Translations under genes and position numbers: made by a program
Notes under the pieces: generated by a model
Database searches by the model: none
What the model was told of the DNA's origin: nothing
What the model saw: the letters and a program-made list of their open reading frames with translations, nothing else
In this document: positions 1 through 64,000 of the stretch, one piece after another
Position numbering within the stretch: the first letter of the stretch is position 1
How the letters are laid out: the number at the start of each line of letters is the position of its first letter
NCBI GenBank assembly: GCA_017937095.1
Contig: JAGBEG010000018.1
Span: 62,001 to 126,000 of the forward strand
Length of the DNA stretch: 64,000 bases
Source: Roseburia sp.
GTDB taxonomy: Bacteria > Bacillota > Clostridia > Lachnospirales > Lachnospiraceae
Direction: 5' to 3'

Positions 1-1175
1 TAGGTGCGGTCGGTCGTTCCAAAGCCCGGCATCGTCACTGCCTTGATCTGCCTGTGATCCATTTTCAGCAGATCAAAGGCATATACGGTCACAAGCAGCG
101 CCAGCGTGGAATCCAGTCCGCCGGATATTCCTACTACCGCCGTCTTGCAGTTCGTATGCTCCAGCCGTTTCTTTAAGCCCATTGCCTGAATCGCCAGAAT
201 CTCGTCGCAGCGTTTCTCGCGGTCCGCGCGGTCGTCCGGCACGAACGGCATCGGATCGAACTTCCTTGTGAGCGCCGTCTCTTCTGTTTTCAGGGAAAAC
301 GGAAGTTCCCGGTAACAATCGTTTCGCATCTCGAAGGTCGTCATCCGCCTGCGCTCGGTCAGAATCCGTCTGACGTCGATTTCCGCCGCCGTGACACCCA
401 CAGTAAAAGCTCTGGACTCTGCGAGCATACGCCCGTTCTCGGCAATGAGATTGTGTCCTGAATAAACGACGTCCTGCGTGGACTCGCCATCCCCCGCGCT
501 CGCATAGAGATAGCCGCACACAAGTCTCGCCGACTGTCCGTTTACCAGTTCCCTGCGGTAAGCGTCCTTCCCGGTCGTCTCGTCGGAAGCGGACAGATTG
601 ACGATCACCGTCGCCCCGTTCCTCGCGTGACGGATGCTCGGCGGCTCCGGCGTCCAGAGGTCCTCGCAGATTTCAACCGCAATCTTTAACTCCGGCATAT
701 CCGTACAGGAAAACAGAAGCTGCGTTCCCATCGGTATCTTCTTCCCTCCAAGCACGACCTCCACCGGCGTTTCCATTCCCCTTGCAAAATGGCGCGCCTC
801 GTAAAATTCGTTGTAGGTCGGAAGATAGGTCTTGGGCACGAATCCAAGCACCTCTCCGCAGCTTATGGCAGCCGCCACATTATATAATTTCCCGTTATAA
901 GCCAACGGAATCCCTACAAAAATAATTGCGTCTGTCTCCTTTGTTTCCTCTGCGATTGAAAGCAGCGCATCTTCTGCACCCCGAAGCAGCGCATCCTGCA
1001 GGAACAGATCGCTGCACGTGTAGCCCGTAACCGCAAGCTCTGGCAGCACGATCACCTTCGCGCCCTCTGCGGCTGCCTGTCCGATTGCCTCGCAGATGGC
1101 TCCTGCATTATACGCGGTATCTGCGACCCTGATCTTGGGCGTGACCGCCGCAACCTTTACAAATCCATCTTTCAT
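1..1175 (-). CDS. nadE: Glutamine-dependent NAD+ synthetase, 3' end cut by window edge
   Basis: About 391 codons are visible; the gene runs off the left edge, so its C-terminus is missing. The first ~270 residues are a nitrilase-like glutaminase domain (VIVLPELAVTGYTCSDL; VEICEDLWTPEPPS). The synthetase domain follows, with the ATP-pyrophosphatase loop SGGLDSTLAL near residue 348. The two-domain form makes NAD+ from deamido-NAD+ and ATP with glutamine-derived ammonia in the cytoplasm. The ATG overlaps the hslO stop codon in an ATGA arrangement (1172-1175), which points to translational coupling and co-transcription. Identification is by family motifs and is firm. The missing C-terminus cannot be judged from this window. 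Confidence 0.95.
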   Translation of the reverse strand, partial: MKDGFVKVAAVTPKIRVADTAYNAGAICEAIGQAAAEGAKVIVLPELAVTGYTCSDLFLQDALLRGAEDALLSIAEETKETDAIIFVGIPLAYNGKLYNVAAAISCGEVLGFVPKTYLPTYNEFYEARHFARGMETPVEVVLGGKKIPMGTQLLFSCTDMPELKIAVEICEDLWTPEPPSIRHARNGATVIVNLSASDETTGKDAYRRELVNGQSARLVCGYLYASAGDGESTQDVVYSGHNLIAENGRMLAESRAFTVGVTAAEIDVRRILTERRRMTTFEMRNDCYRELPFSLKTEETALTRKFDPMPFVPDDRADREKRCDEILAIQAMGLKKRLEHTNCKTAVVGISGGLDSTLALLVTVYAFDLLKMDHRQIKAVTMPGFGTTDRT

Positions 1176-2041
1176 TTTCTCATTTCCTTTAACTCATCAA
1201 TGTCAAAATGATACGCCTTGTTGCAGAACTGGCATTTTACCTCAATGCCCTCCCCGTCGTTAATCATGTCGTCCAGATCCTTGCGGCTCAACGTCGCAAT
1301 TGCCCTTGAAACGCGCTCCTTCGAGCAGTCACAGCAGAAGCCCGCCTCCATCGTATCATTGATTTCCAGCCCGAACTCACCGAGAATCAGCTCTAAAATC
1401 TGCTCCGGCGTCTTCCCGTCCTCCAACATTTCCGTGACAGATGCAATCTCTGTAATCTTCTTCTCGAGCGCATCCACGACCTCATCCGGTGTAAAAGGCA
1501 TGAGCTGGATAATAAATCCGCCTGCCTGCCGCACGGAACAGTCGGGATTTACGAGCACGCCAAGTCCTACCGCCGACGGTATCTGCTCGGACGTCGCAAA
1601 GTAATAGGTCAGATCCTCTGCGATTTCTCCGGTCTGCAGTGCAATCTGTCCCACATACGGCTCTTTTAATCCCATATCCTTGATCACGCTTAAGACGCCA
1701 AGTCCCAACGCTCCGCCAACGTCCAGCTTGCCCTGTGCATTCGGCGGCAGTTCCACAACGGGAACCCTTGGAAATCCCTTCACATGTCCATTCGCATCCG
1801 CTGTGACCGTAAGCCCCTGCGCCGGTCCGCTGCACTGAATCTGAACGGTCAGAAGATCCTTCTCCCCCTTCATCATTGCTCCCATCATCGCTGCACCAGA
1901 AAGCAGCCGGCCAAGCGCCGCCGTGATGACAGGGCTTGTCCCGTGATCCTTTCTCGCTTCCTCCACCGTGTCACGCGAAGTGATGGCAAACGCCCGGATA
2001 TGCCCGTCCGCCGCCGTTGCTCTTACAATATAATCACTCAT
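1172..2041 (-). CDS. hslO: Hsp33 redox-regulated chaperone
   Basis: This 289-residue protein has the Hsp33 fold signature (ATAADGHIRAF at the N-terminus; GPAQGLTVTADANG; the C-terminal zinc domain). The zinc ligands are visible as C-x-C (about 237 and 239, within CCDCSKERVSRA) and C-x-x-C (CQFC, about 270 and 273). The family is a cytosolic holdase switched on by oxidation of these cysteines. I place the start at MSDYIVRAT: GAGGAAG lies just upstream, and a second in-frame ATG sits at 2044. Longer starts would add basic residues atypical of the family. It overlaps nadE by 4 nt, so the two probably form an operon. Confidence 0.93.
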   Translation of the reverse strand: MSDYIVRATAADGHIRAFAITSRDTVEEARKDHGTSPVITAALGRLLSGAAMMGAMMKGEKDLLTVQIQCSGPAQGLTVTADANGHVKGFPRVPVVELPPNAQGKLDVGGALGLGVLSVIKDMGLKEPYVGQIALQTGEIAEDLTYYFATSEQIPSAVGLGVLVNPDCSVRQAGGFIIQLMPFTPDEVVDALEKKITEIASVTEMLEDGKTPEQILELILGEFGLEINDTMEAGFCCDCSKERVSRAIATLSRKDLDDMINDGEGIEVKCQFCNKAYHFDIDELKEMRK

Positions 2042-2121
2042 CATTTCTTCCTCGCTTCCGCTTATATTTCTTCTATGGCATAGACTGCGCTCCATTTACA
2101 AGTCACAGGCAATGCCCTTTT

Positions 2122-2931
2122 TTACATGCATTTCTTATATTCCCGTGCAACCACGCAGATACGCCCGCTGTCGGGCCGCACCGGCTCTCTGGAAAAAGCA
2201 TCGTATGCCGCGACAAATTCCAGCCCCGCCTCCGCAAGCAGGCGCTTTACCGTATCAAGCTCATACGCCCGCTGATAATGCGTCTCCTCGTATCTGCGGT
2301 ACCGTTCGTCCTCTTCCCTGATATAAAGCGTCAGGTCATACTCGTTGATGCCGCTCTCTTCATCATAATAATTGTCCCAGATGAAGCTGCCCTCCTCGCG
2401 GTTCTCTGCAATTGTCGTCTCTCCAAGCTCTTCTTTGTATTTGTATACCGTATTCAGGTCAAAAATAAAAACACCCGCAGGGTCGAGATAATTGTTGACC
2501 AGACGAAATACAGTGAGAAGCTCCGACTCCTCTAAGATGTAATTTATGGAGTCGCAGACACAGACGACCGCCCGGACCGTCCCATACAGTTCAAATTCCC
2601 GCATATCCTGAAGCAGGTACAAAATCGGATGCTCTGCGCCTTCGCCGGAAACTTCCTCATCTTCCCATGATTCCATTTCCCCGGAAACTTCCTCATCCGC
2701 CTCGCGCGCGATTTCCAGCATCTCCTCAGAATGATCTACCCCGATCATGTCATAGCCTGCCGCCTGCAAAAGCCGCGTCATTTTTCCTGTGCCGCAGCCC
2801 AGGTCTAACACCAGTCCGTCCTCTATCCCATGCTCATGCAGCAGACTTTTGATATATTCACACCACTCTTCATAAGGTACGTTGTCCATAAACAGGTCGT
2901 ACACTCTCGCAAAGCTCTGGTACGCTTCCAC
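2122..2931 (-). CDS. Class I SAM-dependent methyltransferase
   Basis: The SAM-binding glycine motif LDLGCGTGKM and the acidic end of strand 2 (GVDHSEEML) are clear, followed by a post-motif region typical of small-molecule methyltransferases. The substrate cannot be told from sequence. The start is uncertain. An ATG at 2964 gives 280 residues but has no ribosome site. The in-frame GTG at 2931 (VEAYQSFARVYD) is preceded by GCGGTGAGA and begins where family members usually begin. An acidic low-complexity insertion (GEMESWEDEEVSGEGAE) follows the SAM motif region. No functional partner is evident nearby. Confidence 0.8.
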   Translation of the reverse strand: MEAYQSFARVYDLFMDNVPYEEWCEYIKSLLHEHGIEDGLVLDLGCGTGKMTRLLQAAGYDMIGVDHSEEMLEIAREADEEVSGEMESWEDEEVSGEGAEHPILYLLQDMREFELYGTVRAVVCVCDSINYILEESELLTVFRLVNNYLDPAGVFIFDLNTVYKYKEELGETTIAENREEGSFIWDNYYDEESGINEYDLTLYIREEDERYRRYEETHYQRAYELDTVKRLLAEAGLEFVAAYDAFSREPVRPDSGRICVVAREYKKCM

Positions 2932-3129
2932 ATTCTCACCGCTTTCTTTGTATAGGTAAAACATTTCTATGTTATACTATCAAGTTTTGCAGGGGAAATC
3001 AAGTTTCAGGGAAAAGGCTTCTTGATTATTTTTCCTGCAACCCGTATACTTATGTCATGTAACTGTCATATTGAAATAGGAAGCATCTTCGCTTCCGCAA
3101 AGATTGCACTAGAAGGATTTCATATATTT

Positions 3130-4173
3130 ATGCCCGAAAATTACGAACATTATATCACAAAAAACATAAAGGCATTTTATAAACGCAGGCTAAAAGCCCC
3201 TATCCTGTATCTGTTTTTCCTTGTTTTTCTCTGGGTGCTCTTCTCTCTGTCGGCTCCGCTGTTTCCTGATTCTCTGAAAGATACGGACACATTGGAAAGC
3301 GTCTACCGGGAGCGTGTGGAATATGTCTCTGTCGAATTGTCCGATTTGAAATTTACCGGGTATACCCAGAGCCTCTTCGGGCACGTGACCGGTTATTATT
3401 ACTACACCATGCGCGGGGACGAATGCATCATCGTCCTGCTCTCACCGAACACCTGCGAGCAGGGGCTCCCCACCATCGACCGGACAACGCTGTTCGCCAA
3501 AATTATCCATGGTACCGAAAGCTACGAGGTTCTGTTAAATAATCTGGCGCAAGACCTAAACTGGACGGAAAACGGCATCCACAACAAAGTCTCGCAATAT
3601 CTCTTAAGTCAGCCGGACTATAATCTGGTCGGAAATGCGATTCTATACACTCTGTTTTTCGCGACAGCCTGCTATGCGCTTGTCTGCCTAGTCCTGTTCA
3701 TCGTGTATATCAACTTTCCGCTGCTCTCGCCGACCTGTCAGGATCTCGCGCTTTTCGGCAATCCGAAAAAGCTTTTGGAGCAGGCGGAGGACGAGCTTGC
3801 CACACTGCCGCAGCTTGCGACAGAGGACATGTTTATCACGGAGCACTTTTTTATCGAGACCTCCGTCTACGGAAATGCCATCGTGCCGATCGACGAGATC
3901 ATCTGGATCTACAAATACTCGACGCTGCACAAGTTCTTCTGGTATCATTTCAGCATTTCCTACACGCTGCACATCAGCGCCAACCGACATTTGTATATCC
4001 AGTGTCCGAAAAATATCAAGTCGGACATCGACGGTATCATTGATTACCTCTCCGAGGCAAATCATAATATCTTAGTCGGCTTCTCCGAGGAGAACCGCCT
4101 GAAGGTACAAAAGATTCAGGGAACACCGATGCATTTCGAGAAATTTATTGCGTTCCTGAATAAGAGAGTGTGA
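3130..4173 (+). CDS. Unknown two-helix membrane protein
   Basis: I do not recognise a named function. From the chosen start (MPENYEHYITKNIKAFYKRR; GAAGGA about 13 nt upstream) it is 347 residues, with a hydrophobic helix near residues 22-42 and another near 165-190. Between them is a probable extracytoplasmic region, and after them a cytoplasmic C-terminal domain containing IVPIDEIIWIYKYSTLHKFFWYHFSISYTLHI. That IxxIxWIYKY stretch resembles PH-like membrane-associated proteins of gut clostridia, but this is only an impression. An in-frame ATG at 3022 would add 36 residues without improving the signal. It is one of few plus-strand genes here and is transcribed convergently with ilvN. Confidence 0.75.
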   Translation: MPENYEHYITKNIKAFYKRRLKAPILYLFFLVFLWVLFSLSAPLFPDSLKDTDTLESVYRERVEYVSVELSDLKFTGYTQSLFGHVTGYYYYTMRGDECIIVLLSPNTCEQGLPTIDRTTLFAKIIHGTESYEVLLNNLAQDLNWTENGIHNKVSQYLLSQPDYNLVGNAILYTLFFATACYALVCLVLFIVYINFPLLSPTCQDLALFGNPKKLLEQAEDELATLPQLATEDMFITEHFFIETSVYGNAIVPIDEIIWIYKYSTLHKFFWYHFSISYTLHISANRHLYIQCPKNIKSDIDGIIDYLSEANHNILVGFSEENRLKVQKIQGTPMHFEKFIAFLNKRV

Positions 4174-4481
4174 GTCCTGTATCACATGACAGTTTCCATG
4201 AAAACAAAGTGTGCTTCGCACACTCTCGCGAATTTTCTTTAACTTACATGCGAAGCACACTTTGCCGCGCCCGAGCGGTGCCGTTTACGGCTATCTTCCA
4301 TTCCGCGAGGTGCGCATCCTGCCCGGCAGGGCTTTTTGCTCTATAGGGATCAATACTTTCACGTTTCACAGCAACGCAGTATTTCCTATAGAGTAAAAAA
4401 GAAGCGTCCCGGAAATCCAGTTTTGAATTTCCGGGACGCTTCTTTTTTTATCGGCACGCCGTTTTCAATCGCACGCCGTTT
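4174..4481. other. Intergenic region with three successive stem-loops
   Basis: No gene was found between the convergent unknown membrane gene and ilvN. It holds a perfect 16-bp inverted repeat (4205-4220 with 4249-4264), a second hairpin (CTCTATAGG 4339-4347 with CCTATAGAG 4385-4393, plus an inner AATACT/AGTATT pair), and the strong terminator at 4395-4448. Confidence 0.7.
4395..4448. terminator. Bidirectional rho-independent terminator
   Basis: A perfect 22-bp stem (4395-4416 with 4427-4448) with a 10-nt loop has A-rich and T-rich flanks on both sides. It can stop both the plus-strand gene ending at 4173 and the ilvN transcript ending at 4482. Confidence 0.92.
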
Positions 4482-4979
4482 TCAACGGCATGAGGTACTG
4501 ATCGACTCGATTGCGACCGCACCGCCCCGCACGACCTCGATTCTGCGGAACTTCGACCTTAACAGCGCAATCAGTTCGTTGTTCCGGCGCTCCGTGAGCT
4601 TGCATTCCAGAAGAACGCTGTCATTTCCAACGTCCGATACTTCCACATGGAACACCTGGGCAATCTGGAACACCTCAAGCTTTTCCGCCGCATTGATTCC
4701 CAGTACCTTTGCAAATAGAATCTCCTTCATATGAAGCGGCACATCCGTCAAGTCGATGACCTTGATGACCTCGACCATGCGGTTTAGCTGCTTCTTGATC
4801 TGTTCGAACGTAATATCGTCGCTCGTCACACAGATTGTCATACGGGAAACCGTCTCATCCTCCGTCGTTCCGACCGTAAGGCTCTGAAGGTTATAAGACT
4901 TTCCCGAAAACAGACCTGACACCTTCGCCAGAACGCCGACCTGATTCTCTACATATAATGCAATCCATCTATTCTTCAT
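4482..4979 (-). CDS. ilvN: Acetolactate synthase regulatory (small) subunit
   Basis: This 165-residue protein has an N-terminal ACT domain (ALYVENQVGVLAKVSGLFS; YNLQSLTVGTTEDE) and the usual C-terminal half (IEVVRGGAVAIES). It binds the catalytic IlvB subunit and confers valine feedback control in branched-chain amino-acid synthesis. It has the typical length, and AAAGGAGCGAGCC precedes the ATG. It lies 193 nt downstream of ilvB on the same strand. That gap contains direct repeats and a long hairpin, so expression may be adjusted independently of ilvB. Confidence 0.94.
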   Translation of the reverse strand: MKNRWIALYVENQVGVLAKVSGLFSGKSYNLQSLTVGTTEDETVSRMTICVTSDDITFEQIKKQLNRMVEVIKVIDLTDVPLHMKEILFAKVLGINAAEKLEVFQIAQVFHVEVSDVGNDSVLLECKLTERRNNELIALLRSKFRRIEVVRGGAVAIESISTSCR

Positions 4980-5006
4980 GGCTCGCTCCTTTCATATTTT
5001 CTGCTC

Positions 5007-5064
5007 CGCCGTGCGACAGCTCGATTGCGCCCCGGCTCTTCCCTCGCCGTGCGACAGCTCGATT
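5007..5064. repeat. Pair of perfect 20-bp direct repeats
   Basis: CGCCGTGCGACAGCTCGATT occurs at 5007-5026 and again at 5045-5064 (38-bp period), in the ilvB-ilvN spacer. Function unknown. Confidence 0.85.
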
Positions 5065-5110
5065 TCGCTTCGCTTCATCTCGCTTGGGGCGTTCGCCCTA
5101 TCATCCCGCA

Positions 5111-5152
5111 AAGATACAAATATCTTCATGCAAGCATGGATATTTGTATCTT
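5111..5152. other. Long hairpin between ilvB and ilvN
   Basis: A 14-bp perfect outer stem (5111-5124 with 5139-5152) continues after a small TT bulge into CATGC/GCATG around an AA tip. It has no T-run, so it is more likely an RNA processing or stability element than a terminator. Confidence 0.8.
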
Positions 5153-5172
5153 CACGTTCTGGCACGGCTCTC

Positions 5173-6894
5173 TTATTTCAGGATCATCTCGCTCATCGGG
5201 TTCCCGCTCTTTACCATCGGAAGCACGATCTCGTCCGTGGAAATCATGAACTCAATAATTGTCGGTGCATCCTTATAGGTGCGCGCCTGATCAAGCGCCG
5301 CCTGGATGTCCTCTTCCCGCTCGACACGGATTCCGTGCGCCCCATAACTTTCCGCCAGCGCGATAAAGTCCGGAGTGTAAGGCGGACATGCCGGATTCGG
5401 TCCTTTGCAGTTTGCCGGACAGTTCTTTCTTCTGCGCAGACAGGTCGCCTCGTAACGCTTTCCGTAGAACAACTGCTGCATCTGCCGCACCATTCCAAGA
5501 TAATAATTATTAAAGAGACAAATGATGACAGGCGCGCCCTGCACGACCGCCGTCGCCATTTCCTGAATATTCATCTGCAAGCCGCCGTCACCCGAAAAGC
5601 AGACAACTTCTTTCTCCGGGTTCCCGATTTTCGCACCGATTGCCGCCGGAAGCCCAAAGCCCATCGTGCCAAGTCCTCCCGAAGTGATAAGCTGATGCCA
5701 TGCGTCCAGTTCCAGATACTGCGTCGCCCACATCTGATGCTGTCCGACGTCCGTCACATAAATTGCCTCTCCAAAGGTGCGGTTCACATGCTCGAAAATC
5801 ATCTGCGGCGTCATGCCGTGATCTCTGCGCATCTCAAGCGGATTCTTCTTATCCCACTCCGCAATCTGTGCCTGCCACTCCGCCGTATCTTTTGACTCCG
5901 CCCACTCGAGCAGCTTTTCCAGCGCCAGATTCGCATCGGATACCACCGGAACATCTACGACAACATTTCTTGAAATCGATGCCGTATCCACATCAATATG
6001 TACGATCTTCGCCTTCGGCGCAAACTCGTTCAAATCTCCGGTAATCCGGTCATTAAAGCGTGTTCCGATGGAAAAAAGTACGTCGCACTTGCTGACCGCC
6101 ATGTTCGCCGCATATTTTCCATGCATACCGCTGTTTCCGATATACAAAGGATTGCCGGTAGGAATCGCACCCTTTCCCATAATCGTGGTGACTACCGGAA
6201 TCTGCATCTTCTCCGCAAGCTGCAAAAGCTTGTCGTTCGCCCCCGCAATATTAATGCCGCCGCCCGCTAAGATCAGGGGTCTCTTTGCCGCGCGGAGCAG
6301 CTTGTATGCCTTTTTCAACTGTCCTACATGAACCGTCTCATTCGGTTTATAGCCCCGGATCTGTACGCTGGACGGGTACTCTGCCGGACCGCTCGCCGTC
6401 TGGATGTCCTTCGGGATATCAATGAGCACCGGTCCCGGCTTTCCAGTCGATGCGATGTAAAATGCCATCTTGATGATCCGCCCCAAGTCCTCTCTTCTGC
6501 GGACCGTCACGCCGTATTTCGTGATGCTGCGGGTCATTCCCACAATATCGACCTCCTGAAAAGCGTCGTTCCCGATCAGAGAAAGCGGCACCTGCCCGGT
6601 AAAGCACACCAGCGGAATACTATCGTAATGCGCATCCGCAAGTCCCGTCATGATATTCGTTGCACCCGGACCGCTCGTCACCAGACATACGCCCACCTTC
6701 CCGGTGGATTTGGCATAGCCCTCCGCCTCATGGATCAGGCCCTGCTCATGCCTCGGTAAGACGACTTCGATACCATCCTGCTTATATAGTTCGTCAAAAA
6801 GATCCGTCACCGTGCCCCCCGGATAACCGAAAATGGTGGTTACGCCCTCTTCCTGCAAAGCCTTCACAAATAACTTTCTGCCTGTAATATCCAT
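5173..6894 (-). CDS. ilvB: Acetolactate synthase catalytic (large) subunit
   Basis: This 573-residue thiamine-diphosphate enzyme condenses pyruvate (or pyruvate with 2-oxobutyrate) in the first shared step of valine, leucine and isoleucine synthesis. The N-terminal domain has GYPGGTVTDLFDEL, with the catalytic Glu in VLPRHEQGLIHEAEGYA. The C-terminal ThDP/Mg motif is GDGGLQMNIQEMATAV...NNYYLGMV. A Cys-rich insert (CLRRRKNCPANC and following, near residue 490) sits between the ThDP motif and the C-terminus. The start is MDITGRK because GAGGAGACGAC lies just upstream; a longer reading to 6921 lacks support. It is followed by ilvN on the same strand. Confidence 0.95.
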   Translation of the reverse strand: MDITGRKLFVKALQEEGVTTIFGYPGGTVTDLFDELYKQDGIEVVLPRHEQGLIHEAEGYAKSTGKVGVCLVTSGPGATNIMTGLADAHYDSIPLVCFTGQVPLSLIGNDAFQEVDIVGMTRSITKYGVTVRRREDLGRIIKMAFYIASTGKPGPVLIDIPKDIQTASGPAEYPSSVQIRGYKPNETVHVGQLKKAYKLLRAAKRPLILAGGGINIAGANDKLLQLAEKMQIPVVTTIMGKGAIPTGNPLYIGNSGMHGKYAANMAVSKCDVLFSIGTRFNDRITGDLNEFAPKAKIVHIDVDTASISRNVVVDVPVVSDANLALEKLLEWAESKDTAEWQAQIAEWDKKNPLEMRRDHGMTPQMIFEHVNRTFGEAIYVTDVGQHQMWATQYLELDAWHQLITSGGLGTMGFGLPAAIGAKIGNPEKEVVCFSGDGGLQMNIQEMATAVVQGAPVIICLFNNYYLGMVRQMQQLFYGKRYEATCLRRRKNCPANCKGPNPACPPYTPDFIALAESYGAHGIRVEREEDIQAALDQARTYKDAPTIIEFMISTDEIVLPMVKSGNPMSEMILK

Positions 6895-7031
6895 GTCGTC
6901 TCCTCGCCTTTCCTCCTGCATACCGTCACCTTCCGCACGCAGAAATGATTATTGTACAAAACTATAACTTATCTTCGGCACAAATGCAATCCTATCCAAA
7001 GAAAAATCAAGAACATTAAAATACATCAACT

Positions 7032-7985
7032 TTATCCTATGAATCCTAATGTCTTTAACACAAATATCCATCCCGTGAGCGTAAACGCCGCCATCAGCGT
7101 TGTCATCACGATGACGCTCGCCGTCAGCACGCCGTCATTGTCCATATTCTTCGCCATGATATAGCAGCTCGGCGTTGTCGGGGATGCAAGCATAATCAGA
7201 ATCGCAATCATCTTCTCCCCTGTAAATCCCATCCACGCTGCGACCGGGAGAAAAACGAGCGGCTGGATCACCAGCTTGATAAGCGACGCTGCAATCGTCG
7301 GCTTCATCTTCGCAAGTGCCTTTCGTCCCTCAAAACCTGCGCCAATCGTAATCAGCGCGAGCGGCGTCGCCATCTGCGCCACACTGTTAATGGTCTTATC
7401 CACGACGACCGGAAAATCCCATCCGAGCAATCCCACAATCAGACCCGCCAGGATTCCAAGGATAATCGGATTCTTTGCAATATTAACGCACGCTTCCTTA
7501 ATCTTCTGCGTCTGGTTCTCCTCATTTGCATGCGCTCCCTCAAACGTCAGCACGATCACGGAAAAAATATTATAGAGCGGCACTGCACTGACAATCATCA
7601 GCGGTCCCATCGCCGAGGTTCCGTAAATATTCTGTATGAACGCCAGCCCCATGACCGCCGCGCTGCTGCGAAACGACGCCTGCACGAACGCGCCCCGCAT
7701 ACTCTTATCCTTAAGGAACAGCTTCACGCCGCCCCAGATCGCCCAGAAACAGACGGTGCTCACGATGGCACAGAACAACACGTATTTTAAATCAAACACG
7801 GACTTAATATCCACACCGGAAATATCCCGGAACAGCATAAACGGCAGCGTCACCTTAAAATTAAAGCGGTTCGCCACCGTGACAAAATTGTCGTTCAACA
7901 TGCCAATCTGTCTTAATATATAACCAATGACCATCACCAGAAAAATCGGCAGGGTCACGTTCACACTGTAGATAAAATTCTCCAT
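7032..7985 (-). CDS. AEC (auxin efflux carrier) family transporter
   Basis: This 317-residue protein is hydrophobic throughout, with about ten predicted membrane segments. It shows AEC landmarks: an N-terminal LPIFLVMVIGYILRQIGMLN helix and the C-terminal LASPTTPSCYIMAKNM segment. The bacterial family exports or exchanges small organic acids such as malate; the substrate cannot be assigned. It lies 32 nt downstream of folA on the same strand and may share its transcript. Confidence 0.88.
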   Translation of the reverse strand: MENFIYSVNVTLPIFLVMVIGYILRQIGMLNDNFVTVANRFNFKVTLPFMLFRDISGVDIKSVFDLKYVLFCAIVSTVCFWAIWGGVKLFLKDKSMRGAFVQASFRSSAAVMGLAFIQNIYGTSAMGPLMIVSAVPLYNIFSVIVLTFEGAHANEENQTQKIKEACVNIAKNPIILGILAGLIVGLLGWDFPVVVDKTINSVAQMATPLALITIGAGFEGRKALAKMKPTIAASLIKLVIQPLVFLPVAAWMGFTGEKMIAILIMLASPTTPSCYIMAKNMDNDGVLTASVIVMTTLMAAFTLTGWIFVLKTLGFIG

Positions 7986-8017
7986 TTCATTGCACAGCTT
8001 TCTTTATTTCCATCATT

Positions 8018-8509
8018 TTATTTCACACGCTCGTATTTATAGAAATAGTACTCCAGATCGAAATACGTCTGTTCCTCGCTGTCTGCCGTGACCTTCCAAT
8101 CGTCTCTCTCATCCAGATTCGGAAAATATGCGTCCGCGTCGTAGGCAAAATCAATCTTCGTGATATGCGCTACGTCGCATTCGTCAAGGAGCTGACGGTA
8201 AATCGTCTCCCCGCCGATCACATAGACGTCCTCGCTGTCGTATTTCTCCAATTCCGCATGAAGCTCATCCATGGAATGAACTACAATTGCCCCGGATACC
8301 CGATAATCCGCATCATGCGTCAGCACAATATTCGTCCGGTTCTTAAGCGGAAGACCGTTCGGAAAGCTCTCCAACGTCTTTCTTCCCATCACGACCACCT
8401 TCCCGGTCGTCGTCTCACGGAAAAACTTCTGATCCGCCGGAATGCGCACAAGAAGCTGGTTCTTATTGCCGATCGCCCAATTCTTATCTACTGCTGCAAT
8501 TAAATTCAT
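8018..8509 (-). CDS. folA: Dihydrofolate reductase
   Basis: This 163-residue enzyme reduces dihydrofolate to tetrahydrofolate with NADPH. The N-terminus reads MNLIAAVDKNWAIGNKNQLL (Met20-type loop). VVVMGRKTLESFP and VYVIGGETIYRQLL are the standard cofactor and helix motifs, and the C-terminus has the FxxxYxF-type end (YYFYKYERVK). A folA close to thyA is the classic pairing, since thymidylate synthase produces the dihydrofolate that this enzyme recycles. A GNAT gene sits between them. AGGAGAAAAC precedes the ATG. Confidence 0.95.
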   Translation of the reverse strand: MNLIAAVDKNWAIGNKNQLLVRIPADQKFFRETTTGKVVVMGRKTLESFPNGLPLKNRTNIVLTHDADYRVSGAIVVHSMDELHAELEKYDSEDVYVIGGETIYRQLLDECDVAHITKIDFAYDADAYFPNLDERDDWKVTADSEEQTYFDLEYYFYKYERVK

Positions 8510-8564
8510 AGTTTTCTCCTTTCTCTATCCTCTGTGAAATTTACCTCTGTGAAATTTGCCGTCA

Positions 8565-9077
8565 TCAACTGCCGCACGAAATATGTTTTTCCATCAGATA
8601 AAACGTTCCCTTTCGCCAGTTGACTTCTCCCGTCTTCCAAAAGCCGGCTTTCTCATATAATCCGCGCGCACACGGATTTCCGCTGAACACATCGAGCCTT
8701 ATCTCACAAATCCCCATGGCGGCAAGCGTCTCTTCGATATGGCGCAATGTGTTCTCTGCAATCCCCATCCTCTGGAAACCGGGGCTTACGCATAACCTGT
8801 GAATCACATAAAACGGCTCGTCCTTATATTTCCAGTCTCCGTCTGCATACTCCGCGTCGCACTCCCGATTGAGCACATAGATGACCGCAATGCGCCCGTC
8901 CGCCATGCCAATCGTAAGCTGCCGCTTTGCAATATCCTCCGCAAAATCCTCTCTCGCCGGGTACAGCTCATCCCACTGGAAAATATTCTGTTCTGTCATA
9001 TGAGCAACAGCAGCCTGCACCATGGTGCACACTTCATCCAAGTCCTTGGAATTTGCCTTCCGAAAATCAATCTGCAT
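8565..9077 (-). CDS. GNAT family N-acetyltransferase
   Basis: This 170-residue acetyl-CoA-dependent transferase has motif A near residues 105-125 (RLCVSPGFQRMGIAENTLRHIEE) and motif B near the C-terminus (ARGLYEKAGFWKTGEV). The acceptor is unknown. The start is MQIDFRKANS because GAGGAGAACGT directly precedes it; upstream in-frame codons lack a ribosome site. It lies between thyA and folA on the same strand, 55 nt before folA, and is probably co-transcribed, with no evident metabolic link. Confidence 0.88.
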   Translation of the reverse strand: MQIDFRKANSKDLDEVCTMVQAAVAHMTEQNIFQWDELYPAREDFAEDIAKRQLTIGMADGRIAVIYVLNRECDAEYADGDWKYKDEPFYVIHRLCVSPGFQRMGIAENTLRHIEETLAAMGICEIRLDVFSGNPCARGLYEKAGFWKTGEVNWRKGTFYLMEKHISCGS

Positions 9078-9110
9078 ACGTTCTCCTCTGTTACCGGCTG
9101 CCACGCCCCA

Positions 9111-9141
9111 GGGGAAGAAAGCTCCTTTTGCATTCTTCCCC
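9111..9141. other. Hairpin between thyA and the GNAT gene
   Basis: A 9-bp perfect stem (GGGGAAGAA 9111-9119 with TTCTTCCCC 9133-9141) has no adjoining T-run. It lies in the 160-nt thyA-GNAT gap and could be an attenuator or processing site. Confidence 0.5.
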
Positions 9142-9237
9142 CAAGGTGGCGGAAGTTCTTCCTCCCAGACGCACCCACTGATGGGAAGTCTGCCTTTGGC
9201 AATCTTCGATTTGACGTGACTTCAATATAAATTTCCC

Positions 9238-10086
9238 TTAAATTGCAACCGGGATATTCTTAATCTGCTCTCCCGTCACATAGTCCTCAATCGTGATATC
9301 GTTCGTCGTAAACTGGTAGAAATCCTTAATCTCCGGGTTCAGCTTGAACTTCGGCGCCGGATGCTGTTCCCTTGCAATGAGTTCCTTCACGAGCGGCACA
9401 TGCCTGTCGTAAATATGCGCATCCGCAATCACATGCACCAGCTCGCCGACCTTCATATCACACACCTGCGCCAGCATATGCATAAGTACCGCATACTGGC
9501 AGACATTCCAGTTGTTTGCCGTAAGCACATCCTGTGAGCGCTGATTTAAAATCGCATTTAACGTCAGCTTCTCATCTCCCTCGCGGCATGTCACATTGAA
9601 GGTCATACTGTATGCGCACGGATAGAGGTTCATCTCGTGCAGATCCTGATGTACATAAATATTCGTCATAATGCGGCGGCTGAACGGATTGTTCTTCAGA
9701 TCATAGATCACGCGATCCACCTGATCCATCATGCCTTCCCTGTACTGATGCTTCACGCCGAGCTGATAGCCGTATGCTTTTCCGATGGAGCCGTTCTCAT
9801 CCGCCCACTCATCCCATACTGTACTGTTCAAATCATGAATATTGTTCGATTTCCGCTGCCAGATCCAGAGCATTTCCTCCGTACAGGTCTTGATCGCGGT
9901 CTTTCGAAGCGTAATTGCCGGAAATTCCTTCGCGAGATCATAGCGGTTCACCACGCCGAACTTCTTGATCGTATAGGCGCTTGCCCCATCCTCCCAGTGC
10001 GGACGTACCTTCTCCCCCTCGGTACTTGTTCCATTCTCCAGTATATCCTTACACATATCTACAAAAATCTTATCTGCCAGGCTCAT
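9238..10086 (-). CDS. thyA: Thymidylate synthase (ThyA type)
   Basis: This 282-residue enzyme methylates dUMP to dTMP with methylene-tetrahydrofolate. Visible motifs are the nucleophile Cys in NLYPCAYSMTFNVT, the NQRSQDVLTANNWNVCQYA helix (QRSxD and Asn for dUMP) and IADAHIYDRHVP near the C-terminus. The usual PCH after the nucleophile is PCA here, so this belongs to a divergent ThyA branch. It is first in the thyA-GNAT-folA-AEC minus-strand series. Length and core motifs are intact, so it should be active. Confidence 0.93.
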   Translation of the reverse strand: MSLADKIFVDMCKDILENGTSTEGEKVRPHWEDGASAYTIKKFGVVNRYDLAKEFPAITLRKTAIKTCTEEMLWIWQRKSNNIHDLNSTVWDEWADENGSIGKAYGYQLGVKHQYREGMMDQVDRVIYDLKNNPFSRRIMTNIYVHQDLHEMNLYPCAYSMTFNVTCREGDEKLTLNAILNQRSQDVLTANNWNVCQYAVLMHMLAQVCDMKVGELVHVIADAHIYDRHVPLVKELIAREQHPAPKFKLNPEIKDFYQFTTNDITIEDYVTGEQIKNIPVAI

Positions 10087-10196
10087 TCTGCCAAACCTCC
10101 ATCCTGTCTGAAAGGACGAACACGCGTCCCATGATTTTCTTTAAAACTCTGCTAATTTCTAATTGTACCGAATTTCACAAAAAATGACAAGGTGGA

Positions 10197-10225
10197 TTGC
10201 TTTTTTTATTCAGATGCGTTATATT
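10197..10225 (+). promoter_or_regulatory. Sigma-A-like promoter of small membrane protein
   Basis: TTGCTT (10197-10202), a 17-nt spacer and TATATT (10220-10225) lie about 35 nt before the ATG at 10260. Confidence 0.55.
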
Positions 10226-10259
10226 ATTTTTGTATTTTTTGAACTAAAAGGAGATATTT

Positions 10260-10502
10260 ATGAGCCAGGCAAAAGTTGACCGTTATAAACAGGAAAAAGC
10301 AAACCGCAAAAAGACAATGGCGCGTCAAAAGCGCCTTCATGTGCTTGCCGTCGTATGCGGCTGGGTGATTGCAATCGCCATCGTAGGCTGGGCAGGCGTC
10401 TCCGCGTACAATATTTATGAGAACAGTAAGCCCGTTGAGACCATCTATGCAAATCTGGACGCCATCAACGACTACATGGATTCACTCGATGCCGAAGAGT
10501 AA
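10260..10502 (+). CDS. Small single-pass membrane protein, unknown
   Basis: This 80-residue protein has a charged N-terminus (MSQAKVDRYKQEKANRKK), one membrane helix near residues 27-50 and an acidic C-terminus (DYMDSLDAEE). AAAAGGAGATATTT gives a strong ribosome site, and a clear terminator follows at 10538, so this is a real monocistronic gene. I do not know its function. Confidence 0.82.
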   Translation: MSQAKVDRYKQEKANRKKTMARQKRLHVLAVVCGWVIAIAIVGWAGVSAYNIYENSKPVETIYANLDAINDYMDSLDAEE

Positions 10503-10537
10503 TTTTGCCATCTGATCTTATCAGACAGACCAGACAA

Positions 10538-10574
10538 ACCCGGAGTTCCGCCTTTTGGGCACTCCGGGTCTTTT
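10538..10574 (+). terminator. Rho-independent terminator
   Basis: Stem ACCCGGAGT (10538-10546) with ACTCCGGGT (10561-10569) is followed by CTTTTT. It ends the 10260-10502 gene. Confidence 0.9.
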
Positions 10575-10594
10575 TATGCAGGATGTTCTCGTTC

Positions 10595-11047
10595 TTACTC
10601 CGCCGCTTCTCCATCCGCTACCGCAGCTTTTGAGAGCGCGTTTTCAATCGCGTTAAGCAATACGATTGAGGTGTACTGATTATCCGTGTTATATGTAATC
10701 CCCTCTGTGGACTGTTTTTCGATGACCTGCTCTGCAATATCATCCAGCGCCGGCTCCATGAGCGGGTACATCGTCGTCACCGTCTCACTCAGATTGATCA
10801 TGGAAACGGACTGTATCCGGTTCTCATCCACGATTACCTGCACATCCACCGTGTTGTCGCCGAACTGCACAGAAGATGTGTAGACCCCCGCCACATAATT
10901 CATTGTCTCGACGGATTCCCCATTTTTCTCTCTCGGTAAAAACATGAACAGCAGCAGAATAATAAGTAATATTCCAAGTCCCGCAAAAATCAGTGTATAA
11001 ATGAGTTCCTTCATATGAAGAACCACAATCTTTGTCTTTGCACTCAC
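10595..11047 (-). CDS. Membrane-anchored FMN-binding-like protein
   Basis: This is a 150-residue protein with one N-terminal membrane helix (LIYTLIFAGLGILLIILLLFMF, about residues 14-35) and an outward-facing domain containing YVAGVYTSSVQFGDNTVDVQ and a C-terminal YTSIVLLNAIENAL. That pattern (xGxYTxxxxx...VxV.VdxxxIxxV) matches secreted FMN-binding-domain proteins. A threonine in the last segment could carry flavin, but this is not certain. I choose a GTG start at 11047 (reading MSAKTKIVVLHMKELIY) because GGAGG lies 10 nt upstream. The internal ATG at 11014 is the alternative. Confidence 0.72.
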   Translation of the reverse strand: MSAKTKIVVLHMKELIYTLIFAGLGILLIILLLFMFLPREKNGESVETMNYVAGVYTSSVQFGDNTVDVQVIVDENRIQSVSMINLSETVTTMYPLMEPALDDIAEQVIEKQSTEGITYNTDNQYTSIVLLNAIENALSKAAVADGEAAE

Positions 11048-11168
11048 CTTAAGCCTCCAAATACTGATTACTATATTATATGAAGCAGCAGACCCGGCAT
11101 GACTGTTTTCATGAAATTCCCCTGGAAAAAGAATTGTCATAATTTTATGAAAAAATCGAAAAAAACAG

Positions 11169-11197
11169 TTGACAAAAACATTGCGGCGTTGTATTAT
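11169..11197 (+). promoter_or_regulatory. Strong promoter of the tRNA-Gly pair
   Basis: TTGACA (11169-11174), exactly 17 nt, then TATTAT (11192-11197), about 40 nt before the first tRNA. Confidence 0.88.
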
Positions 11198-11236
11198 GCT
11201 ATATGTGTCTGGCAGAAATCAATGACACAGCAGCAT

Positions 11237-11309
11237 GCGCGAGTGGCTCAGTTGGTGGAGCACGACCTTGCCAAGGTCGGGGCCGCGGGTTCGAGTCCCG
11301 TCTCGCGCT
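11237..11309 (+). tRNA. tRNA-Gly (anticodon GCC)
   Basis: A full cloverleaf of 73 nt: acceptor GCGCGAG/CTCGCGC, D-arm GCTC/GAGC, anticodon stem CGACC/GGTCG around TTGCCAA (anticodon GCC), and T-arm GCGGG-TTCGAGT-CCCGT. The 3' CCA is not encoded. Confidence 0.97.
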
Positions 11310-11349
11310 CTCATAAAACTTTATATCGATGTCTGGCAACAGACAATAT

Positions 11350-11422
11350 GCGCGAGTGGCTCAGTTGGTGGAGCACGACCTTGCCAAGGTCGGGGCCGCG
11401 GGTTCGAGTCCCGTCTCGCGCT
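11350..11422 (+). tRNA. tRNA-Gly (anticodon GCC), second identical copy
   Basis: Identical over 73 nt to the tRNA at 11237-11309 and transcribed from the same promoter. The 40-nt spacer differs. A terminator follows at once. Confidence 0.97.
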
Positions 11423-11431
11423 CTTTTTTTT

Positions 11432-11460
11432 AAAGGACATCCAAATGGATGTCCTTTTTG
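11432..11460 (+). terminator. Terminator of the tRNA-Gly pair
   Basis: AAAGGACATCC (11432-11442) and GGATGTCCTTT (11447-11457) form an 11-bp stem with a 4-nt loop, followed by TT. A T-run also precedes it. Confidence 0.88.
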
Positions 11461-11552
11461 CAATAAACGAGTCCTGCCGGACTCGATCGTTCGAGGTCTC
11501 CGCTCCGCTTCGGTCCGTGCAAAACTAGCGCCTGCTCCAATATTCAAACAAG

Positions 11553-11801
11553 TCATTTTTCCATAAAATACCGAAATGCAGCTTCTTCGATTTCCCCACA
11601 CGCATTTAAGAGATTTTTTTCTTCATCAAACAACTTATAACAGACCTGCTTACCGCCCAGCGCCACTTCGCCATCCAGAGCAAGCAATAAGTTGTAATAA
11701 TTTTCATTTAACACGAGAGAAATAAGTTCATTTTTGAACACCGCTCTATTGTGGTGCCAAAGAAACCTTTTCCGTCTGACACTATTATATTGAAAATACA
11801 T
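11553..11801 (-). CDS. Hypothetical 82-residue protein, possibly a remnant
   Basis: An open frame starting MYFQYNSVRRKRF and ending AAFRYFMEK lies alone between the tRNA pair and the chemotaxis receptor. There is no convincing ribosome site before the ATG, and the sequence reads like the C-terminal end of a longer protein. It may be a gene fragment. No family recognised. Confidence 0.4.
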   Translation of the reverse strand: MYFQYNSVRRKRFLWHHNRAVFKNELISLVLNENYYNLLLALDGEVALGGKQVCYKLFDEEKNLLNACGEIEEAAFRYFMEK

Positions 11802-11960
11802 TATAAATGCCAGTTTTACAACTCAAGTAACTAGCAAATTTCCAATTTATTCTCATTTTGCTAGACAGATTACAAGTAAAAATGTATAATAAATATTAAT
11901 ATATTTTGTTGATTTTTGTCGAAAATGAAAAATTAACAATGTTTTTGAAGGAGGAAAAAT

Positions 11961-13700
11961 ATGATGATGTTTTTCAAAAACCTGAGCATCCGTTATAAGA
12001 TTTTACTTCCGGTTGCTCTCCTTGGATGCCTGATGCTCATACTGGGAATCATGAGCCTTCAGAGCGCCAGTCAGATTATGGATGCCAGCGAGGAAATTTC
12101 CGGCAAATATGTGATAAAAATCGAGCAATTGGACGATACCGTGATTGCTTACCAGACGCTGCGGCGTGTGGCATTTGCACATATCGTGGAGGACGATGCG
12201 GCTTCCAAGCAAACGCTGGTGGAGGAAGCGGATTCCCTCAAAGCTGAGATCAGCGCCCTGTGTGAAGAATACGAAAAAACGCTTACTCCCGGTGAGGAAG
12301 AAGACGCTTTTAAGCAGTTCGAAGCTGATTATGCAAACTACCTCGTGATTTACGATCAGATTTTAGAATACAGCGCCAACAATCAGACGGAAGAAGCGTC
12401 CGAGCTTGCAAGCAACGACTTAAGAGACGCCGGCGTTGCGCTCACGGCGGAATTGGATTCCATGACCGCCGTCAACAAAGCGGGCATGGAAGCTGCAACC
12501 GCTTCGCAGGAAGCCACCTATGCTTCGGTAACGCGCATGATTATCATTCTGGTCGTATTAGGTGTTCTGGTTCTGCTCTTTGTCGTATTTATCTGCTGGA
12601 AGTGGGTCTGCAAGCGCTTAATCAACATCAATGCGCAGTTGCGTGATGTCATCGCTACCATCGAGGCTGGCAGAGGCGATCTGACCAAGCGTGTACAGTG
12701 CTTCTGTACAGACGAAATCGGTACGCTGGCATCCGGTATCAATACCTTTATCGAGACGCTGCACGGCATCATGGGACAGATCAATACCAGCTCCGGTCAG
12801 CTTGGTTCCATCGTAAATATCGTGTCCGACAAGGTATCTACCGCAAACAACAATTCCTACGACATTTCCGCTGTTATGGAAGAGCTGTCCGCATCCATGG
12901 ATACGATTTCCTCGACCATCACAGATATCAAGGAAAATGTAGGCGTTGTAGACGAGAACATCATAGAGCTTTCCGACACCTCGCAGGGTCTGTACGATTA
13001 TGCGGCGGAAATGCAGAAACGAGCCGAGAATTTAGAGCGCAACGCGGTTGAGAACAAGCAGAATACAAGCGATATCATCAATAACATCATTGATAAATTA
13101 AAGCAGGCAATCGAGAGCAGCAAGAGCGTCGACCGCGTCAACGATCTGACCGACGAGATTTTAAGTATTACCAGTCAGACAAACCTCCTGTCCTTAAATG
13201 CTTCCATCGAGGCTGCAAGAGCCGGTGAAGCGGGACGCGGCTTTGCGGTCGTAGCCGATGAGATCAGCCAGTTGGCAAACTCGAGCCGGGAAGCTGCCAA
13301 CAACATCCAGACCACAAATAACATGGTCATCGAGGCTGTTAAGGAATTGACCGACAGCGCAGATTCTATTGTAAATTACATCAACGAAAACATCCTTCCG
13401 GATTATGAAGGCTTCGTAAATGCCGGCAGGCAATATAACGAGGACGCCGTACATGTCAATGAGATCGTTACACGATTCAACGATATGTCCGTCAATTTAA
13501 AGCAACTGATGGAAAGCATCACCGATTCCGTCAATGGCATTAACACAGCCGTAGGTGAGAGTGCAAAAGGCGCTACAAACGTAGCAATGAACACCTCGAA
13601 TCTGGTGAAGGATATCAGCGAGATTGCAGACGCAATGAATGACAACCGGCAGGTTGCAGGAACCCTGACCGATGAGGCGGACCGTTTCATTAACCTGTAA
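11961..13700 (+). CDS. Methyl-accepting chemotaxis protein
   Basis: This is a 579-residue receptor. Membrane helix 1 lies near 14-32, a helical extracytoplasmic ligand domain (four-helix-bundle type) at about 35-190, helix 2 near 192-214, HAMP near 215-267 and the signalling domain at about 280-579. The highly conserved hairpin tip is present ([19 protein letters not shown], then [15 protein letters not shown]), so it should contact CheA/CheW. The ligand is unknown. GGAGGAAAAAT precedes ATGATGATG, so the exact start among the three ATGs is ambiguous. It is monocistronic with its own terminator and fits with the flagellin gene further along. Confidence 0.95.
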
Positions 13701-13705
13701 TATTT

Positions 13706-13733
13706 AAGGCGGGAAAATTCCCGCCTTATTTTT
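13706..13733 (+). terminator. Terminator of the chemotaxis receptor
   Basis: AAGGCGGGAA (13706-13715) and TTCCCGCCTT (13718-13727) form a 10-bp stem with an AA loop, followed by ATTTTT. It lies between convergent genes. Confidence 0.92.
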
Positions 13734-14421
13734 CCGCCAAACCCTCTTCTTTTTGTTGCAGATAATTATAAATATTTTCGATGGTTCTGTCTTTTTCCAC
13801 TATATTTTCTTCCACGTCTTCTATCATATCCATCGCAAGATAAAATTCATTTTCTCCTGCTAAATATATTGTAACACCGGGACGTGGAACCATACCTGTC
13901 GGACCTGCTCCTGAATAATAATATGTTATGATAATAATATCCTCTTTTTTATCATCATTTATATCACGAAAACCAACTGCACCAACACTAGCATAAGAAC
14001 CTATATACCCTCTGGAACAATTATTTTCAAACCGATAGGGAAATTTGTATAATATCTGTTCATCTCTGATTAAATAAAATGAAGCAACTTTCCAATCATT
14101 AAGCTCATCGGGCGACGGCTTGCAAGATACAAATGTGACCTCGCCCCAGTCATCTAAGTAAACATCAAATGATTGTTCCGGTATCTTATATTTTTCAATT
14201 TTTTCTATGGAATCACTTTCATCCGAATTTTCTTCTTCCTCATTTATTTGTGTAATTTCTTCATTTTCTGATTCATTTGCATATGATTCCTGCAGCGTTG
14301 TTCCTTCTGTTTCACCTTCACTACTTGTTTCTGTCGTCTCGCCGATTTCATTTTCTGTTTCATAACATCCTGTCAGGCAAAAAACACAGAACAGTACCGG
14401 TAATATTTTCATATACTTCAT
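13726..14421 (-). CDS. Lipoprotein with VCBS/FG-GAP-like C-terminal region
   Basis: From MKYMKILPVLFCVFCLTGC the protein has a lipoprotein signal with lipobox LTGC, then an acidic Glu/Thr/Ser linker (about residues 20-75). A C-terminal domain follows, with SFDVYLDDWGEVTFVSC and a metal-loop-like VGFRDINDDKKEDIIIITYY. The same domain pattern occurs in the proteins at 19316, 52679 and 54069, so these are local paralogs. It should be anchored on the outer face of the membrane. The function is unknown. It starts 4 nt after the tdk stop and is probably co-transcribed with it. An ATG at 14454 inside tdk is less likely. Confidence 0.78.
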   Translation of the reverse strand: MKYMKILPVLFCVFCLTGCYETENEIGETTETSSEGETEGTTLQESYANESENEEITQINEEEENSDESDSIEKIEKYKIPEQSFDVYLDDWGEVTFVSCKPSPDELNDWKVASFYLIRDEQILYKFPYRFENNCSRGYIGSYASVGAVGFRDINDDKKEDIIIITYYYSGAGPTGMVPRPGVTIYLAGENEFYLAMDMIEDVEENIVEKDRTIENIYNYLQQKEEGLAEK

Positions 14422-14425
14422 TCCG

Positions 14426-15019
14426 CTATACACTCTGTTTACTCTCTCCTCCATTCTCCGGCCCTAACATTCCCAGTTTAAAGTGCTTCCTGCACAGCGC
14501 CACATAGCTGTCGTTTGCCCCGAGCATGACCTGCGGGCCGGAGCGCACGACGCCCTTCTCGTTATAACGCGTATTGCAGATTGCCTTTCTCCCGCACCAG
14601 CAAACTGTCTTTAACTCTGCAATCACATCCGCAATCGCAATCAGACGCTCACTGCCCGGAAACAGCCGGTTCTGAAAATCCGCACGCAATCCGTAGCAGA
14701 CCACCGGAACCTCCATGAAGTCTACAATGTCGGACAGGAAATCAATCTGCTCCGGCGCTGCGAACTGCACTTCATCTACAATAATACAGTCATACGCCCG
14801 GATTTCTTCCTCCGGCATCTGCTGCAGTTCCTCCAAAAGAATGCACGCGTGAGAAAGCCCGATCCTTGAATGCACGATCCGTTCTCCGTCCCGGTTGTCG
14901 ATTGCGGGCTTACACAACAGTGCTTTCTGCCCGACCTCCTCGTAGTTGAAATGCGTCATCAGTGCATTGGCTGTCTTCGAGCTTCCCATTGCACCATAGT
15001 AAAAATATAACTTTGCCAT
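14426..15019 (-). CDS. tdk: Thymidine kinase
   Basis: This 197-residue enzyme phosphorylates thymidine (salvage). It has the P-loop GAMGSSKTANAL, the Walker B-like IIVDEVQFAAPEQID, the lasso segment (NTRYNEKG) and a zinc site beginning CWCGRKAIC with a later CRKH. The start is MAKLYFYYGAMGSSK, which matches the family. A longer in-frame ATG at 15094 adds a basic tail with no support. The ribosome site is weak. It is followed 4 nt later by the lipoprotein gene. Confidence 0.95.
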   Translation of the reverse strand: MAKLYFYYGAMGSSKTANALMTHFNYEEVGQKALLCKPAIDNRDGERIVHSRIGLSHACILLEELQQMPEEEIRAYDCIIVDEVQFAAPEQIDFLSDIVDFMEVPVVCYGLRADFQNRLFPGSERLIAIADVIAELKTVCWCGRKAICNTRYNEKGVVRSGPQVMLGANDSYVALCRKHFKLGMLGPENGGESKQSV

Positions 15020-15145
15020 TTTCTTATATTCCAATCTATTTTCTCTTCCATCCGCCGAACAGTGCTTTTTAAGGCATGCCAGAGCTTTTTTCATCGGCTC
15101 ATAACGGCAGACTGGGGATATTATAGCATGCTTCCAGATGCAGTG

Positions 15146-16315
15146 TCAAAACTGAACGGGCGCAGTCTCCGCCGTGATTGGCTCCATCTGATACTCAGGA
15201 AATGCATCAATCAAAGCGTTTAGGGCAAGCACCGTATTTTCCACCCGGTCATGCGCAAGCAAAATGACCCTCTTCCTGCCAAGCGACGTGTCTACTGCAT
15301 TCTGCACCAACTCCTCCGGCGTGGGCTTACCGCCCGTCGCATCCTCAACACTCGCATTCCAGTCAAAGTACACAAATCCCCTCGCTTCCATTTCCGCGAT
15401 AATATCGCCGCATACGTCCTTGTTGCAGGCATTGACGCTGCCTCCCGGGAAACGGAAAATCTTTGCTTCCACACCCGTCACAGAAAGCACAGTGTCGTAT
15501 GCCTTCTCAAAATCCGCGACATAACTGTCAACGCTTTCATAAAGCATTTCATAATCATGTACATCACAATGAATCCCGATGGTATGTCCTTCCTCCACGA
15601 TGCGTCTTGCAATCTCCGGATGCTTGCGCACATTCTCGCCTATCACAAAAAAGGTCGCCTTGATGTTACGCTCCTTAAGTATATCCAGAATCTGCTCCGT
15701 ACTCTCCGCCGATGGACCGTCGTCGAAGGTCAGATACATGATCTTCGTATCTGCATCCGCCGCCTGCTCTGTCGCAGTCTCCTCTGTCTCCCCGGATGCC
15801 GCCCCGCTTCCCTCTGCTGCCAGTTCCGTCTCAGTCACAGTATTTTCTTCCGGCGATTCCTCCGGCGCCGTCTCCTCTGTCTCCCCGTTTTTCTCCGCCC
15901 CTTCCCCGGATGCCGCCCCGCTTCCCTCTTCTGCCAGCTCCGTCTCAGTCGCAGTATTTTCTTCCGGCGATTCCTCCGGCGCAACCAATGTCTCCGCCTC
16001 AGTCCCCTCTGCTTCCCCGGACGTTGCCCTGTTTTTCTCCGCCACTTCCCCGGACGCTGCCACGCTTTCCTCTCCCGACGCCTCCTCCGCCCCGCTTTCT
16101 TCCGCGCCTGCCCCTGCCGCCTCTGCCGCTACGCTTCCCAACGCCGATTTCTCCGCCGCAGCGACCTCCGTCGCCCCGACCGTCTTTGCGGCATTATCCG
16201 TAAAAATGACAAGCAGACAGCTCACAAGCAGGCACGACAGGAACGCCGACCGCTTTTTCACTCTCTGTTCCCTTTTCTTTTGTACTCTCCGGTTTCCTTT
16301 TTCCTCTGCACGCAT
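15146..16315 (-). CDS. Secreted polysaccharide deacetylase (NodB domain) with repeat linker
   Basis: This is a 389-residue protein. A basic N-terminus and membrane/signal helix (about 22-42) are followed by a Glu/Ala/Ser/Thr-rich low-complexity linker to about residue 190. That linker contains two 38-residue tandem units (PEESPEENT, TETEL, EGSGAASGE). A carbohydrate esterase family 4 domain comes next: TFDDGPS (catalytic Asp plus metal Asp), the metal His pair in GIHCDVHDYE, RFPGGSVN, and ILLAHD near the end. It probably deacetylates peptidoglycan or another surface glycan outside the membrane. The 11-bp phased repeats upstream and the adjacent HK/RR operon suggest control by that system. GAGAGGAGC precedes the ATG. 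Confidence 0.9.
   Translation of the reverse strand: MRAEEKGNRRVQKKREQRVKKRSAFLSCLLVSCLLVIFTDNAAKTVGATEVAAAEKSALGSVAAEAAGAGAEESGAEEASGEESVAASGEVAEKNRATSGEAEGTEAETLVAPEESPEENTATETELAEEGSGAASGEGAEKNGETEETAPEESPEENTVTETELAAEGSGAASGETEETATEQAADADTKIMYLTFDDGPSAESTEQILDILKERNIKATFFVIGENVRKHPEIARRIVEEGHTIGIHCDVHDYEMLYESVDSYVADFEKAYDTVLSVTGVEAKIFRFPGGSVNACNKDVCGDIIAEMEARGFVYFDWNASVEDATGGKPTPEELVQNAVDTSLGRKRVILLAHDRVENTVLALNALIDAFPEYQMEPITAETAPVQF
15791..16005. repeat. Two tandem 114-bp units in the deacetylase linker
   Basis: The sequence beginning CCCGGATGCCGCCCCGCTTC at 15791 recurs at 15905 with few substitutions (period 114 bp, 38 codons, frame preserved). It encodes the Glu-rich linker and could vary in copy number by recombination or slippage. 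Confidence 0.85.
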
Positions 16316-16367
16316 AAAAAATGATGCTCCTCTCCCTGTATTTGCTTAAAAGCATACAGGAAGCGTG

Positions 16368-16433
16368 CATCATAATTTCATCATTTTTGTCACAGAGTTC
16401 CATCATTTTTGCATCATTTTTGCATCATTTCGA
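16368..16433 (-). promoter_or_regulatory. 11-bp phased direct repeats upstream of the deacetylase
   Basis: CATCATTTTTG-type units begin at 16368, 16379, 16401, 16412 and 16423. All are spaced by 11 or 22 bp, with a degenerate unit at 16390. On the minus strand they lie upstream of, and overlap, a TATGAT -10 candidate (16369-16374). OmpR/PhoB-type regulators bind 11-bp tandem sites. Confidence 0.65.
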
Positions 16434-17249
16434 GATTTTCAGGAAAAGCTCATCGATTCCGTCATATAAGCCTACGGTAACGATGGTTCTCTCGTCCCCC
16501 ATACCGGAAAATACATATTTCCTGTAATAGGGCGTCGTCTCCAAAAGCGGATTGTCCGTCTCGTAGACCTCGGGCATACCAAGTTCCATATAGGAGCTCC
16601 ACGCTTCCATCAGTGCGTCCGCATCCACATCCTCCCAATCCATCTGCGTCCTCACATAAAATTCGTAGATTTTTCCGTCATCCGCATCAATGTACGCATC
16701 AATCAGCCGGTTCTCCTTATTCGTATTCTGCAGACTGTCAATCAGGCTCACCTTCCAGACTGCCACATTATTTCGCGGTTCCGGCACGTCGATCGCCGAG
16801 TAGAGCGTTGCCTCATAATCACCCGCCTGCACCTCCCGGATGGAATCCGGCAGAATGCCAAGCTCCTTTAATGCGGAAAGTCCTTTGTTTGTCGTCTCAT
16901 AAATCTCTTCATCTGTGATTTCACACCCGGAAGGACCTTTACGGTTCACGACAAAGGCATACGTCCCTGTCAATTCCTGATATGATGTTTCCTCTGCTTT
17001 CGTCTGCGCGCTCAGTTCTGTCTCCGGCAGCGTCCGGCTGTTCAGACATTGGGACAAGATATAAAGCTTCTCGTTGCTGCTAAGCTGGTAGCGGTATCCT
17101 TCGCCTCCCGTCTCCTCCTCCCCGGACTGTACCTGATTCAAAATGCTGCGCTCCTTATACACCGCGAGCGCTTCCGGTCCCCAGATGGACAAAATCACGA
17201 CAACGACCGTCAGCACAACAAGCGCCCGGTTAAGACTGGATTTCTTCAT
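16425..17249 (-). CDS. Membrane-anchored protein of the HK/RR operon, unknown
   Basis: This 274-residue protein has an N-terminal anchor (ALVVLTVVVVILSIWG, about residues 9-25) and a large outward-facing domain. That domain contains YRYQLSSNEKLYILSQCLNSR and a C-terminal YRKYVFSGMGDERTIVTVGLYDG. I do not recognise the family. GGAGGCAGGGG gives a good ribosome site at MKKSSLN, and the ATG lies 20 nt inside the end of the histidine kinase gene, so it is the last gene of a tightly coupled signalling operon. By position it may modulate the kinase, as accessory proteins such as YycH do for WalK. That is inference from context only. Confidence 0.78.
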   Translation of the reverse strand: MKKSSLNRALVVLTVVVVILSIWGPEALAVYKERSILNQVQSGEEETGGEGYRYQLSSNEKLYILSQCLNSRTLPETELSAQTKAEETSYQELTGTYAFVVNRKGPSGCEITDEEIYETTNKGLSALKELGILPDSIREVQAGDYEATLYSAIDVPEPRNNVAVWKVSLIDSLQNTNKENRLIDAYIDADDGKIYEFYVRTQMDWEDVDADALMEAWSSYMELGMPEVYETDNPLLETTPYYRKYVFSGMGDERTIVTVGLYDGIDELFLKISK

Positions 17250-18666
17250 CCCCTGCCTCCTTTCCTTCCTCCCGCAAAAGGAATCCGACCAAAGTCCCCT
17301 CTCCCGGCGTGCTGTCAATTTCCAGCTTACTGCCATGGAGCGCAAGAATCTCCGTACAAAGCGCCAGCCCAAGCCCCGCTCCGTTTTTGCTGCGCGCTCT
17401 GGACTTGTCTACCATATAAAATGCCTGCGTAATCTTTGAGACTTCCTCCTCTGGAATCCCTATGCCAAAATCCCTGACCGTAAAACGGTAACCGTCCTGC
17501 ACCCGGTGACCCTGTATTTCAATCCGGCTTCCCGGCTCTGACGCCTTTGATGCATTGTCGACCAGATTTACCAGCACCGTCTGAATCAGCCCGAAGTCCG
17601 CCAGCACCGTTGCCGGCTCATAGGAATACACAAATTCCATGTTCTCATTCATGCCGAACATACTGCGCAGATATTCAAAGAGGCTTCCCGCCGAAACCTT
17701 CCTCAGATCTGCGCTTCCCTTTTTCGCCACGATAATATCGAGGAGACGAAGCGACATCGCCTCCAGCCTCTTCCCCTCGGTGTAGATGTAATTTGCCGAA
17801 AGAAAGCTCTTTTCCTCATCCAGCTTTCTCGAGCGCAGCATATCCGCGTAACCGATGATGGAAGTAAGCGGCGTCTTTAACTCATGCGCAAAAGCGCCCA
17901 CGAACTCCTCCCTTGCCTGAATTTCGTCCTCGAGCTTGTCGATCGTATTCTCAAGAGCCTCCGCCATGTGATTGAAATCCTGTGTCAACTGCCCCAGCTC
18001 ATCGCTGCTGACCTGCTTTGCCCGGTAGCTGTAATCCCCTGCCGCCATTTTCTTCGTAGCGTCCATCAGAAGCCGGATCGGCTTGGCAAGGCGGGAGGAT
18101 ATCACATACATTATCACGCTTCCCAAAAGCAGCATAAGCACCGTCATGCGCCGATAGACCCGAAAGCCCATATCCCGCTCCTCAAAAACCTGTGAAACAT
18201 CCCGCAGGGTTTCCAGATACAATACTCTGCCGAGGGCGTCCACGCTGCGCGCCGTCTGTACGTAAAAACGCTCTCCCAAACGGATCACACGGTAGGAATA
18301 CTGGTTTTCCTCCGTCTGCAAAAGCAGCGCATCGTCTGTCTCGAACCCATCGCTGGCATAGAGAACCGTTTTTTCTTCATCCGACAGGCGTAGAAGCCGA
18401 CTTGCAGACTGACTGCCCGTCTCCAGATTGGAAGCAATCTGTTCGATGGAACCGTCCGACAGCAGATCGTACTTCACAGGTACATTGAGCGCCGCCGTCT
18501 CAAATGCGAACCGCAATATGCTGTTTTCATCCAGCGCCTGATCGATTTCCCGTTCCAGCGCCGTCTCAAACACATAATTGACGAAATAAAAGCCGCTTAA
18601 CCCAAGGGTGAGCGCTATGACCATAATCGTCCATAATAAGAGTTTCAGAGAAAATTTCATTTTCAC
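17230..18666 (-). CDS. Sensor histidine kinase
   Basis: This 478-residue membrane kinase has helix 1 near 9-30, an extracytoplasmic sensor region of about 130 residues, helix 2 near 170-187, HAMP near 190-240, then the H-box FAHELKTPLTSIIGYADML, N-box NLVDNASKASEPG, G1 DFGIGIPEEEV and G2 GAGLGLALC. All catalytic blocks are intact. The signal is unknown. Its ATG overlaps the response-regulator stop by 4 nt, so it is translationally coupled to its partner. Confidence 0.94.
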   Translation of the reverse strand: MKMKFSLKLLLWTIMVIALTLGLSGFYFVNYVFETALEREIDQALDENSILRFAFETAALNVPVKYDLLSDGSIEQIASNLETGSQSASRLLRLSDEEKTVLYASDGFETDDALLLQTEENQYSYRVIRLGERFYVQTARSVDALGRVLYLETLRDVSQVFEERDMGFRVYRRMTVLMLLLGSVIMYVISSRLAKPIRLLMDATKKMAAGDYSYRAKQVSSDELGQLTQDFNHMAEALENTIDKLEDEIQAREEFVGAFAHELKTPLTSIIGYADMLRSRKLDEEKSFLSANYIYTEGKRLEAMSLRLLDIIVAKKGSADLRKVSAGSLFEYLRSMFGMNENMEFVYSYEPATVLADFGLIQTVLVNLVDNASKASEPGSRIEIQGHRVQDGYRFTVRDFGIGIPEEEVSKITQAFYMVDKSRARSKNGAGLGLALCTEILALHGSKLEIDSTPGEGTLVGFLLREEGKEAGDEEIQS

Positions 18667-19319
18667 TTTACCTCCAGGCGATAGCCCACCTTATACACTG
18701 CGACAAGCTCGTGCTCCCAGCCGAGCTTTTTCCGAAGTCTCTGTACGTGAAGATCCAGCGTCCTGCTGTTCGCATAATATTCATCCTCCCAGACCTTTTC
18801 GTACAGGTTCTCGCGAAACAGCGCCACATTTCTGTTTTCCACAAAAAGCAGAAGCAGATCAAATTCCTTGCTTGTCAGAGCTACCGGATTGCCGGCACGT
18901 GTGACCCGTCTCGCCTCAATGTCAATCTCGACGTCCCCGATGACAAGCCTGCTCTCTGTCTTATTGTACCTGCGAAGCACTGCCTCCACTCTCGCCAGAA
19001 GCTCCGTGATATCAAAAGGCTTGATCAGATAATCATCCGCCCCAAGCTTTAAACCCTTTACCCGGTCCCTGACCTCGTGCTTTGCGGAAATAAAGATCAC
19101 CGGAATCTTATAAGGTCTGATATACTCCATAACATCGTAACCGTCTGCCCCAGGCAGCATAATATCGAGGAGCACCAGATCAAACGTATTCTTCTCAATC
19201 GCGTCAATCGCCGCGATACCGTCCTGCACCGCCACGCAGGAATAGCCCGCAGCCGAAAGATTCATATCGATCAGGTCACAGATCGGCTTTTCATCATCCA
19301 CAATCAGTATCTTTATCAT
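18663..19319 (-). CDS. OmpR/PhoB-family response regulator
   Basis: This 218-residue protein has a receiver domain with the acidic pair VDDE near 7-10, the phosphoacceptor Asp52 in LVLLDIMLPGADGYDV, and conserved FISAKHE and GADDYLIKPFD. A C-terminal winged helix follows (LTSKEFDLLLLFVEN; NSRTLDLHVQRLRKKLG). It probably activates or represses transcription on phosphorylation by the next gene's kinase. It overlaps the preceding gene and the kinase gene by 4 nt each (ATGA junctions). The phased 11-bp repeats at 16368-16433 are candidate sites. Confidence 0.95.
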   Translation of the reverse strand: MIKILIVDDEKPICDLIDMNLSAAGYSCVAVQDGIAAIDAIEKNTFDLVLLDIMLPGADGYDVMEYIRPYKIPVIFISAKHEVRDRVKGLKLGADDYLIKPFDITELLARVEAVLRRYNKTESRLVIGDVEIDIEARRVTRAGNPVALTSKEFDLLLLFVENRNVALFRENLYEKVWEDEYYANSRTLDLHVQRLRKKLGWEHELVAVYKVGYRLEVK

Positions 19320-20458
19320 GACTCCTTATTCCACCCCCAATAAGCGCGTGCCTTCTCTACCAGTCCTGCCGCCGTATCTTCCTCGCTGCAGGAAAGCATT
19401 TTTCTCACTTCCGTATCTGTATCAAAGCCGTCCGTCCGCTGATAATAAATCCGGTAATCATATTCCGGGACAGGATTGCCTCCGCTATCCGCGTAATTAT
19501 AGCCGGCGAGCACAAGCAGATCCTTCATGCCGTCGCCGTCGATATCCTTACAGGTAATTCCCTTGAGCGCGTAGAGATTGTCATAATCCCCCATCGGCTG
19601 AAAGCTCCACACAATGTTTCCCTGTTCATCCACCAGATATATCATAAAAACAGCGCAATCCGCTATCTTGTATGTCCCCGGGAGCACCTCAAGATATCCG
19701 AGCTTTTCAAACTGCCGGAAATAATCCTGCTCCCCTGCGACCACAAATCCATTCTCCAAAAGCTCTTCCTTCGTCGACGCCGTATAGAGAAACTCCGTAG
19801 ATGCCCCACCCCTGACATGGGCGATAATACTTCTGGCGCTTTGATTCATGCCGAACCGGTTGATCCTGTCAGAAATCCTATAGTCGTAGTAAAATCCGTC
19901 TTCCTTCTGGAAAAGGACATCCCCAACCTTATAATTCCTGCCTGCATACGATCCGTCACGGTTCCTGCAGGTAACGAGCAACACAATATCCGACAGCCCG
20001 TCACGGTTCAGATCCAGAAAAGAAATCGCCGATATTTCCTGCACGGTCTGCTCTAACTTTCCTTCCCTCCAGTGATTGACTGCAAGCTCGTCCGTCCGGT
20101 AGACCACGGTTCCGTCCTCATCTGTCAGAAAAAGAGCCAGACGGTGATACTGTTCTTCTATCGCCGGAACCAGAAAAACACTGCCATAGCCCTCCGTTTC
20201 CAGCGGAAAAATCTGATCCTCTATCACGTCAAAACCGTAATCTGCAAGGTCTGACTGCTGTTCTGGGGCTTCCAGACGCATCCTGTAATCCTGATAGTCG
20301 GCAAGCAGTTTTTGCTCTGTCTCTTCCCCCGCCAGAACCGGCGTCGGAAGACCCAGAAGCAAAAACGCCAGAAAGCCAACTACGATGAACTTAAAACCGG
20401 ACATTTTCCCCTGCACGCGTTCCACCCTCTCTTCTTTCGCTCCTTTGAATAATTTCAT
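19316..20458 (-). CDS. Secreted VCBS/FG-GAP-like protein heading the HK/RR operon
   Basis: This protein of about 380 residues has a signal peptide or anchor (FIVVGFLAFLLLGLPTPVLAGEE) and two metal-loop-like motifs (AISFLDLNRDGLSDIVLLV and CKDIDGDGMKDLLVLAGYN) of the kind found in beta-propeller or VCBS repeats. It is related in pattern to the lipoproteins at 13726, 52679 and 54069. It is outside the membrane and overlaps the response-regulator gene by 4 nt, so it may supply the signal for the kinase. The start is uncertain: ATG at 20458 (weak AGGAT upstream) or ATG at 20404 (AGGGG upstream). A further in-frame ATG at 20485 is unlikely. Confidence 0.8.
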   Translation of the reverse strand: MKLFKGAKEERVERVQGKMSGFKFIVVGFLAFLLLGLPTPVLAGEETEQKLLADYQDYRMRLEAPEQQSDLADYGFDVIEDQIFPLETEGYGSVFLVPAIEEQYHRLALFLTDEDGTVVYRTDELAVNHWREGKLEQTVQEISAISFLDLNRDGLSDIVLLVTCRNRDGSYAGRNYKVGDVLFQKEDGFYYDYRISDRINRFGMNQSARSIIAHVRGGASTEFLYTASTKEELLENGFVVAGEQDYFRQFEKLGYLEVLPGTYKIADCAVFMIYLVDEQGNIVWSFQPMGDYDNLYALKGITCKDIDGDGMKDLLVLAGYNYADSGGNPVPEYDYRIYYQRTDGFDTDTEVRKMLSCSEEDTAAGLVEKARAYWGWNKES

Positions 20459-20644
20459 TATATAAAAGATAATCCTGCGATTCAAGAAAGAGTTTCCCTT
20501 GCACCGTTTTCAAATTCCGATTATAATATTCCTTGCAGTTTCCCGCGGCATACACAGGGAAAATTATTTCATCCGGCCAAATGCCAGTGCAGTCTTTACT
20601 GTATTTTGTGCATTTCACGCCGCTGTACATATACGGAGGAATCT

Positions 20645-21904
20645 ATGAATAAAAAAGATATCTTAGAATTAAAAAGACGTTTCAAAAAAGACGCCTGCAC
20701 ATTCACAAGGCTGTGCGGCTGTTATGTGGACGCCGACCACAATAAAGTGACGACCTTCGGCGAGACTTTCCTGAATCTCGAAGACGAGGAGTTCTACAAA
20801 TATCTTGAGATTGCCAAGAAGGTCATGTCCGGCACAATCGGAAATAACATTCTGGAACTGGAATTTCCGACTGCGGAGGAAGCGCCGGGCGGCAGACAGC
20901 AGTTTCTGATGGGTCTGCGCGAGAGCGCCTTAAAAAGCGACGAGCTGATGGACGCGTTCTACGATCTGGTTATTGGCAGTTATAGTTATGTCGGCAACTA
21001 TCTGATTCTCGTCTTCCACGACGCCTACGACGTCATGACAAAGACCTCCGACAACAATAAGCTCGACGAGTCCGAGGAAGTATATGAATACCTGCTGTGT
21101 GCAATCTGTCCTGTGACCCTGACCAAGCCGGGACTGGGCTACCGCGAGGACGAGAACCGCATCGGTCCGCGCATCCGTGACTGGGTGGTCGGCGTGCCGG
21201 ACACCGGATTCGTTTTCCCGGCATTTACGGACCGCAGCACTGATATACATTCAGTCATGTTCTACACCAGAGACACGAAGACCCCGCATGCGGAGTTTAT
21301 GGAATCCGGTCTTGGCTGCAATCCAAAGTTCACCGCCACCGAGAAGAAGCTCACCTTCCAGAGCATCGTAAAAGAGGTGATCGGTGAGGACGAGGAAGAA
21401 AGCGACGCCGTATTTCTGGATATTCAGGGAAATCTCAATAATATGATTCCCGTCACAGAGGACGAAACGGTTGAACCTGAGCCTGTCATCGTGACAAAGG
21501 CAGCGATTGCCGACGTACTCGCCGAGAGCGGCGTAGCCGAAGAGCAGGCAGCCGTCATCGAAAAGACCTACGAGGACGTCTTCGGGGAGGAGCTCCCGGA
21601 GGCGGAGCAGCTTGTCGACCCGAAGCTTGTCGAGGCGAACGGCAAGCGCAAGGAGAAGCTTGAACTGATTCATCAGGTGGAGAATTTGAAGCAGCAGCTT
21701 GAGGAGACACGCGCCCTTCCGGTTGCAGCCGAGGAGGGCGAAGAAGACGTTCCGGCAGTCAAGACCTACGATGTCATCCTGCGCGTGAAGCCAGAGAAGG
21801 TCGGACAGATTCATTCCGAGGTCATAGGCGGGCAGAAATGCCTTGTCATCCCGATGGAGGAGAACGAGCACGCCGCTGTCAACGGGGTGAATACGACAGT
21901 ATAA
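20645..21904 (+). CDS. DUF4317 family protein
   Basis: This 419-residue protein matches the DUF4317 family of Lachnospiraceae. It starts MNKKDILELKRRFKKDACTF and contains CGCYVDADHNKV, GSYSYVGNYLILVFHDAYDV and a GPRIRDWVVGVPDTGFVFPAF core, with a charged coiled-coil-like tail. It is soluble and cytoplasmic by sequence; the function is unknown in the family. GGAGGAATCT sets the start, and an ATG 39 nt upstream is not needed. It is monocistronic and followed by a tandem repeat and a terminator. Confidence 0.88.
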   Translation: MNKKDILELKRRFKKDACTFTRLCGCYVDADHNKVTTFGETFLNLEDEEFYKYLEIAKKVMSGTIGNNILELEFPTAEEAPGGRQQFLMGLRESALKSDELMDAFYDLVIGSYSYVGNYLILVFHDAYDVMTKTSDNNKLDESEEVYEYLLCAICPVTLTKPGLGYREDENRIGPRIRDWVVGVPDTGFVFPAFTDRSTDIHSVMFYTRDTKTPHAEFMESGLGCNPKFTATEKKLTFQSIVKEVIGEDEEESDAVFLDIQGNLNNMIPVTEDETVEPEPVIVTKAAIADVLAESGVAEEQAAVIEKTYEDVFGEELPEAEQLVDPKLVEANGKRKEKLELIHQVENLKQQLEETRALPVAAEEGEEDVPAVKTYDVILRVKPEKVGQIHSEVIGGQKCLVIPMEENEHAAVNGVNTTV

Positions 21905-21922
21905 TTTTTATTTCACACGGAC

Positions 21923-22016
21923 AAACTGTTTCATACATACGAAACTATTTCATACATACGAAACTATTTCATACATACAAACTGTTTCATACATACGAAA
22001 CTATTTCATACACACA
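21923..22016. repeat. Five tandem 18-19-bp repeats
   Basis: Units of the form AAACTATTTCATACATACG (with A/G variation in the ACT-A/G-TTTC position) begin at 21923, 21942, 21961, 21979 and 21998, in the 3' untranslated region of the DUF4317 gene. Confidence 0.9.
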
Positions 22017-22019
22017 AAA

Positions 22020-22062
22020 AGGAACTACGGTACGAACCAATTCGCATCGTAGTTCCTCTTTC
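22020..22062 (+). terminator. Terminator-like hairpin after DUF4317
   Basis: AGGAACTACG (22020-22029) pairs with CGTAGTTCCT (22048-22057), followed by CTTTC. It lies between convergent genes. Confidence 0.75.
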
Positions 22063-22094
22063 GTTCATGTCACTCATACAGCCTTCCGCAGCTC

Positions 22095-22598
22095 TTACTT
22101 TGTCTTCAACCGCTCCATGATATACTGCTCCATCTCTTCCTTGGGAATCCCAAGCGTGAGTGAAAGCTCGCTGTAAAGCTCATTCTCCGCCGTTCTCATA
22201 TACCGCTCGTCAAGTGCCGTAATCTTCTTGCCCTGCGCCGTCCGCTCCTTTTTGCGCATATAGAGCGTCTTTACAATGCTGACCCATGCACGGTAATCAC
22301 AGGTGTTAAGCGCCTGTTTGTAGGTCGCCTCACGCTGCTTGTCATCCGGCACCCAGAGCATCTCAATTTCCGGCAGTTCCGCGATCAGCCGGTCCGCCTC
22401 TTCCCGCGAAATCACCCTGCGCATTGTAATTTTCTGATTATCCGTTGGTGCATAGATTCTGCCGTTTCCATCTCCAATCGGGGCTAAGACATAATACAAA
22501 CGGTTCTTGTCAGCCCCGGAAATGTCAATATGGGTAATATCCTCAATCCGACAAACACCTTTCACGCCATACACAATATACTCTCCGATTTCAAACAT
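22095..22598 (-). CDS. CarD family transcriptional regulator
   Basis: This is a 167-residue protein. The N-terminal Tudor-like RNA-polymerase-interacting domain (FEIGEYIVYGVKGVCRIEDI; YYVLAPIGDGNGRIYAPTD) and the helical C-terminal DNA-binding domain (TLYMRKKERTAQGKKITALDERYMRTAENELYSELSLTLG) are both plain. CarD/CdnL proteins bind RNA polymerase beta and stabilise open complexes at many promoters. Length and domain order are normal. It is monocistronic, and GGAGAATCGGGGGACC precedes the ATG. Confidence 0.92.
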   Translation of the reverse strand: MFEIGEYIVYGVKGVCRIEDITHIDISGADKNRLYYVLAPIGDGNGRIYAPTDNQKITMRRVISREEADRLIAELPEIEMLWVPDDKQREATYKQALNTCDYRAWVSIVKTLYMRKKERTAQGKKITALDERYMRTAENELYSELSLTLGIPKEEMEQYIMERLKTK

Positions 22599-22793
22599 GG
22601 TCCCCCGATTCTCCTTTCACCACAGACTTTTGCCTCTTTGCACCGCTTTCGACCGAAAGCCGTCTGCTTTTATTTTAACACAAAAAATCGGGTGAAATCA
22701 GAGGATTCTGAATTTTTGCTCATTTTCGTGAAAATCGTCAAAATTATATAGGCGCGCTATTGTCTATTTTCCCCAAATAACAAAAGCATACTA

Positions 22794-22822
22794 TTGACTT
22801 TAGAATAATAGCATGCTATACT
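22794..22822 (+). promoter_or_regulatory. MarR-gene promoter with overlapping palindromic operator
   Basis: TTGACT (22794-22799), 17 nt, TATACT (22817-22822). The palindrome ATAGCATGCTAT (22808-22819) overlaps the -10 box, and a related half-site AAGCATACTAT sits upstream of it (22784-22794), so a repressor bound here would block polymerase. Confidence 0.75.
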
Positions 22823-22846
22823 TTTTTCAGAAAAGAGGAATTGACA

Positions 22847-23272
22847 ATGACAGAAGATGTTTCCTGTGGTATGCTTATCAAGCAACTCAACAGCACATTG
22901 GAAAAAAACGCAAACAATGCTTTAAGAGAGCAGGATTTAACCTTTGCGCAGGTATCGGCTTTACTAGCGATCCGGGATTTTCCGGCGCAGCAGATTTCTC
23001 TGAAGGAATTGGAGAAGTTACTGCATGTAGCCCAATCCACGACTGCCGGAATTATCAGCCGATTAGAACAGAAGGGGCTTGTCACAGGCTATGGTGATCC
23101 TTCTGACAAACGGATAAAGCTTGTTAAAATAACGCCGTTGGGAGAACAATATTGCCGGAGAGCCGAACAAAATATGTACGAGGCGGAAGAAATGCTTTTA
23201 TCGGGATTGACCGAAACAGAAAAAAGCACATTCCGCAGCCTGCTCCAGAAAGTGAATGAATCTTTAAAATAA
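22847..23272 (+). CDS. MarR family transcriptional regulator
   Basis: This 141-residue winged-helix repressor has ALREQDLTFAQVSALLAI, the recognition helix region LEKLLHVAQSTTAGIISRLEQKGLV and the wing with DPSDKRIKLVKITPLGE. The start is the ATG at 22847 (GAGG 8 nt upstream); a TTG at 22841 is possible but worse. It is followed 98 nt later by a MATE pump gene. Both promoter regions carry AGCATAC/AGCATGC half-sites, so it probably represses itself and the pump until a ligand binds. Confidence 0.92.
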   Translation: MTEDVSCGMLIKQLNSTLEKNANNALREQDLTFAQVSALLAIRDFPAQQISLKELEKLLHVAQSTTAGIISRLEQKGLVTGYGDPSDKRIKLVKITPLGEQYCRRAEQNMYEAEEMLLSGLTETEKSTFRSLLQKVNESLK

Positions 23273-23299
23273 TGTCCGCTTATCATGCGGGCATTATAA

Positions 23300-23350
23300 A
23301 AGCTCATTTCAATAGCATACTTTTAATATGATGCTTTCAATAGTAAACTT
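23300..23350 (+). promoter_or_regulatory. Probable MarR operator before the MATE gene
   Basis: AATAGCATACTT and, after a short gap, ATGATGCTTTCAATAG provide an imperfect AGCAT/ATGCT dyad that shares its half-site with the promoter of the marR-type gene. A clear -35/-10 pair is not obvious. Confidence 0.5.
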
Positions 23351-23370
23351 ATGAATTGAGAGGTGTTTTT

Positions 23371-24720
23371 ATGGAAAACGAAAAAACTTTAGATGCTTTT
23401 AACAAGATGTCCGTTCCGCAGGCTGTCATCAAAAATACTGTTCCTGCAATGATCGCTATGCTTATGGTACTAATCTACAATCTGGCAGATACATTTTTTA
23501 TCGGACAGACGCATGACGCCTATCAGGTTGCAGCCGTATCTTTAGCCACACCGGTTTTCTTAATGTTTATGGCAGTCGGCACGGTATTCGGTATCGGCGG
23601 CACATCCGTTATTTCACGGGCTATGGGCGAGGGCAAAAAAGAATATGCCAAAAAGGTGTGTTCCTTCTGCATGTGGGCGTGTGTGCTTGTCGGACTTGCA
23701 ATGACGCTCCTGTTCCTGCTTTTTATGGATGAGATTCTTCTGCTGATAGGCGCAAGCGACGACACATGGGAATTTGCCCGAAGCTATCTTACCATTGTTT
23801 CCTACAGCGGTGTCTTTGTGCTCATTTCCAACTGCTATTCCAATATTTTACGGGCAGAAGGACAGGCGACAAGGGCTATGACCGGGCAGATCATCGGCAA
23901 TCTTTTAAATGTTGTCCTTGATCCCCTTATGATTTTGGGCTTTGGCTGGAATATTACAGGCGCCGCCATTGCAACGGTGATTGGAAATGTGGCTGCCGCC
24001 AGTTACTACATTATTTATTTTCTGCGCGGAAAATCTTCGCTTAGTATCAGCATAAAAGACTTTTCCGTAAAAAACAAAATATGCAGCGGCGTACTTGCAA
24101 TCGGGATTCCTGCTTCTCTCGCTTCTGTCCTGATGAGTATTTCACAAATGGTAATGAATGGTATGATGGCAGGCTATGGCGATATGGCGATTGCCGGAAT
24201 CGGCGTTGCGATGAAAGTTACCATGATTACAGGCATGATTGCTATGGGAATCGGTCAGGGGATTCAACCGTTATTAGGATATTGCGTCGGTGCAAAAACG
24301 TGGGAACGCTATAAAGAGATCATGCGTTTCTCCCTGTGGTTTGCATTCTTCCTGGGTCTTATAATGACAATTTTCTGCTACCTCTTCACAAACCAGATCG
24401 TCAGCGTCTTTCTGACAGATGAAAACGCATTTGATTACGCTGTGCGCTTCGCAAAGATTCTGCTGACGACAAGTACGCTGTTCGGCGTGTTTTATGTCCT
24501 GACAAATGCTTTGCAGGCAATGGGTGCGGCAGTATCATCTTTAATTATCAACCTTAGCAGACAGGGCATCATCTATATTCCCGCGCTCTTTGTCTTAAGA
24601 GCTGCCCTTGGCGTGACAGGACTTGTATGGGCACAGCCCGTCGCAGATATCCTGTCAATCATTCTTGCAGTCATTTTATATCAAATAACATTCAGAAAAA
24701 TGAGAAACAACATGAAATGA
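23371..24720 (+). CDS. MATE family multidrug efflux transporter
   Basis: This is a 449-residue, 12-helix membrane protein. The N-terminal half shows VPAMIAMLMVLIYNLADTFFIGQ, TPVFLMFMAVGTVFGIGGTSVISRAMGEGK and SYSGVFVLISNCYSNILRAEGQ, and the C-terminal half has the matching IGQGIQPLLGYCVGAK. These are DinF/MepA-type MATE signatures (cation-coupled export of drugs or metabolites). The start is MENEKTLD, with GAGAGGTG upstream. It is paired with the MarR-type regulator; substrate unknown. Confidence 0.93.
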   Translation: MENEKTLDAFNKMSVPQAVIKNTVPAMIAMLMVLIYNLADTFFIGQTHDAYQVAAVSLATPVFLMFMAVGTVFGIGGTSVISRAMGEGKKEYAKKVCSFCMWACVLVGLAMTLLFLLFMDEILLLIGASDDTWEFARSYLTIVSYSGVFVLISNCYSNILRAEGQATRAMTGQIIGNLLNVVLDPLMILGFGWNITGAAIATVIGNVAAASYYIIYFLRGKSSLSISIKDFSVKNKICSGVLAIGIPASLASVLMSISQMVMNGMMAGYGDMAIAGIGVAMKVTMITGMIAMGIGQGIQPLLGYCVGAKTWERYKEIMRFSLWFAFFLGLIMTIFCYLFTNQIVSVFLTDENAFDYAVRFAKILLTTSTLFGVFYVLTNALQAMGAAVSSLIINLSRQGIIYIPALFVLRAALGVTGLVWAQPVADILSIILAVILYQITFRKMRNNMK

Positions 24721-24753
24721 AATAAATAGAACGCTATTTCCTATTGCCAAAAA

Positions 24754-24784
24754 AAAGAATCCGGCAAAACCGGATTCTTTTCGT
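24754..24784 (+). terminator. Terminator after the MATE gene
   Basis: AAAAGAATCCGG (24754-24765) pairs perfectly with CCGGATTCTTTT (24771-24782) around CAAAA. Confidence 0.88.
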
Positions 24785-24973
24785 TGGCACAGCAGTAATG
24801 GGTAAAATGCTGTCCCGAAACTGCGGTAGGGAAACCGCAGTGCGCATCCGCCGCCCACGGCAAATGCCATGAACGCTGTGCGTCTATGGTATATTAAATT
24901 AGGGAAAGGAATTATCATATATAATCCGGAAAGAATGACGATATCATTCTTCCGCAATAAATGCCTGTGGCAC

Positions 24974-25999
24974 TTATCTCTGTACACGTCCGGAAGCATC
25001 GCCGCCGGCTAATTTCTTAACCTCGTCAACGCCTACCATGTTGAAGTCGCCCTCGATGGAGTGCTTTAAGCAGCTTGCTGCTACTGCAAACTCAATCGTA
25101 GCCTGCGGATCGTAGTCGTTTAAGCAAGCGTAAATGAGTCCGCCGCCGAAGGAATCGCCGCCGCCTACACGGTCAACGATATGCATTAAATACTCCTTGG
25201 AGAAGTAGCTCTGTCCATCCTCGTAAAGCATTGCTGCCCAACGGTTATCGTTTGCAGAAATGGAAGTTCTTAAGGTGATCGCTACCTTCTTGAAGCCGAA
25301 ACGGTCTGTCAGCTTCTGTGCTACCTCTTTGTAGCCTTCCTTATTCAGCTCGCCTGCAGTTACCTCTGTACCCTCAGACTTGATACCGAATACGTCGTTT
25401 GCATCCTCCTCGTTGGAAATGCATACGTCAACATACTGGCAAAGCTCGCCCATCACCTGACCAGCCTTCTCCTTAGACCACAGCTTATTGCGGTAGTTCA
25501 AGTCACAGCTTACTGTGATGCCCTTTGCCTTTGCAGCCTTACATGCCTCTAAGCAGATTGCTGCTACGTTATCGCCAAGTGCCGGTGTGATTCCTGTGAA
25601 ATGGAACCAGTCAGCGCCCTCAAAAATCTTATCCCAGTCAAAATCTGCTGTCGTTGCTGTTGCGATCGCAGAGCCTGCACGGTCATAGATAACCTTTGAC
25701 GGTCTCTGGCTTGCGCCCTTCTCTAAGAAGTAGATACCTACTCTGTCGCCGCCGCGAACGATATCCGATGTGTCTACGCCGTACTGTCTTAATGCATTGA
25801 CACCAGCCTGTCCGATCTCATGAGCCGGAAGCTTTGTAACGAAGCTTGCTTCCATTCCGTAGTTTGCCAGAGAAACTGCAACGTTTGCCTCACCGCCGCC
25901 ATAGGTAGCGCCGTAGGACGGAGCCTGTACAAAACGGTAATATCCTTCCGGTGCAAGACGAAGCATGATCTCACCAAATGTAACGACTTTCTTTGCCAT
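24974..25999 (-). CDS. kdgK: PfkB-family sugar kinase, probably 2-keto-3-deoxygluconate kinase
   Basis: This 341-residue carbohydrate kinase has VTFGEIMLRLAPEGYYRFVQ at the N-terminus, GGGEANVAVSLANYG (PfkB motif 1), CDLNYRNKLW, and the catalytic GGGDSFGGGLIYA (motif 2). FVQAP and DLNYRxKLW are typical of KDG kinases, which phosphorylate 2-keto-3-deoxygluconate on the route from uronic acids to pyruvate. No uronate genes lie next to it, so the substrate is inferred. Codon use looks highly biased, in line with strong expression. It has an excellent promoter and operator upstream and AGGAGGATTCATTC before the ATG. Confidence 0.85.
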   Translation of the reverse strand: MAKKVVTFGEIMLRLAPEGYYRFVQAPSYGATYGGGEANVAVSLANYGMEASFVTKLPAHEIGQAGVNALRQYGVDTSDIVRGGDRVGIYFLEKGASQRPSKVIYDRAGSAIATATTADFDWDKIFEGADWFHFTGITPALGDNVAAICLEACKAAKAKGITVSCDLNYRNKLWSKEKAGQVMGELCQYVDVCISNEEDANDVFGIKSEGTEVTAGELNKEGYKEVAQKLTDRFGFKKVAITLRTSISANDNRWAAMLYEDGQSYFSKEYLMHIVDRVGGGDSFGGGLIYACLNDYDPQATIEFAVAASCLKHSIEGDFNMVGVDEVKKLAGGDASGRVQR

Positions 26000-26034
26000 G
26001 AATGAATCCTCCTAAAGTGTAAATGTTTCGTATT

Positions 26035-26051
26035 ATGAAACCCTGTTTCAT
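26035..26051 (-). promoter_or_regulatory. Palindromic operator in the sugar kinase leader
   Basis: ATGAAAC-CCT-GTTTCAT is a perfect 17-bp dyad just downstream of the -10 box. A further GTTTC half-site lies at 26025-26029. The position suits a repressor. Confidence 0.75.
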
Positions 26052-26063
26052 TTCTATACTAAA

Positions 26064-26091
26064 ATTATAACATCTAATATTAGAATGTCAA
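26064..26091 (-). promoter_or_regulatory. Consensus promoter of the sugar kinase gene
   Basis: Read on the minus strand: TTGACA (26091-26086), a 16-nt spacer, TATAAT (26069-26064). The spacer holds the palindrome TCTAATATTAGA (26073-26084). Confidence 0.9.
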
Positions 26092-26120
26092 ATATGTTTT
26101 TATTTTAGTCCAAAAAAACG

Positions 26121-26170
26121 TAAAAAAACCGCCCGGGGCAATGTTGCTTCTAAAACATTGCCCCGGGCGG
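26121..26170 (-). terminator. Terminator of glgP
   Basis: A perfect 17-bp stem (26129-26145 with 26154-26170) with an 8-nt loop is followed, on the minus strand, by a T-run (26122-26128). Confidence 0.93.
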
Positions 26171-26277
26171 ATTCTCTTTATACAAAGCATTTACCTTCCG
26201 AAGAAACTTCTTCTGCCCTGCCTGCTATGCCAGCTTCCCTTTTTCCGGTTTCTGGAAGAAAAATAGCTGCGTTTCCT

Positions 26278-28761
26278 TCATTTCGCGCTATTTACCTTCT
26301 CATCTTTCACCGTGATCCGGTTCAGATGCCAGATATCATTTACATACTCCTGAATGGTACGGTCGGAGGAGAACTTACCGCAGTGCGCTACGTTTAAGAT
26401 CGCGCTCTTCGCCCACGCCTCCTTGTCCTTATAGTACTCCGATACACGCTTCTGCGCATCCACATAGGAGCGGAAATCCTTCAGGATAAAGTAAGTATCT
26501 GCATACTGTGTGCACTGCGTATTCAGCAGCGAATTGTAGAGATCGCGGAACAATCCCGGGTCATTCGGCGAATAGGTTCCGTCGACAAGCTGATTTAATA
26601 CTCTGCGCACATCCGCGTCGTTGTTGTAAATCTGCATCGGATCATAGTCACGGCTGCGCTCATGCGCAATGACCTCGTCGGAGCTCATACCGAAAATAAA
26701 GATATTGTCCATGCCGACTTCCTCTGCCATCTCGACATTCGCGCCGTCCATCGTTCCGAGGGTCAGCGCACCGTTTAACATGAACTTCATGTTTCCGGTT
26801 CCGGACGCCTCCTTGCTGGCGGTGGAAATCTGCTCGCTGACGTCCGCCGCTGCAAAAATCCACTCCGCGTTGGACACACGGTAATCCTCGATAAATACGA
26901 CCTTGATCTTGCCGCCGATGCTGCTGTCGTTGTTGATGACGTCCGCAACGCTGTTAATGAGCTTGATCGTAGACTTTGCGTTCTTGTAGCCCGCTGCCGC
27001 CTTCGCACCGAAAATAAAGGTTCTCGGATAGAAATCCATCTCCGGATGATCCTTCAGCTCGTTGTACAGGTACATAACATGCAGGATATTTAAGAACTGG
27101 CGCTTGTACTCGTGAAGACGCTTTACCTGTACATCGAAGATGGAATCCGGATCGACCTCGATGCCATTGTGTTCTTTGATATATTTTGCAAGACGTACTT
27201 TATTCTTGCGCTTAATTTCCATGAACTCCTGTTTTGCTCTCGCATTATCCGCATACGGAGCAAGTCTGCTAAGCTGCATCAGTTCTGTGATCCAGCCGTC
27301 GCCGATACGGGACGTTACCCAGTCTGCGAGCAGCGGATTGCCGTGCATCAGGAAACGGCGCTGCGTGATACCGTTCGTCTTATTGTTGAACTTCTCCGGG
27401 AACATCTCGTAGAAGTCATGAAGCTGCTCATTTTTCAGGATCTCCGTGTGCAGTCTCGCCACACCGTTGACGGAATAGCCCGCTGCAATCGCCAGATGCG
27501 CCATCTTGACCTGCCCGTCATAGAGGATTGCCATACGTGCGACCTTTCCTTCATCCCCCGGGAATCTCTCACGGATCTGCTCTTCAAAGCGGCGGTTGAT
27601 TTCCTCAACGATCTGGTAAATTCTCGGAAGCAGTCTCTTAAAGATCTCGATCGGCCATTTCTCCAGCGCTTCTGCCATAATCGTATGATTGGTGTACGCA
27701 CAGGTCTTCGTCGTAATCTCCCATGCCTCATCCCATCCGAGATTCTCCTCGTCAAGAAGAATACGCATCAGCTCTGCCACTGCCACGGTCGGGTGCGTAT
27801 CATTGAGCTGGAACGTCACCTTCTCCGGCAGCTTATGGATGTCCGCATGATTCTTCTTATAACGCGCAAGCGCGCGCTGTACGCTCGCAGAAACAAAGAA
27901 ATACTGCTGCTTTAAGCGAAGCTCCTTGCCCGCCACATGATTGTCGTTCGGGTAGAGAACCTCCACAAGATTTCTGGCGAGGTTCTGCTGCTCGACCGCC
28001 TTCTGGTAATCGCCCTTGTCAAAGGATTCCAGTCCGAAATACTCCTTCGCTTCCGCATCCCAGATCATCAGCGTATTGACTACATTGTTGCCGTAGCCGA
28101 CGATCGGCATATCGTACGGAATTGCAAGCACGGACTGATAATCCTCGTGCACGAAACGGGTACGGTCCTCCTCCTCGCTATACTCAGAGCGTACACGACC
28201 GCCGAACTTTACCTCATAGGTATACTCCGGTCTGCGCAGTTCAAACGGATAGCCGTTCTTCAGCCAGTTGTCCGGTACTTCCACCTGAAAGCCGTCCTGA
28301 ATCTTCTGCTTGAACATTCCGTAGCGGTAACGGATGCCACAGCCGTACGCCGCGTAGCCAAGCGTGGAAAGCGAATCCATAAAACATGCTGCAAGACGTC
28401 CCAGACCGCCGTTGCCAAGCGCCGGGTCCGGCTCCTGATCCTCGATCACATCGAGATTCAGCCCGATTTCCTCAAGCGCTTCCTTCACTTCCTTGTACTC
28501 CTTAAGATTGATCAGGTTATTTCCGAGGGCGCGTCCCATCAGAAACTCCATCGACATATAGTAGACGATCTTCGGGTCTTCCTTGTCAAATGCCTGCTGT
28601 GTTGCAATCCATCTGTCATTGATCATATCCTTTACCGTGTAGGAGACAGCCTGGAAAATTTCTTCCTGGCTCGCCTCCTCAAGCGTTTTGCGGTAAAGAT
28701 TCTTAACATTATCACGTACATCCTGAATAAAAGCTTTCTTATCAAAAAGATTCTCTTTCAT
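26278..28761 (-). CDS. glgP: Glycogen/maltodextrin phosphorylase
   Basis: This 827-residue enzyme releases glucose-1-phosphate from alpha-1,4-glucans. It contains GNGGLGRLAACFMDSLSTLG, the pyridoxal-phosphate Lys region EASGTGNMKFMLNGALTLGT with TMDGANVEM, and QLNDTHPTVAVAELMR. All domains and the normal length are present. Its ATG shares one base with the ileS stop (TAATG), and GGGAGGAAAC lies upstream inside ileS, so it is translationally coupled to ileS. Pairing a tRNA synthetase with glycogen use is unusual, and glgP may also have an internal promoter. A strong terminator ends the unit. Confidence 0.95.
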   Translation of the reverse strand: MKENLFDKKAFIQDVRDNVKNLYRKTLEEASQEEIFQAVSYTVKDMINDRWIATQQAFDKEDPKIVYYMSMEFLMGRALGNNLINLKEYKEVKEALEEIGLNLDVIEDQEPDPALGNGGLGRLAACFMDSLSTLGYAAYGCGIRYRYGMFKQKIQDGFQVEVPDNWLKNGYPFELRRPEYTYEVKFGGRVRSEYSEEEDRTRFVHEDYQSVLAIPYDMPIVGYGNNVVNTLMIWDAEAKEYFGLESFDKGDYQKAVEQQNLARNLVEVLYPNDNHVAGKELRLKQQYFFVSASVQRALARYKKNHADIHKLPEKVTFQLNDTHPTVAVAELMRILLDEENLGWDEAWEITTKTCAYTNHTIMAEALEKWPIEIFKRLLPRIYQIVEEINRRFEEQIRERFPGDEGKVARMAILYDGQVKMAHLAIAAGYSVNGVARLHTEILKNEQLHDFYEMFPEKFNNKTNGITQRRFLMHGNPLLADWVTSRIGDGWITELMQLSRLAPYADNARAKQEFMEIKRKNKVRLAKYIKEHNGIEVDPDSIFDVQVKRLHEYKRQFLNILHVMYLYNELKDHPEMDFYPRTFIFGAKAAAGYKNAKSTIKLINSVADVINNDSSIGGKIKVVFIEDYRVSNAEWIFAAADVSEQISTASKEASGTGNMKFMLNGALTLGTMDGANVEMAEEVGMDNIFIFGMSSDEVIAHERSRDYDPMQIYNNDADVRRVLNQLVDGTYSPNDPGLFRDLYNSLLNTQCTQYADTYFILKDFRSYVDAQKRVSEYYKDKEAWAKSAILNVAHCGKFSSDRTIQEYVNDIWHLNRITVKDEKVNSAK

Positions 28762-31700
28762 TAGTTTCCTCCCTTTTTCACTCCAAGAAGAACCTGCTCG
28801 CCGTTGATATTCCACTCCTTGTGATATATGCCATCCGGCTCGGCGTCTGCCGCAAATTCCCCGTTTCTGTCCGCTATGATGTCCAGACCTAGTACATCTT
28901 TCCTAATTGTATCACCATACTGGTCAAAAATACCAGATACTTTTTCATCTGCCTTATAGTAAATGGTTATCTTATCCATAACCTCAAAGCCTGCTTCCTT
29001 GCGCATCGTCTGGATCTTGCTGATGATCTCACGCACAAAGCCTTCCTCGATCAGCTCCGGCGTCAGATTCGTATCAAGAACGACCGTCACGGTGTTGTCG
29101 CCCTCGGTCACATACCCTTCCATCTGCGTCATCGTGATCAGAAGGTCTTCCTCCGCAAGCTTGACCTCATCGCTCACCGACGGGAGAGAGAGCACGCCGT
29201 TTGCCTTAAGCTCCGCCATTGCAGCGTTTCCGTCGAGCTCTGCAAGCGCCTTCTGGATCTGTCCTAAGAACTTTCCGTACTTCGGTCCGACTGTGCGAAG
29301 CTGCGGCTTAAAGGTGTAGCTTGTGTATGCGCTCACGTCATCAGTAAAGTTCACCTTCTTGACATTCAGCTCATCCTCAATGATTTCCGTGAAAAATTCC
29401 GGCAATACGGACGGCGCCTTTACGAACATATTTCCAATCGGCTGACGGTTCTTGATATTCGCCGTATTGCGGCACGCACGCCCCATCACAACGATCTTTA
29501 AGACCTCATCCATGTTCTTCTCTAATTCCGCGTCAATGCAGGACTCATCCGCTACCGGGAAATCGCACAGATGAATACTCTCCGGCGCGTTTTTGTCGAT
29601 CGAGCGGACAAGATTCTGATAAATATCCTCCGTCATGAACGGAATCATCGGCGCAGCGCACTTAGAAATTGTCACAAGCGCAGTATAGAGCGTCATGTAC
29701 GCATTGATCTTATCCTGCTCCATGCCCTTTGCCCAGAAACGCTCACGGCTTCTTCTGACATACCAGTTGCTCATGTCGTCTACGAAGTCGTCCAGAACTC
29801 TCGCCGCCTCCGGGATGCGGTAATTGGAAAGATGATCGTCCACTCCCCTGATTGCCGTGTTAAGTCTTGAAAGAAGCCACTTATCCATAACGGAAAGCTT
29901 CGCATAGTCTAACGTGTATTTCGTCGCATCAAACTCGTCAATGTTCGCATAGAGCACGAAGAATGCATAGGTATTCCACAGCGTACCCATGAACTTGCGC
30001 TGTCCTTCCTGTACCAGCTTGCCCTGGAAACGCTTCGGAATCCAAGGTGCGCTGCTCGTATAGAAATACCAGCGGATCGCATCCGCGCCGTAAGTCTCAA
30101 GCGCTTCGAACGGATCGACCGCATTTCCCTTGGACTTGCTCATCTTCTGTCCGTTCTCATCCTGCACATGCCCCATAACGATGACATTCTCGAACGGCGC
30201 CTTATTAAAGAGCAGCGTACTCTCCGCCATCAGGGAATAGAACCAGCCGCGTGTCTGATCCACTGCCTCGGAAATGAACTGCGCCGGGAACTGCTGCTCG
30301 AACACCTCCTGATTCTCAAACGGATAATGATGCTGTGCGAACGGCATCGCACCGGAGTCGAACCAGCAGTCGATGACCTCAGGAACACGCTTCATCGTCT
30401 TACCGCAGTCCGGACAGGTAAAGGTGACTTCGTCAATGTACGGACGGTGCAGCTCCACCTTCGCTGCCTCCGGGTTGCCGCTCTTTTCTGCAAGCTCCGC
30501 GCGGCTTCCGATGGACTCCTGACGTCCGCAGCCCTCACACTCCCAGATATTGAGCGGTGTTCCCCAGTAACGGTTACGGGAAATACCCCAGTCCTGAATA
30601 TTCTCGAGCCAGTCGCCGAAACGTCCCTTTCCGATGGACTCCGGAATCCAGTTGACCGTGTTATTGTTGCGGATCATATCGTCCTTGACAGCCGTCATCT
30701 TGATGAACCATGACTCTCTTGCATAATAGATGAGCGGCGTGTCACAGCGCCAGCAGTGCGGATAATCATGTTCGAACTTCGGCGCGTCAAACAGCTTGCC
30801 CTGCGCGTCCAGATCCTTTAAGACCTCCGGATCGGCTTTCTTAACGAATAAGCCCGCATAAGGCGTCTCCTTCGTCATCTCACCCTTGCCGTCCACGAAC
30901 TGTACGAACGGAAGGTCGTATTTTCTTCCGACATTGGCATCATCCTCACCAAATGCCGGAGCAATGTGTACGATACCGGTACCGTCGGACATCGTAACGT
31001 AGCTGTCGCAGGTCACAAAATGTCCCTTCTTGTGCTGCTTTGCTGCCGCCTCGCCGGAACATGCGAACAGCGGCTCATATTCCTTGTATTCGAGATCTTT
31101 TCCTACATACGTCTCAAGCACTTCATAAGCCGCACCCTCTGCGGTATCCGGCTCGCCGTCCTTACCTTTTGCGGCAGGAGTTCCCAGCCTGCCAAGCACT
31201 TTATCGAGCAGCGCCTCCGCCATATAATAGGTATAACCGTCCGCCGCCTTTACCTTGCAGTACGTCTCATCCGGGTTCACGCAGAGCGCCACGTTGGACG
31301 GAAGCGTCCACGGCGTTGTCGTCCATGCAAGGAAATAAGCGTCCTCGCCGACCACCTTAAAGCGTACCACTGCGGAACGCTCCTTGACGGTCTTGTAGCC
31401 CTGCGCCACCTCCTGAGAGGACAGCGGGGTTCCGCAGCGCGGGCAGTACGGAACAATCTTAAAGCCCTTGTACAGAAGCTTCTTATCCCAGATCTGCTTT
31501 AACGCCCACCACTCGGACTCAATAAAATTATCATCGTAGGTAATATACGGATCATCCATGTCCGCCCAGAAACCGACGGTATCGGAGAAATCCTCCCACA
31601 TTCCCTTGTATTTCCACACGGACTCTTTACATTTCTTAATGAAAGGCTCCATGCCGTATTCCTCGATCTGCTCCTTGCCGTTAAGACCGAGCATCTTCTC

Positions 31701-31988
31701 CACCTCAAGCTCTACCGGCAGACCATGGGTATCCCATCCCGCCTTACGCGGCACATATTTGCCCTTCATCGCCTGAAATCTCGGAATCATGTCCTTGATG
31801 GTACGCGTCTCCACATGACCGATATGCGGCTTGCCGTTCGCAGTCGGCGGTCCGTCATAGAACGTATAGGTCTCGCCCTGCTTGCGCTGCTCCATACTCT
31901 TCTTAAAGATATCATTGTCCTTCCAGAACTTTCCCACCTGCTTCTCCCTGTCAACGAAATTCAGGTTGGTGTCAACTTTGTTATACAT
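28761..31988 (-). CDS. ileS: Isoleucyl-tRNA synthetase, IleS2-like long form
   Basis: This 1075-residue class I synthetase has HIGH at residues 55-58 (KPHIGHVETR) and KMSKSKGN after DENGQ. It also has an editing domain (AWTTTPWTLPSNVALCV) and a C-terminal anticodon region. The WDTHGLPVELEVEKMLG segment and overall length point to the IleS2 group, whose members can be intrinsically less sensitive to mupirocin; that phenotype is inference. Charging of tRNA-Ile is essential. Transcription is controlled by the isoleucine T-box leader at 32006-32330. It is co-transcribed with glgP. Confidence 0.95.
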   Translation of the reverse strand: MYNKVDTNLNFVDREKQVGKFWKDNDIFKKSMEQRKQGETYTFYDGPPTANGKPHIGHVETRTIKDMIPRFQAMKGKYVPRKAGWDTHGLPVELEVEKMLGLNGKEQIEEYGMEPFIKKCKESVWKYKGMWEDFSDTVGFWADMDDPYITYDDNFIESEWWALKQIWDKKLLYKGFKIVPYCPRCGTPLSSQEVAQGYKTVKERSAVVRFKVVGEDAYFLAWTTTPWTLPSNVALCVNPDETYCKVKAADGYTYYMAEALLDKVLGRLGTPAAKGKDGEPDTAEGAAYEVLETYVGKDLEYKEYEPLFACSGEAAAKQHKKGHFVTCDSYVTMSDGTGIVHIAPAFGEDDANVGRKYDLPFVQFVDGKGEMTKETPYAGLFVKKADPEVLKDLDAQGKLFDAPKFEHDYPHCWRCDTPLIYYARESWFIKMTAVKDDMIRNNNTVNWIPESIGKGRFGDWLENIQDWGISRNRYWGTPLNIWECEGCGRQESIGSRAELAEKSGNPEAAKVELHRPYIDEVTFTCPDCGKTMKRVPEVIDCWFDSGAMPFAQHHYPFENQEVFEQQFPAQFISEAVDQTRGWFYSLMAESTLLFNKAPFENVIVMGHVQDENGQKMSKSKGNAVDPFEALETYGADAIRWYFYTSSAPWIPKRFQGKLVQEGQRKFMGTLWNTYAFFVLYANIDEFDATKYTLDYAKLSVMDKWLLSRLNTAIRGVDDHLSNYRIPEAARVLDDFVDDMSNWYVRRSRERFWAKGMEQDKINAYMTLYTALVTISKCAAPMIPFMTEDIYQNLVRSIDKNAPESIHLCDFPVADESCIDAELEKNMDEVLKIVVMGRACRNTANIKNRQPIGNMFVKAPSVLPEFFTEIIEDELNVKKVNFTDDVSAYTSYTFKPQLRTVGPKYGKFLGQIQKALAELDGNAAMAELKANGVLSLPSVSDEVKLAEEDLLITMTQMEGYVTEGDNTVTVVLDTNLTPELIEEGFVREIISKIQTMRKEAGFEVMDKITIYYKADEKVSGIFDQYGDTIRKDVLGLDIIADRNGEFAADAEPDGIYHKEWNINGEQVLLGVKKGGN

Positions 31989-32005
31989 CTTGTACCTCCG
32001 CTTAT

Positions 32006-32050
32006 TCTAAAAAGAGGCTCTTCCTCCTGTAAATAGGACGAAGAGCCTCT
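32006..32050 (-). terminator. T-box attenuator (terminator) of ileS
   Basis: AGAGGCTCTTC/GAAGAGCCTCT (32050-32040 with 32023-32013) has, on the minus strand, a following TTTTT. It is the alternative to the T-box antiterminator. Confidence 0.88.
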
Positions 32051-32330
32051 GATCGTTTACCACCTAATTACAATGTACGCAGCTTCTCTCCCGACCGAAA
32101 GCCCTGCGGGAACTTTCCGTCTCGATAAACCTGTGTGCCCGGAGAAAATCTGGATACCTGTCCCAAATAACGCAGGGAATGCGTCAGCGCCTACTCTGAT
32201 GATTCATTTCGGGCTGCGGCTTGGAAGTGATGTTCATTCAAAAGATACTCGTACCGGCTTCCACCCTCCCGGCTCTCTGACACTTTCTCTGATGAACTAC
32301 TGTCTTCGTCATTGCCTTTGTCGCAGTATG
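32006..32330 (-). promoter_or_regulatory. T-box riboswitch, isoleucine specifier
   Basis: On the minus strand, GAAG-ACAGTA-GTTCAT (from 32307) pairs with ATGAAC-ATCA-CTTC (to 32224). That forms Stem I with the AGTA loop-E motif opposite GAAC and specifier codon ATC (Ile) at 32231-32229. The T-box core AGGTGGTAAACGATCAGAGG precedes the terminator. Uncharged tRNA-Ile should favour antitermination and ileS expression. Confidence 0.88.
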
Positions 32331-32349
32331 ACTGCTTTTTACTATGGAT

Positions 32350-32378
32350 AGTATATAGTTATATTTTCCCATTGTCAA
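32350..32378 (-). promoter_or_regulatory. Promoter of the T-box-ileS-glgP unit
   Basis: On the minus strand: TTGACA (32378-32373), 17 nt, TATACT (32355-32350). Confidence 0.9.
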
Positions 32379-32397
32379 GCTTGGAAAATGAAAAACT

Positions 32398-33285
32398 CTA
32401 TTTCACAAATCTACGGAAAAAAGCGCACTCTTCGTCGTTGCAGAGCGCAGCGTCCTTCGTCCGGATATCCGCGTGGAACACATGTCCCAGGCGGTTGTCC
32501 GCATCTCCGTACAGGCGGCATACAAACGGTACATCGCACGCCATCAGCTTTTCTGCCAGAAGCGTCGCCTGCGGCTTTAAGAAATCGTCTACAGCCGTCA
32601 TAAGGAATACCGGCGGATAATCTTTCGTCACATGCGCTGTCACGTCCAGCAGTTCCAGTTCTTCCCAGCTTCCATGCCCGGGGAGGTAATCCCACATCAG
32701 ATTTCGGTGTTGCTCATCTTCTTCCCTGTCCACGCGAATCTGGTATACGCCGCAGTTCAATGCGATTGCCTTTAAGGAAAGTCCGTCCGGTACTATAAAG
32801 GGATAATGCTTTGCATAACCGGCATTCGTACAGATTGCCGCATACAGCCCCAGACCGTTTCCTCCCGCCGAATCCCCGACCGCGAAAATATGCTCCGTAT
32901 CAAAGCCATACTTATCCGCATGCGAAAGTATCCATGTGAACACCAGATCCGTATCTTCCAGCGGAGCCGGATACTGAAATTCCGGCGCAAGTCGGTATGT
33001 AAAATTCACCACCGCGAACCCTCTCTTCGCCAGATCCATACAGTAGTACTGATAACGCTCCTTGTCGCCGTACACCCATCCGCCGCCATGCACGCTTACA
33101 ATGACGGGAAGCTTCTCTCCCTCCAACACTTTTGGGCGGTATACGTCCAACACCTGCCACACAGGGTCGTCGCCGTATACGATATCGTCGCAGCGACTGA
33201 TATCCTCCGGCGTCTTTAACCCGGCATCCCGCTTGTCGTCGCTCTCCTTAAATCCTCTTCTGATTCTGTCGCTTGTTTCTGACAT
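32398..33285 (-). CDS. Alpha/beta-hydrolase, hormone-sensitive-lipase-like esterase
   Basis: This 295-residue hydrolase has the oxyanion-hole motif SVHGGGWVYGDK, the nucleophile elbow VGDSAGGNGLGL (Ser), the acid region LMTAVDDFLKPQ and the late His in GHVFHADIRTKD. Together these indicate a carboxylesterase/lipase of the HSL family; the natural substrate is unknown. AGGAGGCAGAAGCAA precedes the ATG. It ends 20 nt before the ileS promoter, so the two units are separate. Confidence 0.9.
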   Translation of the reverse strand: MSETSDRIRRGFKESDDKRDAGLKTPEDISRCDDIVYGDDPVWQVLDVYRPKVLEGEKLPVIVSVHGGGWVYGDKERYQYYCMDLAKRGFAVVNFTYRLAPEFQYPAPLEDTDLVFTWILSHADKYGFDTEHIFAVGDSAGGNGLGLYAAICTNAGYAKHYPFIVPDGLSLKAIALNCGVYQIRVDREEDEQHRNLMWDYLPGHGSWEELELLDVTAHVTKDYPPVFLMTAVDDFLKPQATLLAEKLMACDVPFVCRLYGDADNRLGHVFHADIRTKDAALCNDEECAFFRRFVK

Positions 33286-33312
33286 TTGCTTCTGCCTCCT
33301 TATACAGTTTAT

Positions 33313-34287
33313 TTATGCATGCAGTCCGCCGATGACCGCAATGAACCGCTCCTTGATCTCGTCCATCAGAATCGCCGCCTCGCTCTCCGTGCCCGAAAAC
33401 GGCACAAAACCGCCCGCCATCGAAGCGTGTCCGCCTCCGTTTCCGATGCCTTCAAGAGCTTTCGCAATAATCTTCCCCGCGTCGAGCGTCGATTTCTCAC
33501 TTCGCACAGAAAGCTTGATTCCGCCGTCTCTTCTGGAATACACCACAGAAAAGGAGACCTCCTTTAAAGCCAGCATAAAGTCTGAAATATTCGCGATGAC
33601 CGGGCAATCCTCGCCCGTGTCCGCAAAGCTTACGTTGTCGTAGACTTCGATACTGGAAATCGCTTTCCCGTAAGCGACCAGATCTTCAAAGCAAAGCGTG
33701 CTGTTCTCGAGCATATGAATCGTCTCATAATCGCAGAAATCGAACATCCGGTAAATCATCTCCACATCCAGCTTGGAAACGCCCCGCGTTAAGTTGTTCG
33801 TGTCGATACGGATGCCATAGGTCAGCGCCGTCGCTATCTTTTCGTCCATCGGCACATCATTTTCCACAAAATACTCCGCAATCATCGTCGCGCACGCCCC
33901 GTTTTCCGGCCGGATATCCATAAAACGGTAGCCAAATTTATCGTTGTACGGATGATGGTCAATACAGATGATCTCATCCCCGGTAATATCGATGATGTTG
34001 GAATTTCCCTTCTGCGAATCCACGAGAATGACCTCGTCCTCGTCGCTTAAAATCGCCCCAAGATTCTCCACATTGTGCAGTTCGATGCCGAGAATCTCCC
34101 GCAGCTTGTCCGTGCTGTAGCGGTCAATTTTCCCTTTGTAACAGATCGTCGCACGGATTCCCCGCGTCTCTAAAAGCCGCTGTAAGCCGTAGGCGCTCGC
34201 AATCGCATCCGGATCCGGGAAATTGTGCGTCTGGATATAGACATGCTCTCTGTTTATCTGTTCAAGCAACTGTTCAAATCTTGTCAT
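33313..34287 (-). CDS. DHH-family phosphoesterase (NrnA-like)
   Basis: This 324-residue protein has the DHH/DHHA1 layout: THNFPDPDAIASAYGLQRLL (D-x-D metal motif), VDSQKG, the CIDHHPYND motif that gives the family its name, RIDTNNLTRG, and a C-terminal GGGHASMAGGFV substrate-binding motif. NrnA-type enzymes degrade nanoRNA and hydrolyse pAp; related enzymes cleave cyclic dinucleotides. This one has no membrane or PAS domain, so an NrnA-like role is most likely. GGAGGAAGAG sets the start. Confidence 0.9.
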   Translation of the reverse strand: MTRFEQLLEQINREHVYIQTHNFPDPDAIASAYGLQRLLETRGIRATICYKGKIDRYSTDKLREILGIELHNVENLGAILSDEDEVILVDSQKGNSNIIDITGDEIICIDHHPYNDKFGYRFMDIRPENGACATMIAEYFVENDVPMDEKIATALTYGIRIDTNNLTRGVSKLDVEMIYRMFDFCDYETIHMLENSTLCFEDLVAYGKAISSIEVYDNVSFADTGEDCPVIANISDFMLALKEVSFSVVYSRRDGGIKLSVRSEKSTLDAGKIIAKALEGIGNGGGHASMAGGFVPFSGTESEAAILMDEIKERFIAVIGGLHA

Positions 34288-34378
34288 CTCTTCCTCCGGT
34301 TTCTCATCGTCTCCCCCGCCTCATCACAAAGCACGCATCGTCAAATGTCTCAAGGCTTCCCCATAAAAGCAATCATTT

Positions 34379-35020
34379 TCACTTCATATATGTCGGAATA
34401 TCCATGCCGGAAAGCTCCGCAAATGCGTGAATTTCCGGAACCTCTGCATCAATCGTGCCAAAGCCGTATGCAGCGTGGATAAACCCCACGCCAGCCTTCT
34501 GACTCGCATCGTAATCGCCCTGGATATCGCCCACATAGACCGCCTGATCCAGTGCATTTCGCTTTACGACAAGCCTGATGTTCTCCCCCTTCTGGAGCAG
34601 ATTGTTGCCGTAGCACTCGATGTCCTCGACCAGCTCCCACAGTCCGTAGTAATCCAGAAAGGCTTCAATATAACCGCTCTGACAGTTGCTCACGATATAC
34701 AGATGATACCCCGTCTCTATAAGCTTCTGCATCGTCTCACGGACCTTATCGTAGAGAATGCCGCCGTGCTCCCGCAGATAATCGTTCTCTCTTGCGCAGC
34801 ATGCTTCCAGAAGCTCCATGCGCGCCTCCCCGGCAAGCTCCGCAAAAAGCAGATCGGCGATAACGTCCATCGTCTTTCCCATCACACCGGAGATATCCTC
34901 TTTTGTCAGCGTTTTTTTCAACAAACCCGATTCCTCAATGGCAAGGTTCCACGACTTTGCCACGTTCTCTGCGGAATCCCATAATGTCCCGTCCATATCA
35001 AAAATAATGCCCTGTTTCAT
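34379..35020 (-). CDS. HAD-family hydrolase (phosphatase-like)
   Basis: This 213-residue protein has HAD motif I FDMDGTLWDSAENVAKSW, motif II YIVSNCQSG, motif III Lys (VVKRNALDQ) and motif IV VYVGDIQGDYDASQKAGV. A helical cap lies between motifs I and II. It is related to phosphoglycolate phosphatase / beta-phosphoglucomutase-like phosphatases; substrate unknown. AGGAGAGCAGGCAG precedes the ATG. Confidence 0.9.
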   Translation of the reverse strand: MKQGIIFDMDGTLWDSAENVAKSWNLAIEESGLLKKTLTKEDISGVMGKTMDVIADLLFAELAGEARMELLEACCARENDYLREHGGILYDKVRETMQKLIETGYHLYIVSNCQSGYIEAFLDYYGLWELVEDIECYGNNLLQKGENIRLVVKRNALDQAVYVGDIQGDYDASQKAGVGFIHAAYGFGTIDAEVPEIHAFAELSGMDIPTYMK

Positions 35021-35071
35021 CTGCCTGCTCTCCTAAATTTATCTTCTTTCTTTTCCCGACGCCGCCTGCAT

Positions 35072-36574
35072 TTACGCTAATTCATAGATTTTCGAATATT
35101 TCTCCTTAAAGTAACGGATCAGCGGCTTTGCAGATACCTCCTTGCCGCACACCTCCGCAATGACGTCCTTGGGCAGACGCGTGCTGCCGTACTGATGGAT
35201 CTTCTCGTTCAGCCACTTTGTGATCTCCCCGATACGCCCGTCCGCAAGCAGCTCGTCCACAGAGCCAAGCTCCGCCTCGATCGCCTCCAAAAACATGCCG
35301 TCATAGATGCTTCCGAGCAGATAGGACGGAAAATATCCAAAGGAGCCGTCCGCCCAGTGTGTATCCTGTAAGATGCCTTCGGCGTCATTTGCCGGAGTAA
35401 TCTGCAGGTATTCCTGCATTTTCTCGTTCCAGAGCTTTGGCAATTCCTCCACCGGAACATGCTCACGGAAAATCGCTTTTTCCATCTCATAGCGCAGAAT
35501 CACATGAAAACAATAGGTCAGCTCGTCCGCCTCCGTGCGGATCATGCTGTTCTCCACCTGATTGATTTCCCGATAGAACTCGTCGAGGGAAACCTCTTTA
35601 AACTGCGGCAGCAGCTCGCAGAGCCTGCCGTAAACCGGCGCCCAGAAATTGCGGTTCCGTCCGAGGATGTTCTCATAAAAGCGCGACTGGCTCTCATGAA
35701 CGCCCATGTATCTGCAGCTTCCCGCCACCGTGTGATCGTACTTAGGGTCGACATTCTGCTCAAAGATGCCGTGACCTCCCTCATGAATGGCGGAAAACAT
35801 CGACGAAAGCGGTGCATTTTCATAATAATGATTCGTGACGCGCACATCCTTTGACGAGAAATTCATCGTAAACGGATGCTCTGTCTCACCGACTGCGCCC
35901 GCATCCCTGCGAAAACCGATGTAATCAATCAGCATCCACTGTACCTTGCGCTGCGCGTCCGGGTCGGCATATGCCGAGAACACCTGCGGATGCGTATAAG
36001 GCTTCGCAGTGATCTGCTTTACCAGAGGAATCAGTTCCTTCTTCAGATCCTCAAAAAGTCCGTCAATTGTCGCAGAGTCCATTCCCTCCTCATATTGATT
36101 CAACAGGGCGTCGTAGACTTCCATCCCCGGGTCGGTATAGCCCGCCATCTCCGCCGTCATATCGATCATCTTCTTCAGATGCGGTGCAAAAGCGGAAAAA
36201 TCAGCGGCAGCCTTTGCTTCCTTCCATGCATTGCCGGACTCCGCCTGCGCCCGCACGAACGCCTCGTAGAAATCCGCCGGGATGCGCTTATTGCGGTCAT
36301 AGTCACGCTTCATGCGGGTCACAATAAATTTCCATGTATCGTCGAGCGCCTCATACTCTCCCGGCGCAGCGAGCGCTTCTAAGAACTCCCCTAGCTTTTC
36401 CGAGGTTTCCATCTCAAAGCTCTTCGTCGAAAAATAGGTCAGCGCCTCCACATGCGCCTTTTGTCCAAGCTTTGGTACCGTCGTCTGCATATCCCAGAAA
36501 ATCAGCTCCGTGACATGGTTATACTGGTCCATTTCCTCTAAATAGTGTTTAAATTCATCGAATATTTTACTCAT
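35072..36574 (-). CDS. M32 family metallocarboxypeptidase
   Basis: This 500-residue protein contains the HExxH zinc motif in FSAIHEGGHGIFEQN, the HPFT motif EHPFTMNFSSKDVRVTNHY and the downstream ESQSRFYENILGRN segment. These define carboxypeptidase Taq-type (M32) enzymes that trim C-terminal residues of peptides in the cytoplasm. I choose MSKIFDEFK (AAGGAAAAGTTT upstream). ATGs at 36592 and 36640 are less well placed. It is a single gene; the palindromic element lies upstream of it. Confidence 0.92.
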   Translation of the reverse strand: MSKIFDEFKHYLEEMDQYNHVTELIFWDMQTTVPKLGQKAHVEALTYFSTKSFEMETSEKLGEFLEALAAPGEYEALDDTWKFIVTRMKRDYDRNKRIPADFYEAFVRAQAESGNAWKEAKAAADFSAFAPHLKKMIDMTAEMAGYTDPGMEVYDALLNQYEEGMDSATIDGLFEDLKKELIPLVKQITAKPYTHPQVFSAYADPDAQRKVQWMLIDYIGFRRDAGAVGETEHPFTMNFSSKDVRVTNHYYENAPLSSMFSAIHEGGHGIFEQNVDPKYDHTVAGSCRYMGVHESQSRFYENILGRNRNFWAPVYGRLCELLPQFKEVSLDEFYREINQVENSMIRTEADELTYCFHVILRYEMEKAIFREHVPVEELPKLWNEKMQEYLQITPANDAEGILQDTHWADGSFGYFPSYLLGSIYDGMFLEAIEAELGSVDELLADGRIGEITKWLNEKIHQYGSTRLPKDVIAEVCGKEVSAKPLIRYFKEKYSKIYELA

Positions 36575-36702
36575 AAACTTTTCCTTTTCCATATATTTTC
36601 GCCCTGCAGTATGTGTCCGATTCCTACGTAATGCCGACACGGTATTATCTTATCATATCTCTATTTTTCTGTCACTGACTGTTTTCATATTATGCTGCCG
36701 TC

Positions 36703-37328
36703 CAAAAGCTTTGAGCCTCCGGTGCTGTCGACGAATACCTATTGGGAAATTGCATAATTCTTATTATGGACATTATAAAATCCCCGCATTCCAAATGAAG
36801 AACGGCTGTGTCAATTTGGTCGCAAAATCCGGCATTTCTAACGCGCCCGTTCTCACATCTTTGGTTTTCCGTGTCTTTCCAATGTTCGGGCACTCTGCCA
36901 GGATGTGTTCGCAAGCATAAATACAATATTAAGAAGTTTCGTGCGGCACCTGGCAGGCTTCTGAGCAAAGCGTAACCGCGCAGCAAGATGTTTGAGACGC
37001 CTTTTGCCAAGCTTTTGAATTGCAAACGACGTCGAGTTTCGAGCTGCGCGGTTTTATCGCAATTTTGCGAAGAAGCCTGCCTTAGTGCCGCTAGAAAATT
37101 CGCTCTATTGTCTTTCGCTTGTCGAAGCACATCCGGCAGATTCCCCGTCCAGTGCAAGAGACACGGAATTTGATGTTCGAATCGGGCGCGAAGAATTGCT
37201 CGGATTTTGTTCCAACAAATATGCCGCATTCCGTTTTCATTTCGGAATGCGGCATATTTCCGTTCTCATAATAAGAATTATGCATATCGTAATGAGTTCG
37301 TGGAGCAGCACCAGAGGCTCAAATTTTT
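36703..37328. repeat. Giant imperfect palindrome (about 620 bp fold-back element)
   Basis: The left half (about 36703-37010) is the degenerate reverse complement of the right half (about 37022-37328). Checked pairings are TTTGAGCCTC 36710-36719 with GAGGCTCAAA 37314-37323, a perfect 17-bp block 36752-36768 with 37267-37283, and CTGCCAGGATGTG from 36895 with CACATCCGGCAG ending 37139. A central GCGGCAC/GTGCCGC and CCGCGCAGC/GCTGCGCGG pair is also present. All pairs share the same centre near 37017. No gene is evident in it, although several frames stay open. It begins right at the stop codon of the neighbouring permease. Confidence 0.88.
37217..37259. other. Perfect 17-bp hairpin inside the right arm of the palindrome
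   Basis: 37217-37233 pairs without mismatch with 37243-37259 around a 9-nt loop (core ATGCCGCATTCCG/CGGAATGCGGCAT). The left arm lacks an equivalent perfect hairpin. Confidence 0.88.
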
Positions 37329-38036
37329 CTATCCGTTTACCTGCTGCCTGCGCAGCATCCCCCATGCCGCGAAAAACATTGCGGCGCAGGCAAACGCGAA
37401 CACCGCAAGCATTCCCGGCACTGTCAAAGGATTCTCTCCCCCGGACCGCGCGGCTGACAGCAAGCCGGAAAAAAATTCCGTGCGTAACAGAATACCCGGA
37501 AGGTAACAAATTGCCATGAAAAACAGCCACAGTCCGGCGACCGCCTTCACACCGAATTTCAGGATCAATGCCCCACAGAACATTTCGATTGCAATAAGTC
37601 CTGCAATCGTGCAGACCGACAATACAGGATAGCCAACCGCCGACAGCCCCGCCATCTCATAGACCGGAAGCCCAAACACTTTCAGATAGTATATTTTCTC
37701 AAACCCGTAAAGTACACGGATGAGCACACAGGCAAGAATCAGCTCCAACATGCCATGCGCAGCATAGCTTCTGACAAACTGCTTCCTTGTCGCTCCCATC
37801 GAAACAGAAAGCCCAAACGCACTGAGCATATTGTAGGTGCAGCCAAGCAGATGCGCCACGACCGTGCCAAATACCGCGATCACCGTTCCGAGAGGAAACG
37901 CCCTGACCATTCCGTCATCCCCTGCGCTGACCGCCGACCAGATTCCGGTGCCCAGAAGATACGCGCCGAGAATCCCGCCTATCAGCCAGTAAAACTCGTT
38001 TTTACCCATTTTACATTGTATCCGAAACATCTCCAT
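37329..38036 (-). CDS. ABC transporter membrane protein, second permease
   Basis: This protein of about 235 residues has around six hydrophobic helices (FYWLIGGILGAYLLGTGIW; LELILACVLIRVLYG; MFCGALILKFGVKAVAGLWLFFMAICYLPGILL). SMGATRKQFVRSYAAH is the cytoplasmic coupling-type segment often seen in bacitracin/lantibiotic-type ABC permeases. It is the last gene of the GntR-ATPase-permease-permease series. The start is MEMFRIQC (AAGGTG upstream). It shares an ALILKFGxK motif with the first permease, so the two are paralogs and probably form a heterodimer. Confidence 0.8.
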   Translation of the reverse strand: MEMFRIQCKMGKNEFYWLIGGILGAYLLGTGIWSAVSAGDDGMVRAFPLGTVIAVFGTVVAHLLGCTYNMLSAFGLSVSMGATRKQFVRSYAAHGMLELILACVLIRVLYGFEKIYYLKVFGLPVYEMAGLSAVGYPVLSVCTIAGLIAIEMFCGALILKFGVKAVAGLWLFFMAICYLPGILLRTEFFSGLLSAARSGGENPLTVPGMLAVFAFACAAMFFAAWGMLRRQQVNG

Positions 38037-38109
38037 ACCAGTATCACACCTTTCCAATGCCTGCAGCCTTCTTCGCACTTCCATGCCATGCCACAGGCAA
38101 AAACATTTT

Positions 38110-38847
38110 CTACATGCGCACCTCATAGCGCATCACCGTTCTTTTCAACACCAGATACCCTACAATGTATGCCGCCACGTCAACTGTAAGCAGCACACCT
38201 ACAATCCTTTTTATCATCTGTAACACATGCGCATCCAGCAGCATAGAAAGAATCTCTGCATCATCGATCTGCCCGGTTCCGACCGAAAAGCCAACGGTAA
38301 GCGCCCCTGCAAAAACAGCCAGTGCAAAGACGATAATATAGATTGCCGTACCTTTTGCGCCAAATTTCAGGATCAGCGCTGCACCGAACTGCCCGATTGC
38401 CGCAATCGCAAGTAAAATTCCCGCTGCCGCGGCAAATCCCGTGCCTGCGTATGCAAAAAACTCCCGCCCGGATACTGCCGCCATTTTGCCTGCAGCCAGT
38501 TCAACAATACCAACGATCAGCAGATTCTGCCCTACCGCGAGCAGATTCGAAAGCTGCATTCCGGCAACCGCCTCCCTGCGCCCGGAACCAAACGAGAGCG
38601 CAAGCGGCAGATTATACGTTGGATATGAAAACGGCAGCACAAAGATTATGATTCCTTCCATCATCACAGCATACGAGGCTCTCAGCAGAAAAAGTTCCGT
38701 TCCTTTCATATCTTCGTTAATCAGAACCGGCAGAAACAGGACATAGACTGCACCGATTACCAGAACCATTAAGAAAATTTTTTCCACATAGCCGCCCCAG
38801 AATCGTACTGTTCGTGATACACTCTGCTTTTTCATTGATTTTTCCAT
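38110..38847 (-). CDS. ABC transporter membrane protein, first permease
   Basis: This 245-residue protein has about six helices (KIFLMVLVIGAVYVLFLPVLI; MMEGIIIFVLPFSYPTYNLPLALSFGSGRREAVAGMQLSN). The FGSGRREAVAGMQ loop parallels SMGATRKQF in the second permease. GGAGGAATAGCG precedes the ATG, which starts 2 nt after the ATPase gene ends, so the genes are translationally coupled. Substrate unknown; the operon type (GntR regulator of the YtrA kind with ABC genes) is often linked to cell-envelope stress or antimicrobial peptides. Confidence 0.8.
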   Translation of the reverse strand: MEKSMKKQSVSRTVRFWGGYVEKIFLMVLVIGAVYVLFLPVLINEDMKGTELFLLRASYAVMMEGIIIFVLPFSYPTYNLPLALSFGSGRREAVAGMQLSNLLAVGQNLLIVGIVELAAGKMAAVSGREFFAYAGTGFAAAAGILLAIAAIGQFGAALILKFGAKGTAIYIIVFALAVFAGALTVGFSVGTGQIDDAEILSMLLDAHVLQMIKRIVGVLLTVDVAAYIVGYLVLKRTVMRYEVRM

Positions 38848-38849
38848 CG

Positions 38850-39725
38850 CTATTCCTCCATTCCGCACAGCGCCACGAACACATTCTGCAGTGTCAGCGG
38901 CTGTATGCTCACATCGTACCCCTCCGGCAGGCGCTCCCCCTCGCCAAGCAATACCGTCACACTCTTTGCACGCCCGCTCTTCTCCTCGTGATAGCACTTT
39001 AAGCCCTTCACTGCCTCATCTACCACCTCGATAAGCCCGCTGACGCGGTATGCGCGCTCCAAAAGTTCCGTCGTATTTTCCTTTAGCAGAAGTGCTCCCT
39101 CTTTTATGATGATGACCTCCTCAAAGACATCCGCCGCCTCCTCGATAATATGTGTCGATATGACAAACGTTCTGCCCGAGTTCGTATATTCTTCCAAAAG
39201 CACCCGGTAGAAATATTCCCGCATGACTACGTCAAGCCCTGCCACCGGCTCATCCAGAAATGTAAAATCCGCCTTGCTTGCCAGCGCAACAATGATCGTA
39301 ACCGCCGAGAGCATTCCTTTTGAAAGCTTTCCGAGCCGTTTTTTCCCGTCCAGTTCGAATTTCTTCACCAGTTTCTCCGCCAGTTCCTTATCCCATGCCG
39401 GATAGAACCATGAGGCAGTCTTTAAGTAATCGCGCACCCGCATATTTGCAAGCGAGTTCTGATTCGCACTCGGACTGATTTCCCTTGCGAAACAGATATG
39501 GCGAAGCGCATCGGCATTTTCCCAGATGTTCTCTCCGTCTAACGTCACGCTTCCTTCGGACGCTGGATTCTGCGCCGACATCATAGACAGCAGCGTTGTT
39601 TTCCCTGCGCCGTTTCTTCCGATCAGCCCGTAAATCTTTCCCTTTTCCAGCGTCAGATCAAAGTCCTTTATCACAGCATTCGCGCCATAGCGCTTTGTCA
39701 CTTTATTGCAGTTCATTGTTTCCAT
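38850..39725 (-). CDS. ABC transporter ATP-binding protein
   Basis: This 291-residue ATPase has Walker A GRNGAGKTTLL, the signature LSKGM (a variant of LSGGQ, common in YtrB/BcrA-like exporters), Walker B FTFLDEPVAGLD and the H-loop FVISTHIIEEAAD. The C-terminal extension of about 70 residues is typical of the exporter subgroup. The start is METMNCNKVTKRYG (GAGGAGGAAATTGGT upstream). It lies 46 nt after the GntR gene. Confidence 0.93.
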   Translation of the reverse strand: METMNCNKVTKRYGANAVIKDFDLTLEKGKIYGLIGRNGAGKTTLLSMMSAQNPASEGSVTLDGENIWENADALRHICFAREISPSANQNSLANMRVRDYLKTASWFYPAWDKELAEKLVKKFELDGKKRLGKLSKGMLSAVTIIVALASKADFTFLDEPVAGLDVVMREYFYRVLLEEYTNSGRTFVISTHIIEEAADVFEEVIIIKEGALLLKENTTELLERAYRVSGLIEVVDEAVKGLKCYHEEKSGRAKSVTVLLGEGERLPEGYDVSIQPLTLQNVFVALCGMEE

Positions 39726-39771
39726 ACCAATTTCCTCCTCGTTCCGATTTTTTGTCTTATTCATTTGTATT

Positions 39772-40161
39772 TTATTCCTGCTTTTCCGGCTCCGCCGTCT
39801 CCTCCTGTCCGCGAATCATGGCAATGACCTGCTCGCGGTCCAGCCCGATACTCCTCGCCTCCTTAAGAAGCGTCTTGATATAGTTCTCATAAAATGCGCT
39901 TCGTCTGCGCCCTAAAATATTTTCCTTTGCTCCCTCTGCAACAAACATGCCAATCCCTCTCTTCTTGTAAAGTACGCCTTCCTCCACCAGAATATTGATT
40001 CCCTTCGCCGCGGTTGCGGGGTTGATCGCGTACTGCTTCGCCAGTTCATTCGTGCTCGGCACCCGTTCTTCCTCCAACAGGATGCCGCGCAGGATATCCG
40101 TCTCGATCATCTCTGCAATCTGCAGATAAATGGACTTCTCCTGTGTCAGTATCTCATTCAT
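39772..40161 (-). CDS. GntR family regulator, YtrA subfamily
   Basis: This is a 129-residue protein. The N-terminal winged helix has IYLQIAEMIETDILRGILLEEERVPSTNELAKQYAINPATAAKGINILVEEGVLYKKRGIGMFV. It has only a short C-terminal dimerisation helix pair, as in the YtrA group that regulates adjacent ABC transporters. It heads the transporter operon and probably represses it through the dyad at 40233-40252. The start may be ATG 40161 or the in-frame GTG at 40173. Confidence 0.9.
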   Translation of the reverse strand: MNEILTQEKSIYLQIAEMIETDILRGILLEEERVPSTNELAKQYAINPATAAKGINILVEEGVLYKKRGIGMFVAEGAKENILGRRRSAFYENYIKTLLKEARSIGLDREQVIAMIRGQEETAEPEKQE

Positions 40162-40232
40162 GCACGGTTTCACTCCCTTCTCCCGGGAATTTCCCGGGTG
40201 CTCCTCTTTTTAAAACCATCTAGGTTTATTAG

Positions 40233-40252
40233 TTAGTTACTTGTGTAATTAA
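40233..40252 (-). promoter_or_regulatory. Candidate GntR operator
   Basis: TTAGTTAC-TTGT-GTAATTAA is a 20-bp dyad with one mismatch, abutting the -10 box of the transporter operon. Confidence 0.65.
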
Positions 40253-40280
40253 CCATATCACCAACACACTTATTTGTCAA
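40252..40280 (-). promoter_or_regulatory. Promoter of the GntR-ABC operon
   Basis: On the minus strand: TTGACA (40280-40275), 17 nt, TATGGT (40257-40252). Confidence 0.78.
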
Positions 40281-40394
40281 CACGTCATTGCAAAGTTTTT
40301 TGAAAAAGTTTCGAATCGAAGGACAGGACTGCCAAAACTTCTTATTGACAAGCGGATTTTTGCGGTGTTAGAATAGGTACAATCCAAGGGCAGT

Positions 40395-40710
40395 GTTCTT
40401 CATATCTGTCCGCATGACACAGGCGTTGAGAAGAAATAGTAGATTTCTGCAACATTCCAGAGAGAAGGCGGTCGGTGCAAGCCTTTATGGAGCAGCCATC
40501 GAACCGGTCTTTGAGCTGCAGTTTGAACGCGATCGTTGTTTGATCGCAAGTAGGCACTGCCGGGTTCTCCCGTTACAGAGATGATGTATCGGACTCCTTT
40601 GACGGACGCCCTGTACAGATGAGTGTGGATTTTCCAAAATCAGGTGGTACCACGGACGATTGTATGTTCGCCCTGAATCGGCAGTTTGCCGGTTTGGGGC
40701 TTTTTTTGTG
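40395..40710 (+). promoter_or_regulatory. T-box riboswitch of proS
   Basis: It contains the AGTA loop-E strand (near 40438-40441), the apical GGTCGGTGCAAGCC segment, the opposing GAACCGG with a proline CCG at 40504-40506 as candidate specifier, and the T-box core AGGTGGTACCACG (40641-40653). The terminator GCCCTGAATCGGC (40669-40681) with GCCGGTTTGGGGC (40687-40699) and eight T follows. The specifier alignment is one base off the commonest layout, so the codon call is tentative. Confidence 0.85.
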
Positions 40711-40783
40711 CAGCGGAAAATTCCTTTTGTCACACAACTGCACTTCGCGCACAAATTTTTATTCTAAGAAAGGAGATTTTATC

Positions 40784-42535
40784 ATGAAATTAAGCAAACT
40801 TGTTGGAGATCGTTTTAAGGAACGCCCCGCCGACTGCATCATCGACAGCCATGCCCTGATGCTCCGCGGAGGTTATATCAAGTATGTGGCAAACGGCATC
40901 TACTCCTCTTATCTGCCGCTGCGCCGGATCACGCACAAGATCGAGCAGATCATCCGGGAGGAGATGGACGCAATCGACGGACAGGAAGTACAGTTTCCGG
41001 TCGCTCTTCCCGCTTCGCTGTGGGAAGAATCCGGGCGCTATGAGAGCGTCGGAAAAGAGCTTTTGCGCTTTGCCGACCGGAACGGGAGCCCTATGGTGCT
41101 TGGCATGACGCATGAAGAAGCGGCAGTACAGCTCGTGCGGGAATACGGGCAGACCTACAGCAGATATCCGTTTATGATCTATCAGATTCAGACCAAATTC
41201 CGCGACGAGGCAAGACCGCGCGCCGGGTTGATCCGCGTGCGGGAATTTACGATGAAGGACGCTTATTCCTTCCACACCTCGCAGGAGGATCTGGAGGAAT
41301 ATTATATGCGCTGCCATGCCGCTTACGAGCGCATTTTTGCAAGAGTAGGTGTGCCGGAGGTCATCTCCGTCGCCTCCGATTCCGGCATGATGGGCGGAAA
41401 TCTCTCACATGAGTTCATGCTGCTCACCCCCGTAGGCGAGGATTCGATCGCGCTCTGTGATGCCTGCGGCTACCGCGCCAACATGGAGGCTGCGGAATGC
41501 ATCACAGAACCTGTTTCGGCTTGTTCCGAAGATGGTTCCCGAAATTCCCATGCGCCGCTAACCGAGGTGCACACGCCGGACTGTCACACTATAGAAGAGG
41601 TCTGCGCGTTTTTGCACAGCACGCCGGAAATGAGCTGCAAGGCGGTCGTCTATCAAAAAAATACGGACGACAGCTACATCGTGCTTTTTCTGCGGGGCGA
41701 TCTTGAGGTCAACGAAACGAAACTGACGAATTATCTGGGCTGTGAGGTGCATCCCGCCGTTATCACGGAAGACTCCGGGCTTACCGCCGGATTTATCGGT
41801 CCTTACGGGCTGACGAAATGCCTTGCTGCCGGAAGTACGGTTCTGTTTGACCGTTCCCTGGAGCACGCCGCCGATATTGTCTGCGGCGCGAACAGACCGG
41901 ATTATCACTATACCGAATTGTCTATAGACCGGGATCTCGCCGCAGAATACGATATTTCTTTTCACGATTTTGCCAAGATTACAGAGGGCGGTATCTGCCC
42001 GCACTGCGGCAAAAAGACCATCCGCATCTCGCGCGGAATCGAAGTCGGAAACATCTTCCAGCTCGGCACGAAGTACACGGAAGCCATGCATATGGAGTAT
42101 ACTGACAGCGACGGAAGCGTTCACACTCCTGTTATGGGCTGCTACGGCATCGGCGTCGGAAGGCTCGCCGCCTCTGTCTGCGAGGCGCATCACGACGAGT
42201 ACGGCCCGATCTGGCCGCTTTCGATCGCACCATGGCAGGTGCACCTTTGTGCCGTACGCGTAGACGATGCGTCGGTGCGCGCCTGCGCTGATTCGCTCTA
42301 TCAACAGTTAAACGGCGCGCATGTGGAGGTTCTCTACGATGACCGAAGCGTCCGTGCCGGAATCATGTTCTCGGATGCAGACTTGCTCGGCATTCCCTAC
42401 CGCATCATCGTAAGCCCGCGCAACCTCTCCGAGCACTGTGTGGAGCTGGTAAGCCGCGATAAGAGCCTGCAGGAAAAGGTTCCGCAAGAGGCGGTTGTGG
42501 ACAGAATCAGACAACTGCTACGTGAAGAGCGGTAA
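40784..42535 (+). CDS. proS: Prolyl-tRNA synthetase (bacterial type)
   Basis: This is a 583-residue class II synthetase. Motif 1 region lies around QFPVALPASLWEESGRY. Motif 2 is TKFRDEARPRAGLIRVREFTMKDAYSF and motif 3 is GCYGIGVGRLAASVCE. An editing INS domain of about 160 residues lies between motifs 2 and 3 (SCKAVVYQKNTDDSYIVLFLRGDLEVNETKL), as in bacterial ProS. It joins proline to tRNA-Pro. AAAGGAGATTTTATC precedes the ATG. It is monocistronic and controlled by the upstream T-box. Confidence 0.96.
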   Translation: MKLSKLVGDRFKERPADCIIDSHALMLRGGYIKYVANGIYSSYLPLRRITHKIEQIIREEMDAIDGQEVQFPVALPASLWEESGRYESVGKELLRFADRNGSPMVLGMTHEEAAVQLVREYGQTYSRYPFMIYQIQTKFRDEARPRAGLIRVREFTMKDAYSFHTSQEDLEEYYMRCHAAYERIFARVGVPEVISVASDSGMMGGNLSHEFMLLTPVGEDSIALCDACGYRANMEAAECITEPVSACSEDGSRNSHAPLTEVHTPDCHTIEEVCAFLHSTPEMSCKAVVYQKNTDDSYIVLFLRGDLEVNETKLTNYLGCEVHPAVITEDSGLTAGFIGPYGLTKCLAAGSTVLFDRSLEHAADIVCGANRPDYHYTELSIDRDLAAEYDISFHDFAKITEGGICPHCGKKTIRISRGIEVGNIFQLGTKYTEAMHMEYTDSDGSVHTPVMGCYGIGVGRLAASVCEAHHDEYGPIWPLSIAPWQVHLCAVRVDDASVRACADSLYQQLNGAHVEVLYDDRSVRAGIMFSDADLLGIPYRIIVSPRNLSEHCVELVSRDKSLQEKVPQEAVVDRIRQLLREER

Positions 42536-42558
42536 GCTTCTAGCGGCACACCAAAAAG

Positions 42559-42594
42559 GGAGTTCCCACGGATAGGGATATTCGTGGGAACTCC
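42559..42594. terminator. Terminator-like hairpin after proS
   Basis: GGAGTTCCCACG (42559-42570) pairs with CGTGGGAACTCC (42583-42594). It lies between convergent genes, with only a weak T-run. Confidence 0.7.
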
Positions 42595-42627
42595 TGTCAT
42601 TTAACGCACATATGCCGGGAATCTTTC

Positions 42628-43608
42628 TTAGGAATCTCTTCGCTCCATCTCGGAAATTTTCTTTTTTAATTCCTGTATCTCATTATCCTTCTCAGACAAT
42701 ATCTTATCTCTTTCCTCCAACACACGCGCCTGTTCCGCAATCACTTTCTCGTATTTCTCAAATTCAAGCTCCAGAATCGGTTCCGTCATCTCCACAACCT
42801 CCTTCAACAACGCTTCGTTTCGGTAAAATACGCGGATCATCGACTTCCCAAGCAATGAAATTATCGTATTACGGTTCGTCTCACTTAAATATCCGGCTTC
42901 TACCTCTTCCTCTAATACAAGTATAAGTTGTTGGTAAAAGGAAGTCAATTCCTCCTTTTGCACGCCTTGCTCTTTTTTCCGTCCGGAAATCCTCTTTCGG
43001 AACCGAAGCGGCAAAAACGGAATCAGCACGCAAAGGTGCTTTTCCTTAATCTCCTCAATGGTGTAAGCCTGCACCTTCAGCACCGGTACCCGGTACACAT
43101 AAGTTCCTCCGTCTTGAAAATGAATGGCACAGTTCAATTCCTCCGGTGTATTTCCGTTATCCTGAAGATACAATACTGCCGAATGCGGAAACTGCAATAC
43201 CATTTCCCCCGACATTTCTTTGCGGTAGCTGAGCGCAATATGCACATCATATTCAAACATTCTCATTACCATTGTACCGTCGTTGTGAATCTCGCATTCA
43301 AAATGATAAATATCACGCTCCGCAACAATCACCGTAATATCCGCGCGAATCGATGTGATTTCCTTCGTATCCGACCGCTCCACCGAAAATTCCGTTGCGA
43401 GCGGGCGAATGTCTGTGCCTCTCTCATACGTTTTCCCATGTACCTCCTTAATCAGCGGCAAAAGCTGTTCCGGCATAAGAAAGGTTTCTTTCTTCATGAT
43501 TTCGTCCCATAGCTGTGCTTCAGTGGAGAGGTTCTCCGGCAATCCCTCAGATGCCCTGATTTCCTCCAAAAGCGCATGCAGATCATAATGTTTCTCCGTT
43601 TCTGTCAT
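42628..43608 (-). CDS. Rpn/PD-(D/E)XK nuclease-like protein
   Basis: This 326-residue protein has a central segment SIRADITVIVAERDIYHFECEIHNDGTMVMRMFEYD that resembles the Asp...Glu-x-Glu core of Rpn-type (transposase_31-like) nucleases common in Lachnospiraceae. It ends in a long charged coiled coil (about 285-326). Proteins of this kind are often present in many copies per genome and are linked to recombination. The catalytic residues are not certain here. It is alone, between proS and flagellin. Confidence 0.6.
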   Translation of the reverse strand: MTETEKHYDLHALLEEIRASEGLPENLSTEAQLWDEIMKKETFLMPEQLLPLIKEVHGKTYERGTDIRPLATEFSVERSDTKEITSIRADITVIVAERDIYHFECEIHNDGTMVMRMFEYDVHIALSYRKEMSGEMVLQFPHSAVLYLQDNGNTPEELNCAIHFQDGGTYVYRVPVLKVQAYTIEEIKEKHLCVLIPFLPLRFRKRISGRKKEQGVQKEELTSFYQQLILVLEEEVEAGYLSETNRNTIISLLGKSMIRVFYRNEALLKEVVEMTEPILELEFEKYEKVIAEQARVLEERDKILSEKDNEIQELKKKISEMERRDS

Positions 43609-43920
43609 AGGCAGGTTTCTCCTTCTTCTGTTTTAGCCAATACATTTCATTGGATTTCGCAAACGATAAAAGCATGATTTTCATGAAAAATAAGAAATGA
43701 GCCGCCAGAACAACTGTCACTATCCTAAACGGCATATAGAGCGCCCCTCACCGGAAATAAATCTCCCTTCGTGAGTAGACGTCAGAAATTCTGCTTTGAA
43801 ACTACTATAGCAGACAGACATTCGTATTCCAATTTTATTTTCATTAAATATTTATAAACGGTAACCGCTGCGCCTTCCTGCGGAATACCTGCTTACAGAT
43901 GTCAAATAAATGCGTCCCAT
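43609..43920. other. Intergenic, no gene seen
   Basis: This is AT-rich sequence between the Rpn-like gene and the flagellin terminator. I see no convincing reading frame, RNA or repeat. It must hold the promoter of the minus-strand Rpn-like gene, but no clear -35/-10 pair stands out. Confidence 0.5.
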
Positions 43921-43923
43921 CAC

Positions 43924-43948
43924 AAAAAGAGGCGTTTCCGCCTCTTTC
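43924..43948 (-). terminator. Flagellin terminator
   Basis: AAAGAGGCG/CGCCTCTTT (43926-43934 with 43939-43947) is followed by TT on the minus strand. Confidence 0.8.
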
Positions 43949-44035
43949 TGCAATATCCGTATTCTCCTGCAACACGGCATCCTGCCGTAACAGGCTTTTT
44001 CCTATTGTAACAAACTTTACTACAACAAGCTTTTA

Positions 44036-45652
44036 CTACTGTAAAAGTGAAAGAACGCCCTGTGTAGACTGATTTGCCTGTGCAAGCATAGACTGTCCTG
44101 CCTGTGCAAGGATGTTGTTCTTGGAGTACTCCACCATTTCTTCTGCCATGTCGGTATCACGGATGCGGGACTCTGCTGTCTGTGTATTCTCAGCCGCAGT
44201 GTCAAGGTTGGCGATCGTGTGCTCCAGACGGTTCTGGATTGCACCCATTCTGCCCCGCTGCTCAGATACCTTCTTGATTGCAGCGTCGATTGTAGTTGTA
44301 GCCTTCTGTGCACCTTCCTGCGTGCTTAAGTCTACCTTATTGCCGTCAACGCCAAGCGCCCTTGCGCTCATGTCGTCAAGGGAGAAGCTCATGGTCTGAC
44401 CCTCGTTTGCGCCAATCTGTAAGGTGAGTCCTTCCCCGGAGGAAACGCCGTCATAACCTTCCTGACTCCACATAGCCTTTGTGCTGCCAAGACCTGCACC
44501 TGCTGTATCTCCCATTGTAAGCTGCGTTACTGTAGACGCTCCGCTGGTGGCAAACAATGTATTCGGTTCATCCGGTGTAGCGCCGCTTAACTTGACATCA
44601 AAATCAAATCCAGCCTGCGCAAGAATATCCTCCAGATCCTCTGCCGTATACTCTTTTCCTGCTGCAAGATGAATCGTATATGCCCCTGCAGTAATCCCGT
44701 TCGTTGCACTGTAAGTAATCGCAGTGTCTGTCTCTACTTCCTCTTTCCCTGCCTCTTTATCGAAAGCAAAATCAAAGGTTGTACCATTAAACTCAGCGCC
44801 GTACTTATTTGCAGTAAAGCTAATTGTATTCGCTCCTACAAATCCTGTGATAGTCGCCTCATCGGACACTGCCTTCACACCTGCTGCCGTCCCTGTTCCT
44901 GCTGTAGTTGCCGCATCTGCATTAAAAATACCATTCTTAAGAGTAACCTTCACTTCTGCCGGTGCTCCGCTAGCAGTGCTGTCCTCCTGCTTGGCATTTT
45001 CAATCAGCTCATCGATTTCATCCTGCGTATATACCTTATTGAGGGACAGATTTAACGTTAACGTTTTTCCTGTCGCATCCCAGATTGCAGTCTCCTGACC
45101 AGCCTTTGTCGTTGTCGCAGCCGTCGTCGCAACTTTAATGCCTGCAACATTTGAGGTAACAAGCGCGCCGTCCAGAGTACTATCCACTACTCCGAACTTC
45201 GGACCTGAACCTGTTGTTGCCGTGCTGCCGGATCTGCTTCCGTCAAGCAGCTTCATGGTATTGAACTCCGTTGTCTCGGAGATTCTTGTCAGCTCTTCCT
45301 GAAGCTGTTCAATCTCGTTTTGTACTGCCTCGCGGTCCTCGTCCGTCTCGGTGCCGTTGGCTGCCTGAACAGAAAGCTCGCGCATTCTCTGCAAGATGGA
45401 ATGGGACTCATTGAGCGCACCCTCTGCTGTCTGGATCAGGGAAATACCATCCTGCGCATTATCGGATGCCTTGTTCAGACCGCGAATCTGGCTTCTCATC
45501 TTCTCAGAAATGGAAAGTCCTGCCGCATCGTCTGCTGCACGGTTAATCTTATAACCGGAAGATAACTTCTCGGAAGACTTTGCCTGAAGTCCTGTTGTGA
45601 TTCCCAAGTTTCTGTTTGCGTTCATCGCTGACATGTTGTGCTGTACTACCAT
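44036..45652 (-). CDS. Flagellin
   Basis: This is a 538-residue flagellar filament protein. The conserved N-terminal D0/D1 domain spans about 1-140 ([64 protein letters not shown]). The C-terminal D1/D0 lies at about 455-538 ([42 protein letters not shown]...). The middle (about 150-450) is Thr/Ala/Gly-rich and variable, as expected for the exposed part. GGAGGTAAAAATTT precedes the ATG. It lies just downstream of csrA, and a hairpin with a GGA tip occupies its leader. It is probably a highly expressed major flagellin. Confidence 0.96.
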
Positions 45653-45692
45653 AAATTTTTACCTCCGTGTGATAAATGTTTTTCCGCTTATG

Positions 45693-45731
45693 CGGTTTAT
45701 TCCGGGAATCCGTTCCCGTTATAATAAACCG
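45693..45731 (-). promoter_or_regulatory. Flagellin leader hairpin with GGA in the tip (CsrA target candidate)
   Basis: On the minus strand CGGTTTATT pairs with AATAAACCG, enclosing CGGGAA-CGGA-TTCCCG, so a GGA is displayed in a four-base loop. A second GGA is in the Shine-Dalgarno (CACGGAGG) about 20-30 nt downstream. This is the two-site arrangement known for CsrA control of flagellin mRNA. Confidence 0.65.
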
Positions 45732-45754
45732 AGCCCCTAGGTTAGCCCGGTGTA

Positions 45755-46015
45755 TTACCGTCTGTTGTCTCCTGCGTCTCTTCTCTCCCTTCGCAGAATT
45801 TCCCTGATCTCCCGCTTTGCTTCCTCGGAAATTCCCCGTTCCTTAAAATAAGGGGACGCCGCTTTGTTTTCCCCGGCGGAGCTTCGCGCGATATTGAGTT
45901 CTCTGGGCGCGTCCACCAGCAGATGGATGTTGTTCGACGAACCGCCCGAAAAAATGACGCGGATGTTTTCGCCGATATCAATAAATTCTCCCGGTCTTAA
46001 TGTAAGCTTGAGCAT
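45755..46015 (-). CDS. csrA: CsrA-like translational regulator
   Basis: This 86-residue protein starts MLKLTLRPGEFIDIGENIRV and has the CsrA beta-strand pattern through NIHLLVDAPRELNIARSSA, keeping the APRE-x-x-x-x-R region where the RNA-binding Arg lies. The usual LTRK is LTLR here, and the tail (about 50-86) is longer and basic, so it is divergent. CsrA dimers bind GGA in mRNA leaders and often block flagellin translation; the gene lies about 100 nt upstream of flagellin. No fliW is seen in the window. AGGGAGGTTCGA precedes the ATG. Confidence 0.82.
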   Translation of the reverse strand: MLKLTLRPGEFIDIGENIRVIFSGGSSNNIHLLVDAPRELNIARSSAGENKAASPYFKERGISEEAKREIREILRRERRDAGDNRR

Positions 46016-46085
46016 TCGAACCTCCCTGTTTTGTGTGCCATCCAGTTGAAACCTTTGCAACAATTCTTATAATAAAGTTGCAGAA

Positions 46086-46118
46086 CAATAGAACAGCCGC
46101 GGCGGGGGCTTTCTATTG
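46086..46118. repeat. Inverted repeat between csrA and the recombinase
   Basis: CAATAGAA-C-AGCC (46086-46098) pairs with GGCT-TTCTATTG (46107-46118) in the divergent promoter region. It could be an operator, a recombinase site or a hairpin. Confidence 0.6.
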
Positions 46119-46167
46119 CCATAAATAAACGCACGCGGCATATGACCGCGGCAGAACGGAGGAAAAC

Positions 46168-46755
46168 ATGGGTACAACACAGCCAATTCGTCAAAAAGAG
46201 TCTTTGAAAAAATTCGTGGAATATTATCAGACGGCACATCCCGTGCCCAGGAACTATGCGTTAATTGTGCTTGGCTTATATACGGCGCTTCGCATCAGCG
46301 ACATCCTTAATCTGAAATGGGCGGACGTCTATGATTTTGACACCTCCCGCTACAGGGAACACCTTTTTGTACAGGAGAAAAAGACAGGCAAAAGAACGGT
46401 AATCGCCTTAAATGAACATGTAATAGCCGCACTGGATGCATTTCTTAAGACCAGACCCGGCGTCACAGCCTGCGACTATATTTTTACCAGAAATACAGAC
46501 TACCACACTCCTCTGTGCCGTTCGTCTGCTTTCCGCATCGTAAAGCACGCGGCGGAGGAAGCGCTGCACGAGGAGCACATTAGCTGCCATTCCCTTCGAA
46601 AAACCTTTGGCTATCAGGCGTGGAAGCAGGGAACGCCTCCCGCCCTGTTAATGGACATCTACAATCATTCTTCCTATACCGTCACCAAAAAATATCTTGG
46701 CATCGAGCAGGATGAACGTGACTCGCTCTTCATGCAGATGAATTTCTCGAAGTGA
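46168..46755 (+). CDS. Compact tyrosine recombinase (site-specific integrase)
   Basis: This 195-residue protein is essentially the catalytic domain only. It has Arg in LYTALRISDILNLKW, Lys in EKKTGKRTVI, the HxLR box CHSLRKTFGYQAW, a His in DIYNHSSYTVTKKYLG and the nucleophile Tyr in that same segment. The N-terminal core-binding domain of typical XerC/D or phage integrases is missing, as in small DNA-invertase-type recombinases. ACGGAGGAAAAC sets the start. It is divergent from csrA-flagellin, so it may act on a nearby invertible or integrated site; no target site is proven. Confidence 0.88.
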   Translation: MGTTQPIRQKESLKKFVEYYQTAHPVPRNYALIVLGLYTALRISDILNLKWADVYDFDTSRYREHLFVQEKKTGKRTVIALNEHVIAALDAFLKTRPGVTACDYIFTRNTDYHTPLCRSSAFRIVKHAAEEALHEEHISCHSLRKTFGYQAWKQGTPPALLMDIYNHSSYTVTKKYLGIEQDERDSLFMQMNFSK

Positions 46756-46856
46756 ATGCCATGCAAAGCGCCATGGCAGGGGACTGAAATTTTGAAAGTT
46801 TTTTTATGATAAGGGGTAAAGTTTTTGAAATAGGCTCCGATATAAAATGTGTAAAT

Positions 46857-46895
46857 AAAAAATGCAACATTCTTATAAGGAATGTTGCATTTTTT
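46857..46895. terminator. Strong terminator after the recombinase
   Basis: A 16-bp stem (46857-46872 with 46880-46895) with a 7-nt loop; A-run before and T-run after, so it works on both strands. Confidence 0.93.
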
Positions 46896-47125
46896 ATACA
46901 GCGATTTTATCACATTTCGTAACGCTTGCCATTTCAAGTCTTACGGTATTTTACCACATTTTGTTCTTATTCACATTATTTCAGTGTCAAAACAGTATCA
47001 CGCTACAAGTACATAGCCGCATATTCAGCGGAGCCTCATAGCACCTTGACAATATAATATACTTACCAAGGCAGCCGGTAGGACGGTTCCCATCTGCTCC
47101 AGTCTTGCGAAAGGAGCGATGCCCT

Positions 47126-47212
47126 ATGGTTACATATAGCGATTTATTCACTTTTGTAATTATGATTTGTGCAGTAGTTACTCTTGTCAGTAGCTTTAAG
47201 CACAAGAAATAA
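47126..47212 (+). CDS. Holin-like small membrane toxin candidate
   Basis: This 28-codon frame reads MVTYSDLFTFVIMICA and ends SSFKHKK: one membrane helix and a basic tail. AAAGGAG lies 9 nt upstream. It fits the putative holin-like toxin class (Hol_Tox) frequent in Firmicutes, many of which are type I toxins repressed by an antisense RNA. A hairpin (TAACCGCC 47210-47217 with GGCGGTTA 47238-47245) starts at the stop codon. The flanks 47069-47100 and 47277-47313 are imperfectly complementary, so the mRNA ends could pair. A convergent promoter lies downstream. Confidence 0.72.
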   Translation: MVTYSDLFTFVIMICAVVTLVSSFKHKK

Positions 47213-47321
47213 CCGCCCAGCTCCTGGCTAAAGGTTAGGCGGTTATCTTTGTAACTTATTAACTTTGTTTCATGCCGGAGCAGATAGGTCATGTCTATCA
47301 CCCGGCTGTCTTGCTAAATAT

Positions 47322-47350
47322 ATTATACCTTTTGTTTACCATTTTGTAAA
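47322..47350 (-). promoter_or_regulatory. Antisense promoter facing the holin-like gene
   Basis: On the minus strand: TTTACA (47350-47345), 17 nt, TATAAT (47327-47322). Transcription would start near 47315 and run antisense through the small toxin gene. Confidence 0.75.
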
Positions 47351-47375
47351 CATGCAAAAGTGAAAAACCAGATCA

Positions 47376-48314
47376 TCAGCACGACGGCGCTTCTGTCCCC
47401 TTCCGCAAAGTCTGCAAAACAGGCAGCGCCTCTATACACTCATCCCTGTTTCTTCCATAAATATTGACAGCCAAAAGCTCCCCCTTTGCAAAATAGCCCG
47501 CATAAATGTGGCAGACAGGCAAATTCGCCTCCGTTTCCGTCGTTTCAAAGAATTTCGCACGAAATCCCGGCAGGCTATATCCCTCCGGTTTCATCTGTGC
47601 AGCCTCCGGCGGGATCGTCTGCATAAAAGCCTGTTCCATCACCTTCGCCGGAGCAAGCTTCCCTGCATTTTCTGCGTGAAATGGAGTAATCCGGACTGTA
47701 AGCTCACTTTTCCCCGGAGAAAAAATAATCTCTCCATTCTCCCCCGTCTCCCATTCCCAATTTCCCGGGACGGATATCTGCCAGCCCAGAGGAAGCCTGT
47801 ACTCTGTCCATAGATTCTCCTCGCGCCAACAGTCTTCATTGCTTCCTGTCTCATAGCTTGGACTGGCAATGTGCGGATATTCGGACATTTCCCTGTCATG
47901 CTTCCTTGCCCATGCCTTCGCCGGGGCATATAGGATTGCCTCAAACTCCATATCCTTATCCAGCTTTTTCCTGCCGTCCAGAATTTTATTGTAAAATGCC
48001 CGCCCGTTTATAAGCGCCACGCATCTGGCATAGAGGAAATCATCCCCGGAAAAAAAGCGGTCAGAGCGGTATGTGCGCCTTGCGATCTCCGGCTTATCCA
48101 GCGCATGAAGCAGCTCCGCCATCTTATCCTCAAATACAAAAATCACCTCATCCGGCCATTTCGCCAGATATTGGACCAGCGGCTCCAATATCTGATCGTC
48201 ATCCCCCTGTTTCGACCAGTCGAGTATACTTGTCATAGAAAAGAAATCCAAATCATGCAGGCTTTTTTCATGATACATTTTCCATATTACCGGCGGCAAT
48301 TGTGCCATACTCAT
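47376..48314 (-). CDS. DUF4240-domain protein
   Basis: This is a 312-residue protein. The N-terminal half follows the DUF4240 pattern (VIWKMYHEKSL, DDFLYARCVALINGRAFYNKIL, APAKAWARKH, and PSYETGSNEDCW near residues 150-160). The C-terminal half (from about 170) is a separate beta-rich region with PLGWQISVPGNWEWE. DUF4240 genes often sit near contact-dependent or polymorphic toxin systems as possible immunity or cargo genes, but no toxin is seen here. AAGGAGGAATGAAGTT precedes the ATG. It follows the 48339 gene with a 24-nt gap. Confidence 0.72.
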   Translation of the reverse strand: MSMAQLPPVIWKMYHEKSLHDLDFFSMTSILDWSKQGDDDQILEPLVQYLAKWPDEVIFVFEDKMAELLHALDKPEIARRTYRSDRFFSGDDFLYARCVALINGRAFYNKILDGRKKLDKDMEFEAILYAPAKAWARKHDREMSEYPHIASPSYETGSNEDCWREENLWTEYRLPLGWQISVPGNWEWETGENGEIIFSPGKSELTVRITPFHAENAGKLAPAKVMEQAFMQTIPPEAAQMKPEGYSLPGFRAKFFETTETEANLPVCHIYAGYFAKGELLAVNIYGRNRDECIEALPVLQTLRKGTEAPSC

Positions 48315-48338
48315 AACTTCATTCCTCCTTAAAAGACA

Positions 48339-48818
48339 TCATTTCGTTTCCAGATGAGCTTCATTTAACGTTTCCATGAGGACAGCCTCCGTTTCAAACC
48401 CGGACAGATTTTCCTGTGTCGGCTCTATATAATGGTATCCATCCCGGAGTCCATAAAAACGGATACATCCTGTGTGATTTTCTTCATCGACCGAAACGAT
48501 CAGGTCGAATATCCACTGCGAAAAATCCTCTTCTATCTGCTTTTTTAGTGCCAGATAAGCAGCAATGACTTCTTTCTCCAGCTTTTTCTGATTCTCATCG
48601 GAGAAAAACAGTTCATTGCCCTGCCATTCCAACTCCGTCAGTTTCCTTCCATATTCTATTACCCCATCCACAGGAATCCCACAAAAATTTCCGATTCCCC
48701 AGAACAGGTTTCCGTCCAGCGTTTTCTTCTCCCAGATACGCTGTGTGTAAAATGGCGTTACACCGTTCCTGTATACTCTTGCAAGCAATCGCTCCATGGC
48801 ATAATTACATCTTTTCAT
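48339..48818 (-). CDS. Hypothetical protein paired with the DUF4240 gene
   Basis: This 159-residue soluble protein (MKRCNYAMERLLARVYRNG; GNLFWGIGNFCGIPVDGVIEYG) has no family I recognise. Its size and acidity resemble small immunity proteins. It is probably co-transcribed with the DUF4240 gene 24 nt downstream. Confidence 0.65.
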   Translation of the reverse strand: MKRCNYAMERLLARVYRNGVTPFYTQRIWEKKTLDGNLFWGIGNFCGIPVDGVIEYGRKLTELEWQGNELFFSDENQKKLEKEVIAAYLALKKQIEEDFSQWIFDLIVSVDEENHTGCIRFYGLRDGYHYIEPTQENLSGFETEAVLMETLNEAHLETK

Positions 48819-48839
48819 TTCCGCTCCCTGTCAGCCAAA

Positions 48840-48879
48840 GGGACTGCTTAACCGCCAAAACTGACGATCAAGCAGTCCC
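48840..48879 (-). terminator. Terminator-like hairpin after purD
   Basis: GGGACTGCTT (48840-48849) pairs with AAGCAGTCCC (48870-48879). The T-run is weak, so efficiency is uncertain. Confidence 0.6.
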
Positions 48880-48961
48880 CATTTTGATGCTGCAGACATA
48901 GACGGGAAACCGAAAGAAACACACAGCGCCGTGCTCAATCAGCTTCATCGTATTGCCGCAC

Positions 48962-50239
48962 TCACTTCGCTTCGTCAATGGCTTTCCCGATATCGTGACG
49001 CATGTACTTATTCGCAAAGTCTACCCATTCCGTCGCCTCGTAAGCCTTTGCTCTGGCTTCCTTTAAATCCTTGCCCGTAGCGGTAACGCCAAGCACGCGT
49101 CCGCCGTTCGTAACGATCGTGCCGTCCTCATCGAACTTTGTTCCTGCATGGAAACAGAAATAATCCTCCTTGCCGTCGAACTTCTCCAACCCCTTAATCG
49201 GGAAGCCCTTCTCGTAAGCGACCGGATATCCGTCTGACGCAAGCACGACGCAGACTGCCGCGTTGTCCTCAAACTGTAAATCAATCGTATCGAGCCTGCC
49301 GTCCACGCACGCCTCCATCACGTCGATGATGTCATTCTTCATGCGCGGAAGCACGACCTGTGCCTCGGGATCGCCAAAGCGGGCATTGTACTCAAGTACC
49401 TTCGGTCCATCCTCCGTCAGCATCAGACCAAAGAAAATGACTCCGGTAAACGGTCTTCCTTCTGCCGCCATCGCATCTACCGTCGGCTGATAAATATATT
49501 TCTGACAGAAATCATCGACTTCCTTCGTGTAGAACGGGCTCGGAGAGAAATTCCCCATGCCTCCGGTATTTAAGCCCTGATCGCCGTCCTTTGCGCGCTT
49601 GTGATCCTGTGCGGAGGACATGATCTTAATGGTCTTACCGTCCACGAAGGAGAGCACAGATACCTCACGGCCTGTCATGAACTCCTCCACGACCATCGTG
49701 TTTCCGGCTGTACCGAACTTCTTGTCCTCCATGATTTCCTTGACGCCTGCCTTCGCCTCCTCTAAGGTGTTGCAGATCAGAACGCCCTTGCCGAGCGCCA
49801 GTCCGTCCGCCTTTAAGACGATCGGCATCTTCGCAGTCTCCAGATATTTCAATGCTTCCTCTGCGGAAGTGAAATTCTCATAAGCCGCTGTCGGAATGTT
49901 GTATTTCTTCATGAGATCCTTGGAAAATGCCTTGGAGCCTTCCAGAATCGCGGCATTCTTGCGCGGTCCAAATACCTTTAAGCCCTCTGCCTCAAATGCA
50001 TCCACGATACCGCCGACTAACGGATCGTCCATACCGATGATGGTAAAATCGATTGCCTTTTCCTTCGCAAATGCTACGAGCTTATCGAACTCCATCGCAC
50101 CGATCGGAACACACTCTGCCAAAGCCGCAATTCCTGCATTTCCCGGCGCGCAATAAATCTTATCCACGCGCGGGCTCTTCGCTACACTTGTCGCAATCGC
50201 ATGCTCGCGTCCGCCGCTTCCTACTATTAATACCTTCAT
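48962..50239 (-). CDS. purD: Phosphoribosylamine-glycine ligase
   Basis: This is a 425-residue ATP-grasp enzyme (GAR synthetase). The N-terminal VLIVGSGGREHAIATSV and FGPRKNAAILEGSKAFSKDLM are family hallmarks. The ATP-grasp core includes IVLKADGLALGKGV, and the C-terminal active-site region is LEYNARFGDPEAQVVLPRM. It joins glycine to phosphoribosylamine in purine synthesis. GAAGGAGGAATCAG fixes the start; longer in-frame starts to 50350 are spurious. It is last in purM-purN-purD. Confidence 0.96.
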   Translation of the reverse strand: MKVLIVGSGGREHAIATSVAKSPRVDKIYCAPGNAGIAALAECVPIGAMEFDKLVAFAKEKAIDFTIIGMDDPLVGGIVDAFEAEGLKVFGPRKNAAILEGSKAFSKDLMKKYNIPTAAYENFTSAEEALKYLETAKMPIVLKADGLALGKGVLICNTLEEAKAGVKEIMEDKKFGTAGNTMVVEEFMTGREVSVLSFVDGKTIKIMSSAQDHKRAKDGDQGLNTGGMGNFSPSPFYTKEVDDFCQKYIYQPTVDAMAAEGRPFTGVIFFGLMLTEDGPKVLEYNARFGDPEAQVVLPRMKNDIIDVMEACVDGRLDTIDLQFEDNAAVCVVLASDGYPVAYEKGFPIKGLEKFDGKEDYFCFHAGTKFDEDGTIVTNGGRVLGVTATGKDLKEARAKAYEATEWVDFANKYMRHDIGKAIDEAK

Positions 50240-50313
50240 CTGATTCCTCCTTCTTCGCAATGTTTCTGACATGGGAAAAACGTCCAGCTTGCGATGGGCG
50301 TTTTCCTGCTTTT

Positions 50314-50940
50314 TTATTCTTTTATTGTTACATGTCCGTCTGTTACGCACACTTTACCGTTAGCAATCAGATCGATCGCCTTCGGCAAAATGATCCACTC
50401 CGCCTGCTCCATGACACGGCGCTGCAATACTTCCGGGGTATCTCCCTCGCACACCTCGACCGGCTTCTGTAAGATAATCGGTCCCGTATCCGTTCCCTCG
50501 TCTACGAAATGGACCGTCGCCCCCGTGACCTTCACGCCGCGTGCAAGCGCACCCTCGTGTACCTTTAGTCCGTAAAAGCCTGTTCCGCAGAAAGACGGAA
50601 TCAGCGACGGATGAATATTGATGATGCGATTGCGGTACTGCGCGATCATTTCCGGCGGAATCACCACAAGGAAACCTGCCAGCACGACAAGATCCACCTG
50701 ATAGGCGTTGAGCCTGTCCAGAAACGCGGTATTGAACGCCGCGCGGCTCTCATACTCCTTCGGGGAAATGCAAATCGCCTCCACGCCGTGCTTTGCGGCG
50801 CGCTCTAAGGCATAAGCGCCCGGATTATTGCTGATAACGACCTCTACCTTTGCATTTGTAATCTTTCCCGCATCGATTGCATCCAGAATCGCCTGAAGGT
50901 TCGTTCCGCCTCCAGACACCAAAACCGCCAGCTTTAGCAT
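50314..50940 (-). CDS. purN: Phosphoribosylglycinamide formyltransferase
   Basis: This 208-residue GART uses 10-formyl-tetrahydrofolate to formylate GAR. Motifs: AVLVSGGGTNLQAILDA, LAGFLVVIPPEMI, the catalytic Asn/His segment RIINIHPSLIPSF and HFVDEGTDTGPIILQ. It overlaps the purM end by 7 nt, so it is coupled to it; purD follows after 74 nt. Length is normal. Confidence 0.96.
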   Translation of the reverse strand: MLKLAVLVSGGGTNLQAILDAIDAGKITNAKVEVVISNNPGAYALERAAKHGVEAICISPKEYESRAAFNTAFLDRLNAYQVDLVVLAGFLVVIPPEMIAQYRNRIINIHPSLIPSFCGTGFYGLKVHEGALARGVKVTGATVHFVDEGTDTGPIILQKPVEVCEGDTPEVLQRRVMEQAEWIILPKAIDLIANGKVCVTDGHVTIKE

Positions 50941-51959
50941 AAGGTCACTCCTTTTTCGCCGTCCTTGATCTCTCCGATGATATACGGAGTATCTCCGGCT
51001 TCCTTAATAGCCGCCATTGTCTTATCCACATCTGCCGGGTTCACAGCAAGCACCATACCGATACCCATATTGTAGGTATTGTACATCATCTGCTCCGCCA
51101 CGTTGCCCTCGCGCGCCATCATCTTAAAGATTGCCGGAACCTCGTAGCTGTCCTTCTTAATTACAGCATGTTTGCCCTCCGGAAGCATACGCGGAACATT
51201 CTCATAGAAGCCGCCGCCTGTGATATGGCTGCATGCCTTCACTGTAACGCCTGCCTCCTTGATGGAACGCAGCGCCTTTACATAAATTCTTGTCGGAGCG
51301 AGAAGCGCCTCGCCAAGCGTTGTGCCAAGCTCATCAAAATGTGTATTTAACGTCTCTGCATCCATGCGGAAAATCTTGCGCACCAGAGAAAAGCCGTTGG
51401 AGTGTACGCCGGAGGACGCCATACCGATCAGCACATCCCCTGCCGCCAGATCCTTACCTGTAATAATATCCTTCTCGTCCACGATTCCCACGGAAAAGCC
51501 CGCAAGATCGTATTCGTCTTCCGGCATCAGTCCCGGATGCTCTGCGGTCTCTCCGCCGATCAGAGCGCAGCCTGCCTGCTTGCAGCCCTCTGCAACACCG
51601 CTTACGATCGTCGCAATCTTTTCAGGATAATTCTTGCCGCAGGCAATATAATCTAAGAAAAATAATGGCTCACCACCGGCGCATGCAATATCATTGACGC
51701 ACATTGCCACGCAGTCGATACCGATCGTATCGTGCTTGTCAAGAAGAAACGCCAGCTTCACCTTGGTTCCGCAGCCGTCTGTTCCCGATACCAGCGTAGG
51801 CTTTTCCATCTCCTTAAAGCGCTCCATGGAAAATGCACCGGAAAATCCGCCAAGCCCGCCTAACACCTCCGGGCGCATGGTTCCCTGCACATACTTCTTC
51901 ATCAACTCTACTGACTTGTATCCTGCCTCGATATCAACGCCGGAATTTTTGTAATCCAT
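50934..51959 (-). CDS. purM: Phosphoribosylformylglycinamidine cyclo-ligase
   Basis: This 341-residue AIR synthetase has LVSGTDGCGTKVKLAFLLDKHDTIGIDCVAMCVNDI, ALIGGETAEHPGLM and the C-terminal ACSHITGGGFYENVPRML. It closes the imidazole ring to AIR, the substrate that PurE (58607-59107) later carboxylates. It is first in the purM-purN-purD operon, with a promoter at 52133-52162 and GGGAGGATTACAT before the ATG. Confidence 0.96.
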   Translation of the reverse strand: MDYKNSGVDIEAGYKSVELMKKYVQGTMRPEVLGGLGGFSGAFSMERFKEMEKPTLVSGTDGCGTKVKLAFLLDKHDTIGIDCVAMCVNDIACAGGEPLFFLDYIACGKNYPEKIATIVSGVAEGCKQAGCALIGGETAEHPGLMPEDEYDLAGFSVGIVDEKDIITGKDLAAGDVLIGMASSGVHSNGFSLVRKIFRMDAETLNTHFDELGTTLGEALLAPTRIYVKALRSIKEAGVTVKACSHITGGGFYENVPRMLPEGKHAVIKKDSYEVPAIFKMMAREGNVAEQMMYNTYNMGIGMVLAVNPADVDKTMAAIKEAGDTPYIIGEIKDGEKGVTLC

Positions 51960-51988
51960 ATGTAATCCTCCCTGTTTTCCGAAGGAAA

Positions 51989-52093
51989 CTATGACTCAGC
52001 TTGTTGCGTTTCTGCCTTGCAGGTGCAATGTCCAGCAAGCTGCACCGGATTTCCTTCTATGCTCTGTGCCTCCCGGCATACAATTTCCGCCAT
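51989..52093 (-). other. 34-codon frame in the purM leader
   Basis: An ATG at 52093 opens a frame MAEIVCREAQSIEG ending in TAG at 51989, within the 5' untranslated region of purM. There is no ribosome site. It may be chance, a leader peptide or a fragment. Confidence 0.25.
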
Positions 52094-52132
52094 GCCGGTA
52101 TGGATGGCGCTTCCTGCTGACCATCCATGTAT

Positions 52133-52162
52133 AGTATAGCTTTAAATCCGTATATTTTCCAA
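52133..52162 (-). promoter_or_regulatory. Promoter of purM-purN-purD
   Basis: On the minus strand: TTGGAA (52162-52157), 18 nt, TATACT (52138-52133). Confidence 0.65.
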
Positions 52163-52236
52163 TTATATATTATAATCTGTTTTATTAGATTATCTTATAT
52201 ATTCTTTTACTATTTTTCGTTTTTCTAATAAATTAT

Positions 52237-52541
52237 CTAAAGTCTGCCGCTCATCCCATCGGCTTCGGCTTTCCCGAACAGATAGAGAAACATCAGCGCC
52301 GGAACCCGCATAATGGGCACCTCGGCGCCGTGCGCAGTAACTCCGATGTCGTTTAGCTGCTTTGTGAGCAGAAATTGTCCTTCGCCTTTCTGAAATATCC
52401 CAGCCGCGCCGTACTTCCCTGATAGAAGGAAACCATATGCTTATACACAGCCGTCTCGACCATCATTCCAAGCTCCATCTCATCGGAGAGGACATCGTCA
52501 ATCATCAGAACCGCGTTGCGGATCGCCGCATCCGCAATCAT
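52237..52541 (-). pseudogene. Remnant of a DUF4143-type ATPase, frameshifted and deleted
   Basis: The first part (52541 down to about 52375) reads AVLMIDDVLSDEMELGMMVETAVYK and then SFYQGSTARLGYFRKAKDN, the usual C-terminal region of AAA ATPases with DUF4143. The following part, in the next frame, reads QFLLTKQLNDIGVTAHGAEV and PALMFLYLFGKAEADG, which is the same family's C-terminus. The N-terminal ATPase half is absent and an internal block of roughly 60 residues is missing between the parts. It is a dead fragment. Confidence 0.75.
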
Positions 52542-52575
52542 GATCTAAGGTATATTTATAATAGTGTATTTTTAT

Positions 52576-52623
52576 AAAATCAAGGGAGTTATAAAAGTAT
52601 ACTTTCACAACTCCCGTGATTTT
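52576..52623. terminator. Bidirectional terminator after the lipoprotein operon
   Basis: AAAATCAAGGGAGTT (52576-52590) pairs, with one mismatch, with AACTCCCGTGATTTT (52609-52623). Confidence 0.85.
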
Positions 52624-52678
52624 ATATCATTATCATTTATTTTATAGTGTATCATGTCTTCCGCACTGTCCGCTTCAC

Positions 52679-53956
52679 TTACAATCCATACTCCGCCCCG
52701 TGCTCCTTCGCGAACGCAAGGATATCCGCGACCGTCATCTCGTCGCCAAGGGCATTTCCCGCCGCAACCGACGGTTCGCACTCCAACGTAAAGTATCCCT
52801 CCTCATGACCGGTATAGATGCGCGCCTGCTTATAGCCCGTACCCACATCGGGGCCCTGAACATACGAATAACAGATTATTACGATTACATCCGTATAACC
52901 GTCTCCGTTATAATCCGGGAAAGAGACCGCCTCCACCGACGAAAAACTCTCCGCTGCCGCCAGCATATTCCGCTCACCGTTCATGCCCGGCAGCACCGTG
53001 GCGCACAGACCGTCCTTTATCACGGCAAACGTGACGTCACAGTACGGATTCCGCTCCCAATCCTCCTCATAAGTGACAAACGTTACCTTTCCAAACGGCT
53101 CCATCTCCACATCAAAGGTCTGGTCTTTGATCTGTCCTTCCCCGGTTTGCATACGATTTGAGACAAACCGATAGCCCGCGCCGCTTTTTGTCACTGTTGT
53201 CTCATACGGTATGATGTGATAGCCGCTCTGATTCTCGCCCTCATATCCGGCTTCCGGCACAAACGTAAGCGTAAAAGTCTTCTCGTCTGCGGTGCTGCCC
53301 GCGATACAGCGAAACGACTGATAATTCGTATCGCCGTGTTCCCAGTAATAAGTATCATATTCGGGCAGATAGACCCATGTCAGAGGGTGGTTCATCTGAC
53401 TGTAAGAAAGCCCTGTCTTTTCCTGTAAAAAGGTATCGATCTGCAGGCTCGTAAGATGCGTAAGATCCGTATATAATTCCTCATAGCCCGTCTCCTTCAG
53501 ATACGCCGCGATCTCCTCGTCATCCGCACGCTCTGTTTCGATGCCCGCTCCGCTGTAGAAAAGTTCATCCAGATCGATATCAGCCGGCGTGTCATATACA
53601 GACATCAGGAATCCATAATTTTCGTTTTGATTCACATAATCAGAAAACTGTTGAAGTTCCTCCTCTGTAAGACTTCGCTCCACGCCGCCTTCTTTCGCTG
53701 CCCCATTTTCCGCTGCTCCGTCGGGCGTCTGCGCTTCCCCTTCCTTTTTATCCTCAGCTTTGTCTGATGCCGTGCCTTTGTTTTCCGCTGTGGCGTCTTC
53801 GCCTTCCGTCGTTTCCCCTGTTTTTGACGTTTCCTCTGCATCCTGCTGCCGATTATCCTCTTCCGCTGCTTCACCGGAAGTTCCGATGCCGCACGCACCG
53901 AGCGTCAGACAAAAAAGCATTCCCAGCGCCGCAATCTTTGTCTTTCTTTTTCTCAT
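52679..53956 (-). CDS. Lipoprotein with VCBS/FG-GAP-like C-terminal domain (B)
   Basis: This is a 425-residue protein. The lipoprotein signal MRKRKTKIAALGMLFCLTLGAC has its lipobox Cys at 22. A Glu/Ala/Lys low-complexity linker follows (about 25-92), then a middle domain of about 180 residues. The shared C-terminal domain comes last (KDQTFDVEMEPFGKVTFVTYE, then VEAVSFPDYNGDGYTDVIVIICYS). The DYNGDGYTD loop is calcium-type. It is anchored on the outer membrane face. It is the last gene of the BlaI-M56-lipoprotein-lipoprotein series and a paralog of the next gene. Function unknown. Confidence 0.85.
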   Translation of the reverse strand: MRKRKTKIAALGMLFCLTLGACGIGTSGEAAEEDNRQQDAEETSKTGETTEGEDATAENKGTASDKAEDKKEGEAQTPDGAAENGAAKEGGVERSLTEEELQQFSDYVNQNENYGFLMSVYDTPADIDLDELFYSGAGIETERADDEEIAAYLKETGYEELYTDLTHLTSLQIDTFLQEKTGLSYSQMNHPLTWVYLPEYDTYYWEHGDTNYQSFRCIAGSTADEKTFTLTFVPEAGYEGENQSGYHIIPYETTVTKSGAGYRFVSNRMQTGEGQIKDQTFDVEMEPFGKVTFVTYEEDWERNPYCDVTFAVIKDGLCATVLPGMNGERNMLAAAESFSSVEAVSFPDYNGDGYTDVIVIICYSYVQGPDVGTGYKQARIYTGHEEGYFTLECEPSVAAGNALGDEMTVADILAFAKEHGAEYGL

Positions 53957-54068
53957 CCTCCCGCATCCCTTCTCTTTCTGTTCTTACAGGACATTTCTTC
54001 CTGCTCCCTCATTTTTATTTCTCACTGTATTTTCCTTTCCGTTCCTGCACTTTTTCTTCCTCCGTTCC

Positions 54069-55316
54069 CTACATTCCCTGCAAAAGCTGAATCACCTGCT
54101 CCGCCGTATAGGTCTTCCCATACTCGTAGCCATCCTTCGCCCTGCTCATATCGTAAACACTGTTTAACGCCTTCGCGTACTCCTCCTTCGTCATGCGCGT
54201 ACCGTTCCACTCATAGTAGTAAACCGGCTCGCCCGACGCATCGTACTGCACGTTGGAATTATCCTCCGCTCCGTAATAGCCTTCGGCGACCGACTCTAAC
54301 CCCTGCTTGCCCAGCCTGTACACCAGATCGTAATAGCAGTCCATATTTCCCTCGGAATTGCAGAGCAGATTCCCGCCCTCGATGTAGCTGAAATAAAGGC
54401 GATTAAGCTGGTTCTGATAAATTTTGCCGTCACAGAAGCTGACGATCCGGCAGCCCGCAGCCTCATAGCTTCCGATTACCACCAGCTCCGGAATCGCGTC
54501 ATCATCCAGATAAATCAAATTATATCCCTCGACTTCATCGGCACTCTGCTGGCTGACACAGTCAATATACGCCTGCTGCCATCCGTCCGCCGCTTTGCTG
54601 TCCGATGTTTCCGTCCTGCTGCCCGGCGCTCCCAAAAAGCCCAGCACACTCTTTATCGTTTTCTCGGCAAGCGCAGAATCCGTCTCCGCCGAAAGTTCAC
54701 GCGCCAGTGTAAAATGACCGTCCGCTTCTCCGGTATAGATGCGAACCTCCGATGCTTTTTCCTCATCCCCGTCAAGCGGCTCATAATTGCAGATTGTGAT
54801 GATATCCTTGATTCCGTCACCGTTGTAATCCGGGAAAGAGACTGCCGCCACCGACTCTAAGCGGCGGTCAGTGCGCACATTATCCGCCTCGATTCCCTCT
54901 AAAATCTGCACGACTTCATCCCCGCGAAGAATCGCAAATACCGCGTCACCGTTCGGCTGTGCGTCCGTCCGCGTCGTATAGGATGCAAATGTTACATTTC
55001 CGAGGCTGTTCAGTTCTGTATCAAAGGTCTGATCCTTAATCTGCTCCGCCTCCTTGGGCAATCCATTCTGGTTCGCAGACTGCGCCGCGCCATCTGCACC
55101 TGTGTTCGTGCCGTCTGCACCTGTACTGTCTGCACCTGTACTTCCCGCGCCTGCTTCCTCCTCTGTAACATGTAAATCATCCTGCGCGCTCATTTTGCCA
55201 TCTGCGCCCTCGTTTTGCTGCGTCACCGCATCCTGCGGCGTTCCTGCTGCCGAACATCCCGCAGCCATGCTCAAACACAATACAGTCATTCCCAATATAA
55301 GCTCTCTCTTTTTCAT
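54069..55316 (-). CDS. Lipoprotein with VCBS/FG-GAP-like domain (A)
   Basis: This is a 415-residue protein. The lipoprotein signal ends SMAAGC (Cys about 21), and a Gly/Ala/Asp linker repeats GADSTGADGTNTGADG. The shared domain lies at about 90-200 (KDQTFDTELNSLGNVTFASY; VAAVSFPDYNGDGIKDIITICNYE). A second domain of about 180 residues follows with YIDCVSQQSADEVEGYNLIYLDDDAIPELVVIGSYE, itself a FG-GAP-like loop. The family-wide motif order is the reverse of lipoprotein B, where the shared domain is C-terminal. It lies between the M56 gene and lipoprotein B, all minus strand. Confidence 0.85.
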   Translation of the reverse strand: MKKRELILGMTVLCLSMAAGCSAAGTPQDAVTQQNEGADGKMSAQDDLHVTEEEAGAGSTGADSTGADGTNTGADGAAQSANQNGLPKEAEQIKDQTFDTELNSLGNVTFASYTTRTDAQPNGDAVFAILRGDEVVQILEGIEADNVRTDRRLESVAAVSFPDYNGDGIKDIITICNYEPLDGDEEKASEVRIYTGEADGHFTLARELSAETDSALAEKTIKSVLGFLGAPGSRTETSDSKAADGWQQAYIDCVSQQSADEVEGYNLIYLDDDAIPELVVIGSYEAAGCRIVSFCDGKIYQNQLNRLYFSYIEGGNLLCNSEGNMDCYYDLVYRLGKQGLESVAEGYYGAEDNSNVQYDASGEPVYYYEWNGTRMTKEEYAKALNSVYDMSRAKDGYEYGKTYTAEQVIQLLQGM

Positions 55317-55403
55317 TTTTCTTCCTCTTTTCCCTCATTATAAATGTTCCGGTTGCCCGGTCTTTGCCCCCGTTTTTTGCTTCGCCCCGTTCTTCGCTTC
55401 CCC

Positions 55404-57908
55404 CTAATGCTCAAAATCACTCGTCGGATAAGGACCGATAATATCCGTCACCGCATCAATTTTCTCATCCAGCAGTACTTCATAAGCCGTGCCGTCCTCC
55501 ATGGCAATCCGCCACATTTGCGGTATATCGTCTCCATAGGGCTGCCAGTAGTCCGCAGCCGTACCTCCCTTAAAAACCGCGCTGTGCTCTAAGAACCAGA
55601 CTGCCTTCTCCCCATCCGCCAGATCTGCAAAATTCTCCGGCAGATCATACTGGTAAACCGGAGAAAACCAGGTACGTCTCGCGTTCGAAAAATGCATCTG
55701 CGGAATAGCGATTGCACCGGCAAAGTCCTCTTCGCCAAAGCTTCTGGAATAGAAGGTTCTGTCATGGTCCATATCCGCCTCGCTCATTGCGAACAGAAAG
55801 CTTCCATCCAAATTGTAATAATAATAGCACTCCTCCACCTGCGTTCCGGTCAGATCATAAAGCTCCTGCAATGCCAAAATGGCAAGCGCCCTGTGCTCCT
55901 CCTCGGGAAGCAGCGACGTATCAATGTACTCCGAATCCGCAAGATAATCCGTCACATGCAGATGAAGCACAGGCTCCATAAAGCCTTCCCGGTGCACCGC
56001 CGTTCCGTCACTGCCCGTATTCTGCGACACAACCGTTTTTGCATTTGTTTTCTTCATGGCGCTGATTCCAAGAATCGTACCCTGCGCCGCTTCCTCTTCG
56101 GTCAGCAGACGCGCTTCCCTGATTCTGCCCGAACGAATGCCCTGCTCATTCAGTTCATCCACCGCAAAAAGAATGCCAACCGGCTGATACAGCCGTCTCC
56201 CGCCCGGATTCTCATAAAATGCAAGACATACCTCTCCGTCATATTCTATGAACTCGGCGTCATACGCCATGCGCGCAGTACAAACCTCCGTCTCGTCCTT
56301 ACTGAATATTTCTTCAAACGTCATTCCATCTTCCAATGTGATCGTCTCCTCAAAATCAAGCCATTCGGAGGAAAAGGTCACGCTCCCCGCTCCGTTATCC
56401 TTTGCATAAAAATCCCAGCCCGCTTCATATGCTCCCCGTTCATTTCCCGTGTCGTCATAAAGCCGCGGCAGGCTCGCCATCTGATAACTTCCGTTCACCT
56501 TATGGAAAAGCGCTATTTCACTGCCGCTGTACGGATCGGTGCTTGCCATATGCGCACCCACGAAAAGGATTTCCATCTCTCCATCCCCGTTCACATCCGC
56601 AGACTGTAAGGAAAGCCCGATGAAAAAATCCTCAAAGCTTCCAATGTCAAGGACATCACCGTTTCCGAACTCAATTCGGTAGGAAACGGCATCCTCCGTC
56701 ACACTGCGGTAGACGCGGTCGCGCTCCCCGTCTCCATCAAAGTCGCAGTCATTCCAGTCATTTTTCCACATCGAATACGGACTTGCGTCGAGATATCCCG
56801 CGTAATACATTGCCTGCTGAAAAGAATCCGCATCTGCCGCAGCATCCGTCCCCGCTGCGCCATTGTCCGCCGGAAGCGCCGCCTCTCCTTCATTTCCCGC
56901 CTTTGCTACGACTTTATCGCCCTCCTCTCCCGGCTGTTCTTCGCTCTTGTAGCTCTCGTCCTGCGTATACTGCTCCTTCGGATTTAAGGCAAGCCCCAGA
57001 AGAACCGCCGCAAGAACGATGGCAAGCGCAACGCCGCCCCAGAATGCAGGGCGCTTATAGTGGAGTACATTTGTAATTCGTCCTTTGATGTCTCCTTCGC
57101 CGAATGCAAGCGGGCTGCCGTTTAGAATCTGCCTGCCCGAGGCAAGGGAAAGCAGTGCCGCCGAATACTCCTTTTTATTTTCCCTTCCCATGCTGCGAAT
57201 CACGCTCTCGTCGCAGGACATTTCCATATCCCGGCACATCAGATAAAACGCCAGCCAGATCAGCGGATGGAACCAGTAGATACAGGTCACAAGAAACGCC
57301 GCCTCTTTCACAAGGTAATCTCTCCTTCTGATGTGCGTTCTCTCATGCGCAAGCACATAAACCCGCTCCTTATCGCCCAGACCCGCCGGAAGATAAATGC
57401 GGGGCGCAAAACAGCCCAACACGAACGGCGTATGAAGCCGCTCTGACTCATAAAGATTCCCCTCTATGCGGCGCGCATCCCCAAGCTGTCTTTTCAGGCG
57501 CAACATGGACCACACACTGTAGCCAAACAGCAGCAGCACGCCTATGCCCCAGACAACCGTCGCCGCATACACAATGCCCTGCATCGGATTGGCGCTCGCC
57601 TCCACCGCAGGCGCCGCCTGCGCAAGTCCCGCATTGACGACCGCATCCACCTGCGGCATGCCGCTTGTGATGCGGGGATTGATCCGCGTCCCGATATCGG
57701 ACGGAACCGTCTGCGGATTGACCTTAAGCAGACTGAACACGCTTTTGACGGAGACCGGGCACACCAACCGGAAATATACAACGATCCACAGTACATAGGA
57801 ATAAATCTTCGGCAGCTTCTTAAGAAACAGCCGCAGCAAAAGTATCACCAACACGCAGTAGCCGGCCGTGATTCCCATATTCAGAACACGCAAAAACATC
57901 TCTTCCAT
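55404..57908 (-). CDS. M56 (BlaR1/MecR1-type) membrane peptidase fused to a surface VCBS-like domain
   Basis: This is an 834-residue protein. The N-terminal membrane part has four or five helices and a cytoplasmic metallopeptidase: the zinc site is HERTH (in VLAHERTHIRRRDYLVKE) with a downstream MCRDMEMSCDESVIR. A helix near residue 295 leads to a large outer domain of about 500 residues instead of the penicillin-binding domain of BlaR1. That domain has calcium-loop-like DFDGDGERDRVY and DVNGDGEMEILFVG. It probably senses a surface signal and cleaves the BlaI-type repressor encoded next door. The start is MEEMFLRVL; the frame runs open 17 codons further up. Confidence 0.9.
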   Translation of the reverse strand: MEEMFLRVLNMGITAGYCVLVILLLRLFLKKLPKIYSYVLWIVVYFRLVCPVSVKSVFSLLKVNPQTVPSDIGTRINPRITSGMPQVDAVVNAGLAQAAPAVEASANPMQGIVYAATVVWGIGVLLLFGYSVWSMLRLKRQLGDARRIEGNLYESERLHTPFVLGCFAPRIYLPAGLGDKERVYVLAHERTHIRRRDYLVKEAAFLVTCIYWFHPLIWLAFYLMCRDMEMSCDESVIRSMGRENKKEYSAALLSLASGRQILNGSPLAFGEGDIKGRITNVLHYKRPAFWGGVALAIVLAAVLLGLALNPKEQYTQDESYKSEEQPGEEGDKVVAKAGNEGEAALPADNGAAGTDAAADADSFQQAMYYAGYLDASPYSMWKNDWNDCDFDGDGERDRVYRSVTEDAVSYRIEFGNGDVLDIGSFEDFFIGLSLQSADVNGDGEMEILFVGAHMASTDPYSGSEIALFHKVNGSYQMASLPRLYDDTGNERGAYEAGWDFYAKDNGAGSVTFSSEWLDFEETITLEDGMTFEEIFSKDETEVCTARMAYDAEFIEYDGEVCLAFYENPGGRRLYQPVGILFAVDELNEQGIRSGRIREARLLTEEEAAQGTILGISAMKKTNAKTVVSQNTGSDGTAVHREGFMEPVLHLHVTDYLADSEYIDTSLLPEEEHRALAILALQELYDLTGTQVEECYYYYNLDGSFLFAMSEADMDHDRTFYSRSFGEEDFAGAIAIPQMHFSNARRTWFSPVYQYDLPENFADLADGEKAVWFLEHSAVFKGGTAADYWQPYGDDIPQMWRIAMEDGTAYEVLLDEKIDAVTDIIGPYPTSDFEH

Positions 57909-58034
57909 ATCACCGTTCCCCCTATTCCCAGATTTTTCTTCCGCCAGGATGACACCCACAGAGCTATCATCCCTTTTTCACACACCCATCTGCGGCAGTT
58001 CTCTTCCGCCAGAATGTGTCAGGCATCCTCTGCC

Positions 58035-58397
58035 TCACTCCTCGCGATAGCTCTCAATAAGCGCCTTCATCTCCTCAACCTGTGCATCCGTCAGCTTCTT
58101 TTTCCCGATAAACGCGGTGAGAAACTTAGGCAGTGAACCGCCGAACTCCTCCTCGACAAACTGTCTGCTCCTGCCGCCGTAAAATTCCTCTCTGGAAAGC
58201 TTCGCGGTCACTGTGGCATTCTCATTGCAGAAAATGCCCCGCACACACAGCTTCTTTAACACCGTATACGTCGTAGATTTCTTCCAGCCCAGCTCCTTTT
58301 CGCACAGCTTCACCAATTCCGTAGAACCGATCGGCTCATTTGCCCAGACCAGATCCGCAAAACGTGCTTCTGCTTCCGCCAGACGGTATTCCCTCAT
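58035..58397 (-). CDS. BlaI/MecI/CopY-family repressor
   Basis: This 120-residue winged-helix protein reads MREYRLAEAEARFADLVWANEP, then TELVKLCEKELGWKKSTTYTVLKKLCVRGIF (recognition helix and wing). A C-terminal dimerisation and cleavage region follows. It should repress its own operon through the two dyads at 58499-58547 until cleaved by the M56 protein 126 nt downstream. AGGAGGGAGC upstream of ATG 58397 supports this start; frames up to 58496 are possible but less like the family. Confidence 0.92.
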   Translation of the reverse strand: MREYRLAEAEARFADLVWANEPIGSTELVKLCEKELGWKKSTTYTVLKKLCVRGIFCNENATVTAKLSREEFYGGRSRQFVEEEFGGSLPKFLTAFIGKKKLTDAQVEEMKALIESYREE

Positions 58398-58498
58398 AAA
58401 AATCGCTCCCTCCTGCTTCGCCTGCATCTTTCTCTGCAGTTTCTTTTCCTCTTCTTCCTTTCCGGCGTCCCGCTCGGGAAACGCCCTGTAACGCAAAA

Positions 58499-58547
58499 GG
58501 TCTATTCTATATAGACCTCTCTTAAGAGTAGTCTATACCGAATAGAC
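58499..58547 (-). promoter_or_regulatory. Two BlaI-type operator dyads
   Basis: GGTCTAT-TCTAT-ATAGACC (58499-58517) and GTCTAT-ACCGA-ATAGAC (58531-58547) share one half-site. A palindrome CTCTTAAGAG lies between them. Confidence 0.85.
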
Positions 58548-58558
58548 CTTTTTGTCAA
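58530..58558 (-). promoter_or_regulatory. Promoter of the BlaI-M56-lipoprotein operon
   Basis: On the minus strand: TTGACA (58558-58553), 17 nt, TAGACT (58535-58530). The upstream operator dyad lies in the spacer and over the -10 box. Confidence 0.82.
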
Positions 58559-58606
58559 CTGCTCACAACGTTTTTGTACATCTTTTTAAACGTTGTCCGG
58601 CATTTT

Positions 58607-59107
58607 CTAATAGTTCTTGTATCCTACTTCCTGAAGCTTCGCATCCTTCGCCTGCACCTGCTCCTTTAATTCTTTTGAATATTCCTTTAATTTTTGCAAA
58701 ATTGCATCATCTGATGTCGCAAGAATTTTGGCTGCAAGTAATCCTGCATTTGCTCCGCCGTTGATTGCAACCGTCGCAACCGGAATCCCGGACGGCATCT
58801 GCACGATCGAATAGAGGGAATCGCGCCCGCCAAGGGAAGTCGTGTGCATCGGAATACCGATGACCGGCATCGGGAAGATCGCCGCGCACATACCCGGCAG
58901 ATGCGCCGCCATGCCCGCGCCTGCGATAATGACCTTAAAGCCCTTCGCCTCCGCGCTCTTCGCATACTCAAAAAATACATCCGGCTCACGGTGCGCCGAG
59001 ATAATCGTCATCTCATAATCAATTCCAAGCTTCTCTAAAATATCGGCAGCCTTTGCCATTACCGGCATATCAGAATCACTGCCCATTACAATACCAACTT
59101 TTGCCAT
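58607..59107 (-). CDS. purE: N5-carboxyaminoimidazole ribonucleotide mutase
   Basis: This 166-residue class I PurE has GIVMGSDSDMPVM, the SAHREPD substrate motif (ISAHREPDVFFEYA) and the GAGMAAHLPGMCAA loop, then a C-terminal charged helix. It rearranges N5-CAIR to CAIR in purine synthesis. The start is MAKVGIVMGSD with AAAGGAGAGAACA upstream. It is separate from the purM-purN-purD operon in this window and has its own promoter at 59204-59232. Confidence 0.96.
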   Translation of the reverse strand: MAKVGIVMGSDSDMPVMAKAADILEKLGIDYEMTIISAHREPDVFFEYAKSAEAKGFKVIIAGAGMAAHLPGMCAAIFPMPVIGIPMHTTSLGGRDSLYSIVQMPSGIPVATVAINGGANAGLLAAKILATSDDAILQKLKEYSKELKEQVQAKDAKLQEVGYKNY

Positions 59108-59203
59108 TGTTCTCTCCTTTTCTCCGGCAGTATGCGCCGGCATCCGTTGCGCCGTATCATCCGCATTTCGCATAATGACGCGGCACACAGGTATTTTTCT
59201 CTT

Positions 59204-59232
59204 ATTATATCTGGTTTTTACAAAAAATCCAA
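59204..59232 (-). promoter_or_regulatory. Promoter of purE
   Basis: On the minus strand: TTGGAT (59232-59227), 17 nt, TATAAT (59209-59204). Confidence 0.72.
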
Positions 59233-59343
59233 GCCGTCATCTGGCGTTTCGACACGTTCACATTTTCTAAATGACTTGCCTGAACCTTCCTCTGCAGCGT
59301 TGTCGTTAGCCGCAGCAGCCACCGCCACGCCTCATTCCCTGAC

Positions 59344-61398
59344 CTATGCGCGGTCTAACGGCTCGTTCAACACCTCGGTGCCTGCAAGCACGAATCTGCC
59401 GTCCGCGATAATATCCACTGTCGTGCCGTCCGCACGGATGACCGTGATCTTATCCAGTTCATCATACGGAATCGTGATATCCGTATGACAGTTCAGATAC
59501 GCCTTTTCCATATCGGTATGGCGCAGCGCGGAAACGGCGTTTTCCCTTGCCACGATTGCCTTCCCGTCCGGGTTATAGGACACATTGTCCTCCTCATGGC
59601 TGTAGCAGGTATCGCCCACCGCAAAATGAGGTCCTGTCTTCTCCGCAATCAGAATCGGCAGCTTTGCCGCAATATCAAAGTCCCGCGCCATCCGGTATGC
59701 CGTCGTGTTCGTTCCGATCGCGAACTCGCCCATCGGAAGCGTCTCATGGTGCATCAGCACGTTATCGCGGATGTATTTCTGATTCTCCGCCTCGTCAGCA
59801 AAATTCGTACAGGTATACTGCTCTATCATCCCATCCCTGAAATCAATCTCCAGATTCTGATAATTCAGTTCATTTAAGTACACCTGACTCACGAACAGCT
59901 TGCCCGTCGTCCCTTCCAATACCGGAGAGGTAAATACCTCGCCGACCGGAATATTGACGTCCGCTACACAGTTCTCGAAAGCTGTCTCCTTCGCCGGGTC
60001 CTTAAGTTTCCAGATATTGACATACAGATCCGTCTTATTCGCGCCCTTTCCTGTGATGTGCACCTTATCTGCCTGATCCAAGACGTCGATCATCTTCTGC
60101 TGCATATCGCGGTAGAGCACATAATCGAGCGTATTGATTTTCACCGTCTCTGCAAAAATCTCCGCGAACCGCTCTCCAATCGCGGGCAGCGGATACGCGA
60201 TAATCGTAAAGCTGCGCTCCTCACCCTTGATGTATTGATTGGTAATCTGCCCTTCCTGGCTCCTCTGATAGACACACAGCTTCTGCTGCTTATCACTGTA
60301 ATGAAGCGCTTCCTTCTTGCTTTCCGGTGAAAACGGCTCCTCGCCAAACACCTCGATCACCGCCGGACCAGCCAGCCCCGCCGCAAGCGTTTTCCGCTCC
60401 TCAAAGCTGTTTCTCCACGACTCAAGCGCACGTTCCACATACGCCTTATCAAGGTAATATGCCGCATCCTCCCTGTGATCGTAGTCATACTGCTTATTTG
60501 CCGCCGTACCCATCGCGCGCATCGTGACCTTAAGCCCCATTTTCTCAAAATTCAGAACCGCCGCGCGCACCATACGCTCGAAGCCGATCGGATAGCGGAT
60601 CTGCGCTGTCTGCTTCTTGGAAAGATCCTTGCCTGTCACCTCGAAGCCGATGCGGTAGCCCTCCGTGTAGGTATCCGCCATCGACTGTACCTCTTCCTCT
60701 GACATGCCGTTTAAAAATGCTGCGATTCCCCGCTCATTCTCCCCAATATATGCGCCGTAACGGTACAGATAACGCAGGTCGCTCAAATCAGATTTCATCA
60801 CGATTTCTGTCTCAAAGTCTTCCGCCGGATTCACAAGCCGTTCTACCGCCGTTTCGTTGAAAAGCTCGCTGTAATCATGAAAATACCAGTAAATTGTCTG
60901 CCGGATTTCCTTCTCCCTTGAAAGAAGCTCCTCCGGGGAAGCGTCCGCCGTCAGCCCTTCAAGGCTGTTATAGATTTCCACGAACAGTTCCATTACGATT
61001 GTAATTCTCATTAGATTACCACGGAACACCTCTCTGATGCATCCGCGGATATGTGCCGCAAGCAGTGCAAATGCTGTTCCGAACTGCTCCCCGAAAACAG
61101 ACACCGCATACGCCGGATTGGCATAACTCTTCTCGTATGCCTCCGGGAGAATATCGGCATAGAGCGCATGATTGATCCTGCCGCACTCCTCCATACTCTC
61201 CGAAAAAAACGTACCCTGCTCCTCTCTCTCGTAAAGCCCTGCAAGCTCCACAAGAAATGCAGCCGTCTTCTTAAAATAGGAAGCATACGGTTCTGCCGTC
61301 TCCGCCTCCTTTGCAATGCCCGCAATGCGCTCCGCCACCAGCGCAAAACGCTCCGCCGCCTGCTCATTTGCTTCCCTGTATAATTCTTTAAAGTGCAT
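59344..61398 (-). CDS. M29-family aminopeptidase with N-terminal extension
   Basis: This is a 684-residue protein. The C-terminal half carries the M29 (thermophilic aminopeptidase) motifs: NIPVGEVFTSPVLEGTTG, DGMIEQYTC, HHETLPMGEFAIGTNTTAY (metal His/Glu) and EKTGPHFAVGDTCYSHEED. About 230 residues at the N-terminus (helical, with no recognised motif) precede this domain, so the protein is longer than typical M29 enzymes (~410). It probably removes N-terminal residues from peptides in the cytoplasm. Confidence 0.88.
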   Translation of the reverse strand: MHFKELYREANEQAAERFALVAERIAGIAKEAETAEPYASYFKKTAAFLVELAGLYEREEQGTFFSESMEECGRINHALYADILPEAYEKSYANPAYAVSVFGEQFGTAFALLAAHIRGCIREVFRGNLMRITIVMELFVEIYNSLEGLTADASPEELLSREKEIRQTIYWYFHDYSELFNETAVERLVNPAEDFETEIVMKSDLSDLRYLYRYGAYIGENERGIAAFLNGMSEEEVQSMADTYTEGYRIGFEVTGKDLSKKQTAQIRYPIGFERMVRAAVLNFEKMGLKVTMRAMGTAANKQYDYDHREDAAYYLDKAYVERALESWRNSFEERKTLAAGLAGPAVIEVFGEEPFSPESKKEALHYSDKQQKLCVYQRSQEGQITNQYIKGEERSFTIIAYPLPAIGERFAEIFAETVKINTLDYVLYRDMQQKMIDVLDQADKVHITGKGANKTDLYVNIWKLKDPAKETAFENCVADVNIPVGEVFTSPVLEGTTGKLFVSQVYLNELNYQNLEIDFRDGMIEQYTCTNFADEAENQKYIRDNVLMHHETLPMGEFAIGTNTTAYRMARDFDIAAKLPILIAEKTGPHFAVGDTCYSHEEDNVSYNPDGKAIVARENAVSALRHTDMEKAYLNCHTDITIPYDELDKITVIRADGTTVDIIADGRFVLAGTEVLNEPLDRA

Positions 61399-61420
61399 CC
61401 GATATTACCTCCACAATCAC

Positions 61421-62008
61421 TTACGCGTCAATCAGCTTGCCGTTTGCGGTATTCTTCTCGATGAGAGACTTGGCATACGCCCACAGCTCCTCTGAGCCCT
61501 CATGTGTTCTCTCATTGCGCGCCAGAACCTGGGACTTCTTCACACCGTGCTCCTCCCACGACTTTCCGCCGGATGCATCGTTGAGAAGCAGCGGCTGTAC
61601 CTTGTCTAACATATTGGCAAACTTCGCCTCCGGCGTCTCCATCGCCTCGAACTCATCCCACAGTCCGCGGTACTCCGCCGCCTGCTCCTCAGGGAGCAGT
61701 CCGAAAATACGGTCTGCCGCCTTCACCTCGCGCTCACGCTTGGTCTTATTTCCCTCCGTATCATACGCATAGGTGTCACCTGCATCAATCTCGATCACAT
61801 CATGAAGCAGCACCATCTTCATCGTCCGAAGGACATCAACCGGCTCGTTCGCATAGTCCGCAAATACGAACGCCATCAGCGCCAGATGCCATGAATGCTC
61901 GGCGTCATTCTCCTTGCGGCTCGCATCCGACAGATAGGTCTGTCTGCCGATTTTCTTAATCTTATCCAGTTCCATGATAAACGCGATCTGTTTTTCAAAA
62001 TCTGTCAT
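61421..62008 (-). CDS. HD-domain phosphohydrolase
   Basis: This is a 195-residue protein. The metal-binding H...HD...D pattern is visible as DAEHSWHLALMAF, then MVLLHDVIEIDAGDTYAYD. That matches the YfbR/HDDC2-type 5'-deoxynucleotidase group, so it may act on nucleoside monophosphates; the substrate is not proven. AGGAGAGAAAT precedes the ATG. It lies 22 nt before the aminopeptidase gene, so the two could be co-transcribed. Confidence 0.85.
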   Translation of the reverse strand: MTDFEKQIAFIMELDKIKKIGRQTYLSDASRKENDAEHSWHLALMAFVFADYANEPVDVLRTMKMVLLHDVIEIDAGDTYAYDTEGNKTKREREVKAADRIFGLLPEEQAAEYRGLWDEFEAMETPEAKFANMLDKVQPLLLNDASGGKSWEEHGVKKSQVLARNERTHEGSEELWAYAKSLIEKNTANGKLIDA

Positions 62009-62065
62009 ATTTCTCTCCTGTTCCGCGAATGCCGCTTACTCTCTCCACGCCCGGGCGGTGCCGTT

Positions 62066-62395
62066 TTATAGAGCCAAAAATCCCACCACATAAAGCGCCG
62101 CCCAGATTCCGGTAATCAGAAACGAGCAGACGACCGCCAGGTAAGGAAACAGCTTAAATGAATTTTCCTCCTTAAGGCTCTTTATGGCAAGAATCAGCGC
62201 GACCACGCCAAGAATAAATGAGGAAACCCCGGCGCTCCCCAGATACATGCTGCCGGCGCCCCTGTTCTGATAGGAATTTACAACGACAGCAACAAACACG
62301 GCAACAGACGCCGCGGCAAGGACAAGCGCCGCGATTCCCCGCTTCGACTGTGTCTTCTCTGTAAACTTATATCCTCTTCTACGTCGTCTTGCCAC
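62066..62395 (-). CDS. Small three-helix membrane protein (DUF6142-like)
   Basis: This is a protein of about 109 residues. A basic N-terminus (ARRRRRGYKFTEKTQSKRG) precedes three membrane helices (ALVLAAASVAVFVAVVV; VSSFILGVVALILAI; YLAVVCSFLITGIWAALYVVGF). I choose a GTG start at 62395 (AGGAAAAGACA upstream), 16 nt inside the VanZ gene end. ATGs at 62425 and 62416 are alternatives. Function unknown. Confidence 0.72.
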   Translation of the reverse strand: MARRRRRGYKFTEKTQSKRGIAALVLAAASVAVFVAVVVNSYQNRGAGSMYLGSAGVSSFILGVVALILAIKSLKEENSFKLFPYLAVVCSFLITGIWAALYVVGFLAL

Positions 62396-62843
62396 TGTCT
62401 TTTCCTTTCTGCACATGCAAGGCAAGCTGATAGACCAGAAATCCTACCATCCCGCCCAGCGTATTAAGGAGCAGATCGTCCACGTCAAAGCTGCCCACTC
62501 TGGTAATCAACTGCAAAAGCTCCACAAAGAGACTGAGTTCAAAGCTGTAATACACAGTCCGCCACAGCTTCTTGCTCCTCGCAGAGAACATCGGAAGGAA
62601 AATACCGAACGGCACGAACGCCGCAACATTTCCCACAATATTTAAAAGCACTGCCTTCATTCCCAACACACGCCAGTACTTTACGAATCTGCCGATTTCC
62701 TTGAATGGAACCAGATTATAGTGATACGCCCGCTCACTGTAGGTGCGCCCCATTTCCTCTGAGAAAAACAGGAAATAGAACAGCACGATAAAATACACCA
62801 GAAATAATATCCCCGTTACCAGACGGTGCTTTTTTTCAGGCAT
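62379..62843 (-). CDS. VanZ-like membrane protein
   Basis: This 154-residue protein has four helices and the VanZ pattern: YSERAYHYNLVPFKEIGRF, NIVGNVAAFVPFGIFLPMF, FSFELSLFVELLQLITRVGSFDVDDLLLNTLGGMVGF-type segments. In VanA-type operons VanZ raises teicoplanin resistance slightly, but most homologs have no known role. The ATG overlaps the pyrE stop by 8 nt, so it is translationally coupled to pyrE. Confidence 0.85.
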   Translation of the reverse strand: MPEKKHRLVTGILFLVYFIVLFYFLFFSEEMGRTYSERAYHYNLVPFKEIGRFVKYWRVLGMKAVLLNIVGNVAAFVPFGIFLPMFSARSKKLWRTVYYSFELSLFVELLQLITRVGSFDVDDLLLNTLGGMVGFLVYQLALHVQKGKDSGKTT

Positions 62844-63525
62844 GAAGCGTGCCGCATCCATACTGCTTGTAGTACGCATCAATCGCGTTCTTTATCTCGT
62901 CATTGATCACCACGCGTCCCTGACACTCTCTGTTGTAAAGATGCTCCACGACCTCTTCCATCGTAACGATCGCATTTGCCTCAAAGCCGTACTTCTCACG
63001 AATCTCATCCAATGCGCTCTTCTCGCCGCCAAGCCCCTTCTCCATACGGTTCAAGGACACCATAAGTCCGAGAATCTTAACATCGCCCTGTGCCATGACG
63101 ATCGGGAACGTCTCCTCAATCGACTTGCCGGAGGTCGTCACGTCCTCGATGATGACGACCTTATCTCCGTCCTTGATCTTGCTTCCGAGCAGGATTCCGG
63201 TGTCGCCGTGATCCTTTACCTCCTTGCGGTTAGAGCAATAACGGATTTCCTTGCCGTATAACTTTGAAAACGCAATTGTCGTTGCAACTGAGAGCGGTAT
63301 CCCCTTGTACGCCGGTCCGAACAGCACGTCAAAATCATCCCCGTAGTGCTCGTGAATCGCTTTCGCGTAATACTCGCCGAGACGCATCAACTGGCTTCCC
63401 GTCACATAAGCGCCCGCATTCATGAAAAACGGGGATTTCCTCCCGCTCTTTAATGTAAATTCGCCAAACTTGAGCACATCGCTCTCCACCATAAACTCAA
63501 TAAATTCGCTCTTATAAGCTTCCAT
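62836..63525 (-). CDS. pyrE: Orotate phosphoribosyltransferase
   Basis: This 229-residue enzyme converts orotate and PRPP to OMP in pyrimidine synthesis. The PRPP motif is VVIIEDVTTSGKSIEET. The N-terminal FTLKSGRKSPFFMNAG, central FGPAYKGIPL and YCSNRKEVKDHG are also typical. AGGTTCTAAGAAG precedes the ATG. VanZ, DUF6142-like and probably the following genes read on from it. A single promoter is visible at 63626-63654. Confidence 0.96.
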   Translation of the reverse strand: MEAYKSEFIEFMVESDVLKFGEFTLKSGRKSPFFMNAGAYVTGSQLMRLGEYYAKAIHEHYGDDFDVLFGPAYKGIPLSVATTIAFSKLYGKEIRYCSNRKEVKDHGDTGILLGSKIKDGDKVVIIEDVTTSGKSIEETFPIVMAQGDVKILGLMVSLNRMEKGLGGEKSALDEIREKYGFEANAIVTMEEVVEHLYNRECQGRVVINDEIKNAIDAYYKQYGCGTLHA

Positions 63526-63625
63526 CTTCTTAGAACCTCCATCTTTGCGGCAGTAACCGCTTTCCTATTTATAAGTATGTTCCGTGACGGCATAAATCCG
63601 CATGGAAAAATTTTCTGACCTACAA

Positions 63626-63654
63626 ATCTTACCATATATGAAATAGGTTTTCAA
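63626..63654 (-). promoter_or_regulatory. Promoter of pyrE
   Basis: On the minus strand: TTGAAA (63654-63649), 17 nt, TAAGAT (63631-63626). Confidence 0.75.
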
Positions 63655-64000
63655 TTCATGATGTAAAAAAGTGCTCATGCATCTGCCTGCAAGCAGCCTT
63701 TTTCTATTCAAACATTTGATTACTAACACCCGGGACTTCTTTTATCATTATCTGCTACCAGTCTATCAACGCCCAACAACTGACAAGAGGACTTGCAAGG
63801 TTTGTGACCTTACAAGTCCTTTGTTGTATAATGTGCTGTTGGCTGCGTTTATCAATTCTTCTATTGCCTTTTAAACGATTCTATTGTTTGTCCTCTATAA
63901 CTTACAATTCCTTTATCCCCTACCGAGATAAACAAGCTATTTCCCTGAAAACTTCTTAATTTTATTCTATCCCCATTTTGACATTCCATCACATACCACT
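63655..64000. other. Right-edge intergenic, no gene recognised
   Basis: AT-rich sequence without a convincing gene on either strand. It has one clear hairpin at 63788-63820. Short frames exist, but none has a ribosome site or a recognisable product. Confidence 0.5.
63788..63824 (+). terminator. Terminator-like hairpin near the right edge
   Basis: AGGACTTG (63788-63795) pairs with CAAGTCCT (63813-63820), inner AAGG/CCTT, followed by TTTGTTG on the plus strand. No plus-strand gene upstream is visible. Confidence 0.55.

What the first reader, a model, noticed from the sequence alone, without database searches (positions are those of the whole stretch)
36703..37328. 620-bp imperfect palindrome: a giant fold-back element with no gene
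The sequence folds on itself end to end. Independent blocks, from the outer TTTGAGCCTC/GAGGCTCAAA and a perfect 17-bp match to inner GCGGCAC/GTGCCGC and CCGCGCAGC/GCTGCGCGG pairs, all share the centre near 37017. The arms differ at many positions (roughly 65-75% identical by eye), so this is an old or structurally maintained palindrome. It starts at the permease stop codon and ends before the M32 gene. It could be a large structured RNA, a non-autonomous fold-back mobile element, or a decayed inverted duplication. The frames read from each end (MHNSYYEN on the right, HNSYYGHY on the left) stay open for 55 or more codons, so duplicated coding ancestry is possible. Nothing in the ordinary gene annotation explains it.
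Basis: partly seen in the sequence, partly recalled or inferred. Interest (0 to 1): 0.78.

Follow-up and report, generated by a model that had tools for sequence, protein, structure and literature searches.

The report
Giant mobile hairpins at gene ends
The 620-base palindrome is one copy of an apparently undescribed family of giant DNA hairpins scattered through several gut-bacterial genomes, often where two genes end face to face, whose two arms have changed together so as to stay paired.

Summary
Window 36705-37328 is one imperfect palindrome: 624 bp, arms 71% identical, RNA fold z = -16.6. It is not a one-off. The inner part (36753-37285) occurs 7 times nearly full length in this genome, this copy included, plus one internally deleted copy. 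At least 64 sites in Roseburia hominis (identified by exact chromosome length) carry the element. A covariance model of the apex also finds it in four more species of the genus and in two other genera. The arms covary: 92-97% of apical cells are paired, and 31-41 of 49 pairs have double changes (0 of 500 shuffles reach this). Meanwhile asymmetric loop motifs stay fixed. G-U and A-C mismatches are about equal in the main set, so no single RNA strand is clearly favoured. Copies sit mostly at gene 3' ends; 29 of 40 in R. hominis lie between convergent genes. One R. hominis copy sits exactly where another copy's terminator-like apex should be, which shows mobility. No conserved protein, Rfam family, plasmid or phage match, or associated Y1 transposase was found. 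Best reading: a mobile fold-back element that takes the place of terminator-type hairpins and then acts as a two-sided 3'-end hairpin. The function is inferred.

The parts
36705..37328 (.). the whole imperfect palindrome of this copy
   Evidence: self-alignment, 624 bp, 71%; fold z -16.6
36753..37285 (+). repeat body shared with 6 other near-full-length copies in this genome (94, 91, 83, 82, 75, 74% identical) and one internally deleted copy
   Evidence: query positions 64-596
36705..36727 (.). left arm of the outer stem, specific to this locus
   Evidence: I1, 23 nt, 87% complementary to 37306-37328; outside the shared repeat
37306..37328 (.). right arm of the outer stem, with a T-run at its end
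36943..37091 (+). apical module used for covariance model R1; it matches copies in 8 genomes of 3 genera
36990..36996 (+). fixed left apical loop motif GTTTGAG
   Evidence: pattern G[TC][CT]TGA[GA] in 58 of 59 copies
37033..37038 (+). fixed right apical loop motif CGAGTT
   Evidence: CGAGTT, or CGAG alone, in 58 of 59 copies
37217..37259 (.). perfect 17-bp local hairpin in the right arm, terminator-like in look; related short hairpins stand alone elsewhere in this genome and in genome G020
37329..38126 (-). flanking permease-like ORF whose stop codon abuts the palindrome
35072..36640 (-). flanking M32 carboxypeptidase-like ORF (next gene downstream, same strand)

Best explanation
This is one copy of a family of giant, non-coding, mobile fold-back elements (mostly about 0.5-0.7 kb) in Roseburia and some other Lachnospiraceae. 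SHOWN: many dispersed copies; arms kept complementary by paired changes while certain mismatched loops stay fixed; placement mostly at gene 3' ends, chiefly between convergent genes; and one case in which a whole element occupies the place of the A-run / GC-stem / T-run apex of another element. INFERRED: the element spreads by taking the place of, or entering, an intrinsic-terminator-type hairpin. Once there, the growing arms zip up behind RNA polymerase coming from either side, giving each neighbouring mRNA a very stable 3' hairpin that ends or protects it and keeps convergent transcripts apart. INFERRED: DNA template switching between arms occasionally extends or homogenises the palindrome at its edges, and selection on the hairpin and its loops keeps the body paired. 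The enzyme that moves it is unknown.
For: Copies: 7 near-full-length in this genome; at least 64 sites in R. hominis (counted); 6 of 62 genomes of the genus by model R1, this one included; G273, another genus, 20 matches; G666, a third genus, 5. Covariation: 47-copy alignment, 138 consensus pairs, 5828 Watson-Crick of 6443 cells; A2, 96.6% of cells paired and 31 of 49 pairs doubly changed, 0 of 500 shuffles, slid versions at most 42.5%; copies of other species, not used to build the model, 92.2% and 41 of 49, 0 of 500. Fixed loops: 10 conserved mismatched positions, with at most 2 of 10 repaired in any of 47 copies; apical motifs in 58 of 59 copies. Placement: 29 of 40 convergent, 10 tandem, 1 divergent in R. 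hominis; 5 convergent and 3 tandem of 8 here; background in the window 7 convergent of 45 intergenic gaps; 17 of the 29 convergent copies reach to within 20 bp of both stop codons. Mobility: inner element 96811-97403 in L057 stands where 86 nt of apex are missing from the outer copy. Two-sidedness: GU 347 against AC 317 of 7769 cells.
Against: No transcript data. A/T-runs at both ends in only 13 of 41 copies of R. hominis and this genome, and runs are as common 120 bp inside (17 of 41); in 23 copies of other species only 1 has both. The simple terminator scan finds no excess in the window (1 found, 1.3 expected; it cannot see long hairpins). Convergent placement could merely mean that insertions elsewhere are lost; outside R. 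hominis only 10 of 25 copies are convergent, with 3 divergent. In 25 copies of other species GU exceeds AC (34 against 14 outside helix 3), under a model made on the + strand, so some strand preference is possible. The measure 'further pair types' does not beat the shuffles (9 and 273 of 500). No mobilising enzyme was found. Gene calls come from a crude ORF caller.
Confidence: 0.6

Rival explanations
1. Purely selfish fold-back DNA, like a giant MITE or REPIN: the hairpin and its fixed loops are the recognition structure of an unknown transposase or DNA-processing enzyme that acts on single-stranded DNA. It sits at gene ends only because insertions there do no harm.
For: Patchy spread among species, a nested copy, closely similar copies (94, 91%) in this genome, no mismatch strand bias in the main set, asymmetric loops fixed across genera.
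Against: No associated enzyme: Y1_Tnp in 3 of 7 genomes with the element and in 9 of 18 others, and absent from this genome; IS1182-type PF13751 absent from this genome and R. hominis. No target-site duplication was recognised by eye. Most R. hominis copies are old (about 73-84% identical to the L042 copy) yet still structured.
Confidence: 0.3
2. A neutral, self-repairing palindrome: DNA polymerase template switching between the arms keeps them complementary and lengthens them, so the double changes are gene conversion between arms and not selection.
For: No mismatch strand bias in the main set. In copy L070 the left apex equals the reverse complement of its right apex. In R. hominis 5 of 34 right-gene and 5 of 33 left-gene coding tails match the opposite arm better than 99% of mismatched pairings. 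At an orthologous gene pair the palindrome stops before the stop codons in this genome (L030) but overlaps both genes in R. hominis (L087). That template switching homogenises inverted-repeat arms is stated in the abstract of PMC8604942 (listing).
Against: Conversion would erase the fixed mismatches, but at most 2 of 10 are repaired in any copy, and the U.U mismatch at columns 248/378 is kept in 46 of 47 copies although its neighbours have changed on both sides. Loop motifs are fixed in 58 of 59 copies. One of the left-tail matches (L080) comes from both neighbours being AraC-type genes, and in L091 both gene tails resemble those of G020 (by eye).
Confidence: 0.2
3. A large non-coding RNA gene family transcribed from one strand only.
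For: Strong covariation, fixed purine-rich loops that read as tandem G.A on the + strand (YGAR-type pattern in 49 of 59), and a mild GU excess in other species.
Against: GU 347 against AC 317 in the main set; the minus strand folds as well (mean -319.9 against -313.8 kcal/mol; + more stable in 13 of 47); no orientation preference relative to tandem genes (7 against 6); promoter scan at chance (2 found, 1.7 expected).
Confidence: 0.12
4. A one-off decayed inverted duplication, possibly of coding origin.
For: Arms only 71% identical; long open frame in this copy.
Against: Dispersed family; frame not conserved; pairing maintained.
Confidence: 0.01

Closest known systems
REP / BIME / REPIN elements (repetitive extragenic palindromes and RAYT-mobilised doublets)
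   Same: Dispersed intergenic palindromes, mostly downstream of genes and between convergent or same-direction genes, sometimes providing or overlapping stop codons (passages of PMC3733652)
   Different: REPs are 20-40 bp (abstract of PMC3733652); these are mostly 250-760 bp, with internal loops fixed across three genera, and the Y1 transposase is not associated
Miniature inverted-repeat transposable elements (MITEs)
   Same: Non-coding, mobile, inverted repeats, copies without an enzyme
   Different: The inverted repeat runs the full length rather than only at the ends; no partner transposase or target duplication found
Intrinsic (bidirectional) terminators between convergent genes
   Same: Position, GC-rich basal stem, A-run and T-run in part of the copies
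   Different: Ten times longer, repeated as a family, runs absent from many copies
IS elements that target REPs, and group IIC introns that target terminators
   Same: Preference for palindromic or terminator-type targets (abstract of PMC1525189 seen in listing for IS in REPs; the intron comparison is recalled)
   Different: No transposase or reverse-transcriptase gene in the element; structure is one long hairpin
Integron attC sites (recalled)
   Same: Imperfect hairpins with fixed unpaired bases near gene 3' ends (recalled)
   Different: attC are of order 60-140 bp (recalled) and tied to integron integrases, for which no search was made here

Membership tests
REP/BIME/REPIN | palindromic unit of about 20-40 bp | tested here: not met
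   body 533 bp, palindrome 624 bp
REP/BIME/REPIN | association with a RAYT-type Y1 transposase | tested here: not met
   PF01797 absent in this genome; present in 3 of 7 genomes with the element and 9 of 18 others
REP/BIME/REPIN | extragenic, mostly downstream of or between convergent genes | tested here: met
MITE | mobile, non-coding, multicopy | tested here: met
MITE | terminal inverted repeats shared with an autonomous element | tested here: inconclusive
   no partner found; only two transposase families searched, PF13751 in 4 genomes and PF01797 in 25
MITE | target-site duplication | tested here: inconclusive
   none recognised by eye at the ends of the copies of this genome; empty sites in sister strains not available
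Intrinsic terminator | GC-rich stem followed by a T-run | tested here: inconclusive
   T-run at the right end in 21 of 41, A-run at the left end in 16, both in 13; 3, 2 and 1 of 23 in other species
Intrinsic terminator | transcripts end there | not testable with these tools
   no RNA data
Known Rfam RNA family | match above gathering score | tested here: not met
   no match in the element at gathering score; sub-threshold matches only to microRNA precursors
Structured RNA or DNA hairpin under selection | compensatory changes beyond shuffles | tested here: met
   with one of five measures not met
Structured RNA, one strand | G-U favoured over A-C | tested here: inconclusive
   347 against 317 in 47 copies; 33 against 50 with GU disallowed in the prediction; 34 against 14 in 25 copies of other species outside helix 3
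Protein-coding gene | conserved frame | tested here: not met
IS200/IS605 or IS1182 passenger | cognate transposase in the same genome | tested here: not met
   PF01797 and PF13751 absent from this genome
Integron attC | integron integrase partner | not tested
   no search for integron integrases was made

The most novel reading that the evidence does not exclude
A new class of mobile element that is nothing but one giant hairpin. It spreads hairpin-for-hairpin, taking the place of terminator hairpins between convergent genes through a single-stranded or template-switch route. Its fixed G.A-rich internal loops are read by a dedicated host or element protein, so that it serves both neighbouring genes as a several-hundred-base 3' RNA structure.
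Probability: 0.3. Interest if true: 0.9.

Novelty: new variant of a known kind. Interest (0 to 1): 0.78.

Why it matters
Bacterial palindromic repeats are usually tens of bases long, and long palindromes are commonly held to be unstable (recalled). Here a gut commensal with a finished genome carries at least 64 palindromes, of about 0.3 to 1.2 kb in the copies measured, whose pairing and loops have been kept over divergence between genera. That makes an old question directly testable in a culturable organism: are dispersed palindromes at gene ends selfish, or are they used by the host as two-sided transcript boundaries? It also offers a natural record of how large palindromes grow and survive. 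Genome annotation currently reads them as empty intergenic DNA or spurious ORFs.

Tried and rejected
One-off decayed duplication: rejected by the copies. Coding ancestry: rejected, frame not conserved. Known RNA: no Rfam match. IS1182-type transposase as mobiliser, suggested to me by the CTGYCGCA ends (recalled resemblance): absent here and in R. hominis, and the ends of the few copies fetched do not carry the motif as a terminal repeat. RAYT/IS200 Y1 transposase: no association. Plasmid and phage relatives: none; viral contigs: none by pattern. The named-genome pattern scan gave two stretches: L127 is real and the same stretch as in G058; L126 was chance; that collection may leave out records near this genome.

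A first palindrome-length script used scores too lax and ran into the flanks; it was replaced. The G-U/A-C test was first made on pairs predicted on one strand (GU 307, AC 136), which is biased, then on strand-symmetric sets. In one search the 18 'locus-specific' copies were chosen by eye; 17 of 18 exceed 95% of cross pairings, while the 22 copies with the shared outer layer do not (0 of 22), as expected when the outer layer is family sequence. In some searches and 59 copy L057 was dropped from, or given hand-set limits in, the length-dependent counts because it is nested. Small nested hairpins with the same outer motif were found in G058 (6, control 0) but not above control in this genome (1, control 1) and not in R. 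hominis. The shared insertion sites between genomes are too few to prove common descent of the insertions.

Literature: searches listed no description of such elements; only the listed titles and abstract starts were seen, and several lists were capped. Passages were searched in PMC4645204 (R. hominis genome; its abstract also), PMC7478625 (Roseburia comparison: 'palindrom' and 'hairpin' absent), PMC3733652 and PMC12306157; no paper was read whole.

Full report
WHAT IS THERE. The window holds a single imperfect palindrome at 36705-37328, 624 bp, with arms 71% identical (466 of 656 aligned positions), centred at about 37017. As RNA it folds to -304 kcal/mol, 16.6 standard deviations below 20 shuffles. 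It lies between two minus-strand ORFs, one base from the stop of the permease-like ORF. No Rfam family matches it.

IT IS A FAMILY. Searching the window's own genome with 36690-37340 shows that 36753-37285 recurs: seven near-full-length copies including this one (the others 94, 91, 83, 82, 75 and 74% identical), one copy with an internal deletion, and short pieces. The outer 43-50 bp on each side of this copy is not shared and is a stem of this locus. By DNA search 4 of 98 relatives, this genome included, have matches. One of them, G035, is a single 3,592,125-base contig, which is exactly the published length of the Roseburia hominis A2-183 chromosome (abstract of PMC4645204). So the window's genus is most likely Roseburia in the sense of GTDB (inference). 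In R. hominis the union of three searches gives 64 distinct sites (counted); only 40 and 51 candidates were scored in the two main searches, so this is a lower bound.

MODEL SEARCH. A covariance model of the apical 146 positions, built from 28 copies of two genomes, matches 6 of 62 genomes of the genus, this one included (G000, G013, G035, G047, G050, G058). It matches 2 of 299 drawn from the family, one being this genome and the other G273 of another genus, where a fuller scan gives 20 matches. It matches 2 of 392 drawn from the order, one being this genome and the other G666 of a third genus (5 matches). Few candidates per genome were scored in the large scans, so absences are weak. No plasmid or phage record matches.

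THE PAIRING IS KEPT. On 47 copies (40 of R. hominis, 7 of this genome) 138 consensus pairs have 5828 Watson-Crick, 307 G-U, 136 A-C and 172 other cells. Single pairs show three or four Watson-Crick types with no break, for example TA 25, GC 15, CG 7. On the 28-copy apical alignment 96.6% of cells are paired and 31 of 49 pairs have double changes, which 0 of 500 shuffles reach; sliding the partner drops pairing to 34-43%. On 28 rows from other species, none used in the model (25 copies, 3 of them also read on the reverse strand), 92.2% are paired and 41 of 49 pairs have double changes, again 0 of 500. One measure, further pair types, does not exceed the shuffles (9 and 273 of 500). That second alignment is fitted to the model and so leans towards it.

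THE LOOPS ARE KEPT TOO. Ten positions are conserved as mismatches, and no copy of 47 has more than two of them repaired. The apical loop motifs (left G[TC][CT]TGA[GA], right CGAGTT or CGAG) are each present in 58 of 59 copies from eight genomes (17 of the R. hominis sites were included). They read as tandem G.A mismatches on the + strand; that reading is mine. One copy, L070, has a left apex that is the reverse complement of its right apex, so arms can be copied onto each other, but this is rare.

WHICH NUCLEIC ACID. If one RNA strand were selected, G-U should exceed A-C. With pairs predicted on both strands the counts are 347 and 317, and with G-U disallowed 33 and 50. The minus strand folds slightly better on average. 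Among 25 copies of other species G-U exceeds A-C, 76 to 24, or 34 to 14 without helix 3, but the model was made on the + strand. So the structure is kept in DNA, or in RNA from both sides, with a possible mild preference that I cannot settle.

WHERE COPIES SIT. With a crude ORF caller, R. hominis copies are 29 convergent, 10 tandem and 1 divergent of 40. Here they are 5 convergent and 3 tandem of 8. In the other species they are 10 convergent, 10 tandem, 3 divergent and 2 at contig ends of 25. The window's own background is 7 convergent of 45 gaps. In 17 of the 29 convergent R. hominis copies the palindrome comes to within 20 bp of, or past, both stop codons, and in 10 it runs more than 5 bp into a gene end. 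Among tandem copies the element is oriented with the genes 7 times and against them 6 times. A- and T-runs flank both ends in 13 of 41 copies but are as frequent 120 bp inside, and are rare in other species (1 of 23 with both).

IT MOVES. In R. hominis locus L057 an outer copy is interrupted. Its left arm aligns with L056 to position 824 and its right arm from 911, so 86 nt of apex are missing; between them stands a complete element in the opposite orientation, 96811-97403. The junction reads A-rich, then the inner element's basal stem, then TTTTAT, exactly where other copies have A-rich, CG-rich apical stem, TTTTAT. So an element occupies the place of a terminator-like hairpin. The whole is a 1169-bp palindrome. 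Whether the old hairpin was entered and then lost, or replaced in one step, is not known.

EDGES GROW. In 18 R. hominis copies chosen by eye for unusual ends, the left and right ends match each other better than 95% of cross pairings in 17. Coding tails of neighbouring genes match the opposite arm above 99% of cross pairings in 5 of 34 (right genes) and 5 of 33 (left genes); L080's left-tail match is explained by two AraC-type neighbours, and for L091 the tails resemble those of G020. At one orthologous gene pair both this genome (L030) and R. hominis (L087) carry the element, and only the latter overlaps the genes. In G020 the sites orthologous to L091 and L095 hold short hairpins. This fits edge growth by template switching, or selection for a longer stem; I cannot separate them.

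MECHANISM AND RANKING. I favour a mobile fold-back element that settles at terminator-type hairpins and works as a two-sided 3'-end hairpin (0.6 for the whole, of which the family, pairing and mobility are shown and the transcript role is inferred). Rivals, which overlap in part: selfish hairpin DNA with an unknown enzyme (0.3), neutral template-switch maintenance (0.2), one-strand RNA (0.12). The enzyme is unknown: Y1 transposase is not associated (3 of 7 with the element, 9 of 18 without) and PF13751 is absent here and in R. hominis.

NOVELTY. Dispersed palindromes at gene ends are a known kind (REPs, 20-40 bp, PMC3733652). A 0.5-0.7 kb, loop-conserved, covarying form was not found in the searches, which saw only listings of an open-access library. 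I therefore call it a new variant of a known kind.

Noticed in passing
L057, genome G035 C1:96528-97696: Nested palindrome of 1169 bp: one element inside another, in place of its apex.
   Followed up: yes
L070 (R. hominis C1:1696732-1697121): Left apex is the reverse complement of the right apex: an arm-to-arm copying event.
   Followed up: partly
G058, six places, for example C9:118388-118446: Small dispersed hairpins with GGCTGCCGCA ends and a nested inner palindrome, 6 by pattern against 0 by the control pattern.
   Followed up: no
G020 loci L051 and L055: Short terminator-like hairpins related to window 37217-37259 at the gene pairs where R. hominis has giant elements; possibly collapsed copies.
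   Followed up: partly
L039 (this genome C24:286743-286828): An 86-bp hairpin that resembles only the outer ends of the window copy, with the body missing.
   Followed up: partly
L061, L063, L064 and L066 (R. hominis): A subgroup whose apical module is about 30 nt longer (176-178 against about 146 nt).
   Followed up: no
window 40417-40678: T-box leader (115.6 bits) upstream of and partly overlapping the 638-aa ORF at 40619-42535, which looks like prolyl-tRNA synthetase (the gene name is my reading).
   Followed up: no
window 11237-11309 and 11350-11422: Two tRNA genes with identical scores, 40 bp apart.
   Followed up: no
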